A stretch of DNA of 64,000 nucleotides from Plantimonas leprariae (GTDB lineage: Bacteria; Pseudomonadota; Alphaproteobacteria; Rhizobiales; Rhizobiaceae): NCBI RefSeq assembly GCF_008802405.1, contig NZ_VZDO01000008.1:1-64000 (forward strand). Reading direction: 5' to 3'. Below, piece by piece: positions 1 through 64,000 of this stretch (positions within the stretch are counted from its first letter, which is position 1; each line of letters starts with the position of its first letter). The notes beneath the pieces are model-generated. The model was not told where the DNA came from, did not search any database, and worked only from the letters and a program-made list of their open reading frames with translations. A program made the translations under genes and the position numbers.

Positions 1-7786: not shown

Positions 7787-8171
7787 TCCGCGGCCCTGGC
7801 GCCAGTCGTGCGTCGGCTTCCGCTACGACACCCCATTTGACGCGGCCATTGTCGTCTCGGACATCGCCCGCTCGAAGACGCTCCGCGAGTCGCGCCGCAA
7901 AAGCGAGCTCGCCTCCGTCGAAGAGGTCGAGGCGATCGGCCCGCTGCAGGTCACCTTCCGACTGCATATGCTCGCGATCATCGCGCGGAATGACCACGCT
8001 CTACTTCTCGGCGCCGATCTTCGTCGTCCTGCCGAGCTTGATTTTCAGGCTGTGGGAATACCCCGGCAGGGTCCTATGCCGCAGACACACCGCTTTCGGT
8101 GAAGCGCCCCAACAGCCGTCTTCCGCCGACGGCGCGTCCGGCATTCGCGCTTTTGCCTCGCCCCATCACGC
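7787..8171. other. gene-poor interval, nothing assignable
   Basis: About 385 bp between the hairpin at 7754-7786 and the nucleoside hydrolase stop. Short open frames exist on both strands (for example minus 7746-7997), but none shows a recognisable domain or a clear ribosome-binding site. It may hold a decayed gene; I see no repeat or RNA structure of note. Confidence 0.4.
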
Positions 8172-9263
8172 TCAGTCGGGACGCTCGATCGGCACCGGGC
8201 GTGACAGAAGGTCGACATAGAGGTCGAAGAAGCGCTTGTTGTCGAACTGCTTCACGACCTTGACCTTGTGCAGGAGCGGCGTCGGCTGTTGCTGCCAATA
8301 GCCGAGCGTGCGTCCGTAGCCCGGGCCGAAGGAAACGTCGACGTCGAGGTAGAGGTCGTCGACCTTCGTCGCATAGGACGGATCGACGAGGTAAGCGAGC
8401 GCCAGCGTATCGAAGACGCTCGCGGTGGCGGCCGGATCCTTCGCGAACTTCTCTCCCATCCAGCTTTCGCGGAACAGCTTCTGGATCGGGCCGTCCCCGG
8501 CGACCATCCGCCCGAAGGTCGGCGCGTCGAGCTGCGTGATGTCGGTGACGTCGAGCGGGATCATCGCCTGCTCGATCGGCTCGCGCATGACGATTCGCGC
8601 CGCTTCCGGATCGATCCAGACGTTCATCTCGGCAGCCGGCGTCGTGTTGCCCTTCACGTCCACCGCGCCGCCCATATAGACGATCCGCCGGATTAGCGGC
8701 ACGATCTCCGGGTTCTTGCGCACCGCTAGCGCGACGTTGGTGACAGGCCCGATGACGAGCAGGCTCACCTCGTGCGGATTGGCCTTCACCGTTTCGACGA
8801 TGAAATCGACGGCGTTCTCCTCGCGCAGCTTCGCCCGCTTCGCGAAGCCGTCCGGCGGCGCGACGAGATCCTTCTCCTCCGGCTGCGGCCGGTGGAAGGC
8901 GGTCTTCCAACTCTCGCCGAAACCGAACAGGGCGCGCTCCTGCTCGAAGCTCCTCGGATCGTGGACGAGGGGCAGGTTGGCGCCGGCGTAAACGCCGACC
9001 TGGTTCTCGATGCCGAGGCGTTCCACCGCCCGCAGGGCATCGGCGACTTCCTGGCGCAGCCAGTTGTTGCCGGTGACGACCGTCACGCCGAGAAGGTCGA
9101 GCTTCCGCTCCTTCTGCAACTGCGCCGCCATGATCAGCACCTGCCCGTCATCACCGAGCGTGCTGAAATCCGTGTCGAGAATGACCTTCTTTCCGGCCGC
9201 ATGGGCCGCCATGGTCCACATCGCCGCTGCCGCGACGAAGAACGCCGTCATCGCCTTGCGCAT
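8172..9263 (-). CDS. periplasmic nucleoside hydrolase (inosine-uridine type)
   Basis: 363-residue inosine/uridine-preferring nucleoside hydrolase, cleaving the N-glycosidic bond of nucleosides to base plus ribose. A signal peptide (AMTAFFVAAAAMWTMAAHA) places it in the periplasm. The N-terminal aspartate cluster ILDTDFSTLGDDGQ (about 27-40) is a variant of the calcium-binding DxDPGxDD motif, with two residues inserted between its Asp pairs. The family's VIGPVTNVALA and RIVYMGGA segments follow. The ATG at 9263 was preferred over 9311 because a GGGAGAG site precedes it and the signal peptide follows. No partner nucleoside transporter is adjacent. Confidence 0.85.
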   Translation of the reverse strand: MRKAMTAFFVAAAAMWTMAAHAAGKKVILDTDFSTLGDDGQVLIMAAQLQKERKLDLLGVTVVTGNNWLRQEVADALRAVERLGIENQVGVYAGANLPLVHDPRSFEQERALFGFGESWKTAFHRPQPEEKDLVAPPDGFAKRAKLREENAVDFIVETVKANPHEVSLLVIGPVTNVALAVRKNPEIVPLIRRIVYMGGAVDVKGNTTPAAEMNVWIDPEAARIVMREPIEQAMIPLDVTDITQLDAPTFGRMVAGDGPIQKLFRESWMGEKFAKDPAATASVFDTLALAYLVDPSYATKVDDLYLDVDVSFGPGYGRTLGYWQQQPTPLLHKVKVVKQFDNKRFFDLYVDLLSRPVPIERPD

Positions 9264-9376
9264 CTTCGATCTCTCCCGCCGTTTCCGCCCGCGTTCGGCC
9301 GGACTTTGCATCCGATCAACCTAGGGCGCTCGGTGGCGCTGGCTGGACTTACGCGAGGGAGCAATCAGCCTCTGCT

Positions 9377-10216
9377 CTACAGGCGGCCGAGCTTCGGATG
9401 CCGGTTCACGTCCTTGTAGAGCAGGTAGCGGAATTTCTCCGGCCCGCCGGCGTAGCAGGCCTGCGGGCAGAAGGCGCGCAGCCACATGAAGTCGCCGGCC
9501 TCGACCTCCACCCAGTCCCGGTTCAACCGGTAGACCGCCTTGCCCTGCAGCACGAAAAGGCCGTGCTCCATCACGTGCGTTTCCTCGAAGGGGATGACAC
9601 CGCCGGGTTCGAGCGTCACGATGTTCACGTGCATGTCGTGGCGGAGGTCCTCGGGCTCGACGAAGCGCGTCGTCGCCCAGCGACCTTCGGTATCCGGCAT
9701 CGCGATCGGCGTCAGCTCGCGCTCGTTGCGGAAGAACGCCTCCGGCACGCCAAGCCCGTCCACGGATTCGTAGGCCTTGCGAATCCAGTGGAAGCGGGCC
9801 GGCTCCGTGCCGGTCGCACGCAGGCTCCATTTCGCGCCGGGCGGCAAAAAGGCGTAGCCGCCAACCGCCAGTTCGTGATCGTCACCGCCGAGCATGATCG
9901 TCACCGCACCATCCACGACCAAGATCACCCCCTCAACTCCGCTGTCGGGCTCCGGCCGGTCGCTGCCGCCGCCCGGCTGGACCTCCATGAGGTACTGCGA
10001 GAAGGTTTCGGAGAAGCCGGTCATCGGTCGCGCGAGCACCCAGGCGCGCGCCTTCTCCCAGAACGGCAGATAGCTCGTCACGATGTCCCGCATCACACCC
10101 TTCGGGATCAAGGCATAGGCCTCGGTGAACACGGCTCGGCCGGTGTGGAGCTCGGTCTGCCCAGGCAGGCCCCCAGCCGGCGGATGATAGAATGAGGTGG
10201 TGTTTCGTGCGCTCAT
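9377..10216 (-). CDS. allE: (S)-ureidoglycine aminohydrolase
   Basis: 279-residue bicupin matching the UGHY/YlbA (AllE) family, which converts (S)-ureidoglycine to (S)-ureidoglycolate plus ammonia in allantoin breakdown. A first cupin spans about 60-135 (GVILVVDGAVTIMLGG). The second, about 190-270, carries the metal-binding FEETHVMEHGLFVLQG (Glu, His, His) and a later Gln/His region in the family's typical order. The conserved N-terminal R-(A/V)-F-T-AYALIPKGVMRD block is present. No other allantoin gene lies within a few kilobases, so the rest of the pathway must be elsewhere. The neighbouring nucleoside hydrolase would also feed purine salvage. Confidence 0.88.
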   Translation of the reverse strand: MSARNTTSFYHPPAGGLPGQTELHTGRAVFTEAYALIPKGVMRDIVTSYLPFWEKARAWVLARPMTGFSETFSQYLMEVQPGGGSDRPEPDSGVEGVILVVDGAVTIMLGGDDHELAVGGYAFLPPGAKWSLRATGTEPARFHWIRKAYESVDGLGVPEAFFRNERELTPIAMPDTEGRWATTRFVEPEDLRHDMHVNIVTLEPGGVIPFEETHVMEHGLFVLQGKAVYRLNRDWVEVEAGDFMWLRAFCPQACYAGGPEKFRYLLYKDVNRHPKLGRL

Positions 10217-10316
10217 CGGGTGATCCTATTCGAAAGGCACGTTTCCCGGCCAGACGAAGCACGCCCGATTCCCGCGGGCGCGGATATCGGCGTCCGCTCG
10301 GGCGAGCATGTCAGTC

Positions 10317-12485
10317 TCAATCCGCCCCGCTTCGATCCCCGCCCCGCAGGGACCTGAGGACCTCGGCGAGGGTTCCGCTTGCGCCCGGCACGACGCGATA
10401 CAGCCGGACCTCGTTCCGGCCGGATTGCAAGGCCGACGGCGGCAGCATCACGGCGAAGCGCGTTTCGCCGCCCTCGGCATAGGACGGGACGACCGCCCGG
10501 ATGCGCCCGTTCACCGCGAAGGCGAGGAGCGGGCGATCCGCCGAAGCGCGCCCGTCCCGGTTCGCGAGCACGCCGCGCAAATAGACCGGCAGCCGCCCGC
10601 TGTTCGGATCAACGTTGCCGAGAGCATCCCAATCGTCCGAGGCGAAGACGAGGTCGGCGGCTCCATCCGGCGCCTGAAGTTCGGCGACGGCCTTCCCCAG
10701 GAATTCGGCCCCCTCGCCGCGACGCGTGAGATCGGCAAGTGGCAGGCCGGAGCCGAAGGTCGCGATCTCGCGGTCCAGCAACGGATAGGTCGCGACGGCG
10801 TCGCGCGCGAAGGATACCGGACCGCCGACCTCGCTCGGACGCCAGATTTCGATCGTCGGCCGCTCTGGAAAGGCGGCACCAGTCATCGGACTGCCCGGGA
10901 TCGGCCAGGAAACGGTGGCTCCGGCTTCTCGCGCGATCGTCGGCAAAATGTCGAGGCTCGACACCGGCCGGTCGCTGCGCATCCCGGTTCTCTGGTGCGG
11001 CAACTTCACGAACATCGGTATCGGCAAGAGGTCGGGCGCGTTCTCGGTCGTCAGCGGGTTGCGCGTGTAGACGCCCGGGCGGAACGACTTGCCGTGGTCG
11101 GCGGTGACGATCACCAGTGCATCGTCGTACTTGCCGACCGCCTCCAGCTTCGCGACGAGTTCGCCGAGCAGCCGGTCCACGAAGCCGAGTTGCAGCAGGA
11201 AGCGCTGGTAGCTGAGATCCACGAGATACGGATCGTCGGCCCAGCGATCGTCCGGCAGCCGCCCGATCGAGTTGCCGCCGTCATAGGCCAAGCCGTCCGG
11301 CAGGTAGTCGTAGGGATCGTGCGGCAGGAGCACGTGCACGAAGTCGAGGGTTCTGTGCCCCGGCCGGATGCGGTCGACGAAGGCGCGGAACTCGGCCGGC
11401 CGGTCGCTGGCAATGCGCGCGTTCGCGTTGCGCATGATCATGTCCTCGGCCGCGCCCGGAGCCGCCTCGTCGGTGATGCCGCCACCAGCCCGGCCGAAGC
11501 CCTTCCAGCCCGTGTCCAACGGCGGCAACCAGCGCTCGGCATAGGGCGACGGCACGAGCGCGTGGAGAAAGACGAGCTGCACGTCGGCCGCGAAAAGGCG
11601 CGGGTCGAAGCGCCTGCCGCCCTCGCCTTCCCGACTGCAGAGGTCCGGCGGACAGAGTTCCGTCACGGTTTCCGAGACGTTCAGCTCATAGCTTCGCCCA
11701 AGCAGCGTGAAGAGGTTGTCCGGATAGCCCTTGGCGGACGGCAGGCGAGGCTCCGGCCCCGGCGGCTCGCCGCCGAGGATGGCCGGTACCGCCTTGAACG
11801 TCGCCGTATAGGCGGCGGTCGCCTTCGGAAACCACCAGCCGTCGCGGGCGAGGCTCGCGAAATTGGGGAAACGCACCGTGTCGACGTTCCTCGAAGCGTC
11901 GAGTAGCGCGGTTGGATTGAATTCGTCGAAGACGACCAGCACCACCGGCGTGTCGCCGGAAACGGCCGGCACAGCGGCCGTCGGCGTTCGATGCGGCAGG
12001 ACGATCGCCGAGACCGGCGTGACGAACAGGAAGTTGAGCGGCAGGAGCAGGCTCGCCGCACTCGCGATCGTGACGAAACGCATCGCGGTCCGCGATTGGG
12101 CGTAGATCGCCGCACCCACGGCGGCGGCGAGGAGCGGCAGCACTAGAAGCAGGCTGCCGGCGCCGCTCGCGAACCGGTTCATGGTGACGAAGCCGAAAAC
12201 CGCGAAGAGCCCAGCCACGCAGCCTAGATGGGCGACACGTCGGGCGGCCGGCCAGACGAGGCCGACGAGGCCCTCGAAGGCCAGCAGCACCGCCGGCAGC
12301 GCGAACGAGACCAGTATGGCGAGCGCGACCACGTCCATGCCGGCCGCGCGGTGGGCCACGAAGAATTCCGGGCTCCGCGAGAGGATCGCGTAGAGCGGCT
12401 GGGCGACGGCGAAGGCGCTGAGGCCGAAAAGGTGCAGGGCTTCGACGGGCGAAGGAAGGCGGCGGCGCGTGTTTCCGAGCCGCAT
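10317..12485 (-). CDS. membrane-anchored sulfatase-family enzyme (alkaline phosphatase superfamily)
   Basis: 722 residues: an N-terminal membrane domain of about five helices (roughly 15-165), then a periplasmic sulfatase-fold domain. Metal/nucleophile signatures are VVLVVFDEFNP (about 182-192), a Thr-rich nucleophile segment ATAAYTATFKAVPAIL (about 220-235) and VIVTADHGKSF (about 465). This is the layout of membrane phosphoethanolamine/phosphoglycerol transferases and LTA-synthase-like enzymes, though a real sulfatase is not excluded. It is the last gene of a three-gene operon, beginning 3 bp after the methyltransferase stop, which suggests modification of an envelope glycan or lipid. Confidence 0.78.
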   Translation of the reverse strand: MRLGNTRRRLPSPVEALHLFGLSAFAVAQPLYAILSRSPEFFVAHRAAGMDVVALAILVSFALPAVLLAFEGLVGLVWPAARRVAHLGCVAGLFAVFGFVTMNRFASGAGSLLLVLPLLAAAVGAAIYAQSRTAMRFVTIASAASLLLPLNFLFVTPVSAIVLPHRTPTAAVPAVSGDTPVVLVVFDEFNPTALLDASRNVDTVRFPNFASLARDGWWFPKATAAYTATFKAVPAILGGEPPGPEPRLPSAKGYPDNLFTLLGRSYELNVSETVTELCPPDLCSREGEGGRRFDPRLFAADVQLVFLHALVPSPYAERWLPPLDTGWKGFGRAGGGITDEAAPGAAEDMIMRNANARIASDRPAEFRAFVDRIRPGHRTLDFVHVLLPHDPYDYLPDGLAYDGGNSIGRLPDDRWADDPYLVDLSYQRFLLQLGFVDRLLGELVAKLEAVGKYDDALVIVTADHGKSFRPGVYTRNPLTTENAPDLLPIPMFVKLPHQRTGMRSDRPVSSLDILPTIAREAGATVSWPIPGSPMTGAAFPERPTIEIWRPSEVGGPVSFARDAVATYPLLDREIATFGSGLPLADLTRRGEGAEFLGKAVAELQAPDGAADLVFASDDWDALGNVDPNSGRLPVYLRGVLANRDGRASADRPLLAFAVNGRIRAVVPSYAEGGETRFAVMLPPSALQSGRNEVRLYRVVPGASGTLAEVLRSLRGGDRSGAD

Positions 12486-12488
12486 CGC

Positions 12489-13892
12489 TCAGCGCCGGTC
12501 GTACTGGAACAGGACCCGGCCGGAGGCGGAAACGGCGGCTTCGCGCACGATGCGCGCGTTCCGGCGAAGCTCCCGTTCGAACGCCTCCTGCGTGTAATCG
12601 GGGAAGATGTCGGTCCGCAGCGCGAGCATGCGCCGCACCGTCTCGTCGGTCTTCGGAACGAACTCGATCACGCCGGTCGGGGCGAGATCCGTCAACCATT
12701 CCACGACATCCGGCAAGGGCACGTTGCGGCCGATGGCGAGGTGATGCTCGAAGGCCAGCGCGATCAGCGCGTCCGACCGCATGCGCGAGGCGAAGCCCGG
12801 CCGCTCGCGCTGCCGCCAGCCCTGGTCGGGGCTTGGATTGGCGGCATCGAGCCAGAGCGGCAGGAAATCGACGTCCTCCGCCTGTGCCCGCGAGAAGGCG
12901 AGATCGATCGCGCGCTGGTCGAAGTCGAAGCCAACGACCTTTCCGGCCCCGGCGGCGAGCGCCGTCAGCGAATAGTCGCCGGTGTTGCATCCGAGGTCGA
13001 GTAGGCGGCGCGGCCGCTCGGCCTTCGCGAATTCCTCGACGAAGCGGCGCTTCGCCTCGACCTCGGGTCCCGTATAGGTATGGCTGGCGGCATAGTCGCC
13101 CCAGACCGTCTTACCGGTGTCGGCGGGTTCGAGCCGGCCGATCCAGCGGCGAAGACCCTGCAGGATGCCGGCATAGCCGAGCCGGGACAGCCCCTGCCCC
13201 GACCGCGCCTGCCGGACGGCCGCATCCGGCGCGCCGATCGCCCGCCGCTCGAGCCCTGCCTGCAGCGTCACTTGCGAAAGGACGTTCCACGACGACACGC
13301 GCTTGCGCCACGGCAGCAGGCGGGCGAGGTCGAGGGTCGGGATGCCTTCCAGGCTGCCGCGATACCAGGCGTTGTGGGCGACGCCGGCCAGCGCGCGCAG
13401 GAGAAGCGGGTTCAGGAACTGCTCGCAGAACTGCCGGTGCCCTTCCCAGTACTCGCGTTCGCGGTAGGGCCGGAGCGAAAGCACATCGATGAACACCGGG
13501 CGGGCGCCCGCGAACTGCACGTTGTAGGCGGTCGCGTCCGACAGGACGATGTCGTTGTCGAGGAGTTCGACCTGCAGGTCGAGATGGAGCAGAGCTGCGG
13601 CCTTCAGCTGCCCGAAACCCCATTCGTAGGGATAGGAGAGCGTGTCGATCCGTTCGTGATCGAGAAGATAGGCGGCCCTGCCGACGCCGTCCGGCCACTC
13701 ACTGCGCGGCAGTTCGCGGCTCGCGACCATCGCGCCCCGGGCGGCAAGCGCTTCGAACAACCCCTTGTCGCGCACGGCCTCGTAGGCGGCTCGGGCCGTC
13801 TCGCCGACCGAACGCAGCACGCGGTCGCGGTGATGGAAGACACGCCCCGACGGATCGCGAAACGACCCGGCATCGGCGCGGATCGCCGACAT
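12489..13892 (-). CDS. class I SAM-dependent methyltransferase, two-domain
   Basis: 467 residues. The C-terminal part has a Rossmann methyltransferase core with motif I LLDLGCNTGDYSL (about 297-309) and an acidic motif II VVGFDFDQRAI. The N-terminal 250 residues are a separate domain with kinase-like hints (ELLDNDIVLSDATAYNVQF near 110-130, FIDVLSL), as in long methyltransferases of unknown substrate. The ATG at 13892 shares one base with the upstream stop (TGATG), so the frame running to 14144 is not its true start. Located between a small membrane protein and a membrane sulfatase-like enzyme, it probably acts on an envelope component or its precursor. Confidence 0.78.
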   Translation of the reverse strand: MSAIRADAGSFRDPSGRVFHHRDRVLRSVGETARAAYEAVRDKGLFEALAARGAMVASRELPRSEWPDGVGRAAYLLDHERIDTLSYPYEWGFGQLKAAALLHLDLQVELLDNDIVLSDATAYNVQFAGARPVFIDVLSLRPYREREYWEGHRQFCEQFLNPLLLRALAGVAHNAWYRGSLEGIPTLDLARLLPWRKRVSSWNVLSQVTLQAGLERRAIGAPDAAVRQARSGQGLSRLGYAGILQGLRRWIGRLEPADTGKTVWGDYAASHTYTGPEVEAKRRFVEEFAKAERPRRLLDLGCNTGDYSLTALAAGAGKVVGFDFDQRAIDLAFSRAQAEDVDFLPLWLDAANPSPDQGWRQRERPGFASRMRSDALIALAFEHHLAIGRNVPLPDVVEWLTDLAPTGVIEFVPKTDETVRRMLALRTDIFPDYTQEAFERELRRNARIVREAAVSASGRVLFQYDRR

Positions 13893-14113
13893 CACTCGCG
13901 CTTCGCGTCGACGTTCTTGCCGAACGTGGATTTCAGCCGCGCCTTGAGCCGGCGGTAGTTCATCGAGATGATCGCGCCGCCCGCCGCGATGCCGCCGATG
14001 ATGCCCTGCAGCACCATGCTCGCCGCGCCCGGATCGAGATAAGCGTAGGCGGGCCGGATCGACAGTACGGCGATCCCGGCGAGCAGCAATAGGCTGGTCG
14101 TGGTTCTGGTCAC
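13892..14113 (-). CDS. small membrane protein (YLDPGAAS family)
   Basis: 73 residues: a cleavable or anchoring N-terminal helix (SLLLLAGIAVLSIRPAYA), then the conserved YLDPGAASMVLQGIIGGIAAGG segment forming a second membrane helix with small-residue packing, and a basic tail (RRLKARLKS). Small proteins with YLDPG(T/A) plus a glycine-rich helix occur next to sulfatase and methyltransferase genes in envelope clusters. It is coupled to the methyltransferase by TGATG. A structural or regulatory partner role is inferred; the function is unknown. Confidence 0.72.
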   Translation of the reverse strand: MTRTTTSLLLLAGIAVLSIRPAYAYLDPGAASMVLQGIIGGIAAGGAIISMNYRRLKARLKSTFGKNVDAKRE

Positions 14114-14248
14114 GGCGTTCCCCCCTCTGGATGCATCGAGGCATCTCGTTTCGGAAATCCCGACGGACCGCAGCCTAGCATGTCAGTTCGGTGACAGATC
14201 AACCTCCTGCATGCGTTCAGGGAAAAGCCGACGTTCGGATGATTCCGA

Positions 14249-15754
14249 TCAGTCTTCCTCGACGAACACCGTGTCGCGCTTGCGCCGGATCGCCGGCAGC
14301 GCGGCGACGACGACCGCGGCAAGCCCGAGGGCGAGGAGGCTCGCCGAGATCGGCCGTTCGAAGAAGACCAGCGCATTGCCGCGCGAGATGATCATCGCGC
14401 GCCGAAGGTGCTCTTCCAGGAGCGGCCCCAGCACGAAGCCGAGCAGCAGCGGCGCCGGCTCGCAGCCGAGGCGGATCAGGACGTAGCCGAGCACGCCGAA
14501 CACGCCGATCGCGTAGACGTCGAACGGATTGTTGTTGATCGAGTAGCAGCCGATCGAGGCGAAGATCACGATCGCCGGGAAGAGGACGCGGTAGGGGATC
14601 GTCAGCATCTTCACCCACAGCCCGATCAGCGGCAGGTTGAGGATGACGAGGAGGACGTTGCCGATCCACATCGAGGCGATGATGCCCCAGAACAGGGCGG
14701 GCTGCGAATTGATGACGTTCGGCCCCGGCGTGATGCCCTGCAGGATGAAAGCCCCGACGATCAGCGCCATCACCGGATGCGCCGGGATGCCGAGCGTCAG
14801 GAGCGGAATGAAGGACGTCTGCGCCGCGGCGTTGTTGGCGCTTTCGGGTCCTGCGACGCCCTGGATCGCGCCGCGCCCGAACTCGGACTTGTCCGTCGCG
14901 ACGTTCTTTTCCAGCGAATAGGAGGCGAAGGACGACAGGACGTGCCCGCCGCCCGGCAGGACGCCGAGGATCGAGCCGAGCGCGGTGCCGCGCAGCACCG
15001 GCGCGACGATCCGCCGGAAGTCGGCACGGCTGAGCCAGAGGCCGGAGACCGACTTCACCATGACGTCGCGTGTCGCCTCGTTCTCGAGGTTGCGGAAGAT
15101 TTCCGCGACTCCGAACACCCCGACGGCGATCGAGACGAAGTTGATGCCTTGGTAGAGTTCGAGCTGGCCGAACGTGAAGCGGGGTGTGCCGGTGTAGATG
15201 TCCTGCCCGACCGTGCCGAGCAACAGCCCCAGCACGATCATCGCGAGGGCCTTCACGACGGAGCCATGCGCGAGCGAGATCGACACGAGAAGCCCGAGCA
15301 CGATCAGCGCGAAATATTCCGGCGCGCCGAACTTGAGCGCCACGCGCGCCAGCGGCGGGGCGGCGAAGGCGAGAAGCAGGGTCGCGACGCAGCCCGCGAA
15401 GAACGAGCCGAGGGCGGCGGTCGCGAGCGCCGTGCCGGCCTGACCTTTCTTCGCCATCTGGTAGCCGTCGATGGCGGTGACGGCGGAGGACGATTCGCCC
15501 GGTAGGTTGATCAGGATCGCGGTGGTCGAGCCGCCGTACTGCGCGCCGTAGTAGATGCCGGAGAGCATGATCAGCGCCGTCACCGGCGCGAAGGTGAAGG
15601 TGATCGGCAGCAGCATCGCGATCGTCGCGGTCGGACCGATGCCGGGGAGGACGCCGACCAGCGTGCCCAGCAGCACGCCGATGAAGCACCAGAAGAGGTT
15701 GGTGAAGGTCAGCGCCGTTTCGAAGCCGAGCGCGAGGTTCGACAGGATCTCCAT
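14249..15754 (-). CDS. tctA: tripartite tricarboxylate transporter, large membrane subunit TctA
   Basis: 501-residue TctA subunit with about 12 membrane segments. It shows the family's signature blocks: GVLPGIGPTATIAMLLP (about 34-50), YYGAQYGGSTTAILINLPGE (about 69-88) and ILGVLPGGGHVLSSFASY (about 257-274). It forms the secondary transport channel for a carboxylate delivered by TctC. It follows tctB by 9 bp and is the last gene of a minus-strand tctC-tctB-tctA operon. The substrate cannot be told from sequence; citrate-like tricarboxylates are the type case. Confidence 0.93.
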   Translation of the reverse strand: MEILSNLALGFETALTFTNLFWCFIGVLLGTLVGVLPGIGPTATIAMLLPITFTFAPVTALIMLSGIYYGAQYGGSTTAILINLPGESSSAVTAIDGYQMAKKGQAGTALATAALGSFFAGCVATLLLAFAAPPLARVALKFGAPEYFALIVLGLLVSISLAHGSVVKALAMIVLGLLLGTVGQDIYTGTPRFTFGQLELYQGINFVSIAVGVFGVAEIFRNLENEATRDVMVKSVSGLWLSRADFRRIVAPVLRGTALGSILGVLPGGGHVLSSFASYSLEKNVATDKSEFGRGAIQGVAGPESANNAAAQTSFIPLLTLGIPAHPVMALIVGAFILQGITPGPNVINSQPALFWGIIASMWIGNVLLVILNLPLIGLWVKMLTIPYRVLFPAIVIFASIGCYSINNNPFDVYAIGVFGVLGYVLIRLGCEPAPLLLGFVLGPLLEEHLRRAMIISRGNALVFFERPISASLLALGLAAVVVAALPAIRRKRDTVFVEED

Positions 15755-15763
15755 GCCAGCCCT

Positions 15764-16246
15764 TCAGTTGTGCGCGAGCGGGCCGAAGACCGGCCCGATC
15801 GTCGGCAAGGACACGGCGAGGCCGACCTTGAAGACCAGCCAGGACAGCACCGACAGGAGCAGGGCGATGGCGAGCGCCGAGGCGATGCCGTTCTGCGTCG
15901 ACGCGAGGGCGACGATCGCGCCGCACAGGAAGACCACCGGCACGAGGCCGAGCGTCGGCCCGGCATAGCCGAAGATGCCGAGGGCGACGAGCGTGAGGAG
16001 GATGCCCTTCCAGGGCACGCCGCCGACCTCCGTCCGTCCTTCGAGGCGGAAGCCTGCCGCGATCACGGTCCCGCCGAGGATCACGAGCAGCACGGCGAGG
16101 ACCAGCGGGATGAAGCCCGGCCCCATGCGCAGGGCCCGGCCGAGCGGATAGCCTGTCGCCGCCCAGCCGAAAGCGAGCGCGATCGCGATGAAGATCGCCC
16201 CGGCGATCAGGTCGCGGTTCCGGTTCGTCTGCGTGACGGTGCTCAT
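15764..16246 (-). CDS. tctB: tripartite tricarboxylate transporter, small membrane subunit TctB
   Basis: 160 residues with four predicted membrane helices: LIAGAIFIAIALAFGWAATG, GFIPLVLAVLLVILGGTVIA, ILLTLVALGIFGYA and IASALAIALLLSVLSWLVFK. It has the TctB-typical YPLG..MGPGFIP motif (about 33-48). It works with TctA as the membrane part of a TTT importer. It lies 24 bp after tctC and 9 bp before tctA on the same strand. Confidence 0.9.
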   Translation of the reverse strand: MSTVTQTNRNRDLIAGAIFIAIALAFGWAATGYPLGRALRMGPGFIPLVLAVLLVILGGTVIAAGFRLEGRTEVGGVPWKGILLTLVALGIFGYAGPTLGLVPVVFLCGAIVALASTQNGIASALAIALLLSVLSWLVFKVGLAVSLPTIGPVFGPLAHN

Positions 16247-16270
16247 CGGTTTTTCAAGCCGACCCTGGGC

Positions 16271-17248
16271 TCAGTTGGCGTACTGGCCGGCGGCCTGGAT
16301 GATCGGCCGCCACAGCTCGATCTGCGAGGCGAGCTGCTGGCGCAGGGCGTCCGGCGTCGCCTCGTTCTCGGCGACCGGCGTCGTGCCGAGTTCGGCGAAG
16401 CGCCTGACCACCGTCTCGTCCTTCAGCGCCTTCTTCAGCGAGGCTTCCAGCTTCGCCACGACCGCCGGGTCCATGCCCGCCGGCCCGTAGAGGGCGTGCC
16501 ATATGGCGACGTCGAGCTTCGGCAGCCCGCCCTCCTTCGTGGTCGGCAGGTCCGGCAGCGAGGCGAGCCGTTCCGGCGTCGTCACCGCGTAAGCCTTGAT
16601 CTCCTTGGCCTTGATCTGGTTCGTCGTGTTCGTCGTCTGGTCGCACATCATGTCGACCTGACCGCCGAGGAGGTCGGTCATCATCGGCGCCGCTCCCTGA
16701 TACGGAACGGTCACGAACTGCACGCCGACCGCTTCCTGCAGCAGCATGCCGCAAAGATGCGACGCGGAGCCGATGCCGGCATTGGCGTAGGTCGTGTCCG
16801 CACCGTTGGCCTTCAGGTACGCGACGAGTTCCTCCATCGTGTTCGGCTCGAAGTCCTTGCGGCCGACGATCGTCATCGGCACCGCCGTGACGAGGCCGAT
16901 CGGCGAGAAGTCCTTCACCGGATCGAAGGCGAGCTGACGGTAGAGCGTCGGCGAGGTCGACATGCCGATATGGTGCAGAAGCAGGGTGTAGCCGTCGGGC
17001 TTGGCCTTCGCGACCTGTCCAGCGCCGAGCGTGCCGCCCGCGCCGCCGACGTTCTGGACGAGGACCTGCTGGCCGAGATCGGCGGACATCGACTGCGCGA
17101 CGAGGCGGGTCACCGTATCGGTCGGTCCACCCGCCGTGAACGGCACGACGATGGTGATCGGCTGCGTCGGATAGTTCTCCTGGGCGCTCGCGGTGCCGAT
17201 CGCGAGTGTCGCGGCGAGCGCCGCGAGCGCGAGGGACTTCATCAGCAT
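16271..17248 (-). CDS. tctC: tripartite tricarboxylate transporter substrate-binding protein TctC
   Basis: 325-residue periplasmic Bug/TctC binding protein. A signal peptide (LALAALAATLAIGTASA) precedes the family start YPTQPITIVVPFTAGGPTDT and the LVQNVGGAGGTLGAGQVAKA motif. It captures the carboxylate and hands it to TctA-TctB. The start at 17248 has a strong GGAGGAG site; a second ATG two codons later is possible. First gene of the tctC-tctB-tctA operon. An inverted repeat GGCGGCC/GGCCGCC at 17411-17429 sits upstream, between it and the preceding sugar-binding protein gene. Confidence 0.92.
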   Translation of the reverse strand: MLMKSLALAALAATLAIGTASAQENYPTQPITIVVPFTAGGPTDTVTRLVAQSMSADLGQQVLVQNVGGAGGTLGAGQVAKAKPDGYTLLLHHIGMSTSPTLYRQLAFDPVKDFSPIGLVTAVPMTIVGRKDFEPNTMEELVAYLKANGADTTYANAGIGSASHLCGMLLQEAVGVQFVTVPYQGAAPMMTDLLGGQVDMMCDQTTNTTNQIKAKEIKAYAVTTPERLASLPDLPTTKEGGLPKLDVAIWHALYGPAGMDPAVVAKLEASLKKALKDETVVRRFAELGTTPVAENEATPDALRQQLASQIELWRPIIQAAGQYAN

Positions 17249-17477
17249 AGGGGCTCCTCCCAGAGACGGTTCGGCGTCGGCCATGCGCATCCTCCCAGAT
17301 GGCTCCCGACGCCGATGCCGCGCTTTCGACGCGGCGGAAGGGACAAGAGAAAGCATTGCGCCGCCGATCGCAACGGCCGGCGGCCAAGCATCTCCAGATT
17401 TATCGATCCGGGCGGCCGCACCGGCCGCCGTCCGTCGCGGCGAAGCGCCCTGCCCCGCCGCGACGACGAGGCGCGCT

Positions 17478-18494
17478 TCAGTTCACCGACTTGCCGCAGG
17501 TGGTCTGGGCGTTCTCGGGCGTGCAGACCTCGGTGCCGGTGATGATCATCGGCTCGACCTTCTCGCCCTTCGTCAGCTTGTCGAGCGACATGATGGTCTC
17601 GTAGCCCATGTCGTAGGGTCGCTGGCCGACGTTGAAGTGGCTGAGCCCCTTCGCCAGGAGCGGGAGTTGCGGGCCGAAGTTGTCGCCGAAGACGACCACG
17701 AGCTGCTTCTTGTCGAGGCGGTCCTTCAGCGGCTCCATCGTCTGCGTGTAGGCCTGCGGCGCGTACTGCGCCCAGCCGCCGACCGCGATAAACGCGTCGA
17801 GGTCCGGGTTGCTGGTCATCACGTCGCGGACCTGCTGGGCGGCGAGGTTGATGTCGTCGTTGTTGTAGACCGGGCATCCCGCCGGCTCGGTCCAGCCGTT
17901 CGTGTCCTTGAGGGCACCGGCCGGCTTGTCCTTGGTCGTGCCCGCCAGCGTGTCGCGGATGCCCTGGATGCGGCCGTTGAGGTTTTCGGACGCCGGAGCG
18001 CCGGACTGGATGCAGACCCTCCCGCCCTTCTTGCCGGTCTCCAACAGCTTCTCTGCCAGCACCTTGCCGAACTCGTAGTTGTCGGTGCCGATGTAGGTGG
18101 CGCGAAGCTTCGCGTCCTCCGGCAGGACATCGGTGTCGAAGGTGACGACGGGGATGTTCGCGGCGTTCGCCATCTTGAGGATGCGCGCCATCGCCTTCGG
18201 GTTGCCGGCGGAGATGCCGAGCCCGTCGACGCCGCGGGTGATGACGTCCTGCGCGAGCTGGACCTGCTTCGCCTCGTCGTATTCGGTCGGGCCGATATAG
18301 GTGCACTTCACGTCGCCGAGCTTCTTGGCGGCGGCCTGGCAGCCGGCGTCGATCGGCGGGCTGAAGGCGTTGTTCAGCACCTTGAACACGAGCGCGAACT
18401 CCCGCTCGGCCGCTCGTGCGGGAGCGGCGCCGAGACTGCCCGCCAGGCAGGCCACGGTGGCGGTCGCCGCCGCGATGGTTTTACCGATGCTCAT
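17478..18494 (-). CDS. sugar ABC transporter periplasmic binding protein (second copy)
   Basis: 338-residue RbsB-type binding protein with a signal peptide (ending APARA, about residue 28) and the two-lobe type I fold: FALVFKVLNNAFSPPIDAG at lobe 1, IPVVTFDTDV around 117 and VVVFGDNFG around 270. Five cysteines in the mature protein (52, 63, 160, 207, 323, with the last part of CTPENAQTTC) could form disulfides. It follows permease 2 by 43 bp on the minus strand and ends the double sugar-transport locus. The ligand is unknown; a pentose, inositol or similar is usual for the family. It is only distantly like the other binding protein at 22480-23439. Confidence 0.85.
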   Translation of the reverse strand: MSIGKTIAAATATVACLAGSLGAAPARAAEREFALVFKVLNNAFSPPIDAGCQAAAKKLGDVKCTYIGPTEYDEAKQVQLAQDVITRGVDGLGISAGNPKAMARILKMANAANIPVVTFDTDVLPEDAKLRATYIGTDNYEFGKVLAEKLLETGKKGGRVCIQSGAPASENLNGRIQGIRDTLAGTTKDKPAGALKDTNGWTEPAGCPVYNNDDINLAAQQVRDVMTSNPDLDAFIAVGGWAQYAPQAYTQTMEPLKDRLDKKQLVVVFGDNFGPQLPLLAKGLSHFNVGQRPYDMGYETIMSLDKLTKGEKVEPMIITGTEVCTPENAQTTCGKSVN

Positions 18495-18537
18495 CCGTTT
18501 CTCCTCCCGTTTCGTCTGGCTGCGTTCCGCCCTCGCC

Positions 18538-19545
18538 TCACGTCTTCGAGGATCGGATCCTTTCGAGCAGCACGGCTCCCAGAATGAAGCTGCCTACGAA
18601 GAAACCCTGCCAGAACGGGTTCACGCCCGCGATCAACAGGGAATTGCGGATGACCTCGACGAGCACCGCGCCGATCGCCGCGCCGATGGCGGTGCCGAAG
18701 CCGCCGACGAGGCTCGCCCCGCCGATGACGGTGGCCGCGATGACCTGCAGTTCGTAGCCGGTACCGAGCGCGTTCGTCACGGCGCCGAGCCAGCCGACGA
18801 GGAACACGGAGGTCACCGCGGCCATCAGACCGCTGAAGGCGTAGGCGGAGATCTTGATCGGCTCGACCGGGATGCCGCAAAGGCGCGCCGCATCCTCGTT
18901 GCCGCCGACCGCGAACACGTAGCGCCCCCAGCGGGTCTTCGTCAGGAGGACGTGTAGGACGACGATGCCGACCGCGAGAGCGTAGATGACGTTGGGCAGC
19001 CCGAGCGTCCTGCCACCGCCGAGCTCGAGAAGCTGGTCGGTCCAGGGTCCGAACTCGTAGAAGACCGTATTCTGGCTGACGACGAGCGCGAGGCTGCGCC
19101 CCATCGACAGCGCCGCCAGCGTCACGACGAATGGCGGCAGCTTCAGGTAGGCGATCACCGCCCCGTTGAACGCGCCGCAGGCCGCGCCGAGCGCGAGCAC
19201 GGCGAGGATGGCGAGCGGCAGCGGCCAGCCGGCGACGAGCACAACGCCGAGCATGATGCCGCAAAGGCCGAGGATGGAGCCGACGGAGATGTCGATGCCG
19301 CCGCTGACGATCACCGGCGTCATGCCGAGCGCCATGACGCCGATGAAGCAGGCGTTCTGCAGGACGTTGAGGAGGTTGCCGGACGTGGCGAACTTCGGCG
19401 AGATCAGCGAAACGAGGATGCCGAGGACGACGATGGCGATGACGATCCACGCCTCCTGCGTGGTCAGGAGCCGCCCGAGCATGGATTGCCGCGGCACCGA
19501 CAAGAGGTCGACGTTCATGCCGGGCGGGTCGGAGGACATGGTCAT
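18538..19545 (-). CDS. sugar ABC transporter permease (second copy, RbsC type)
   Basis: 335 residues with about ten membrane segments. It has the RbsC/BPD_transp_2 hallmarks LLNVLQNACFIGVMALGMTPV, GGIDISVGSI (about 82-91), YLKLPPFVVTLAALS and GRYVFAVGGNEDAARLCGIPV, the coupling loop that contacts the ATPase. The start at 19545 (alternatives at 19539 and later) follows a GGAACGG site. No complete ATPase gene stands in front of it; only a 17-codon ATPase-like stub lies 14 bp upstream. It may therefore depend on the ATPase at 20829-22409. Confidence 0.88.
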   Translation of the reverse strand: MTMSSDPPGMNVDLLSVPRQSMLGRLLTTQEAWIVIAIVVLGILVSLISPKFATSGNLLNVLQNACFIGVMALGMTPVIVSGGIDISVGSILGLCGIMLGVVLVAGWPLPLAILAVLALGAACGAFNGAVIAYLKLPPFVVTLAALSMGRSLALVVSQNTVFYEFGPWTDQLLELGGGRTLGLPNVIYALAVGIVVLHVLLTKTRWGRYVFAVGGNEDAARLCGIPVEPIKISAYAFSGLMAAVTSVFLVGWLGAVTNALGTGYELQVIAATVIGGASLVGGFGTAIGAAIGAVLVEVIRNSLLIAGVNPFWQGFFVGSFILGAVLLERIRSSKT

Positions 19546-19559
19546 GGTGGTGCCGTTCC

Positions 19560-19613
19560 TCAGATCGCGCCGAAGTTCTTCGCTATGGCTTCGAGGCGAA
19601 CCGGAACCGGCAT
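19560..19613 (-). pseudogene. remnant of a sugar ABC ATPase gene (N-terminal stub)
   Basis: A minus-strand ATG opens a 17-codon frame reading MPVPVRLEAIAKNFGAI, then a stop. This is the standard first beta strand and loop of RbsA-type ATPases (pattern hLxxIxKxFGxh, compare LLEVSGLAKRFAGV in the intact ATPase of this locus). It breaks off exactly where the next residues would lead to Walker A. Permease 2 starts 14 bp further on. The simplest reading is an internal deletion of about 1.5 kb that removed the rest of the ATPase. A chance 17-codon frame cannot be ruled out. Confidence 0.6.
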
Positions 19614-19812
19614 GATCGCGTCATCCGTGATTCGTTGCTTCGAGCGAACAGCAAACATGCCACTGGAGAAGCGTCAATCTCCGCGTCGCGGCAAATCATT
19701 GCTGCGATGCACTCGTGGACGTTAGGTTTCTATGTCCGGATAAGCTTGGGTTTCCTTCAGACGCGATGATACGACGCGCAGGAAACCGTCGCGGGAGGAG
19801 CGGCCGCCACGG

Positions 19813-20832
19813 CTAGCTCAGGCGCGCGCGCGACTTCAGCCAGCGGTCGAAGGCGACCGCGCCGATCAGGATCAGCCCGATGACGACCTGCTGCGTGTAG
19901 GAGGAGACGTTGTTCAGCACCAGGCCGTTGACCAGGACGCCGATCAACGCCGCGCCGATCACCGTGCCGCCGACGCTCCCGATCCCGCCGAACAGCGAGG
20001 TGCCGCCGATCACCACCGCCGAGATCACGGTCAGTTCGTAGCCGATGCCGGCGACCGCCTCCGCGGAGTTCAATCGCGCCGCGAGCACGAAGGCCGCGAG
20101 GCCGGAAAAGAAGCCGACGATGAGGTAGACCGAGACGAGGATGCGATCGACGCGCAGCCCCGACAGGCGCGCGGCCTCCGCATTGCCGCCGACCGCGTAG
20201 ACCGCGCGGCCGTAGCGGGTGTAGCGCAAAACGACGTGGCAGAGGAGCGCGGCGAGCCCGAAGATGATCACCGGCACCGGCACGGGACCGACGAGGCCGG
20301 TGCCGAACCAGCGCATCGAAGCGTCGAAGCCCGAGATCGGGCCGCCGCCGGAGAGCGTCAGCGTCAGGCCGCGGAACACGGTGAGGCCGCCGAGCGTCAC
20401 CACGAAGGGCGGCACCTTCAACCGGGTGACGACGAGGCCCTGCAGACCGCCTGCGAGCGTTCCGACGACGAGCGCCGCGGCGAGCGCCCCGAACCAGCCG
20501 TAGCCGGAATGGCTGGCCGCCCCGAGCGAGAGCGTGTTCGCCGTCCCGCCCTTGGCGACCACCGCGGCCACCATGCCGGAAAAGGCGACCAGCGAGCCGA
20601 CCGACAGGTCGATGCCGGCGGTCAGGATCACGAAGGTCATGCCGAGCGCGATGAGGCCGGTGATCGAGATCTGCCGCATGACGTTGAAGAGGTTGGCCGG
20701 GGACAGGAAATTCGGGTTCATCAGGGCGAACACGGCCATGAGCCCGACGAGGAAGATCAGCGGACCGAAACGCGTGACGATGCGAAGGACGTCGATCTTC
20801 CGGTGCTCGCGCGCGTCGCTCGTGATCGTCAC
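19813..20832 (-). CDS. sugar ABC transporter permease (first copy, RbsC type)
   Basis: 339-residue RbsC-type permease with about ten membrane helices. Motifs: LFNVMRQISITGLIALGMTFV, AGIDLSVGSLVAFSGM (about 67-82), RLKVPPFVVTLGGLTVFRG and GRAVYAVGGNAEAARLSGLRV, the coupling helix loop. It overlaps the upstream ATPase stop by ATGA (20829-20832), so the two are translationally coupled. It imports a monosaccharide together with the ATPase at 20829-22409 and the binding protein at 22480-23439. Confidence 0.9.
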   Translation of the reverse strand: MTITSDAREHRKIDVLRIVTRFGPLIFLVGLMAVFALMNPNFLSPANLFNVMRQISITGLIALGMTFVILTAGIDLSVGSLVAFSGMVAAVVAKGGTANTLSLGAASHSGYGWFGALAAALVVGTLAGGLQGLVVTRLKVPPFVVTLGGLTVFRGLTLTLSGGGPISGFDASMRWFGTGLVGPVPVPVIIFGLAALLCHVVLRYTRYGRAVYAVGGNAEAARLSGLRVDRILVSVYLIVGFFSGLAAFVLAARLNSAEAVAGIGYELTVISAVVIGGTSLFGGIGSVGGTVIGAALIGVLVNGLVLNNVSSYTQQVVIGLILIGAVAFDRWLKSRARLS

Positions 20833-22409
20833 CGGCCCTCTCCCGCCCGCCCGTCCAGCGCCATCAGCGCCATCAGCTTCGCTTCACTCGCTTCCACGGC
20901 CGGCATCTCGCCGGTGATCCGGCCGCCGCGCATGGCGACGATCCTGTCGCTGACCGCCAGAACCTCCGGCAGTTCCGAGGAGATCATCATCACGGCGATG
21001 CCGCGCGCGGCGAGTTGCACGAGGATCTGGTGCACTTCCGCCTTGGCGCCGACGTCGACGCCGCGCGTCGGCTCGTCGACGATCAGCACCGCCGGATCGC
21101 GCGCCAGCCACCGGGCGAGGATCACCTTCTGCTGGTTGCCGCCCGACAGCCCGTCGATCCGCTGCTCGGCATTCGCCATGCGGATGTTCAGCGCCGAGCG
21201 GTACCCAGCGAGCGCCTTGCGCTCGCGCCGCTCGGCCATGAAGCCGAGCCGGCCGGAGTAGCGGCCGAGCGCCGCGACGGAGAAGTTGGCGAGGATCGCG
21301 AGCGCGGGAAAGATCGCCTGCTGCTTGCGGTCCTCCGGCACCAGCCCGATGCCGAGCGCGATCGCTTCCGCCGGGGAACTCGCCGCGATCGGGCGGCCGT
21401 CCAGCGTCACCGTCCCGGCAGTACACCGGTCGGCGCCGAAGATCGCCCGCGCGAGTTCCGTACGACCCGACCCGACCAGCCCGGCGACGCCGAGGATTTC
21501 GCCTGCACGGAGTTCGAGGTCGATGCCGTCGAGCACGATCGCGTGCGGCGCGTTCAGGTCCCGCCGCGTCCGCAGCCCCCGGACGGACAGCCGCACCGGC
21601 CCCGCGTCGGCGCGCTGCGAAGGCCGCGCGTAGAGTTCCGCCGCGGCGCGCCCGACCATCTTCTCGACGATGCGGGAGGGCGGGATCGGCGCGCCGTTGC
21701 GTTCCAGCCGCCCGGCGAGGCGGCCGTCGCGCAGCACCGTCATGCGGTCGCAGATCGCCGAGGCCTCCTCCAGGCGGTGCGTCACGAACATGATCGCGAC
21801 GCCCTCCCGGCGCAGGCGGTCCATGATGGCGAGCAGCCGCGTCACCTCGGTCTCCGACAACGCCGAGGTCGGCTCGTCCATGATGATGACGCGCGAGCGG
21901 AGCGACAGCGCCCGCGCGATCTCGACCATCTGCTGCTCGGCGACCGACAGCGCCGAGACCGGCGTTTCCGGGTCCATGTCGAGGCCGACGCGGGCGATGA
22001 TGGCGCGCGCTTCCCGTCGCATCCGCCGCCAGTCCACCAGCCCGAAGCGCGTCAGCGGGGCGCGTCCGACGAAGATGTTCTCGGCCACCGTCAGCGTCGG
22101 GATGAGGCTCAGTTCCTGGTAGATCGTGACGATGCCGAGCCGGCGCGCGTCCTGCGGATCGGCGAAGGCGACCTCGTTGCCGTCGATGCGGATCGTGCCG
22201 CCGCTCGGCGGCTGCACCCCGGACAGGATTTTCAGAAGGGTCGACTTGCCCGCGCCGTTCTCGCCCATCAGGCCGTGAACCTCGCCGGCCCGGAGATCGA
22301 GCGACACGTCGTCGAGCGCGGCGACGCCGGCGAACCGCTTGGCGAGCCCGCTCACCTCCAGAAGCGGTCGACCGCCCTCGGCATCCGGGCGCACGGCGGG
22401 AACGTCCAT
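20829..22409 (-). CDS. sugar ABC transporter ATP-binding protein, two NBDs (RbsA/MglA type)
   Basis: 526 residues from the ATG at 22409; a TTG at 22430 would add seven residues, and neither start has a strong ribosome-binding site. NBD1 has Walker A GENGAGKST (49-57), signature LSVAEQQMVEIARAL and Walker B VIIMDEPTSAL. NBD2 has the degenerate Walker A GLVGSGRTEL usual for this family, signature LSGGNQQKVILARWL and VLIVDEPTRGVD. It energises import through permease 1, and perhaps also permease 2, whose own ATPase appears lost. It lies 70 bp after the binding-protein gene and overlaps permease 1 by ATGA. Confidence 0.92.
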   Translation of the reverse strand: MDVPAVRPDAEGGRPLLEVSGLAKRFAGVAALDDVSLDLRAGEVHGLMGENGAGKSTLLKILSGVQPPSGGTIRIDGNEVAFADPQDARRLGIVTIYQELSLIPTLTVAENIFVGRAPLTRFGLVDWRRMRREARAIIARVGLDMDPETPVSALSVAEQQMVEIARALSLRSRVIIMDEPTSALSETEVTRLLAIMDRLRREGVAIMFVTHRLEEASAICDRMTVLRDGRLAGRLERNGAPIPPSRIVEKMVGRAAAELYARPSQRADAGPVRLSVRGLRTRRDLNAPHAIVLDGIDLELRAGEILGVAGLVGSGRTELARAIFGADRCTAGTVTLDGRPIAASSPAEAIALGIGLVPEDRKQQAIFPALAILANFSVAALGRYSGRLGFMAERRERKALAGYRSALNIRMANAEQRIDGLSGGNQQKVILARWLARDPAVLIVDEPTRGVDVGAKAEVHQILVQLAARGIAVMMISSELPEVLAVSDRIVAMRGGRITGEMPAVEASEAKLMALMALDGRAGEGR

Positions 22410-22479
22410 CGGCGAGGCTTTCAGGACCAACGGGCCGGCGGAGCGAACGCCCGCTCCGCGCGACGTTTCACGGCATCGC

Positions 22480-23439
22480 CTACATGGTTTCCTTGATGCG
22501 CTCGGCCTTGTCGAGATTGTCCTTGCCGATGACGATCGGCGTCAGGAGCACCAGGGTTTCGGCCGGTTTCGTCTTGGTCTTCGCGAAATCCACGGCGATG
22601 CGCAGCGCCCGGCGCGACTGCTCGCCCGGGAACTGCTCCACCGTGCCGGCGAGCTTGCCGTCGCGCACCGCGGCGAGCGCTTCAGGAAGCGCGTCGAACC
22701 CGTAGATCTTCACGTCGGTGTGGCCGGCCGCGGTGACCGCCTCCAGCGCGCCGAGCGCCATGTCGTCGTTGGCGCAGACGATCACGTCCGGCTTGCCGTT
22801 CGCGGCAAGGCCAGCTTCCGTGACGGACAACCCTTCGGCGCGCGCGAAGTTCGCGGTCTGCTCGAAGACGATCTTGTACTTGTCCTGCCTGTCGAGGATT
22901 GCGTGGACGCCCTTATTGCGGTCGATGGCGGGTCCCGCACCCGGTTGGCCCTGCAGGTGGAAGATCTTCGCACCGTCCGGAAACGCCGCCATGATCGCCT
23001 GGGCCTGCGCTTCGCCGCCCTTGGCGTTGTCCGCCCCGACATGGGCGAGGATGCCGTCGACGCCGTCGACGCGCCGGTCGATCGTGACCACCGGGATGCC
23101 CGCCTGCACGGCCTGCTCCACGGCGGGAGCCAGCGCGTTGACGTCGAGCGGCGAGATGACGATCGCATCGACCTTCTGCACGATCGCGGCTTCGACGTCG
23201 CCGGTCTGCTTGGGGGCGGAGTTCTGTCCGTCGCTCTCGATCAGCTTGATGCCGCCGATCGCGCTCGCCTCGGCCTTGATCTGGTTCAGCATGTGGACAA
23301 AGAACGGAAAGCCGAGATTGGGCACGGATGCGAGGATCGTCAGGCCGGCGTCCTGCGCCAGCGCCGCTCCGCCGCCTCCGGTCGCCAGCAGCGCGCCGGC
23401 AGCGGCCGACGTCAGCAGGAATGCGCGTCTATCGAGCAT
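22480..23439 (-). CDS. sugar ABC transporter periplasmic binding protein (first copy)
   Basis: 319-residue RbsB-type protein. The N-terminus MLDRRAFLLTSAAAGALLATGGGGAALAQ has a twin-arginine-like RRAFLLTS, so Tat export is possible. Lobe strands include LTILASVPNLGFPFFVHMLNQ, VDAIVISPLDVNAL (about 90-103), IPVVTIDRRVDGVDG (about 119-133), VIVCANDDMALGALEAV and KIYGFDA. The D-R-R hinge segment is typical of pentose- and galactose-type binders. The start at 23439 has a GGGAGGAA site; the longer open frame upstream to 23976 is not coding. It is the first gene of the importer operon and is divergent from cydA. Confidence 0.9.
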   Translation of the reverse strand: MLDRRAFLLTSAAAGALLATGGGGAALAQDAGLTILASVPNLGFPFFVHMLNQIKAEASAIGGIKLIESDGQNSAPKQTGDVEAAIVQKVDAIVISPLDVNALAPAVEQAVQAGIPVVTIDRRVDGVDGILAHVGADNAKGGEAQAQAIMAAFPDGAKIFHLQGQPGAGPAIDRNKGVHAILDRQDKYKIVFEQTANFARAEGLSVTEAGLAANGKPDVIVCANDDMALGALEAVTAAGHTDVKIYGFDALPEALAAVRDGKLAGTVEQFPGEQSRRALRIAVDFAKTKTKPAETLVLLTPIVIGKDNLDKAERIKETM

Positions 23440-23881
23440 GAGTTCCTCCCAGGATAGACTTCGGGCACCGCTCTTCGTCGGCCTTCTCCCCCAGTCGTTC
23501 GGCGAGACTAGCCACGGACCGACGCCTCGGCAAGCAGCGACGACCGCCGCGTATGGATGATCACTTGGGCGAACCGCTCGTCGGCGCGACACTATTGTCC
23601 GACCGAAGTCGCCTTCACGGCACTCCGCAGACTTCCAACCGCCGTTGCTTGCGTTCAGGGGTAGGCAGCGGCGCGCAGCCGCCCGACCGCTTCCAAGCCA
23701 TCCAGGACATTCCGGAAACTTTTGAACGGCCGGCGACATCGCCAGAAGCGGCTCGTCGCCGACGAACTCCAATCCGCCAAGCCGAGCGGTACGCCCACAT
23801 CGATCTCGATTGACATCGGCAATTTCAGTAATTACTGAAATTACGGGAGGAAAACGCAGGCGGTTCGCGAAGGGTCGCGCC
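23440..23881. promoter_or_regulatory. divergent control region, sugar importer / bd oxidase
   Basis: 442 bp between the divergent binding-protein gene (minus) and cydA (plus). Near cydA it holds a TTGACA -35-like hexamer (23810-23815) and the palindrome annotated separately. The middle part (about 23480-23790) shows short open frames without recognisable similarity and no clear repeat. Confidence 0.5.
23821..23842. promoter_or_regulatory. perfect 22-bp palindromic operator before cydA
   Basis: The half-site AATTTCAGTAA is followed with no spacer by its exact reverse complement. It starts 5 bp after a TTGACA hexamer (23810-23815), so it lies in the spacer and -10 zone of the likely cydA promoter and 40 bp before the cydA start. 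Such a site would suit a dimeric winged-helix repressor. The GbsR/MarR-type regulator at the end of the same operon (26431-27018) is the natural candidate, which would make the operon autoregulated (inference). Confidence 0.7.
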
Positions 23882-25303
23882 ATGTCATTTCTCGCCGGCT
23901 TCGACGCCCTCCTCCTGGCACGGGCGCAGTTCGCCTTCACGGTCTCGTTCCATATCGTCTTTCCGGCCTTCACCATCGGGCTCGCGAGCTACCTCGCGGT
24001 GCTGGAGGCGCTGTGGCTGCGCACGGGCCGCGAGCTCTACCTCAACCTCTTCCGATACTGGTTGAAGATCTTCGCCATCGCCTTCGCCATGGGCGTCGTG
24101 TCGGGGATCGTGATGAGCTACCAGTTCGGCACGAACTGGTCGGTGTTCTCCGACAAGGCCGGCCCGGTGATCGGGCCGCTGATGGCCTACGAGGTGCTGT
24201 CCGCCTTCTTCCTCGAAGCGGGCTTCCTCGGCGTCATGCTGTTCGGGCTGAACAAGGTCGGTCCTCGCCTCCATTTCCTCGCGACGCTGATGGTCGCCGG
24301 CGGCACCTTCTTCTCGGCTTTCTGGATCCTGTCGGTGAACTCGTGGATGCAGACGCCGCAGGGCTTCGGCACGAACGAGGCCGGGCAGTTCGTGCCGCTC
24401 GACTGGTGGGCGATCGTCTTCAACCCGTCCTTCCCCTATCGCCTCGTCCACATGCTGCTCGCCGCCTATCTCACGACCGCGCTCGTGGTCGGCGCGGTCG
24501 GGGCTCGGCACCTCCTGCGGGACCGCTCCAACAAGGGCGCCCGGAAGATGTTCTCGATGGCGATGTGGATGCTGGCGGTGGTGACGCCGCTGCAGATCGT
24601 CGCCGGCGACATGCACGGCCTCAACACGCTGGAGCACCAGCCGGCGAAGGTCATGGCGATGGAAGGCCATTACCGCAGCCATCCCGACGGCGCGCCGCTG
24701 ATCCTGTTCGGCCTGCCGGATCAGGCGGCGGGCGAGGTGCGCGCCGCCGTCGAGATCCCGAAGCTCTCCTCGCTGATCCTGAAGCACGATCCGAACGCGC
24801 CGCTGGCCGGGCTCGACACGATCGCGCGCGCGGACTGGCCGCCTGTGCCGGTGGTGTTCTGGTCGTTCCGCGTCATGGTCGGTCTCGGCTTCGCGATGCT
24901 GGCCTTGAGCCTCTGGAGCCTCTGGGCCCGCTGGCGCGGCACGCTTTACGCTTCACCTTGGCTGCATCGCGCCGCAGTCGCGATGGGCCCGGCCGGCTTC
25001 GTCGCGGTGCTCGCCGGCTGGGTGACGACGGAGGTCGGCCGCCAGCCTTTCACGGTCTACGGCCTGCTTCGCACCGCCGAGTCCGCTTCGCCGCTGCAGG
25101 CGCCGGCTGTGGCTGCCTCGCTCGTCGCCTTCGTCCTCATCTACTTCGCGGTGTTCGGGGCCGGCACTCTCTACATCCTGAAGCTGATGAGCCACGCGCC
25201 GCACCGCGGCGAGAGCGGACCGGAAACCGGCATGCCGATCCGCACCGCGGGCGTCACGCCCGCCCCGGCCATCGACGCCGACCGCATGCAGCCCGCGGAG
25301 TGA
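23882..25303 (+). CDS. cydA: cytochrome bd-type quinol oxidase subunit I (cyanide-insensitive type)
   Basis: 473-residue CydA/CioA, the quinol-oxidising and haem-bearing subunit of bd oxidase in the inner membrane, reducing O2 to water. Haem ligands are visible as His24 (VSFHIVFP) and His190 (YRLVHML); Glu104 and Glu112 lie in YEVLSAFFLEAGF. The Q-loop region is short, as in the cyanide-insensitive (CIO) branch, and GWVTTEVGRQPF is present. The start at 23882 gives the usual MSFLAGFDALLLARAQF N-terminus; the open frame runs further upstream through the operator and is not coding there. The operon continues cydB-DUF2474-regulator. Confidence 0.93.
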   Translation: MSFLAGFDALLLARAQFAFTVSFHIVFPAFTIGLASYLAVLEALWLRTGRELYLNLFRYWLKIFAIAFAMGVVSGIVMSYQFGTNWSVFSDKAGPVIGPLMAYEVLSAFFLEAGFLGVMLFGLNKVGPRLHFLATLMVAGGTFFSAFWILSVNSWMQTPQGFGTNEAGQFVPLDWWAIVFNPSFPYRLVHMLLAAYLTTALVVGAVGARHLLRDRSNKGARKMFSMAMWMLAVVTPLQIVAGDMHGLNTLEHQPAKVMAMEGHYRSHPDGAPLILFGLPDQAAGEVRAAVEIPKLSSLILKHDPNAPLAGLDTIARADWPPVPVVFWSFRVMVGLGFAMLALSLWSLWARWRGTLYASPWLHRAAVAMGPAGFVAVLAGWVTTEVGRQPFTVYGLLRTAESASPLQAPAVAASLVAFVLIYFAVFGAGTLYILKLMSHAPHRGESGPETGMPIRTAGVTPAPAIDADRMQPAE

Positions 25304-25308
25304 ACCCG

Positions 25309-26322
25309 ATGGACGTCTCCCTCGACCTGCCGACCGTCTGGGCGCTGCTGATCGCCTTCGCCGTCTTCGCCTATGTCGTGATGGACGGCTTCGATCTCGG
25401 CATCGGCATCCTGTTCCCGACCCTGAAGGTCGGGCATGAGCGAGACGCGGCGATGAACTCCGTCGCCCCTGTCTGGGACGGCAACGAGACCTGGCTGATC
25501 CTCGGCGGCGGCGGGTTGATGGCGGCCTTCCCGCTGGCCTACGCCATCGTGCTGCCCGCGCTCTACGCGCCCGTCATCGCGATGCTGCTCGGCTTGATCT
25601 TCCGAGGCGTCGCCTTCGAGTTCCGCTGGCGCGATCCGGCGCATCGCGCCTTCTGGGACACCGCGTTCTTCGGGGGCTCGCTGGTGGCCGCCCTCGCGCA
25701 AGGGGTGACGCTCGGCGCCCTCCTTCAGGGCATCACCGTCGACGGCCGCGCCTATGGCGGCGGGTGGTGGGATTGGCTGACGCCCTTCTCCATCCTCGCC
25801 GGCATCGGCGTCACCGTCGCCTACGCGCATCTCGGCGCGACCTGGCTCCTGATGAAGACGGAGGGCTCCGCCCGCGCGCACGCCCGCCGCATGTCCGTGA
25901 AACTCGGCGTCGCCACTGTCGCGGCCATCGCCGCGGTGAGCCTCGCCACGCCGTTCCTGGAGAGCGCCTACTGGCAACGCTGGTTCGCCATGCCGAACGT
26001 GCTCCTGACGGCGCAGGTCCCGCTGCTTCTGTCGGTCGGCACGGCGCTGTTCTTCCGGGCCCTGAAAGCCGAAGATGGGCGCGACCACCACCCGTTCCTG
26101 CTGGCGCTGGCGCTGTTCGGCCTGTGCTTCGTCGGGCTCGGCATCAGCGTCTGGCCAAACGTCGTGCCGGGTCGCGTCACGATCTGGCAGGCGGCGTCGC
26201 CGCCGTCGAGCCAGCTCTTCATGCTGGTCGGGGCGGGCCTGCTGATTCCCGTGATCCTCGCCTATACCGGCTACGCCTACTGGGTGTTCCGCGGCAAGGT
26301 CGGCGCGGAAGGCTACCATTGA
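25309..26322 (+). CDS. cydB: cytochrome bd-type quinol oxidase subunit II
   Basis: 337-residue CydB/CioB with about eight membrane helices. It starts with the family pattern LPTVWALLIAFAVFAYVVMDGFDLGIGILFP and has WDGNETWLILGGGGLMAAFP (about 58-77) and FRGVAFEFRW. It pairs with CydA to form the oxidase. The ATG at 25309 lies 5 bp past the cydA stop. Its own stop overlaps the following small gene by TGATG (26320-26324). Confidence 0.92.
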   Translation: MDVSLDLPTVWALLIAFAVFAYVVMDGFDLGIGILFPTLKVGHERDAAMNSVAPVWDGNETWLILGGGGLMAAFPLAYAIVLPALYAPVIAMLLGLIFRGVAFEFRWRDPAHRAFWDTAFFGGSLVAALAQGVTLGALLQGITVDGRAYGGGWWDWLTPFSILAGIGVTVAYAHLGATWLLMKTEGSARAHARRMSVKLGVATVAAIAAVSLATPFLESAYWQRWFAMPNVLLTAQVPLLLSVGTALFFRALKAEDGRDHHPFLLALALFGLCFVGLGISVWPNVVPGRVTIWQAASPPSSQLFMLVGAGLLIPVILAYTGYAYWVFRGKVGAEGYH

Positions 26323-26438
26323 TGCCGGCCCTGCCCCTCTGGGCGCGGCAACTCGGCTGGATGCTCCTGCTTTGGCTGCTGGGTCTCGGCGTGGTAGGCA
26401 CGCTTGCCTTCATCATCCGCCTTTGGCTCCATGCCTAA
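26322..26438 (+). CDS. DUF2474-type small membrane subunit of bd oxidase
   Basis: A 38-residue gene, starting MPALPLWARQLGWMLLLWLL and ending in FIIRLWLHA, with one membrane helix. Its position directly after cydB (start overlapping the stop as TGATG), its length and its LWxRQLGWMxLLW pattern match DUF2474, the small protein found behind cioAB in many proteobacteria. It is probably a CydX-like accessory subunit that stabilises the oxidase. It overlaps the regulator start by 8 bp. The role of DUF2474 is inferred from position and size. Confidence 0.82.
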   Translation: MPALPLWARQLGWMLLLWLLGLGVVGTLAFIIRLWLHA

Positions 26439-27018
26439 CCGGAACGCGATGCAACTGCCGCCGCTCGTCCAGACCTTCGTGCTCCATTTCGGCGAGATGG
26501 GTTCGCGCTGGGGCATCAACCGTACCGTCGGGCAGATCTACGCGCTGCTCTTCGTCTCCGATCGGGCGCTGAACGCCGAGGAGATCGTCGAGAAGCTCGG
26601 CGTCTCCCGCTCCAACGTCTCGATGGGGCTGAAGGAGCTGCAGGCCTGGAACCTCGTCAAGCTCCAGCACCTGCCGGGCGACCGGCGCGACCATTTCGGC
26701 ACGCCCGACGACATCTGGCAGATCGTCCGGACCCTCGTCGAGGAGCGCAAGAAACGCGAGGTCGACCCGACGCTGACCATGCTGCGCGAGATCCTGATGG
26801 AGGAGCCGCGCTCGCCGGAAGAGCGCCATGCGCAGGAACGCCTGCGCGAGATGCACGACCTCTTCGAGCTCTTCGCCGGCTGGTACGGCGACGTCCGCAA
26901 GCTCGACACCGGGCGCCTCGTCCAACTCCTCACCCTCGGCGCCAAGGTCCAGAAGATCCTCGAGATGAAGGACAAGCTGCGCATCCTGCCGGGATCGAGG
27001 GGCAAGAAGGAAGCGTAG
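26431..27018 (+). CDS. GbsR/MarR-type transcriptional regulator
   Basis: 195 residues of the COG1510/GbsR-like winged-helix type. The HTH is LNAEEIVEKLGVSRSNVSMGLKELQAWNLV (about 50-79), followed by the wing VKLQHLPGDRRDHFGTPDD and a long helical C-terminal dimerisation part. The ATG at 26431 overlaps the DUF2474 stop; ATG 26449, with a GGAA site before it, is an alternative. As last gene of the bd oxidase operon it probably represses that operon through the perfect palindrome at 23821-23842. The inducing signal is unknown; respiratory inhibition or redox state would make sense. Confidence 0.85.
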   Translation: MPNRNAMQLPPLVQTFVLHFGEMGSRWGINRTVGQIYALLFVSDRALNAEEIVEKLGVSRSNVSMGLKELQAWNLVKLQHLPGDRRDHFGTPDDIWQIVRTLVEERKKREVDPTLTMLREILMEEPRSPEERHAQERLREMHDLFELFAGWYGDVRKLDTGRLVQLLTLGAKVQKILEMKDKLRILPGSRGKKEA

Positions 27019-27115
27019 GAGTGCCGGCCGGCGACGGGCGATCGCCGACTGCCGCGTCATCGAGGTCCTCGGCGACCACGGCCGCTGCCTGCACGAGCGG
27101 CACCAGGACAGGGCG

Positions 27116-28357
27116 TCAGTTGCTTCGATGCCGAGGCGCGGCGATGGCGCTTCGAAGTCGCGACAGGACCGTTCGCCCGTCGAGGAACAGGAGCAGGGCG
27201 AGCCCCGTCAGCCCCATCGCGACGGCGGTGCGGACCGAACCCGGATAGCCGGCGAGACGTGTGCCCACCGCGAAGACGCAGGCGAAGATGCCGGCGCTGA
27301 GGAAATAGTTCACCGAGATCAGCGAGCTGCCGAGGCCCGGACGCTCCCGGATGAGGTCCTGCAGATAGGTGATGGGCAGGCTGATCAGGGCGGCGGCGCC
27401 GACCGCGGCCGGCAGCGCCAGCGCGTAGACCTGCCAGCGCTGCGACGCGAAGCTGAGCATCGCCAGATAGGCGACGTAGATGGCGACGCCGGCGGTCAGC
27501 GCGGCGACGTTGCCGACCCGCGACTGGACCCGGGCCCAGACGAAGATCAGCCCGACTTCCAGAAACGCGATGATGCCGACGACGACGCCGATATCGGTCA
27601 TCTTGCCGCCGGCCTGCCCCGTGAGGATCAGCGGCAGGGTCTGATCGTGGGCGTGGACCATGGAACAGATCATGGCGATCGCGAGGATGCGGAGAAGACG
27701 CGGCCGCGAAAGCGCCGCGCCGAACGGCAGGCGGTCGGCCAGCGCGACCGCCGCCGCAGAGCCTTCGCCACGCTCGCGCGGCATGAGGAAAAGCACCAGA
27801 AGCACGCACAGGAAGGCAGCCGCGCTGGCGAGGAGGTAGGCCGGCAGCATGCTGGCCTGCCCGGCGAGGGCGAAGGCCGTGAGACCGGGGACCAGCACCC
27901 AGGCCAGCGATATCATCGCACGCGCGGCTGAGTTCGCCGCCCCGGCATCGCTGCCCTCCATGCGGTTCGCGGCGCTTCGCACGTTGGCGAAGAGAAGCGC
28001 GTTCGTGGAGTTGTAGACCGGCAGGAGGATCAGCACGGCCAGCACGAAGCTCGCCTGCGAGGGAAGCCAGAACACCGTGCCGTAGCCGGTGACGCCGAAC
28101 AGCGTCACGACGAGCATCAGCGAGCGGTAACGGCCGATCCGGTCGGCGAGCGCGCCGATCGTCACGCTGACACAGACGTTCACCGTCGCGGCGAGGAGCA
28201 GCAGAGTGGCGTAGTGCGTGTTGCCGAGGCCGAGTTCCCGGACGCCGATCACGGACTGGTAGGGCCCGGTCGCCGCGCCGGAGAAGCCGAAGCAGAAGAT
28301 CGTCAGCATGCTGGCCCGGATCACCGGGTCGCGAACGGCAACGCTGAGCGAGGGCAT
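27116..28357 (-). CDS. MFS transporter
   Basis: 413-residue major facilitator with 12 predicted membrane helices and a central loop near 200-215 (PRERGEGSAA). The N-terminal half has the MFS loop signature GALADRIGRYRSLMLV (about 68-83). The overall pattern, with GVRELGLGNTHYATLLLL, resembles sugar-efflux (SetA-like) transporters, but the substrate is not determinable. It stands alone, convergent with the bd oxidase operon and separated from the response regulator by 194 bp. Confidence 0.85.
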   Translation of the reverse strand: MPSLSVAVRDPVIRASMLTIFCFGFSGAATGPYQSVIGVRELGLGNTHYATLLLLAATVNVCVSVTIGALADRIGRYRSLMLVVTLFGVTGYGTVFWLPSQASFVLAVLILLPVYNSTNALLFANVRSAANRMEGSDAGAANSAARAMISLAWVLVPGLTAFALAGQASMLPAYLLASAAAFLCVLLVLFLMPRERGEGSAAAVALADRLPFGAALSRPRLLRILAIAMICSMVHAHDQTLPLILTGQAGGKMTDIGVVVGIIAFLEVGLIFVWARVQSRVGNVAALTAGVAIYVAYLAMLSFASQRWQVYALALPAAVGAAALISLPITYLQDLIRERPGLGSSLISVNYFLSAGIFACVFAVGTRLAGYPGSVRTAVAMGLTGLALLLFLDGRTVLSRLRSAIAAPRHRSN

Positions 28358-28551
28358 GGCGAAGAGTCCGGGATGGAAGGCGGCCGGCCGCGCTCGATAC
28401 GGAGCGACGCCGTGCCCGGAGGCAGGCCATATCGCCGTCCGTTCCGCAAGTCGCCGAGACCGGCAAAATGCGCTCGGGGCCGCATGCGGTGTCCGCTACG
28501 TGGCCGGCGACACCATCCGCCCAGTCGCCCGCTTCGGTCTATGCGCGACCG

Positions 28552-28941
28552 TCAGGCCTTGTCGCCGGGTTTGGGTTCGAGGAGGATGCGCACGACGTTG
28601 TCGGGGTCGGCGGGCTTGCGATAGACCGGCACGTCGTCGAGTTCGTTCGGCAGGAACCAGTCGTCGTAGCCGGTGACGAACACGACCCGCACGCCCTTGG
28701 CCTTCAAGGCCGCCGCCACCGGAAACGAGGTCTCGTCGCCCAGCCGGATGTCGAGCACCGCCGCATCCACCCGCGCCGCGGCGATGATCGCCATCGCCCC
28801 TTCCACGTCCGGCACCGGGCCCAGCGCCGTGCCGCCCGCCTGCCGTACCGCCTCCGCCATCTCGGTCGCCAGAAAGTACTCGTCCTCCACCACAAGCACG
28901 TTCTTGCCGACCAGCTCGCCCAAATCACCTGAGATCGTCAT
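28552..28941 (-). CDS. single-domain response regulator
   Basis: 129-residue receiver domain with no output domain. The acidic pocket is Glu19-Asp20 (VVEDEYF), the phospho-acceptor Asp64 (AAVLDIRLG), Thr90 (VFVTGYDD) and Lys109 (VYRKPAD). This CheY-like form with an FxTGYDD...KP signature is typical of alphaproteobacterial receivers served by HWE/HisKA_2 kinases. The ATG at 28941 was taken; the frame extends nine codons further (28968). No kinase gene is next to it. Confidence 0.88.
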   Translation of the reverse strand: MTISGDLGELVGKNVLVVEDEYFLATEMAEAVRQAGGTALGPVPDVEGAMAIIAAARVDAAVLDIRLGDETSFPVAAALKAKGVRVVFVTGYDDWFLPNELDDVPVYRKPADPDNVVRILLEPKPGDKA

Positions 28942-29180
28942 GTCGTCCGCACCGCTACGAGAAAACAAAGTTGCATCCGAACGCCGTGGCGGGAAGACCT
29001 TTACCGTCGAGGACTGCCAATAATGATTCGTCGCGCCTACGCAATTAAATCAATGGGTTGGCGAGCAGGCGGAAGCTTGGCTAACACGGCGTCCTTTTCG
29101 ACGCTACGGGCAATCTTAGTTCGGACTTCCGCCTCCGATCCTGGCCGTCAGGATCCAAGGCCGGCGAAACAGGGGGTCCC

Positions 29181-30191
29181 ATACGCGCCATCGGCTACAA
29201 GGTTCCGGGATCGATCGACCGGGAGGACGCGCTGGTCGACATCGACCTTCCCGATCCGTCCCCGGCCGGCCGCGATCTTCTGGTCGAGGTGAAGGCGGTC
29301 CCCGTCAACCCGGTGGACTACAAGCAGCGACGCGGCACCGGACCGACCGGCGACGGCTGGAAGGTGATCGGCTTCGACGCCTCCGGCATCGTTCGGAGCA
29401 CCGGACCGGAGGTGATGCTGTTCCAGCCGGGGGACGAGGTGTTCTACGCCGGGTCGATCGCGCGGTCCGGCACTAACGCGGAACTCCATCTCGTGGACGA
29501 GCGGATCGTCGGCCGCAAACCCCGCTCGCTCGACTGGGCGGAGGCGGCCGCCCTGCCGCTCACCGCGATCACCGCCTGGGAAGCGCTGTTCGAACGTATG
29601 GAAGTGGGGCGTCCCGTTCCCGGCGCCGCCGGCGCGATCCTCATCGTCGGCGGAGCCGGCGGCGTCGGCTCGATCGCGATCCAGCTCGCCCGCAAGCTGA
29701 CCGAACTCACCGTCATCGCCACCGCCTCGCGACCGGAAACGCAAGCCTGGGCGCGCGAACTCGGCGCCCACCACGTGATCGACCACTCGAAACCCCTGGC
29801 GGCCGAAGTAGCGGCGCTCGGGCTCGGCGCACCGGGCTTCGTGTTCTCCACGACGCAGACCAACGCGCACGCGGCCGAGATCGCCGAGCTGATCGCGCCG
29901 CAGGGCCGGTTCGGCCTGATCGACGGGCTGGCGGAGGCCGGGCTTTTCATGCGGAAATCCGTATCGATCCACTGGGAGCTGATGTTCACGCGGCCGCTGT
30001 TCGAGACCGCCGACATGGGCGACCAGCATCGGCTGCTGACGGAGGTGTCGCGCCTCATCGACGAAGGCGTGCTGCGCACTACGCTGACGGAGCGGCTGGC
30101 GCCGATCGACGCCGCCAACCTGAAGCGCGCCCACGTCGCCCTCGAAAGCGGCACGACGCGCGGCAAGATCGTGCTCGAAGGCTGGGGCTGA
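29181..30191 (+). CDS. zinc-type alcohol dehydrogenase family (quinone-oxidoreductase-like) protein, apparent ATA start
   Basis: MDR-superfamily NAD(P)H-dependent oxidoreductase of about 336 residues. The conserved N-terminus (codons for RAIGYKVPGS, then LPDPSPAGRDLLVEVKAVPV) begins at 29181 with ATA, preceded by a GGGGG ribosome-binding-like run. The first ordinary start in frame is GTG 29289, which would cut off the GroES-like strand. The Rossmann motif is ILIVGGAGGVGSIAIQLA (about residues 154-171), with GFDASGIV near 76. Family members catalyse NADPH-dependent reduction of enones or quinones. No in-frame ATG, GTG or TTG exists between the stop at 29082 and 29289. Confidence 0.8.
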   Translation: MRAIGYKVPGSIDREDALVDIDLPDPSPAGRDLLVEVKAVPVNPVDYKQRRGTGPTGDGWKVIGFDASGIVRSTGPEVMLFQPGDEVFYAGSIARSGTNAELHLVDERIVGRKPRSLDWAEAAALPLTAITAWEALFERMEVGRPVPGAAGAILIVGGAGGVGSIAIQLARKLTELTVIATASRPETQAWARELGAHHVIDHSKPLAAEVAALGLGAPGFVFSTTQTNAHAAEIAELIAPQGRFGLIDGLAEAGLFMRKSVSIHWELMFTRPLFETADMGDQHRLLTEVSRLIDEGVLRTTLTERLAPIDAANLKRAHVALESGTTRGKIVLEGWG

Positions 30192-30338
30192 GCGCTTCCG
30201 GCAAAGCCGGCACGCCGCCCGCTGTCTGTCGTTCGAGTTGTTGAGGGGGCTCACATTCGTAGGGCTCCGTTAAGCCGCTCCAGGCGAATATCGGCGAGGC
30301 GCAATACGTCCGTCGGGTTGCCGGAAAGGTGTCGAGCC

Positions 30339-30776
30339 ATGGAAAAGCGTCGCGCGCAGCGCAAGACGTGCAACGTCAACGGCCGCATCATCACTTTCGA
30401 TGAGGCCGCGGTCTCGCACGAGTGCCGCATCCTCGACATCACCTGCTACGGGGCGCTGATCAAGGTCGAGCGCGACATCTCGATCCCCCGGCAATTCGAG
30501 CTGATGGTCGGCGACTCCCCCCTCACCTATCCGAGCCGGCTGGCGCGCGTGACGAGCCGTGGCATCGGCGTCGAATTCCTCGACCCGTTGCGCGAGGAGA
30601 TCGCGGCGGCGCTCTTGGAAACGCTGTTCCGGGACGAGCTGCTACTCGAAAAGGCCTACGGCGTCGCCGCGCGCAAATCGCCGGTTCGCCAGCGCGTCGA
30701 CGGCGCGGTCGAAACGCTGCTGGACACGGTGATCCAGCGCGGCGAGCGAACGACGACGCTTCGCAAGCTTTCCTGA
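30339..30776 (+). CDS. PilZ-domain c-di-GMP receptor protein
   Basis: 145 residues. The N-terminal RRAQRK provides the RxxxR motif, and LDITCYGALIKV (about 37-48) is the second PilZ motif (D-x-S/T-x-x-G) with Thr in place of Ser. A C-terminal helical region (about 85-145) follows. It probably binds cyclic di-GMP and affects motility or surface traits. The ATG at 30339 gives a start directly before the RxxxR motif. It is convergent with ohr, with a shared hairpin between them. The GGEEF cyclase at 33958-35988 is the nearest possible source of its ligand. Confidence 0.8.
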   Translation: MEKRRAQRKTCNVNGRIITFDEAAVSHECRILDITCYGALIKVERDISIPRQFELMVGDSPLTYPSRLARVTSRGIGVEFLDPLREEIAAALLETLFRDELLLEKAYGVAARKSPVRQRVDGAVETLLDTVIQRGERTTTLRKLS

Positions 30777-30827
30777 CGCCTCGCCGCGACGAGACCAGCC
30801 GCATCGGTCCGGATCCCGAACGTGATC

Positions 30828-30860
30828 GCCCGCGATGCGGTGAAGCATCGCGGGCGTTCT
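30828..30860. terminator. bidirectional hairpin between the PilZ gene and ohr
   Basis: A perfect 11-bp stem GCCCGCGATGC / GCATCGCGGGC with a 6-nt loop (30828-30855), followed by GTTCT, lies midway between two convergent genes. It probably terminates both. Confidence 0.7.
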
Positions 30861-30881
30861 GCGGTTTCGGTCTCGAACGCG

Positions 30882-31310
30882 TCAGACGAGGGTCAGGCCG
30901 ACGTCGACATTCCCGCGCGTCGCGTTGGAATACGGGCAGACCTCGTGCGCGGCGGCGATCAGGCGCTCGCCCGCTTCGCGCTCGACGCCCGGCAGCGCGA
31001 TCGTCAGATCGGCCGTGATGCCGTAGCCGCCCTCCGAACGCGGGCCGAAGCCGACCTCGGCCGAAACGGTGGTCTCCGCCGGCACCTTGACGCCGACCTT
31101 GCCGGAGATGGCGCGCATCGCGCCGAGGAAGCAGGCAGAGTAGCCGGCGGCGAACAGCTTCTCCGGGTTGGCGCCTGGGCCGCCCGGGCCGCCCATCTCC
31201 TTCGGCACGACCAGCTTGACGTCGACGGAGCCGTCGTCGGACTTCGTCGAGCCGTCGCGGCCGCCGCCCGAAGCGGTGGCGGTCGTCTTGTAGATCACGT
31301 CCACGGACAT
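30882..31310 (-). CDS. ohr: organic hydroperoxide resistance protein Ohr
   Basis: 142-residue OsmC/Ohr-family thiol peroxidase that reduces organic and fatty-acid hydroperoxides with lipoylated partners. The two catalytic cysteines are in place: Cys60 (GYSACFLGAM) and Cys125 (HEVCPYSNATRGN). The conserved PEKLFAAGYSACF and NVDVGLTLV ends are present. It is divergent from ohrR across a 267-bp region that carries two copies of a TATCGCGATA palindrome, so peroxide induction through OhrR is likely. Confidence 0.95.
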   Translation of the reverse strand: MSVDVIYKTTATASGGGRDGSTKSDDGSVDVKLVVPKEMGGPGGPGANPEKLFAAGYSACFLGAMRAISGKVGVKVPAETTVSAEVGFGPRSEGGYGITADLTIALPGVEREAGERLIAAAHEVCPYSNATRGNVDVGLTLV

Positions 31311-31474
31311 GGCAGTCCTGCCTTTCGTTGAGAACCTTGGAAAAACGAGGTCGGGTCTTGACCCGTCCAATCGGCCGGCGCCCCTGCCGAGACGATGGAA
31401 GCGGAAAACAAACCGGCAAAGCCCCCGCACCGACCCGAAACCACACCTTCCCAAACCCTTCTCGCAATTACTGT

Positions 31475-31537
31475 TATCGCGATAATTATCTGATAGCAGC
31501 CTTACTTTCGGCTGTCCATCAAAAAGTTATCGCGATA
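31475..31537. promoter_or_regulatory. twin OhrR operators between ohr and ohrR
   Basis: The 10-bp palindrome TATCGCGATA occurs at 31475-31484 (inside TTATCGCGATAA) and again at 31528-31537. The centres are 53 bp apart, about five helical turns. The first lies on the ohr side, the second 40 bp before the ohrR start. Two identical palindromes between a MarR-type peroxide regulator and its target are most simply OhrR binding sites for repressing both promoters. Confidence 0.72.
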
Positions 31538-31577
31538 TGAGTTTTTGTGGTAGCGAAAGGCGATCGGAAGGTACGCC

Positions 31578-32042
31578 ATGCCATCGAAAGCCGCTCCGCT
31601 CGCCCTCGACGATCAGATCTGCTTCGCCCTCTATGGCGCGTCGATGGCGGTTGGCCGCACCTACAAGCCGCTGCTCGACCGGCTGGGCATTACCTATCCA
31701 CAATATCTCGTCCTGTCGGCGCTGTGGGAACGCGATGCATCCAGCGTCGGCGCGATCGCGGACCGCCTGATGCTGGAGTCCTCGACCGTCACGCCGCTGC
31801 TGAAGCGTCTCGCGGAAGCCGGGCTTGTCCGCCGCGAGCGCAACCCGGCGAACGAGCGGCAGGTGATCGTGCGTCTTACGGCGGATGGTCATGCGATGCG
31901 CGAGCGGACCCGCTGCCTCGGCGAGCGCCTGCTCGGCGCGTCCGGCATGACGGTGGACGACCTGAAGCGCATCAATCGGGATGTCCGGGTCCTGCGCGAC
32001 GCCCTCGCCGCAGGCGGGGCGAGCGATCGGTCCGAACGTTAA
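31578..32042 (+). CDS. ohrR: organic peroxide-sensing MarR-family repressor OhrR
   Basis: 154-residue MarR protein. Cys15 in DDQICFALYGAS is the reactive cysteine position of OhrR, and the adjacent ALYGASMAVGRTYKPLL is typical of the family. The winged helix is VGAIADRLMLESSTVTPLLKRL (about 58-79) with wing NERQVIVRLT. Oxidation of the cysteine by organic hydroperoxides releases DNA. It is divergent from its presumed target ohr and probably binds the two palindromes between the genes. Confidence 0.92.
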   Translation: MPSKAAPLALDDQICFALYGASMAVGRTYKPLLDRLGITYPQYLVLSALWERDASSVGAIADRLMLESSTVTPLLKRLAEAGLVRRERNPANERQVIVRLTADGHAMRERTRCLGERLLGASGMTVDDLKRINRDVRVLRDALAAGGASDRSER

Positions 32043-32123
32043 GTTCGCGCCCGCGCCTCGCTTCTCGCGCCCCGCATGGTAAGGGAGCGCGATCCAGGCA
32101 GGCAGGGATGAGGAGCTTCGGGC

Positions 32124-32993
32124 ATGGCTAGGACGGCGTTCATCGGTCTCGGCGTCATGGGTTATCCGATGGCCGGTCACCTGGCGTCGGCCGGCGGCGG
32201 CGACATCGCCGTCTTCAATCGCACCGTGTCGAAGGCCGAGGCTTGGGCGAAGGAACACGGCGGCCGGGCGGCGGCGACGCCTCGCGAAGCCGCGGAAGGC
32301 GCGGAGTTCGTGTTCTGCTGCGTCGGCAACGACGACGACGTCCGCTCCGTCCTCCTCGGCGAAGACGGCGCGCTTGCCGGTATGCGGAGCGGGGCGACGC
32401 TGGTGGATCACACCACCGCCTCCGCCGAACTCGCCCGCGAACTGGAGGCCGCCGCGAAGGCGAAGGGCGTCCGCTTCCTCGATGCCCCGGTTTCCGGCGG
32501 TCAGGCCGGCGCGCAGAACGGCATCCTGACGATCATGGTCGGCGGCGAGGAGGATGCTTTCCAGGCCGCACAGCCGGTGATGGCGGCCTACGGCCGGACG
32601 ATCTCCCGCATGGGGCCGGCGGGAGCCGGGCAGCTCGCGAAGATGATGAACCAGATCTGCATCGCCGGCCTCGTCCAGGGTCTCGCGGAAGCGATCCATT
32701 TCGGCAAGCGCGCCGGCCTCGACACGAAGACCGTCGTCGGCGCGATCTCGAAGGGCGCCGCCGGTTCGTGGCAGATGGAGAACCGGCACGAGAGCATGGA
32801 TGCCGGCCGCTACGACTTCGGCTTCGCCGTCGAGTGGATGCGCAAGGATCTCGGCATCTGCCTGGCGGAAGCGCGCGCCAACGGTGCGAAGCTGCCGGTC
32901 ACCGCCCTCGTCGACCAGTTCTACGCCGAGGTCGAGGCGATGGGCGGGCGGCGTTGGGACACGTCTTCCCTGCTCGCCCGCCTCGAGAAATAG
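32124..32993 (+). CDS. NAD(P)-dependent beta-hydroxyacid dehydrogenase (3-hydroxyisobutyrate / glyoxylate-succinic semialdehyde reductase family)
   Basis: 289 residues. The N-terminal Rossmann motif is FIGLGVMGYPMAGHL (about 5-19) and the substrate signature DAPVSGGQAGAQNG (about 119-132), with catalytic Lys in GAGQLAKMMNQ (about 173). This is the 3-HIBDH superfamily; members reduce glyoxylate, succinic or tartronic semialdehyde, or oxidise 3-hydroxyisobutyrate, and the sequence does not decide among them. It is convergent with the SDR gene, and an inverted repeat CCGGACG/CGTCCGG (32994-33014) spans their ends. Confidence 0.86.
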   Translation: MARTAFIGLGVMGYPMAGHLASAGGGDIAVFNRTVSKAEAWAKEHGGRAAATPREAAEGAEFVFCCVGNDDDVRSVLLGEDGALAGMRSGATLVDHTTASAELARELEAAAKAKGVRFLDAPVSGGQAGAQNGILTIMVGGEEDAFQAAQPVMAAYGRTISRMGPAGAGQLAKMMNQICIAGLVQGLAEAIHFGKRAGLDTKTVVGAISKGAAGSWQMENRHESMDAGRYDFGFAVEWMRKDLGICLAEARANGAKLPVTALVDQFYAEVEAMGGRRWDTSSLLARLEK

Positions 32994-33002
32994 CCGGACG
33001 CC

Positions 33003-33866
<864 letters not shown>

Positions 33867-33957
33867 GAAGTTCGTCGCCGCTCGTCGCGGCGGACCGAGC
33901 GGAGAGCTAGGCGGCAGACGACCGCCGACGAGAGGGGCATCGTCCCGGCTTGATGAA

Positions 33958-35988
33958 CTACGAAGCTTTCGTCATTTCGCCGACGCCGATTTCCGTCCGG
34001 TCCCGGCCGCCCGCCTTCGCGGCGTAAAGGGCGCGATCGGCGCGGCGCACCAGCTCGCGCGGGCTCGCCGGACCCTTTCCGCCGGCCAGCGCCGCGATGC
34101 CGACGCTGATCGTCACGACGCCGTGCTCGCTGGACGCATGCTCGATCGCGCGGTTGCGCACCGCGTGGCGCAGTGCCTCCGCCGCCTCGATGGCGACCGA
34201 GAGCGGGCTTTCCGGCAGCACGACGGCGAACTCCTCGCCGCCGTAGCGCGCCACCGAGATGCCCGGACGCTGCAGGATGCGGCGGAACTCCGCCGCGACC
34301 TGCCGCAGGCAATCGTCGCCGGCCGTGTGGCCGTAGCGGTCGTTGAAGGTCTTGAAGCGATCGACGTCGATCATCAGCAGGCTGAGATCGCTGTTCTGTG
34401 CGGCGGCGAACGCGAAGGCTCCGTCGAGCGCCGCGTCGAAGGCGCGCCGGTTCAGGAGGCCGGTCAGCGCATCGGTGGATGCGAGGGCGGCGAGCCGCCG
34501 GTTCGCCTCCGCGAGGCTCTCCTCGATCTTGCGCCGCTCGCTGATGTCGCGGATGGCGAAAACGATGTTGCCGCCCTCGGCCGGGCGCCCGCTGCTCTCG
34601 ATCCAGATGTAGTGCCCGTCGGCGTGGCGATAGCGGAACTGCACGGCTTTCACCGTCTCGCCGGCGCGCAGCCTTCGCATCATCTCGCCGAGCCTTCCGT
34701 GCTCGTCGGGATGGATGAGTTCCTCCGGGCGGCCGTTCATCAGCTCTTCCGGCGTGCGGCCCAGCATCTCGACGCTGGCGGGCGAAGCGAAGATGCGTCG
34801 TCCATCGCCGTCGAGGCAGGTGACGAGGTCGGCGGTGTTTTCCGCGAGGAGCCGATACCGCGCCTCGCTGGCGGCGACGGCGCGTTCCGCCTCGCGGCCC
34901 GCCGCGAGGCGCTGCGCCATGTGGTTCAGTGTGGTCGCGAGATTGCGCAGTTCCGGCGCCTGCCAGGCGGTAAGATCGACCCGCGCGCCGAAGTCGCCGG
35001 AGCCGATGCGGGCCGCGGCGCCCGTCAGCTTGGCGATCGGCCGAAGCTGCAGCACGTTGCCGAGCCACCACGCCATCGCGAGCGCCAGCGTCACCGCCGC
35101 CGCGCCGAGACCGATCCACAGAAGCGCGTGGTTTCGGACCGGCGCGAGCAGGACGGCCTTCGACTCGCCGACGGCCAGCATCAGCCCGGCCGTTTCCGCG
35201 CCGTCGATCGGCACGAAGCCGAAGATGCGGAGCGGGCCGTCGAAATCGGCGCTTTCCGTCACGCCGCCCGCGGCTGCACTGCGCATGGCCGCGATCAGTG
35301 GATGGTCTTCGAACACCGCGCCCAACGCGAAGGCCGCCTTCGGATAGTGCGTCAGCACCCGTCCCGTCGTCGGCTGCACGATCGCGATGCTGCGACGGCC
35401 GCCGAGCGATGTGGTGGCTGCCATTTCGGCCAGGTATTCGAGGTCGAGCGAGGCGAAGACCATGCCGTTCTTCATGCCGAACGCGTCCCGCATGGGGGCC
35501 GCGACGACGACCGTCGGCTTGCCGGTGACCTTGCCGATCATGAAGTTGCCGACCACGAAGTTCGGCGCGCCGTCCGAGAGGATGCGCTGGATCAGCGTGG
35601 GATCCGTGAAGGCCTGCGGCTTCCGCAGGACGTTATGGCAGGTGATCACGCCGGCCGCGTCGGTGACGCCGATCGACATGAACTGCCGGTTCACATCCTT
35701 GATCTTGGCGAGCAGCTTCTCGCAGGCGGGGCCGCCCTCGATCGAAACGGCGCTAGACCGGCGAAGCGTATCCAGCACCGCACGCGACGCGGCGAAGACC
35801 TGCGCCTGACGCCCGGCGGCGAACGCCGCCGCCTGCATGACGTCGCTGCGGGCACGCTCCATCGTGTTCCCGAACTCGGAAACGACGGACGCTCCGATGA
35901 AGCCGGCCAGCGGCAGCATCGAAGCGGCGATGAACGTCATCAGCCGGCCGCGCATGGTGACGCGTCCGGTCAGGCTCTGCATCGTCAT
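33958..35988 (-). CDS. membrane diguanylate cyclase: Cache-like sensor - HAMP - PAS - GGDEF
   Basis: 676 residues. Membrane helix 1 (FIAASMLPLAGFIGASVV, about 19-36), a roughly 240-residue periplasmic double-Cache-like sensor, and membrane helix 2 (LLWIGLGAAAVTLALAMAWW, about 289-308) come first. They are followed by a HAMP segment (LRPIAKLTGAAARIGSG), a PAS domain (about 375-490) and a GGDEF domain (about 510-670). The active-site loop is RYGGEEF, so it should make c-di-GMP. The inhibitory RxxD position before the loop reads RPGI, so product inhibition is probably lost. No EAL domain is present. The trigger is an extracytoplasmic ligand, unknown. Confidence 0.9.
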   Translation of the reverse strand: MTMQSLTGRVTMRGRLMTFIAASMLPLAGFIGASVVSEFGNTMERARSDVMQAAAFAAGRQAQVFAASRAVLDTLRRSSAVSIEGGPACEKLLAKIKDVNRQFMSIGVTDAAGVITCHNVLRKPQAFTDPTLIQRILSDGAPNFVVGNFMIGKVTGKPTVVVAAPMRDAFGMKNGMVFASLDLEYLAEMAATTSLGGRRSIAIVQPTTGRVLTHYPKAAFALGAVFEDHPLIAAMRSAAAGGVTESADFDGPLRIFGFVPIDGAETAGLMLAVGESKAVLLAPVRNHALLWIGLGAAAVTLALAMAWWLGNVLQLRPIAKLTGAAARIGSGDFGARVDLTAWQAPELRNLATTLNHMAQRLAAGREAERAVAASEARYRLLAENTADLVTCLDGDGRRIFASPASVEMLGRTPEELMNGRPEELIHPDEHGRLGEMMRRLRAGETVKAVQFRYRHADGHYIWIESSGRPAEGGNIVFAIRDISERRKIEESLAEANRRLAALASTDALTGLLNRRAFDAALDGAFAFAAAQNSDLSLLMIDVDRFKTFNDRYGHTAGDDCLRQVAAEFRRILQRPGISVARYGGEEFAVVLPESPLSVAIEAAEALRHAVRNRAIEHASSEHGVVTISVGIAALAGGKGPASPRELVRRADRALYAAKAGGRDRTEIGVGEMTKAS

Positions 35989-36219
35989 CGGACCCCACAG
36001 TCGACGACCCCCTTACGCAACGATAGCCACCATCCGTTAAGGTCCCGTATCGAAGCCGGCTAAACGCCGCGCAGCATGCGGCGAGCCGCTGAGAGCGTCC
36101 GCGACTTTCCGCCTGGAAGCGATCCCGGTTCACGCGCAAGGTATTGTTCGGAATGGGGTTGGTTTCCCCGTCGCGCGGGTGTAGGCGAGTGACGGAATCG
36201 TCAACGATCGGACGAAAAG

Positions 36220-38070
36220 ATGCCAGCCTATCGCTCCCGCACGACCACGCACGGGCGCAACATGGCCGGAGCCCGCGGGCTCTGGCGCGCCACGGGCATG
36301 AAGGATTCGGACTTCGGCAAGCCGATCATCGCCGTGGTGAACTCGTTCACCCAGTTCGTGCCGGGCCACGTCCATCTGAAGGACCTCGGCCAGCTCGTCG
36401 CGCGCGAGATCGAGCAGGCCGGCGGCGTCGCCAAGGAGTTCAACACGATCGCCGTCGACGACGGCATCGCGATGGGCCATGACGGCATGCTCTATTCCCT
36501 GCCCTCCCGCGAGCTCATCGCCGACTCGGTCGAGTACATGGTCAACGCGCACTGCGCCGACGCCATGGTCTGCATCTCGAACTGCGACAAAATCACCCCC
36601 GGCATGCTGATGGCGGCGATGCGGCTCAACATCCCGGCCGTGTTCGTGTCGGGCGGCCCGATGGAGGCCGGCAAGGTCGTCTGGGCGGACAAGACCGAGA
36701 AGAAGCTCGACCTCGTCGACGCCATGGTCGCCGCCGCCGACGACCGCATCTCCGACGAGGATGTCCAGACCATCGAGCGCTCGGCCTGCCCGACCTGCGG
36801 CTCGTGCTCCGGCATGTTCACCGCCAACTCGATGAACTGCCTGACCGAGGCGCTCGGCCTGTCGCTGCCCGGCAACGGCTCGACGCTCGCCACCCACGCC
36901 GACCGCAAGCGGTTGTTCGTCGAGGCGGGCCATCTCGTGGTCGACCTCGCGCGACGGTACTACGAGCAGGACGACGAAAGCGTGCTGCCGCGTTCGATCG
37001 CGAGCTTCGCCGCCTTCGAGAACGCGATGACGCTCGACATCGCGATGGGCGGCTCGACCAATACGGTGCTGCATCTCCTGGCCGCCGCGCAGGAAGCCGG
37101 CGTCGATTTCACCATGTCCGACATCGACCGCCTGTCGCGCCGCGTGCCTGTGCTGTGCAAGGTCGCGCCGGCCGTCGCCAACGTCCACATGGAGGACGTG
37201 CACCATGCCGGCGGCATCATGGGCATCCTCGGCGAACTCGACCGCGGCGGCCTGATCGACACCGACGCCGGCTGCGTCCACGCCGAGTCCATGGGTCAGG
37301 CGCTGGAGCGCTGGGACGTGAAGCGCACCGACAGCCGCACCGTCCACGACTTCTACCGCGCCGCGCCGGGCGGCGTCCCGACGCAGGTCGCCTTCAGCCA
37401 GGAACGGCGCTTCGACAGCGTCGACACCGATCGCGAGAAGGGTGTCATCCGCACGGTCGAGCATGCCTATTCGAAGGATGGCGGTCTCGCCGTGCTCTAC
37501 GGCAACCTCGCCGAGGACGGCTGCATCGTGAAGACGGCGGGCGTCGACGAGTCGATCCTGACGTTCTCCGGTCCCGCCCGCATCTTTGAAAGCCAGGACG
37601 ATTCGGTGAAGGCCATTCTCGGCGGCAAGATCGTGCCCGGCGACATCGTGCTGATCCGCTACGAGGGTCCACGCGGCGGTCCCGGCATGCAGGAGATGCT
37701 CTACCCGACGAGCTACCTGAAATCGAAAGGCCTTGGAAAGGCCTGCGCGCTGATCACCGACGGCCGCTTCTCCGGCGGCTCGTCCGGCCTGTCGATCGGC
37801 CACGTCTCGCCGGAAGCGGCGGAAGGCGGCACGATCGGCCTCGTCGAGGACGGCGACCGGATCGAGATCGACATCCCGAACCGCTCGATCCGCCTCGCGG
37901 TGGACGACGCGGAGATCGCCCGCCGGCGCGAGGCGATGCAGGGGAAGGGCAAGGACGGCTGGAAGCCGGCCGAGCCCCGCAAGCGCAAGGTCACCGCGGC
38001 GCTGCGCGCCTACGCGGCGATGACGACGAGCGCCTCGAAGGGCGCGGTGCGCGTCGTCCCGGAGGAATAG
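36220..38070 (+). CDS. ilvD: dihydroxy-acid dehydratase
   Basis: 616-residue IlvD, converting 2,3-dihydroxy-isovalerate or -3-methylvalerate to the 2-oxo acids in valine and isoleucine synthesis (cytoplasm, Fe-S dependent). The cluster cysteines are in [11 protein letters not shown] (Cys122) and [12 protein letters not shown] (about 190-198, Cys196 the likely ligand). The N-terminal [22 protein letters not shown] and late [21 protein letters not shown] are family hallmarks. Full length; it starts at the first ATG of the conserved N-terminus. No attenuator or T-box is evident in the 231 bp upstream. Confidence 0.96.
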
Positions 38071-38116
38071 AACCTCCGCTGGATCAGGGCGTTGTCTTCG
38101 AAAAGGAGACGACGCC

Positions 38117-38302
38117 ATGACCGATAAACGCGACGCCGAAAAGCGCGATGCGGACCATCCGACCGCCGGCACCAATTCGCGGCCCTTGAACGATACGATC
38201 GCCCAGACGGGCGGCGGCGTGCCGGACGACACGTCCGAAGCGGTCGAGGTCGAGCCGGAAGAGCAGAAGCGCATGGAAGACAACCTCCTCCGCCCGCGCT
38301 AA
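38117..38302 (+). CDS. small hydrophilic protein, unknown
   Basis: 61 residues, highly charged and probably disordered (MTDKRDAEKRDADHPTAG..., with an EVEPEEQKRMEDNLLRPR end). A ribosome-binding-like AAAAGGAG stands 7-8 bp before the ATG. It lies 46 bp after ilvD on the same strand. No domain is recognised. Codon use fits the neighbours, so it is probably real, but the function is unknown. Confidence 0.6.
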   Translation: MTDKRDAEKRDADHPTAGTNSRPLNDTIAQTGGGVPDDTSEAVEVEPEEQKRMEDNLLRPR

Positions 38303-38409
38303 CCCTCGATCGGCGCCGCGTTTCCTTGCGTGGATGCGCGGCGCACTTGCGTCCGGTGGGAGGCGCCTCCATCATTCAAGAACATCGACCGTCCCGCAAA
38401 GGACAAGCC

Positions 38410-38919
38410 ATGAGCCGCGTCGCCGAATTTTCCAAGGAAGCGCTTTACGACAGTGATTTCTATGCGTGGACGCAGCAACAGGCGGAATTGCTGCGAAAGC
38501 TGCGGACGACCGGCACGCAATTTCCCGAGAACATCGACCTCGATCACGTTGCGGAGGAAATCGAGGATATGGGCAAATCGCAGCTCGATTCGGTGGAAAG
38601 CCAGATCGAGAACATCTTCGTCCATGTCCTGAAATCTGTATCGGTGCCGGACGCGGCCCCGGCGCGTAAATGGCATTCGGAAGCCGACAGGTTCTCGACC
38701 GATCTCCTTCGCCGCTTCACGAATGCCATGCGCCAACGGCTTGATCTGGATCGCACATGGCGTCTCGCCGTGCGACGCGCACGCGTCGATCTCAACGCAT
38801 ACGAAGATCGCTTGATCGATCACTTGCCTCGGCAATGCCCATTCGATCTGAGGGAACTCGTGGATGAGGACTTCGACTTCGCGGCCCTCGTCGCCAAGCT
38901 TCGGCTCATCACCGGGTGA
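38410..38919 (+). CDS. DUF29 family protein
   Basis: 169 residues with the DUF29 pattern: LYDSDFYAWTQQQAELLRK (about 11-29), IDLDHVAEEIEDMGKSQLDSVESQIENIFVHVLK (about 43-75), a central W (KWHSE) and a C-terminal CPFDLRELVDEDF. It is helical and cytoplasmic. DUF29 proteins are frequent in cyanobacteria and alphaproteobacteria, and their role is not established. The ATG at 38410 matches the usual family start; the frame is open to 38326 without similarity. Confidence 0.85.
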   Translation: MSRVAEFSKEALYDSDFYAWTQQQAELLRKLRTTGTQFPENIDLDHVAEEIEDMGKSQLDSVESQIENIFVHVLKSVSVPDAAPARKWHSEADRFSTDLLRRFTNAMRQRLDLDRTWRLAVRRARVDLNAYEDRLIDHLPRQCPFDLRELVDEDFDFAALVAKLRLITG

Positions 38920-38983
38920 AAGTTCGATAGGTTCGAGGAACGGACAAATCCCGGCTTCGATCCAGCATTCACTGCGACCGGAA

Positions 38984-39793
38984 CTATTTCCCAAGAAACT
39001 CAAGAAACGCCGCCACGCCATTGTCCTCGTTGGATTTGGTGATTTGGTCCGCTTCTGCCTTCACCTCGTCTGGCGCCTGTCCCATCGCCACTGATACCCC
39101 AGCGACGCGGAACATCGGCAGGTCGTTCGGCATATCGCCGAGGACCGCGACGGCTTCGAGCGGCACGCCGAAGGCCTTTGCGAGTTCGCGGACGCCGTGG
39201 CCCTTGTCCGTGTGGGGCGCGGTGGCGTCGAGATAGTAGTGCTGCGAGCGCGCGATCGTCGCGCGTTCGCCGACACTCGCCTTCAGTTCATCCTCCGCCT
39301 TCGTCAGAAGGTCGGAATCGTCCGAGATGCCTTGAACTTTGTCGGCCCGGCTCATCCATCGCTCGAAGTCCGGGGTGACAACCGGATCCTGCCGAGCGGC
39401 AACGATCTCCTGATCGACGTGCGGCATCTCCCGCGTGCGCGTCATCCAGCGACCGTCCGCGAACACCCAGACCGGAATGCCCAGTCGGTCGTGGATCGCA
39501 ACGATCCCGCGCGCGGCATCCTCGTCGATGTGATGCGCCTCGACGACTTCGCCGCCCGGCCGGAAGATCGTCGCGCCGTTGAAGGCGCCGGCCGGCCCGT
39601 CCAAGCCGAGTTCCGCGATCAGGGGGCCGAGCCCGCTCGGTGGCCGCGCGCTGATAATGGTAAAGCCGATGCCGGCCGCTCGGACGCGGCGAACCGCTTC
39701 CACCGTCTCCGGCGCGAGCGACTTGTCGTTTTTGACCAGCGTTCCGTCGATGTCGGAGACGACGAGCCGGATACCGCTCAGTTCGATGGCCAT
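38984..39793 (-). CDS. Cof-type HAD-superfamily hydrolase
   Basis: 269-residue HAD phosphatase, Cof (IIB) subgroup. Motif I is VVSDIDGTLVKNDK (about 11-24; nucleophile Asp14, acid Asp16), motif II TIISARPPSG, the Lys in the GVRELAKAFGV region and motif III VAVLGDMPNDLPMFRVAG (about 214-231). It probably dephosphorylates sugar phosphates. Its start lies inside the end of zwf (overlap 39778-39793), so it is co-transcribed with tkt-gnd-zwf. A role in trimming phosphosugars of that pathway is inferred. Confidence 0.88.
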   Translation of the reverse strand: MAIELSGIRLVVSDIDGTLVKNDKSLAPETVEAVRRVRAAGIGFTIISARPPSGLGPLIAELGLDGPAGAFNGATIFRPGGEVVEAHHIDEDAARGIVAIHDRLGIPVWVFADGRWMTRTREMPHVDQEIVAARQDPVVTPDFERWMSRADKVQGISDDSDLLTKAEDELKASVGERATIARSQHYYLDATAPHTDKGHGVRELAKAFGVPLEAVAVLGDMPNDLPMFRVAGVSVAMGQAPDEVKAEADQITKSNEDNGVAAFLEFLGK

Positions 39794-41271
39794 TCGCCGC
39801 TGCCGATCCGGTGCCAGAAGCGTCCGTCGTTGCCGATCAGCCGTTCCGCGCCGATCGGGCCGGCGCTGCCGGCCTCGTAGGTTTCCACCCGGCCGCCCTT
39901 CGACCAGGCGTCGATGAACGGCTGCACGGCGGCCCAGCCACTCTCGATCATGTCGGCGCGCTGGAATAGCGTCTGGTCGCCGATCAGCATGTCGTAGAGC
40001 AGCGTCTCGTAGCCCGTGGAGCGGCCGACCTTAAACTCCTCGGCATAGGTGAAGTCGAGGTTCACCGGCACGATCGAGATGCGCGGTCCCGGCTTCTTCG
40101 CCGACAAGCTGAGGCCGACGCCCTCGTCCGGCTGGATCTGAATGACCATCGTGTTCGGCGGCAGGCGCTGCGCGTCGGTGCTCTGGAACATCGCGTAGGG
40201 TGCCGGCTTGAAGGCGATGACGATTTCCGTATCGCGGGCCGTCAGACGCTTGCCGGTGCGCAGGTAGAACGGCACGCCGGCCCAGCGCCAGTTGTCGACG
40301 AACAGCTTCAGCGCGACATAGGTCTCGGTCGAGCCGTCCGGGTCGACGTTCGGCTCGTCGGCGTAGGCGGCGACGCCCTGCCCGTCCACCTCGCCCTCGG
40401 CATAACGTCCGCGCGCCGAGAAAGAGGCGATCTCGCCAGGCTTCACCGGCCGGATCGCCTCGATGACCTTGGATTTCTCCGTCCGTACCGCCTCGGCGCC
40501 GAACGAGTTCGGCGGCTCCATGCCGACCGCCGCGAGAAGCTGGAACAGGTGGTTCGGCACCATGTCGCGCATTGCGCCGGTCGCGTCGTAGTATTTGCCG
40601 CGCTTCTCGACCCCGACCGTTTCGGCCGCAGTGATCTGGATGTGGTCGATGTAGCGGTGGTTCCACACGGCTTCGAGCAGGTTGTTGGCGAAGCGGGTGG
40701 TCATGATGTTCTGGACCGTTTCCTTGCCGAGGAAATGGTCGATCCGGTAGACTTGGCGCTCGTCCATCACCTCCAGGAGTTTCGCGTTCAGCGCCTGCGC
40801 CGACTGGAGATCGTGGCCGAACGGCTTCTCGATGCAGACCCGCCGGAACGCGGTCTCCGTCTCGTCCAGAAGACCCGTCGCGCCGAGTTTTTCGGCGATC
40901 GTGCCGAAGAAGGTCGGCGCGACCGCGAGGTAGAAGCCGGCATTGGCGAAGCCGATCTCGCCGAGCTTCGCCTTCACCGCCTCATAGGTCGATCCTTCCG
41001 TAAAGTCGCCCTTCAGGTAAAAGATGCGGCTCTGCAGCCGGTCCCACACATCGCCGCAATCCGTGCAGAACTCCGCCAGGAGATGCCGGAGCGAGGCGTC
41101 GTCGCCCTCCTCGAACGAGACGCCGAGGATCGCGAACTTCTCGGCCTTGATCAGGTCGTCCCGCACGAGGTTGGCGAGCGCCGGCACGAGCAGCCGGCGC
41201 GTGAGATCTCCGGTCGCACCGAAGATAACGATCGTCGCCGCCGGCGCCGACCCGTCCGGTGCGGCGCTCAT
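39778..41271 (-). CDS. zwf: glucose-6-phosphate 1-dehydrogenase
   Basis: 497-residue enzyme oxidising glucose-6-phosphate to 6-phosphogluconolactone with NADP+ (or NAD+). The cofactor motif is FGATGDLTRRL (17-27), EKPFGHD is at 148-154 and the active-site RIDHFLGKE at 176-184. It starts at 41271, sharing one base with the gnd stop (TAATG), and ends 16 bp inside the HAD hydrolase gene, so all are translated from one message. The longer open frame upstream to 41547 is only a shadow of gnd. Confidence 0.96.
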   Translation of the reverse strand: MSAAPDGSAPAATIVIFGATGDLTRRLLVPALANLVRDDLIKAEKFAILGVSFEEGDDASLRHLLAEFCTDCGDVWDRLQSRIFYLKGDFTEGSTYEAVKAKLGEIGFANAGFYLAVAPTFFGTIAEKLGATGLLDETETAFRRVCIEKPFGHDLQSAQALNAKLLEVMDERQVYRIDHFLGKETVQNIMTTRFANNLLEAVWNHRYIDHIQITAAETVGVEKRGKYYDATGAMRDMVPNHLFQLLAAVGMEPPNSFGAEAVRTEKSKVIEAIRPVKPGEIASFSARGRYAEGEVDGQGVAAYADEPNVDPDGSTETYVALKLFVDNWRWAGVPFYLRTGKRLTARDTEIVIAFKPAPYAMFQSTDAQRLPPNTMVIQIQPDEGVGLSLSAKKPGPRISIVPVNLDFTYAEEFKVGRSTGYETLLYDMLIGDQTLFQRADMIESGWAAVQPFIDAWSKGGRVETYEAGSAGPIGAERLIGNDGRFWHRIGSGEWPSN

Positions 41272-42248
41272 TACTGCGGAATCTCGACGTGCCCGCCGAA
41301 GCCGAAGCGCATCGCGGACAGGAGCTTGTCGGCGTAGGAGTTCTCCTCGCGCGAGCGGTAGCGCGCGTAGAGCGCGGCGGACAGGACGTAGACCGGCACC
41401 GCCTCCTCCATCGCCGCGTGGATCGTCCAGCGGCCCTCGCCGGAATCGGCGACCTTGCCGGAGAACTTCGACAGGTCGTGGTCGCCCGCCAGAGCCTCGG
41501 CGGTGAGATCGAGCAGCCAGGACGAAATCACCGAGCCGCGCCGCCACACCTCGGCGATATCGGTGAGGTTGAGCTCGTAGCGCTCGTCATCCGGCAGCAG
41601 CGGCGAGTTCTTCGTCTTCAGCACGTCGAACCCTTCGGCGTAGGCCTGCATCAGGCCGTATTCGATGCCGTTATGCACCATCTTGACGAAGTGGCCCGAG
41701 CCCGCTGCGCCGGCGTGGATGTAGCCGCGCTCGGCGCGGTCGTCCTCGGCATGGCGCGCGCGGGTCCGCTCGATGGTGCCGAGGCCGGGCGCGAGGCAGT
41801 CGAAGATCGGGTCGAGGTTGCGCACCGTCTCCGTCTCGCCGCCGATCATCATGCAGTAGCCGCGCTCCAGACCCCAGACGCCGCCGGACGTGCCGACGTC
41901 GACATACTGGATCTGCTTCTCGCCGAGTTCCTTCGCGCGGCGGATGTCGTCCTTGTAGAAGGTGTTGCCGCCGTCGATGATGACGTCGCCGGGCTGCGCG
42001 AAGGCCGCGATCTGCTGCACCATCGCCTCGGTCGGGTCGCCCGCCGGCAGCATGATCCAGAAGACGCGGGGAGAGGCCAGCGCCCCGGCCATGTCCTCCG
42101 GCGAGGACGCGCCTGTCATCCCCTCCTTTGCGAGGGATTCCACCGCCTCCGGTTTGCGGTCCCAGACGACGCATTGATGTCCGCCGCGCGTCAGGCGGCG
42201 CGCGATGTTGGCGCCCATGCGCCCGAGCCCGATGATACCGATCTGCAT
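41271..42248 (-). CDS. gnd: 6-phosphogluconate dehydrogenase, decarboxylating (short YqeC/GntZ type)
   Basis: 325 residues, the short form of the enzyme (the long E. coli form is about 470). Rossmann motif [14 protein letters not shown] (about 5-18), [15 protein letters not shown] (about 91-105), [21 protein letters not shown] (about 117-137) and catalytic Lys in [16 protein letters not shown]. It produces ribulose-5-phosphate plus CO2, often NAD+-linked in this subgroup. It lies between tkt (57 bp upstream) and zwf (TAATG overlap). Confidence 0.93.
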
Positions 42249-42305
42249 GAAGCGGGTGTCCCTAAGCGGCGATGCCGAGATTGATGGGCAGGCGAGGCGC
42301 GGCCG

Positions 42306-44414
42306 TCATTCCTTGCCGTTGCTCTTCCGCAAGGCGATCTGCTCCTTCGCGAGCTTCACCACGTTGTCGGCCGTGAAGCCGAACTTCTGCTGCAGCTTCG
42401 CGATCGGCGCGGAAGCGCCGAAGGTCTTCATCACGATCTGCGCACCCTTCGCGCCCGTGTAGCGGTCCCAGCCGAGCGTGCCGCCCTGCTCGACCGCGAC
42501 GCGCGCCATCACGTCCGGCGGCAGCACGTGGTCGCGGTAGCTCTGGTCCTGCCGCTCGAAGAGATGCCAGGACGGCATGGAAACGACGCGCGCCTTTACG
42601 CCCTCGCCTTTCAGCTTCTCGAAGGCCTCGATGCACAGCGATACTTCCGAGCCCGTGCCGATCAGGATCACCTCCGGCGTCTCGTCCTCGGAGCCGGCGA
42701 GCACGTAGGCGCCCTTCTCCAGCCCGCCGGCGGGCGCGTACTTGGCGCGGTCGAGCGTCGGCAGCGGCTGGCGCGAGAGGATCAGCGCGGAAGGCTCGTG
42801 CGTCTGGCGCATCGCGACCTTCCAGGCTTCCGCCGTCTCGTTCGCGTCGCACGGCCGGATGGTGTTGAGGCCGGGGATCGCGCGAAGGCTTGCCAGATGC
42901 TCGATCGGCTGATGGGTCGGCCCGTCCTCGCCGACGCCGATGGAATCGTGTGTGAACACGAAGACGACCGGAACCTCCATGATCGCCGCCAGCCGCACCG
43001 GCGCACGCATGTAGTCGGAGAAGACGAGGAACGTCGCCGTGTAGGACCGCAGGTACGACAGCGCCATGCCGTTGGCGATGGAGCCCATCGCATGCTCGCG
43101 GATGCCGAAATGGAGGTTCCGCCCGCCATAGCTGTCGCGCTCGAACGATCCGGCACCCTCCCACGTCATCAACGTCTTCGTGGACGGCGCGAGGTCGGCC
43201 GAACCGCCGACGAGATACGGCACCTTCGCGCCGATGGCGTTCATCACCTTGCCGCCGGCATCGCGCGAGGCGACGCCCTTCGCGTCGGCCTCGAAGCTCG
43301 GCAGGTCCGAGTCCCAGCCGTCCGGCAGCTTGCCCTGCCGCATCTGCTCGACCTCGTGGGCGAGGTCGGGATGCGCCTTCGTGTAGTCGGCGTAGGTCTT
43401 CTCCCACTTCTCGCGCAGGTCGCTGCCCCGGCTCGAAATCGCCTCCCGGAACCGGTCGGCAACGCCGTCAGGGATGTAGAAGTCCTTGTTCTCGTCCCAG
43501 CCATAGGCGCGCTTCGCCATCTTCACGTCGTCGGCGTCGAAGGCCTCGCCGTGCGCCTTCGCCGTGCCTTGCTGCTTCTGGAGGCCGAAGCCGATGATGC
43601 TGTCGATCACGATCAGCGTCGGGCGGTCGTCGGTGCGCTTGAACTCCTCGATCGCGTTGCGGATGAGGCTCGTGTCGTTGAAGTTCGGCACGTGCAGCGT
43701 GTTCCAGCCGTAGCCGCGGAACCGGTCGATGACGTTCTCCGAGAAGGCGAGATCGGTGTAGCCTTCGATCGAAACGCGGTTGTTGTCGTAGACCCAGCAA
43801 AGGTTCGACAGCTTCAGGTGCCCAGCCATCGAGGCTGCCTCGGCCGAGACGCCTTCCATCAGGTCGCCGTCGCCGCAGAACGCGTAGACGTCGTGATCGA
43901 AGATCGTCATGCCCGGCTTGTTGTAGCGAGCGGCAAGATAGCGCTCGGCGATCGCCATGCCGACCGAGTTGGCGCAGCCTTGGCCGAGCGGCCCGGTCGT
44001 CGTCTCGACGCCGGTGGTCATCCGGTATTCGGGATGGCCCGGCGTCTTCGAGTCGAGCTGGCGGAACTGCTTGATGTCGTCGAGCGAGACGGCGGCCTTG
44101 CCGGTGGGCTTCCCGTCCGCGTCGATCTCCTTGATCCCCGCGAGGTGGATCAAGGAATAGAGCAACATCGAGCCGTGGCCGACCGAAAGTACGAAACGGT
44201 CGCGGTTCGGCCAGTCCGGCTTGTCGGGATCGTAGCGCAGGAACTGCGTCCAGAGCGTGTAGCCCGCCGGTGCCAGCCCGAGCGGCGCCCCGACATGGCC
44301 GGAATGCGCTTTCAGCACCGCATCGAGGGTGAGCGTGCGGATCGTGTCGATGGCAAGCTGTTCGGTCTTGCCGTCGGTCGCGTCGTCGGAAACGTCTTTG
44401 CGAAGTGCGCTCAT
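42306..44414 (-). CDS. tkt: transketolase
   Basis: 702-residue thiamine-diphosphate enzyme of the pentose phosphate pathway. The ThDP motif is GDGDLMEGVSAEAASMAG...LCWVYDNNRVSIEG (about 182-215), the N-terminal HSGHVGAPLGLAPAGYTLW is typical, and the pyrimidine-domain FVFTHDSIGVGEDGPTHQP is near 480-500. In the HSGHVGAPLG segment Val stands where most transketolases have Pro. It is the first gene of the tkt-gnd-zwf-HAD operon. The ATG at 44414 was chosen; the open frame to 44930 is an antisense shadow of the SIMPL gene. Confidence 0.95.
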   Translation of the reverse strand: MSALRKDVSDDATDGKTEQLAIDTIRTLTLDAVLKAHSGHVGAPLGLAPAGYTLWTQFLRYDPDKPDWPNRDRFVLSVGHGSMLLYSLIHLAGIKEIDADGKPTGKAAVSLDDIKQFRQLDSKTPGHPEYRMTTGVETTTGPLGQGCANSVGMAIAERYLAARYNKPGMTIFDHDVYAFCGDGDLMEGVSAEAASMAGHLKLSNLCWVYDNNRVSIEGYTDLAFSENVIDRFRGYGWNTLHVPNFNDTSLIRNAIEEFKRTDDRPTLIVIDSIIGFGLQKQQGTAKAHGEAFDADDVKMAKRAYGWDENKDFYIPDGVADRFREAISSRGSDLREKWEKTYADYTKAHPDLAHEVEQMRQGKLPDGWDSDLPSFEADAKGVASRDAGGKVMNAIGAKVPYLVGGSADLAPSTKTLMTWEGAGSFERDSYGGRNLHFGIREHAMGSIANGMALSYLRSYTATFLVFSDYMRAPVRLAAIMEVPVVFVFTHDSIGVGEDGPTHQPIEHLASLRAIPGLNTIRPCDANETAEAWKVAMRQTHEPSALILSRQPLPTLDRAKYAPAGGLEKGAYVLAGSEDETPEVILIGTGSEVSLCIEAFEKLKGEGVKARVVSMPSWHLFERQDQSYRDHVLPPDVMARVAVEQGGTLGWDRYTGAKGAQIVMKTFGASAPIAKLQQKFGFTADNVVKLAKEQIALRKSNGKE

Positions 44415-44627
44415 CCGCCGAGCCCTTCTCCTCGTGATCGTGGTTCGTCGCCGCCTCACATAGGGGCGGCCCGCCGGGCGGCGATGGCCTCCCGGCATCC
44501 GGCCGCAAAATCCCCGAACGAGTCCGTGGTTCCCCACACGGTGCCGGCGAGGCGCCGCCGCTGGATCATTGCGGGTTCCGCCGCAATCGGATGGGAGAAG
44601 CGGGCGGTCCAACCGGAGAATCAGTTC

Positions 44628-45368
44628 ATGGTCTTTCGTTCCGCCGCCTTCGCCGTGGCGCTCGTCGTTCTCCCGGCCGCGGCTCTCGCGCAATCGGCCC
44701 CACCATCCCCACCGCCGCCGCCGCGCGAGATCGTCGTCTCCGGCAGCGGCGAGGCGAGTGCCGCGCCGGACCTCGCCACCGCTTCCTTCCAGGTGGTGCG
44801 CAATGCCAAGACGGCCCGCGAAGCGCTGACCGAGAACAACAAGGCGATGACGGCGGTGATCGCCGGGCTGAAGGAACTCGGGATCGAAGGCCGCGACCTG
44901 CAGACCTCCGGGTTCGGCATCTCGCCGCAATACCGCTACGACAATGACAACGACGGTCGGCAGGACCCGCCGGAGCTCGTCGGCTACGAGGCGCGCAACG
45001 GCGTTTCCGTGCGCATCCGCGACATGGGCAAGATCGGCGAGATCCTCGACCGGGCGATCAGCCTCGGCGTCAACTCGGGCGGCGACATCGGCTTCACGAT
45101 CGACGATCTCGCCAAGCTGCGCATCGAGGCGAAGCGGAAGGCGGTGCAGGACGCCACCGAGACGGCGACGGCCCTCGCGGAAGCGGCCGGCGTCAAGCTC
45201 GGCCGCGTGATCCGGCTGGAAGCGTCGGAAGGCTTCTCCCCGCCCCCCGTGCCGATGCCGATGGCCCGAAAGGCGATGGCGATGGATGCTGCCCCCGTCG
45301 TGCCGGTCGAAGGCGGCGAAAGCAGCGTTCAGGCGAACGTCACGATGGTCTTCGCGATCGAGCCCTGA
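44628..45368 (+). CDS. SIMPL (DUF541) domain periplasmic protein
   Basis: 246 residues: a signal peptide (AAFAVALVVLPAAALAQ), a proline-rich spacer (SPPPPPR), then a SIMPL domain (about 33-245) with the start REIVVSGSGEASAAPDLATASFQV and the repeats typical of DUF541 (GLKELGIEGRDLQTSGFGISPQY). A C-terminal Met/Pro-rich stretch VPMPMARKAMAMDA (about 207-220) is unusual. SIMPL proteins (e.g. E. coli YggE) are linked to oxidative-stress tolerance. The start at 44628 has GGAGAA 9 bp upstream. It is divergent from tkt. Confidence 0.87.
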   Translation: MVFRSAAFAVALVVLPAAALAQSAPPSPPPPPREIVVSGSGEASAAPDLATASFQVVRNAKTAREALTENNKAMTAVIAGLKELGIEGRDLQTSGFGISPQYRYDNDNDGRQDPPELVGYEARNGVSVRIRDMGKIGEILDRAISLGVNSGGDIGFTIDDLAKLRIEAKRKAVQDATETATALAEAAGVKLGRVIRLEASEGFSPPPVPMPMARKAMAMDAAPVVPVEGGESSVQANVTMVFAIEP

Positions 45369-45388
45369 TCCGGTTCGCAGACGTGAAA

Positions 45389-45418
45389 GGAGCGGTCCCG
45401 GTCTCCCGGAACCGCTCC
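45389..45418. terminator. hairpin between convergent genes
   Basis: GGAGCGGT (45389-45396) pairs with ACCGCTCC (45411-45418); after a single C-A mismatch CCGG pairs with CCGG around a short loop. It lies between the SIMPL gene and the minus-strand gene at 45441. There is no long T-run, so it is a probable rather than textbook terminator. Confidence 0.6.
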
Positions 45419-45440
45419 GAACTATTGAAGCGCTTGGCGA

Positions 45441-45815
45441 TCAGCGGCGGACGCCGAGCACCGGGCAGCCGCGGTCGTTGGCGAAGCGCACGGTCGCGAT
45501 GCGGCCGCGACGGAAGCCGTCGACGATCACGAAGCGACGGCCCTCGCCGACGACGCGCGGGCGGTTGAGGCCGATGTCGTAGGCCTTGCGAAGCGCGAGA
45601 CGCGGGCTGCAGAACCCGCCGCGATCGCCGAAGTAGCGATCCCGGCGGAAGTCGTCGCGCCGATCGTAGTCGCGATACTGTACCGGTTCCACCACGCGCA
45701 CGCCGCCGTCGTCGATCAGGATGCTCGTCGCCGAAGCCGGGACCGCGCTCGCACCGACGAAGCCGGCACCGACCGCGAGCGCGACCAGCGCACCGCGCGC
45801 GAAAGAAGTGAACAT
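45441..45815 (-). CDS. exported hypothetical protein
   Basis: 124 residues. A signal peptide (ARGALVALAVGAGFVGASAVPASA) precedes an Arg/Asp/Tyr-rich middle (YRDYDRRDDFRRDRYFG, about 48-64) and a C-terminal part with two cysteines (CSPRLALRKAYDIGLNRPRV and GCPVLGVRR). The CxPRxALxKAxxIGLxxPRV pattern recurs in small exported alphaproteobacterial proteins; the function is unknown. The ATG at 45815 has GGAGG five bases upstream. Confidence 0.75.
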   Translation of the reverse strand: MFTSFARGALVALAVGAGFVGASAVPASATSILIDDGGVRVVEPVQYRDYDRRDDFRRDRYFGDRGGFCSPRLALRKAYDIGLNRPRVVGEGRRFVIVDGFRRGRIATVRFANDRGCPVLGVRR

Positions 45816-46076
45816 GCGTGCCTCCGTGATGGGAGCCTGGCCTGGGGGATCGGCCGCTCGAATAGGCGACATATCGCGGGCGGCGGCTGAATAGAGACGG
45901 AAGCCAGCGTTCATCCGGCGTTCAGCCGACGCTGCACCGCGCTCCCGCCCAAACCGCGCGACGCCCAAACCGCGCGACATCGAACCGCGAAGCGCTCTTC
46001 GAGGTCGCAAGTTCGTCTTACGCAGCGGAACACCGAATGCTATCCAGCATCTTCCACCGAAGCTCCGGAGGCCGCC

Positions 46077-46526
46077 ATGCCCTCGCCCCTCGCCCGCCTC
46101 GTCGACGCGCCCTGGTTCGGCGTCCTCGCCCGAATCGTCCTGACCTTCGCCTTCTGGGGCAGCGGCCTGTCGAAGCTCATCGACTTCCGGGGCGGCGTCG
46201 CGGAGATGGCCATGTACGGCCTCCAGCCGGCCGTCGCCTTCAACATCGCCTGCATCGTCACCCTGATCGGCGGCTCGCTGCTGGTGATCCTGAACCGCTG
46301 GACCTGGCTCGGCTGCGGCGCTCTCGCCGTCTTCACCGCGCTCACCATCCCGATCGTCCATCACTTCTGGACGATGACCGACCCGCAGGAAGCGATGGTG
46401 CATTTCTTCTTCGTCGCCGAGCACGTCTCGGTCATCGGCGGTCTGATGGTGATGGCGATCCTCTCGCGCCGTACGCGCCCCGCCACGGCATCCGCCGCGC
46501 CGACGGGCTTCGTGCCGGCCGAGTGA
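46077..46526 (+). CDS. DoxX family membrane protein
   Basis: 149 residues with four membrane helices (about 17-30, 50-73, 77-95, 105-130) and the DoxX pattern RIVLTFAFWGSGLSKLIDF with MYGLQPAVAFNIACIVTLIGGSLLVI. DoxX proteins associate with thiol-quinone or other redox enzymes in some bacteria; here no partner is adjacent. It is convergent with the LysE gene 15 bp away. Confidence 0.84.
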   Translation: MPSPLARLVDAPWFGVLARIVLTFAFWGSGLSKLIDFRGGVAEMAMYGLQPAVAFNIACIVTLIGGSLLVILNRWTWLGCGALAVFTALTIPIVHHFWTMTDPQEAMVHFFFVAEHVSVIGGLMVMAILSRRTRPATASAAPTGFVPAE

Positions 46527-46541
46527 TGGCGACGCTCGAAG

Positions 46542-47153
46542 CTACCGATCGGTAAAGGCGAGCTTCGCCCCCAGCGCGACGAAGGCGGTGGCGAAGGTCC
46601 GCCGCATCCATGTCATGACGCGCGGGCTGCCGACGATGCGGTCGCGAACGGCTGCGGCGCAGAGACCGTAGATCGAGAAGATGACGAAGGTCGCAAGCAT
46701 GAAGATGCCGGAAAGCTCCAGCATCCGCGCCAGCGCATTCGTCTCCGCCGCCGGCACGAACTGCGGCAGGAAGGCCACGAAGAAGATCGACAGCTTCGGG
46801 TTCAGGAGGTTGAGAAGGACGCCGTCCAGCAGCACGCGGCGCGCGCTGCGCGCATCCTGCCTCGCTTCGATCCGCAGCGTTCCGCTCTGGCGCAGGGTCT
46901 GCCACGCCATGAACAGCAGATACGCGACACCGGCATACTTGACGGTCTCGAATGTCAGGGCGCTGGCGTGGAGAAGCGCCGCAAGGCCGGTCAGCGCCGC
47001 CACGAGATGCGGCACGATACCGAGGGTACAGGCGAAAGCCGCCAACACACTTGCGCCACCCCCGCGCGACAGGCCCGCGGCCAGCGTGTAGACCACGCCC
47101 GTTCCGGGCGAGGCCACGATGATCAGCGTCGTCAGCAGGAATTCGATCGACAT
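46542..47153 (-). CDS. LysE family amino-acid exporter
   Basis: 203-residue LysE/RhtB translocator with about six helices. The typical N-terminal motif is VASPGTGVVYTLAAGLSRGGGASVLAAFACTLGI (about 13-46), YAGVAYLLFMAWQTLR is near 75-90, and the LNPKLSIFFVAFLPQF motif is about 116-131. It probably exports a small amino acid or homoserine derivative. It lies downstream of rpoD on the same strand; the inverted repeat GGCGCCC/GGGCGCC at 47158-47178 directly before its start may end the rpoD message or limit readthrough. Confidence 0.88.
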   Translation of the reverse strand: MSIEFLLTTLIIVASPGTGVVYTLAAGLSRGGGASVLAAFACTLGIVPHLVAALTGLAALLHASALTFETVKYAGVAYLLFMAWQTLRQSGTLRIEARQDARSARRVLLDGVLLNLLNPKLSIFFVAFLPQFVPAAETNALARMLELSGIFMLATFVIFSIYGLCAAAVRDRIVGSPRVMTWMRRTFATAFVALGAKLAFTDR

Positions 47154-47197
47154 CGCCGGCGCCCCGTTTCCGGGCGCCGACGTTAGGCTTCAGCCCG

Positions 47198-49204
<2,007 letters not shown>

Positions 49205-49555
49205 CTGCGTTCCCGTCTTCCATGCGCACGCCGCGGCGCCCCGGAGGGCCGCCACGCGGCGACTTTCGCCTCTCAAATTAAAAGCGGACCGTTAACGTTC
49301 GACTAACCATAATCGGCTTTTCGAACCGTCGATCCTCGGGTAACGTCCTAACAAGGAACAGCACCCGGATATTTCAAGTTCAGGTCGTCCCCATCGTGGT
49401 TCCCGCCGCGTCCCATCTTCCCTCAGACGCGCCGGAGGGGGAAAAAGTTTCGCCGGCTAAGCACGCCGACCGATTCGCCGAGGCGGGTGGATACACCTTA
49501 AGAACTTGAAGTGCCAGCGGTTTGAAGCGATGGATGGCGGTTCCCGCCCGTCGCC
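49205..49555 (-). promoter_or_regulatory. dnaG-rpoD intergenic region
   Basis: 351 bp without a supportable gene. The rpoD-proximal part is AT-richer than its surroundings and carries a CGTTAACG palindrome (49290-49297). A TTTAAT hexamer lies about 10 bp further toward rpoD on the minus strand and could be a -10 element, but its -35 is weak. This is the probable rpoD promoter zone; no regulator site can be named. Confidence 0.45.
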
Positions 49556-51517
49556 TCAATAGGCCTTCATCGCACGGCCCGACAGCACTCCGAACCCGTC
49601 GATGAGCGCTTCCGTGCCGTGAAGCGTCTCGATCTCGCGTTTGATCTCCACGATTTGCAGATAGGCGCTTTCGGTCGCCTCGCGTCCGAGCGCCTCTTCC
49701 GCGCTACGCAATTCCCTATTTAGGGACCGGGCCTTGTGGTGCAAGTGCAGCGCCTGCCGCACCGCTTCGCGCGCATCCTCCGGCGCCGCGTCTTCCATGA
49801 ACGGCCAGAGCCGCAGCCGCCGGAGCGTCGCCGCGGCGACCTCCAGCACCGGTCGCAGCCCCGCTGCGTCGAGGCCCGCGAGCATCTCCTCACGCCCGTC
49901 CGGCTGCCGCTCGGCGCAGATGTCGAGCGCGGCGGAGCGCAGCCGCGAGAGGTCGCCGTCGGGCAGTTCCAGCGCGGCGAAGTCGTCGAGCCCGTCGCGA
50001 AGCAGCAGCGGGTGGTTGATGTAGCCGAGCACGATCGCGACCTCGCGCGGCGAGACGGCGGCCTCGGCCTTGCGCATCAGGTTCGAGCGGGCGAGCCGGT
50101 CGGACACCACCTGCCGCCGCGGCGCGCTCCCGCCCCTCGCATCGCCGCCGCCGAAGCGGCCGCGCCCGTCGCCGCCGGCGGGCCGGCGACGTTCGCCGTC
50201 GCGATACCCGCCTCGCCCCATCTCGCGCGGCGCTGGACCGAAGAAGCCGCGCAGCCGCTCCTCCAGGTCGCGAAAGTAATGCCGCCGCACGTCCTCGTCG
50301 CCGATCTGCCGAGCGAGGCCGCGAACCTTCTGTTCCAGTTCCGCCCGCCGTTCCGGCGTGTCGAACAGACCGCTCGCGGTTTCCCGCGTCCACAACAGGT
50401 CGGCCAGCGGCCTTGCCCCGGCCAGCACCTCGCGGAAGGCATCGGGACCGCTTTCGCGCACGAGGTCGTCCGGATCCTTGCCGCCGGGCAAGAGCGCGAA
50501 GCGGAGCGACCGGCCGGGCTTCAGCAGCGGCAGCGCCACGTCGGCCGCGCGGTGCGCCGCCTTCAGCCCGGCCGCGTCGCCGTCGAAGCAGAGGATCGGC
50601 TCGGCCGTGGTGCGCCAGGCGAGTTCGAGTTGCCGGTCGGTCAGCGCGGTGCCGAGCGGAGCGACGGCGTTCGCGAAGCCCGCCTGATAGAGCGCGATCA
50701 CGTCGACATAGCCTTCGACGAGGATCAGCGTGCCGGCTTCCTTCACGGCGCGGCGCGCCCGTGCGAGGTTGAAGAGGTTCGAGCCCTTGTTGAAGACCTC
50801 GGTTTCCGGCGAGTTCAGGTATTTCGCCTGCGCGTCCGCCGACATCGCCCGCCCACCGAAGGCGATCGGGCGCTCGCGCGCGTCCTCGATCGGGAACATG
50901 ATGCGGTCGCGGAACCGGTCGTAGGGAACGGCGATCGTCTCCCCGGTGACCACCAGCCCCGCCTTCTCGATCTCCGCCTTGCCGATGCCCTTACCGCCCA
51001 GGAACTCCTTCAGGCGCGAGCGCGAGTCGGGCGCGTAACCGAGCCCGAAGGTCTTCTGCGTCGCGGCCGACAACCCCCGGTCGCGCAGGTAGGCGCGCGC
51101 CTTCGCGCCGTCCGCCTCGTGCAGCGACTGCACGAAGAAGCCGGCCGCCAGCTTCAGCGCGTCGAGGATCGAGCCGCGCGCCTCGTCGCGCTTCGCCGCT
51201 TCCGGATCGCGCGCCGGCATCGGCAGGCCCGCCTCGCCCGCCAGCCGCTCCACCGCTTCCGGGAAGGACATGCCCTCGCATTCGGTGAGAAAGCGGAAAT
51301 GGTCGCCCGAGACGCCGCAGCCGAAGCAATGATAGCGGCCCTTCGCGTCCTCGCAGTGGAACGATGGCGACTTCTCGCCGTGGAACGGGCAGCAGGCCCA
51401 ATAGTCGCCGCGCGCCGGCTGCGACTTGCGGCGATCCCAGGTCACGCGCCGGCCGATCACGTCGGAGATCGGCACGCGGCTCCTGATGTCGTCGAGGAAG
51501 GTCGGGGAGAAGCGCAT
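49556..51517 (-). CDS. dnaG: DNA primase
   Basis: 653-residue DnaG synthesising RNA primers at the replication fork. The CHC2 zinc finger is CPFHGEKSPSFHC...YHCFGCGVSGDHF (Cys43, His46, Cys65, Cys68). The catalytic core spans about 120-430 with the TOPRIM signature LILVEGYVDVIALYQAGF (about 262-279) and LCFDGDAAGLKAA. After a Gly/Arg-rich linker (GYRDGERRRPAGGDGRGRF, about 435-470) comes the C-terminal helicase-binding domain. Full length. It starts 103 bp downstream of the YqeY-type gene on the same strand and precedes rpoD. Confidence 0.96.
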   Translation of the reverse strand: MRFSPTFLDDIRSRVPISDVIGRRVTWDRRKSQPARGDYWACCPFHGEKSPSFHCEDAKGRYHCFGCGVSGDHFRFLTECEGMSFPEAVERLAGEAGLPMPARDPEAAKRDEARGSILDALKLAAGFFVQSLHEADGAKARAYLRDRGLSAATQKTFGLGYAPDSRSRLKEFLGGKGIGKAEIEKAGLVVTGETIAVPYDRFRDRIMFPIEDARERPIAFGGRAMSADAQAKYLNSPETEVFNKGSNLFNLARARRAVKEAGTLILVEGYVDVIALYQAGFANAVAPLGTALTDRQLELAWRTTAEPILCFDGDAAGLKAAHRAADVALPLLKPGRSLRFALLPGGKDPDDLVRESGPDAFREVLAGARPLADLLWTRETASGLFDTPERRAELEQKVRGLARQIGDEDVRRHYFRDLEERLRGFFGPAPREMGRGGYRDGERRRPAGGDGRGRFGGGDARGGSAPRRQVVSDRLARSNLMRKAEAAVSPREVAIVLGYINHPLLLRDGLDDFAALELPDGDLSRLRSAALDICAERQPDGREEMLAGLDAAGLRPVLEVAAATLRRLRLWPFMEDAAPEDAREAVRQALHLHHKARSLNRELRSAEEALGREATESAYLQIVEIKREIETLHGTEALIDGFGVLSGRAMKAY

Positions 51518-51620
51518 CGATCCTGACGGCGGCGAAAGGCCGGATCGCCAGCCTTAGCATCGGTATGGTGGAGAATTCGATGCGAAAGCCGCCGTTCCCC
51601 CGTTGTTCACATCGAAACCG

Positions 51621-52073
51621 TCAGCCGCTCAGCGCCGCCTTCACCACGCCGTTCGCGCGGCCGAAGTCCATGCGGCCGGCGTACTTCGCCTTCAGCACGC
51701 CCATGACCTTGCCCATGTCGCTCATCGCCTTCGCGCCCGTCTCAGCGACGGCATCGCGCACGGCGGCTTCCATCTCGGCAGCATCCATCTGTTGCGGCAG
51801 GAACGCCTGGATCACGGCGATCTCCTCGCACTCGCCGTCCGCCAGTTCGGCGCGGCCGTTGTCGGCGTAGATCTTCGCCGATTCCTCGCGCTGCTTGATC
51901 ATCTTGGCGAGGAGGCCGCGCAGTTCATCGTCGTTCGCGGGCTCCTTGCCGGCGGTGCGGTTGGCGATGTCGCGGTCCTTGATCGCGGCGGCGACGAGGC
52001 GCAGCGTCGAGAGCCGCCGTTTGTCCTGGCTCTTCGTCGCCTGCTTCAGGGCCTCGGTGATCTCGTCGCGCAT
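51621..52073 (-). CDS. GatB/YqeY domain protein
   Basis: 150-residue YqeY-type protein: helical, with ITEALKQATKSQDKRRLSTLRLVAAAIKDRDI at the N-terminus and a C-terminal tRNA-binding-like helical domain (MGKVMGVLKAKYAGRMDFGRANGVVKAAL). It is related to the tail domain of GatB, but no amidotransferase genes are near; it may aid tRNA-dependent amidation or bind tRNA. It is first in the YqeY-dnaG-rpoD run and divergent from carA. The ATG at 52073 gives the family start MRDEI; the open frame continuing to 53270 is a shadow of carA. Confidence 0.9.
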   Translation of the reverse strand: MRDEITEALKQATKSQDKRRLSTLRLVAAAIKDRDIANRTAGKEPANDDELRGLLAKMIKQREESAKIYADNGRAELADGECEEIAVIQAFLPQQMDAAEMEAAVRDAVAETGAKAMSDMGKVMGVLKAKYAGRMDFGRANGVVKAALSG

Positions 52074-52250
52074 CGCTCGTCTCCTCTGCTTGCCGCGAGG
52101 TAGCCATGCGCCGCCGGCTGAGCAAGGCTCTTGCCTATTCCACGCCGCGCGGCGATATGCGGGCGAATACGAACACGGTCTGCCGAATGATCCGCGCCGG
52201 GTGCCCTCCCGCGCGTCCGCTCGGCCGAGCCAACCGCGAGGCGCCCTCCC

Positions 52251-53438
52251 ATGACCGACGGCTGGACCATCCGGAAGCCGACCGCCCTCCTCGTCCTCGC
52301 CGACGGCACGGTGATCGAGGGCGAAGGCATCGGCCGCGAGGGCTCGGCGGTCGGCGAGGTCTGCTTTAACACCGCCCTCACCGGCTACCAGGAAATCCTC
52401 ACCGATCCGTCCTATGCCCGGCAGATCGTCACCTTCACCTTCCCGCATATCGGCAATGTCGGCGCGAACGAGGAGGATATCGAGGACCTCGTGCCCGCCA
52501 ACGCGCACGGCGCGGTCGGCGCGGTGTTCCGCGCCGAGGTGACGGAGCCCTCGAACTACCGCGCCGCCGGCGGCCTCGACGCTTGGCTGAAGAAGCGCGG
52601 CGTGGTCGCGATCTCCGGCGTCGACACCCGTGCCCTCACCGCCCACATCCGCGAGAACGGCATGCCGAACGCCGTCGTCGCGCATTCGCCGAGCGGCGAG
52701 TTCGACGTCGAGGCGCTGAAGCGGGAAGCCGCCGCTTGGTCCGGCCTCGTCGGGCTTGACCTCGCCAAGGAGGTAGCGAGCGGCCAGACGAGCGTCTGGG
52801 ACGAGGAGCCGTGGCGCTGGGAAGGCGGCTATGCCAAAGCGATCGAGCCGCGCTGCACGGTGGTCGCCATCGACTACGGCACGAAGCGCAACATCCTGCG
52901 CCTGATGACCGGGCGGGGGGCGCGCGTCGTCGTGCTGCCCCCCACCGCGACGCCGGACGAGGTGATGGCGCATTCGCCCGACGGCATCTTCCTGTCGAAC
53001 GGCCCTGGCGACCCGGCCGCGACCGGCGAATACGCCGTGCCGACCATCCAGGCGCTGATGCGGACCGGCGTGCCGATGTTCGGCATCTGCCTCGGCCACC
53101 AGATGCTGGCGCTGGCGCTCGGCGGCAAAACCGAGAAGATGCACCAGGGCCATCACGGCGCGAACCACCCGGTGAAGGACTTCACCACCGGCAAGGTCGA
53201 GATCGTCTCGATGAACCACGGCTTCGCGGTCGCCGCCGATTCGCTGCCGGCATCGGTCGAGGAAACGCACGTGTCGCTGTTCGACCGCTCGAACTGCGGC
53301 CTAAAGGTCAAGGATGCGCCGGTCTTCTCCGTCCAGCACCACCCGGAAGCCTCGCCCGGCCCGCAGGACTCACACTACCTGTTCGACCGCTTCTTCGAGC
53401 TGATCGACCGGCATCGCGGACACCAGACCCAAGCGTAA
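52251..53438 (+). CDS. carA: carbamoyl-phosphate synthase small (glutaminase) subunit
   Basis: 395-residue CarA, hydrolysing glutamine to feed ammonia to CarB for arginine and pyrimidine synthesis. The N-terminal domain has GEVCFNTALTGYQEILTDPSYARQIV; the class I glutamine amidotransferase domain has the nucleophile Cys in FGICLGHQMLALALGGKT (about 282-299) and His/Glu in VQHHPEASPGP (about 363-373). It is separated from carB by three small genes, as is often seen outside enterobacteria. Confidence 0.96.
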   Translation: MTDGWTIRKPTALLVLADGTVIEGEGIGREGSAVGEVCFNTALTGYQEILTDPSYARQIVTFTFPHIGNVGANEEDIEDLVPANAHGAVGAVFRAEVTEPSNYRAAGGLDAWLKKRGVVAISGVDTRALTAHIRENGMPNAVVAHSPSGEFDVEALKREAAAWSGLVGLDLAKEVASGQTSVWDEEPWRWEGGYAKAIEPRCTVVAIDYGTKRNILRLMTGRGARVVVLPPTATPDEVMAHSPDGIFLSNGPGDPAATGEYAVPTIQALMRTGVPMFGICLGHQMLALALGGKTEKMHQGHHGANHPVKDFTTGKVEIVSMNHGFAVAADSLPASVEETHVSLFDRSNCGLKVKDAPVFSVQHHPEASPGPQDSHYLFDRFFELIDRHRGHQTQA

Positions 53439-53515
53439 GCCTGTCGCGCTAACGGCGCCCCAATTCGGCCACGGTGGCCGCCGATTCGGCGGACCGGGCC
53501 GAGGGGAATCGGATC

Positions 53516-54079
53516 GTGCGCGCTTTGAGGATCTTGCGTCTGCCGCTTGCAGCGGCCGGGCTAGCCGCGGCGGCCTATTTCGGGGCTCTGCAGTGGACGG
53601 GAAACGTCCATACCGTCCTACCCGGCGTCCTCTACCGGTCCGCGACGCTGCCGGCCGCCGATTTTGAGAAGCTCCTCGTCGACGATCATATCGAAACGGT
53701 CATCAACTTGCGAGGTCGTCATTCCGGCGACGCCTGGTACCAGCAGGAACGGGAGATCGCCGAGCGCCACGGGGTGCGGTTGGTCGACCTGTCCTGGTCG
53801 GCGGCCCGGGAACTGACCGACACCAAGGTCGAGGAATTCTATGGCGCGGCCGCGGCCGCCAGGGGTCCGGTTCTCATCCATTGCAGAGCCGGAGCCGACC
53901 GCACCGGCCTCGCCGTCGCTCTGTTCCTGGCGCACGTGACGCATTCCAGCGAAGAGGATGCGGAGGCGCAGTTGTCGATCCGATACGGGCATATCGGAAT
54001 TCCGCTCCTGTCGTGGGCCTACGCGATGAACCAGACCTTCGAACGCCTGGAGCCGAGCCTTGACTACTACGGCTTGTGA
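53516..54079 (+). CDS. dual-specificity (cysteine) phosphatase family, membrane-anchored
   Basis: 187 residues from GTG 53516, which has GAGGGGA upstream; GTG 53474 would add 14 residues. One N-terminal membrane helix (LPLAAAGLAAAAYFGAL, about 9-25) precedes a phosphatase domain with the P-loop IHCRAGADRTG (Cys123, Arg129) and an upstream Asp (VDLSWSA, Asp91) as probable general acid. VLYRSATLP at about 38-46 is typical of the DSP/tyrosine phosphatase group. It probably acts at the periplasmic face on phosphoproteins or lipid phosphates; the substrate is unknown. It lies between carA and small genes without obvious operon logic. Confidence 0.84.
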   Translation: MRALRILRLPLAAAGLAAAAYFGALQWTGNVHTVLPGVLYRSATLPAADFEKLLVDDHIETVINLRGRHSGDAWYQQEREIAERHGVRLVDLSWSAARELTDTKVEEFYGAAAAARGPVLIHCRAGADRTGLAVALFLAHVTHSSEEDAEAQLSIRYGHIGIPLLSWAYAMNQTFERLEPSLDYYGL

Positions 54080-54142
54080 ACGGGTCGCGGCAACCTTCGT
54101 CCGCCCGGAAGCTTTAGGCTCGCGGGCGACGGAGAGGTACGG

Positions 54143-54370
54143 ATGAACGAGCGCGGTTGGAATTTCGCGAAGGAATGGGTGGCCGCGAACGTCACGCGCG
54201 AAGGGATGGCCGATCCCGGCGAAATGACGGACCTCCACCCGGTCGTCGCCGGGCTGAAGGAGCGGCTGTTCAAGGACGCGATGGCCCGCGACATCGCCCC
54301 GGTCGAGATCGAGGAATACTACGATCTCGACAACTACATCGCCGGCGCGATCAAGGACGCATTCGCCTGA
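54143..54370 (+). CDS. small DUF768-like protein
   Basis: 75 residues: MNERGWNFAKEWVAANVTRE at the N-terminus and an acidic IEEYYDLDNYIAGAIKDAF end. This looks like the DUF768 small proteins of Rhizobiales (RGxxFxxxW..NV), but I hold that assignment loosely. Cytoplasmic, no membrane segment. A GGAGAGG site precedes the ATG. Function unknown. Confidence 0.65.
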   Translation: MNERGWNFAKEWVAANVTREGMADPGEMTDLHPVVAGLKERLFKDAMARDIAPVEIEEYYDLDNYIAGAIKDAFA

Positions 54371-54380
54371 CGACGACCGA

Positions 54381-54785
54381 CTACGGCTTCGGCACCGGGC
54401 AGGCCAGGTCGCCCTCGTCGCAGTTCAGGTAGCTCTTCAGATCGACGACGCGCTTGCGCGTCAGCGCTTCCCTGCATTGGAGGTCGACCATCGGCTGCGC
54501 GCTGCCGCCTTCGACATCGGACGCGGCGAAGGCGCATTCGGCGTCGCGGAAGGCGATCCAGGCCCGCTGCGCCGCCACCAGGTTCGCCGCCGCGTCGGGG
54601 CTCCCGTCGAGCCGATGGGTGATCAGGCGGTAGACGCCGTTCAACTCCTTGTCGGCCGCATCGAACGCCCGGCCGTAGCACTCGTCGAGGCCGCTCTGCG
54701 TCGTGTCGAGCGCGGCACAATTCTCGGCGGCGGCGGCAGCGCTCGCCGCCATCAGGCAGACGAAGACCGGGATGATGCGGCGCAT
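54381..54785 (-). CDS. LprI-like (DUF1311) secreted lysozyme-inhibitor-type protein
   Basis: 134 residues. A signal peptide ([17 protein letters not shown]) is followed by the DUF1311 pattern: [31 protein letters not shown] and then [19 protein letters not shown] (about 69-87), with paired cysteines likely forming disulfides. It is related to LprI, an inhibitor of host lysozyme in mycobacteria; in proteobacteria the role is mostly untested. It is convergent with the DUF768-like gene. Confidence 0.82.
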
Positions 54786-54930
54786 GCGGTCTCTCCGTTT
54801 CGCTCAGCGCAGTCCTAGCGCGAAACCCGGTCGCAGCTCCAGCCGCAGCGAAGCATCGCGACGGGGTTTCGCTGCACCGGGCTTTTGCCTATAAGCCGGC
54901 CTCAGCTTTGAGAATCCGCCATGAAAGCCG

Positions 54931-54957
54931 AGCCGGCCGCCTGCCTCGCGGCCGGCT
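54931..54957 (+). promoter_or_regulatory. perfect hairpin in the carB leader
   Basis: AGCCGGCCGC (54931-54940) and GCGGCCGGCT (54948-54957) form a perfect 10-bp stem with a 7-nt loop, ending 19 bp before the carB ATG. A short frame starting at ATG 54921 reads through the hairpin and overlaps the carB start (29 codons). No T-run follows, so it could modulate translation rather than end transcription. Confidence 0.45.
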
Positions 54958-54976
54958 TTCGCGCGCGAGGACTGCC

Positions 54977-58408
<3,432 letters not shown>

Positions 58409-58456
58409 GGGGAGCGACCGGCGGCCTTTGCGCATTTTTCGGGCGACCCGCCCGAT

Positions 58457-58485
58457 TTGACAGCGGCTCGCCGCCGCCGCATCAT
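58457..58485 (+). promoter_or_regulatory. probable greA promoter
   Basis: TTGACA (58457-58462) and CATCAT (58480-58485) are separated by 17 bp, a good sigma-70 -35 with a fair -10. It lies 49 bp past carB and would give a greA leader of about 145 nt that contains the terminator-like hairpin at 58526-58562. Confidence 0.5.
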
Positions 58486-58525
58486 CGTCGCAACGGCCGT
58501 CTATGCGGTCTTCCCGACTAAAGCT

Positions 58526-58562
58526 GGTTCCGGCCGGAATTCCGACCGGAGCCGTTTTCTTA
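58526..58562 (+). terminator. terminator-like hairpin in the carB-greA gap
   Basis: GGTTCCGGCCGG (58526-58537) pairs with CCGACCGGAGCC (58542-58553) over 12 positions with one mismatch and one wobble, loop AATT, followed by GTTTTCTTATTGT. It can end carB transcription. If the promoter at 58457 is real, it also lies in the greA leader and could attenuate greA or release a short RNA. Confidence 0.7.
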
Positions 58563-58638
58563 TTGTCGTCCGGCATCGTCCGGATGCGAGGACCAACAGG
58601 AAGGATTGTCGGCGGAACGCCGGCACTCGAGGTGAGGC

Positions 58639-59112
58639 ATGGACAAGATTCCGATGACGAGCCACGGCTTCGAGGAGCTGAAGGAGGAGCTTCGCCGTCG
58701 CCAGCAGGAGGAGCGCCCGCGCATCATCGCGGCGATCTCCGAGGCCCGCGCGCACGGCGACCTGTCGGAAAACGCCGAGTATCACGCGGCGAAGGAATCG
58801 CAGAGCCTCAACGAGGGCCGCATCGCCGAGCTGGAGGACCTGACGACCCGCGCCGAGGTCATCGACGTCTCGAAGATGTCCGGCGACCGGATCAAGTTCG
58901 GCGCGACGGTGAAGCTCGTCGACGAGGACACAGACGAGGAGCGGACCTACCAGATCGTCGGCGATCAGGAAGCCGACGTGAAGAAGGGCCGCATCTCGAT
59001 CTCCTCGCCGATCGCCCGCGCGCTCATCGGCAAGGGCGAAGGCGACACGGTCGAGGTCGCCGCGCCCGGCGGCGCGAAGAGCTACGAGATCCTGGAACTG
59101 CGCTGGGGGTGA
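58639..59112 (+). CDS. greA: transcription elongation factor GreA
   Basis: 157-residue GreA, which enters the RNA polymerase secondary channel and stimulates transcript cleavage in backtracked complexes. The N-terminal coiled coil (about 10-75) includes [22 protein letters not shown] with the acidic tip residues; the C-terminal FKBP-like domain has [22 protein letters not shown] (about 117-138). Full length. It starts 230 bp after carB, with its own likely promoter and a terminator-like hairpin in between. Confidence 0.96.
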
Positions 59113-59133
59113 GCCGGGCCAGAGCCGCGTTGG

Positions 59134-59397
59134 ATGCGATTTGAGTTCGATCCCGGCAAGAGTGCCGCCAACCTAGCGAAGCACGGCATCGATTTCGTCG
59201 AGCCACAGCGGCTTTGGGACGATCCGCGACTTTTCATCTTCGTCGCTCGAACCGAAGAGGAAACGCGATATCTCGCCGTGGGGCAACTCGGCGATCGATG
59301 CTGGTCCGCTGTCTATACACCGCGCCGCGATCGAGTAAGGCTGATATCGGTTCGTCATGCACGCCGTTTGGAGATCGAACGCTATGAAAGCCAGTGA
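59134..59397 (+). CDS. brnT: BrnT-type ribonuclease toxin
   Basis: 87 residues matching the BrnT fold: FEFDPGKSAANLAKHGIDFVEPQRLWDD (about 3-30), then EETRYLAVGQLGDRCWSAVYTPRRDRVRLISVRHARRLEIERY, with the His/Arg-rich C-terminal catalytic region of the family. Toxin of a type II toxin-antitoxin system that cleaves RNA when unbound. It overlaps the antitoxin gene by 14 bp. The pair sits 21 bp after greA and directly before a glycosyltransferase that lacks a normal start codon, suggesting insertion as a small mobile cassette. Confidence 0.9.
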   Translation: MRFEFDPGKSAANLAKHGIDFVEPQRLWDDPRLFIFVARTEEETRYLAVGQLGDRCWSAVYTPRRDRVRLISVRHARRLEIERYESQ

Positions 59398-59599
59398 CTT
59401 CGACAAGGCGTTCGATGACGGCGAGGACATCGAAGCGCATATCGACTGGGCCAGCGGAAGGCGGCCGAATCTCGAGCCGCGCCGTATGGAGATCGATTTT
59501 CCCTCCTGGATGGTCGATGGTCTAGACCGGCAAGCGGAGACGCTGGGCGTCAAGCCGCAGGACTTGATCAAACTCTGGATCGCCGAAAAGCTTTCCTGA
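59384..59599 (+). CDS. brnA: BrnA-type antitoxin
   Basis: 71 residues: an N-terminal toxin-binding part (MKASDFDKAFDDGEDIEAHI) and a ribbon-helix-helix end (RRMEIDFPSWMVDGLDRQAETLGVKPQDLIKLWIAEKLS). It neutralises BrnT and should autorepress the pair. The ATG at 59384 lies inside brnT. The next gene begins at once, with no room for a separate promoter. Confidence 0.9.
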   Translation: MKASDFDKAFDDGEDIEAHIDWASGRRPNLEPRRMEIDFPSWMVDGLDRQAETLGVKPQDLIKLWIAEKLS

Positions 59600-59681
59600 T
59601 CATCGAGGTCATTTCCGACTGTCCGTAATCGTTGGCAACCTCGAAGTCGTCGCGCCGAACTTCAAGCGGCGGCTGTCCGGG

Positions 59682-60680
59682 GTGACGTCCACCATCGTAC
59701 AACTCGTGCCGCTGCAGGCCCGCAGCCTGGGCATCGCGACGCTCGGTCCCGGCCTGCCCGAGCATCTACCGAAGCTTCGACTCCGTGACCTGCCGAAACT
59801 CTGGCGCAAACCGGCGAGCCGTCCGTTCCGCATCTGGCACGCGCGCCGCAACGTCGAGATGCTCGCGGGCGTCGTGTTGCGCGATGTCCTGCGCATGCCG
59901 CTTCGGCTCATCTTCACCTCCGCCGCCCAGCGGCGGCACAAGCGCTGGACGCGCTTTCTCCTCGGGCGGATGGACGCAGTGATCGCGACCAGCGTGAAGA
60001 GCGCCGCCTTCCTCGAAGTCCCGTCCACGGTGATCCTCCATGGCGTCGACCTCGACCGCTTCGGGCCGGCGGGTCCGGTGGCCGACGCCCTGCCCGGCCG
60101 CCTCGTCGTCGGCTGTTCCGGCCGCATCCGCCATTCGAAAGGCACGGACGTTTTCGTCACGGCGATGCTCGACCTGCTGCCGCGCTTTCCGGACTGGAGC
60201 GCGGTGATCACCGGCCGCGCGACCGCCGAGCACTCCGGCTTTCTGGCGGCGCTGGAGGGGCGCATCGCCGCTGCCGGGCTCGCCGACCGCATCCTGTTCA
60301 CCGGCGAGGTCGAGGACGTCGTTCCGTGGTTCCGGCGCTTCGATCTCTACGTCGCGCCGCCGCGCGCCGAAGGCTTCGGCCTGACGCCGCTGGAGGCGAT
60401 GGCCTCCGGCACGCCGGTCGTCGCCAGCGATGCCGGCGCGTTCCGCGAGATCGTCGCGGACGGCATCACCGGCCGCATCGTGCCGGTCGGAGATGCGGCG
60501 GCGCTGGCAGCCGCCATCGAACCCTACATGGCTGACGCGACGCTCCGCGCGGCGGCGGGAAAGGCCGCCCTCGCCCGTGTCCGCGAACTGTTTCCGCTCC
60601 AACGCGAAGCCGACGAGATTCGCGCCGTCTACGAACGGCTGTGGTCGAAATCGCCTTCCACGATGTCGACGATCCGGTAG
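59682..60680 (+). CDS. family 4 glycosyltransferase with missing canonical start
   Basis: 332 residues from GTG 59682, but clearly family-like codons continue upstream in frame from about 59625 (VIVGNLEVVAPNFKRRLSG), where no ATG, GTG or TTG exists after the stop at 59565. The rest is a GT-B transferase: PFRIWHARRNVEM, HGVDLDRFGP, the donor-binding LVVGCSGRIRHSKGTDVFV (about 140-158), LFTGEVEDVVPWF and the E-x7-E type PRAEGFGLTPLEAMASGTPVV (about 228-248). It probably builds lipopolysaccharide core or another surface glycan. The end overlaps the convergent GT25 gene by 52 bp. Confidence 0.82.
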   Translation: MTSTIVQLVPLQARSLGIATLGPGLPEHLPKLRLRDLPKLWRKPASRPFRIWHARRNVEMLAGVVLRDVLRMPLRLIFTSAAQRRHKRWTRFLLGRMDAVIATSVKSAAFLEVPSTVILHGVDLDRFGPAGPVADALPGRLVVGCSGRIRHSKGTDVFVTAMLDLLPRFPDWSAVITGRATAEHSGFLAALEGRIAAAGLADRILFTGEVEDVVPWFRRFDLYVAPPRAEGFGLTPLEAMASGTPVVASDAGAFREIVADGITGRIVPVGDAAALAAAIEPYMADATLRAAAGKAALARVRELFPLQREADEIRAVYERLWSKSPSTMSTIR

Positions 60681-61441
60681 CGCCGGCCGAACAGCCGCAT
60701 CAGGTGCTCGCCGCCGAGGCGAAGCTGCGTCGCGAGCCGGCGCGCATGGAACCGGAAGTTTCCCGCTCGCAGCGGCAGGCGCGAGCGCGGCTCCTGGATC
60801 GAGGACGTGGCAGGAATCGGCACCATCACCCCCCGCGCTTCGAGCAGGTGAAGCTGCATCGCCTGCGCCGGCTCCGTCTGCCACGAGACGAGCGCCCGTG
60901 CGCCGTGCAGGAAGGCGTCGACAGGCGCCGCGCCCCGCGCGTCCGCCCGCTCGATCAGCCTGCGCGCGCCGGCCGGCCAGAGGAGATACGCGCCCGAGCC
61001 GGACTTGTCGCGATAGACGCGTACCACCGCCAGCCCATCCGAAATCGGCCTCGGCGGATGCGCCACGAAGCGCTTGCGCTCGTAGCTTTCGAAATTGAGG
61101 AACTCGACCTCCGGCAACGCCACCAGCCTCGGCAGCACGGACGGCAGACGCTTCGAGAGCATCACGTCGTCTTCCAGCACCAGCACCGGCCCGTCGCCCG
61201 CCGCCGCTTCGCGCCAGATCGCCAGATGCGACAGGTAGCAGCCGAGTTCGGCCCCGGTCAGCGGCCGCTCCCAGCGATGGTTCAGCGCCCTCGCCTGCTC
61301 GACGGGAATATCCTCGGCCCGCACCGCGGCGAACCGCGTCATCGCGATGCCGAGCCGCGCGCCCTGCTCCTCCATGAAGCGACGCCGTTCCGCCGCCCGG
61401 TCGAGATTGATGAAGATCGCTCGCGGCATCGTGCCGGGCAT
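60629..61441 (-). CDS. family 25 glycosyltransferase (LPS biosynthesis type)
   Basis: 270-residue GT25 protein. Start IFINLDRAAERRRFMEEQ (about 8-25), MTRFAAVRAEDI, GCYLSHLAIWREA (about 79-91) and the acidic LVLEDDVMLSKR motif (about 100-111) that replaces DxD; SGSGAYLLWPAGARRLIE is near 166-183. Members add galactose or similar sugars to lipooligosaccharide. The ATG at 61441 has GAGGGAG upstream. It follows the ABC exporter on the same strand and overlaps the convergent GT4 gene tail to tail. Confidence 0.86.
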   Translation of the reverse strand: MPGTMPRAIFINLDRAAERRRFMEEQGARLGIAMTRFAAVRAEDIPVEQARALNHRWERPLTGAELGCYLSHLAIWREAAAGDGPVLVLEDDVMLSKRLPSVLPRLVALPEVEFLNFESYERKRFVAHPPRPISDGLAVVRVYRDKSGSGAYLLWPAGARRLIERADARGAAPVDAFLHGARALVSWQTEPAQAMQLHLLEARGVMVPIPATSSIQEPRSRLPLRAGNFRFHARRLATQLRLGGEHLMRLFGRRYRIVDIVEGDFDHSRS

Positions 61442-61509
61442 GCCGCTCCCTCGCTTTTCCGATCCATAGCGGCCACTCGCCGGCCCGGCAACGCACCGGG
61501 CCGGCGGGA

Positions 61510-63309
61510 TCATTCGGCCGCGACGAACTCCACCGACTGGAGTTCGGAGAGTTGGCGGTAGTGCCCGCCCGGACGGTGCAGCAGTTCGGCATGACTGCCG
61601 TCCTCGACGATCCGCCCGCGGTCGAAGACGAGGATGCGGTCGAGCGAGCGCACGGTGGAGAGACGATGCGCGATCACCAACGCCGTCCGACCCTGCATCA
61701 GCCGTTCGCTCGCCGCCTGGATCGCTGCTTCCGACTCCGAATCGAGGCTCGACGTCGCCTCGTCGAGGATCAGGATCGGCGCATCCGCCAGGAAGGCCCG
61801 CGCCAGCGCGATGCGCTGCCGCTCGCCGCCGGAAAGCTTCACGCCGCGCTCGCCCACCATCGTCTCCAACCCCTGCGGCAGCCGCGCGATGAAGCCGTCG
61901 GCGCTCGCCAGCGCCGCCGCGCGTTCGATGTCCTCCCGCGTCGCGCCGGGCCGCCCGTAGGCGATGTTGTCGGCGAGCGAGCGGTGAAACAGGATCGGCT
62001 CCTGCGGCACGATGGCGATCTGCCGGCGCAGCGAGCACTGCGTCGCGAGGCGGATGTCCTCGCCGTCGATCGTGACGCGGCCGCCCGACACGTCGTAGAG
62101 CCGCTGCACCAGCTTGACGAAGGTGGTCTTGCCCGAGCCCGAGCGGCCGACCAGCCCCACCCGCTGCCCCGCCTCGATCGTCACGTCGAGGTCGTCGTAG
62201 AGCGGCGTCGCGTGGTGGCCGTAGCGGAAGTCGACGTGTTCGAAGCGCACCTCGCCGCGCCGGATCGCGATCGGCCGCGCTTGCGGGTCGTCGCGCACCG
62301 CCGGCACCTCGCCGAGCAGCGCGATCATCTCCTCCATCTCGTTCACCGACTTCTGCAAGTCCCTGACATGCATGCCGATATCGCGCAGGTAGCCGTGGAT
62401 GACGAAATAGGTCGTCAGCACGTAGGCGACGTCGCCCGGCGTCGCCTGCCCGCGCGACCAGAAGAACAGCGCCCCGCCCGCAATGGCGATCCGCACCGCC
62501 CAGAGGATCGCCGTCTGCGCCGTCTGGTTCAGCGTCGCGCGCCGCCACGTCACGGCTGTGCGCGCCTGCCACCTCGCCATGGTCTGCGCCAGCCGCCCTT
62601 CCTCCCGGTCTTCGGCACCAAATGCCTTCACCACGGCGTTGCAGCCGAGCGCGTCGGCGAGCGTGCCGCTGACGCGGCTGTCCTCCGCATTCGAGACCCG
62701 CGCCGCCGGCGCGACCCAGCGCGTCGAAAGCAGAACGGTGACAACCACATAGACGAACGCGCCGATGCCGAGCATCAGGTCGAGCGCCGGCCATTGCAGG
62801 CCGAGGAGCGCGATCGTTCCCGCCAGCACGAAGGCGGACGGCAGCAGTGCCATCAGCAGCGTGTCGTGCATCAGGTCGAGCGCCCAGGCGCCGCGGGTGA
62901 TCTGCCGGACGACCGATCCCGAGAAGGCGTTGGCGTGCCAGTCCGTCGACAGGTGCTGCACGCGCGCGAAGGCGCGCTGCGTCACCCCCGACATGATGCG
63001 CAGCGTCAGGACGCAGACGGCGGCGATGCCGAGCCAGCGCAGCGCCACCGCCGACAGGCCGAGCCCCGCCATCGCGCCGAGCGGCGCCAGCGCGGCGGCC
63101 AGCCCCTCCTCCCGCCGATCGCCGTAGGTCGCGACCGCGTCGATCAGTTGCCCGGCGAACAGCGGCACGAACACGTCGGCCAGCGTCGCAGCGCACATCG
63201 ACAGGCAGGCCGCCGCCGCGTATCGCCGTTCGCCGCGCCAGTTCTCGAACGTGAAGCGGAACGCGTTCCGGAGCGCCGACTCGCGCCCGATCTCGTCAAG
63301 TGTCGTCAT
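61510..63309 (-). CDS. ABC exporter, fused membrane and ATPase domains (MsbA-like)
   Basis: 599 residues: six membrane helices (about 30-320) and an ATPase domain (about 350-590) with Walker A GLVGRSGSGKTT, Q-loop VPQEPILF, signature LSGGERQRIALARA, Walker B ILILDEATSSLD and switch His in VIAHRLSTV. This is the homodimeric type IV exporter layout used for lipid A, glycans or drugs. The GT25 gene 68 bp downstream suggests envelope lipid or glycan export. The C-terminal tail is short and hydrophobic. The substrate is not determined. Confidence 0.9.
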   Translation of the reverse strand: MTTLDEIGRESALRNAFRFTFENWRGERRYAAAACLSMCAATLADVFVPLFAGQLIDAVATYGDRREEGLAAALAPLGAMAGLGLSAVALRWLGIAAVCVLTLRIMSGVTQRAFARVQHLSTDWHANAFSGSVVRQITRGAWALDLMHDTLLMALLPSAFVLAGTIALLGLQWPALDLMLGIGAFVYVVVTVLLSTRWVAPAARVSNAEDSRVSGTLADALGCNAVVKAFGAEDREEGRLAQTMARWQARTAVTWRRATLNQTAQTAILWAVRIAIAGGALFFWSRGQATPGDVAYVLTTYFVIHGYLRDIGMHVRDLQKSVNEMEEMIALLGEVPAVRDDPQARPIAIRRGEVRFEHVDFRYGHHATPLYDDLDVTIEAGQRVGLVGRSGSGKTTFVKLVQRLYDVSGGRVTIDGEDIRLATQCSLRRQIAIVPQEPILFHRSLADNIAYGRPGATREDIERAAALASADGFIARLPQGLETMVGERGVKLSGGERQRIALARAFLADAPILILDEATSSLDSESEAAIQAASERLMQGRTALVIAHRLSTVRSLDRILVFDRGRIVEDGSHAELLHRPGGHYRQLSELQSVEFVAAE

Positions 63310-63700
63310 GGAGATGCGACGCCGAACGGCGTCTCGCCTTCGATCCCCGCGACCGGACCGTCTCTATCGTGCGCGGATGCCGGGGATTGCCTCGATCAAC
63401 CCGGCGAACCGGGACGGAACGCTCGCGGGCCGACTAGCGTCGGGCGACGAGCGGCGCGTGGTCGGAGCCACGCTTCGGGGAGTTCGCGATGTCGGTCATC
63501 CACGCCCTCCTTCCGTTCGCATCGTGTCGAAGGCAGCCGCAAAATGCCCGACGACGTGACCCGACGCAACCCGTAAAGCATCGCAGGACAGAGCTGTGAC
63601 TTGTCGGCAACGCCCGCTTGTCGCCTGCCCGGCCCTCGACTATTGAATCGTGGTTCGTCCGCTGCCAACTGCGGAGCATCGAGATTCCACCGAGGCGGCC
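63310..63700. other. divergent intergenic region before trxB
   Basis: 391 bp between the divergent ABC exporter and trxB. Short open frames on both strands lack recognisable domains. I see no clear palindrome or terminator. It presumably holds the promoters of both genes. Confidence 0.4.
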
Positions 63701-64000
63701 ATGACCGAACGCCACGTTCCCCTAGCGATCATCGGCTCCGGGCCGGCAGGCTATACCGCGGCGATCTACGCCGCCCGCGCCATGCTGAAGCCCCTGATGA
63801 TCGCCGGTCTGCAGGAAGGCGGTCAGCTCACCATCACCACCGATGTCGAGAACTATCCGGGCTTCGCCGATCCGATCCAGGGTCCATGGCTGATGGAGCA
63901 GATGAAGGCGCAGGCCCTTCATGTCGGCGCGGAGATCGTCAACGACCTCGTGGTGAAGGCCGAGCTTTCGGCCCGGCCGTTCCGCTTGACCCTCGACGGC
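63701..64000 (+). CDS. trxB: thioredoxin-disulfide reductase (5' part, runs off window)
   Basis: The first 100 residues of TrxB, the FAD enzyme that reduces thioredoxin with NADPH. The FAD-binding motif is [20 protein letters not shown] (about 8-27), followed by the diagnostic [16 protein letters not shown] (about 40-55) and [20 protein letters not shown]. The CxxC redox centre and NADPH domain are outside the window. ATG 63701 was chosen by the family N-terminus; an AGGCGG-like site precedes it. Confidence 0.95.

Follow-up and report, generated by a model that had tools for sequence, protein, structure and literature searches.

Why does one sugar ABC transporter locus encode two permeases and two binding proteins, and a single full ATPase? 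The locus lies on the minus strand of the window, the 64,000 nucleotide stretch of Plantimonas leprariae DNA analysed here, and its gene content is borne out by open reading frames and profile matches (Table 1). The initial annotation explained the missing ATPase by a deletion, of which a 17-codon minus strand frame, the opening of an ATPase that stops 14 bp before permease 2, would be the remains. Translation and coordinates agree with this description, and the loss itself stands. As for the gene count, the locus consists of two separate transporters side by side, one of which is now without its ATPase.

Table 1. Positions of the features of the sugar ABC transporter locus in the window
Feature	Position	Strand	Basis or remark
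ATPase relic: start codon, 17 codons (MPVPVRLEAIAKNFGAI) and original TGA	19560..19613	-	Translation, homology
Deletion junction	19562..19563	-	Between last base of codon 17 (19563) and stop codon (19562)
Stop codon overlapping the Shine-Dalgarno-like GAGGA of permease 2 (TGAGGAACGG...)	19546..19562	-	14-bp spacing as in A. endophytica
Permease 2, CUT2-type sugar ABC permease, 335 aa	18538..19545	-	Pfam PF02653 (BPD_transp_2); 89% identity with the A. endophytica permease
Binding protein 2, periplasmic sugar-binding protein, 338 aa	17478..18494	-	Pfam PF13407 (Peripla_BP_4); all relatives have an orthologue in the same operon
Conserved upstream region of the operon	19614..19679	-	Inside 117-bp match to A. 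endophytica
First permease of the locus	20832..19813	-	
Neighbouring two-domain (RbsA/AraG-like) ATPase	20829..22391 (ORF 22430..20829)	-	Two ABC domains; NCBIfam AraG/RbsA-type matches below cut-off
First binding protein of the locus	about 23439..22480	-	

The two transporters

Permease 2 and binding protein 2 score far over the cut-offs of their Pfam families, PF02653 and PF13407, which assigns them to a CUT2-type importer. Neither protein reached an NCBIfam equivalog cut-off. The TGA of the stub ends at 19560 and the ATG of permease 2 is at 19545, which leaves a gap of 14 bp. Upstream of the stub we found TTGACG (19677..19672) and TTGCTG (19654..19649) with a 17-bp spacer. The pair is promoter-like in its arrangement and may act as a promoter; a consensus scan of the region called neither a promoter nor a terminator.

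Directly upstream and in the same direction, window positions 19680-23439 contain a complete sugar ABC operon of the two-domain type, with genes for a binding protein, an ATPase and a permease. For the approximately 130 bp upstream of 19680, the relatives gave no match. The two-domain ATPase has its closest relatives in Aureimonas sp. Leaf427 (81%) and Aureimonas sp. AU22 (77%), and in neither strain are they beside the single-domain operon described below. Since these relatives are not located next to the frc-like operon, a rearrangement has placed the two transporters side by side.

Intact operons in related strains

An intact ATPase gene of 247 codons is located directly upstream of the permease in Aureimonas endophytica (L048), Aureimonas sp. 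AU22 (L049) and Aureimonas sp. Leaf427 (L050), where the permease is 89%, 87% and 85% identical to permease 2, respectively. The order ATPase, permease, binding protein is also intact on two Shinella zoogloeoides plasmids (L157 and L158) and in genome G215 (L159). A plasmid search gave partial matches only, and these led to the intact Shinella operons. The intact ATPase was found at the same place in six out of six operons with a permease 70-89% identical to permease 2. At E <= 1e-90 the binding protein had matches in only 4 of the 395 genomes of the family, the one analysed here included. We found the same deletion in no other genome, and every relative examined is intact, so that the deletion is seen in one genome.

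The three Aureimonas operons have the gene order, the stop codon and the upstream motif in common with the window, and that of A. endophytica also the 14-bp spacing between stop codon and permease. They differ in that they keep the 247-codon ATPase where the window keeps 17 codons, and in their upstream neighbours. By the appearance of the sequence only, we take the neighbouring frame to be MarR-like in A. endophytica, where it is short, and ROK-like in AU22.

The initial annotation predicted that an intact ATPase would continue straight after FGAI. It does so in the relatives, and it ends at the stop codon that is preserved in the window. We saw neither relatives with the gap and no ATPase nor a stub unlike any ATPase; the relatives carry the gene, as the interpretation of the stub as a fossil implies.

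The intact version of the transporter is located on large Shinella plasmids (L157, L158). In L157 it adjoins genes for a ROK regulator, a sugar dehydrogenase and an isomerase, which is a clue to the substrate class.

Identity of the lost gene

The intact homologue of 247 codons contains one ABC_tran stretch, and its alignment to RbsA models extends over their first half only. The stub had been assigned to an RbsA-type ATPase of about 500 codons. It does derive from an ATPase, while the size and type are to be corrected: the gene was single-domain, with 247 codons, of which 230 are deleted. A two-domain RbsA-type ATPase was rejected as the lost gene because the intact homologue has one ABC domain. 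The lost ATPase was not found elsewhere in this assembly, where the best match is 72% identical and is the ATPase of another operon.

The architecture resembles that of the CUT2-type fructose importer FrcBCA of Sinorhizobium meliloti (PMC10433430), with a single-domain ATPase, one permease gene and one binding protein. FrcBCA differs from the operon in the window in gene order, and the ATPase of the latter has been lost. FrcA has the size of a single-domain ATPase.

Homology, position, frame and length of the stub, the intact gene in relatives and its absence elsewhere in the assembly are all established, and the stub is almost certainly the relic of an ATPase gene that was removed by deletion. 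The original operon would have encoded a three-gene sugar ABC importer, with the single-domain ATPase as the first gene followed by permease and binding protein. All sequence from the end of codon 17 up to the stop codon would then have gone in an in-frame deletion of 690 bp, with the promoter region, start codon and first 17 codons retained on one side and the stop codon and the ribosome-binding site of the permease on the other. Through this clean in-frame deletion the bacterium lost the motor gene and kept the channel and the binding protein. As a gene loss this is ordinary and lineage-specific, and its junction is well defined. Permease 2 and binding protein 2 are probably still expressed.

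Deletion junction

Alignment of the junction to A. endophytica by blastn allowed both ends of the deletion to be placed. The left piece, window 19679..19563 (query 134-250), corresponds to L048 5178-5293 with 77% identity, and the right piece, from window 19563 onward (query 250-1283), corresponds to L048 5983-7018 with 87% identity, through the permease. Collinearity with A. endophytica holds on both sides of the gap, in which 690 bp, or 230 codons, are missing in frame. The left end is located after codon 17 (GGCGCGATC), while the right end directly precedes the stop codon of the ATPase; 1 bp is shared. The stop codon of the stub aligns with that of the intact gene, and the GAGGA and the 14-bp spacing are kept. 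The deletion spared the ribosome-binding site of the permease as first supposed, TGAGGAACGG being present in both the window and A. endophytica.

Slippage between GAI-coding repeats, GGCGCGATC near the start and GGGGCCATC near the end of the A. endophytica gene, was considered as a route to the deletion and rejected. In all eight ATPases compared, three codons separate the end repeat from the stop codon, and the window has none. Slippage is disfavoured because it would have left those three codons in the window, and a simple junction with 1 bp overlap is more parsimonious.

Constraint after the loss

In its 17 codons the stub differs from A. endophytica by 5 replacements and 2 silent changes, and the three closest intact copies are identical to one another at all five replaced residues. 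Approximately 1.1 replacements are expected under ATPase-like constraint (5 seen, p about 0.005, for 17 codons only), and neutrality predicts about 8, with p = 0.16 for a count of at most 5. Fisher's test of the stub (5:2) against the pooled permease and binding protein gave p = 0.045. The 5:2 ratio fits release from constraint, as judged on 17 codons only, and the stub is presumably no longer under selection. A stub of this length dates the deletion poorly.

For the permease and the binding protein, dN/dS against A. endophytica was 0.146 and 0.117, respectively. Branch values for the two genes were similar, with 0.11-0.17 on the window lineage and 0.10-0.17 on the sister lineage. In five of six settings, a simple Poisson model preferred constraint that persisted beyond the loss, by 2.1 to 3.4 log units; the sixth, with the lowest baseline, gave -0.2, and the outcome depends on the assumed baseline. 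These constraint estimates come from counting methods on few sites. The constraint on permease and binding protein is a modest hint that the transporter still works, driven by another ATPase.

Fate of the importer

Loss of the ATPase may instead have inactivated the transporter, in which case the whole operon is dying and permease and binding protein are pseudogenes in waiting. We give this nearly, though not quite, an even chance. A dedicated ATPase is normally required: frcA mutants of S. meliloti nearly lose fructose transport, which is barely above background (PMC10433430). A recent deletion would also leave the other genes looking intact. On the other hand, permease and binding protein are normally constrained on the window branch whereas the stub shows no constraint, and the joint model mostly favours continued constraint.

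A permease 2 that is still working would have to use another ATPase. Importers driven by MsmK are CUT1, a different class of sugar importer. In Streptococcus, MsmK is encoded elsewhere and drives sugar ABC importers that lack an ATPase of their own (PMC4519317). These systems set a precedent for ATPase sharing, which may also take place in the genome studied here. An active transporter would most plausibly borrow the 72% identical ATPase encoded elsewhere in the same assembly (G000:C8:49619-50338). The identity of this C8 ATPase is to the ATPase of the relatives; the value for the first domain of the neighbouring two-domain ATPase is 41%. A permease with 53% identity to permease 2 adjoins the C8 ATPase. 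We tentatively put a transporter working with a borrowed ATPase at somewhat under an even prospect. The more specific proposal, that a CUT2-type importer now depends on the ATPase of a paralogue and that its permease is adapting to the new partner, is rather unlikely. One replacement in the permease is specific to the window, L229P. It directly follows the conserved GGNxxAARLxGI loop and gives the residue that the paralogous C8 permease has at this site; as a sign of adaptation this single site is a hint only.

Over the whole genome (G000, 4.8 Mb) we counted 27 sugar ABC permease matches and about 150 or more ABC ATPase matches. With this many ABC ATPase matches, spare ATPases are plentiful. 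A literature search for CUT2 importers lacking an ATPase found nothing relevant. The locus is a natural experiment, in which one in-frame deletion has stripped an ABC importer of its motor subunit and of nothing else, and ATPase sharing by this importer class becomes directly testable in this strain.

Other readings of the stub

The stub could be kept by selection as a short leader frame, with its translation coupled to that of permease 2. The frame is still open, its stop codon overlaps the ribosome-binding site of the permease and the deletion is in frame. However, the overlap and the spacing are simply inherited from the intact operon, and a deletion has a one-in-three chance of being in frame. 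The codons of the stub are also drifting, yet coupling alone needs an open frame and not particular residues. Taken together, we consider a selected leader improbable.

The assembly is a draft of 39 contigs, and the ATPase might be present in the organism and have been collapsed out of the contig. Such an artefact is very improbable. The junction is located inside a 216-kb contig, and the repeat over it is too short for collapse: the exact match is ~1 bp, and the GAI-coding repeats agree at 7-8 of 9 bp. In addition, the stub has diverged (5 replacements to 2 silent changes) at residues that are invariant in close intact copies. Such divergence is expected after loss, but not if the assembler had cut an intact gene short.

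That a frame of just 17 codons resembles the start of an ATPase by chance has next to no probability, since 12 of its 17 residues are identical to codons 1-17 of the A. endophytica ATPase as against 7 or 8 at best in 20 shuffled 64-kb sequences, and since collinear DNA homology to A. endophytica extends over 117 bp and ends at the last codon of the stub (77% identity, E = 7e-19, blastn); the collinear relatives already refute this reading. Among the 127,894 segments of 17 residues that the six-frame translation of the window offers, the next best matched at 7 of 17 residues.

Further observations

Binding protein 2 is followed by a tripartite tricarboxylate transporter set at window positions 14249-17356 on the minus strand, of which the TctC receptor matches Pfam. 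We take two further frames of this region to be TctB- and TctA-like, by their appearance only. In Leaf427, two other matches to the two-domain ATPase, at G420:C14:7705-9189 and G420:C12:388195-389688, contain in-frame TGA codons, 2 and 1, respectively. Both are possibly further broken sugar ATPases.
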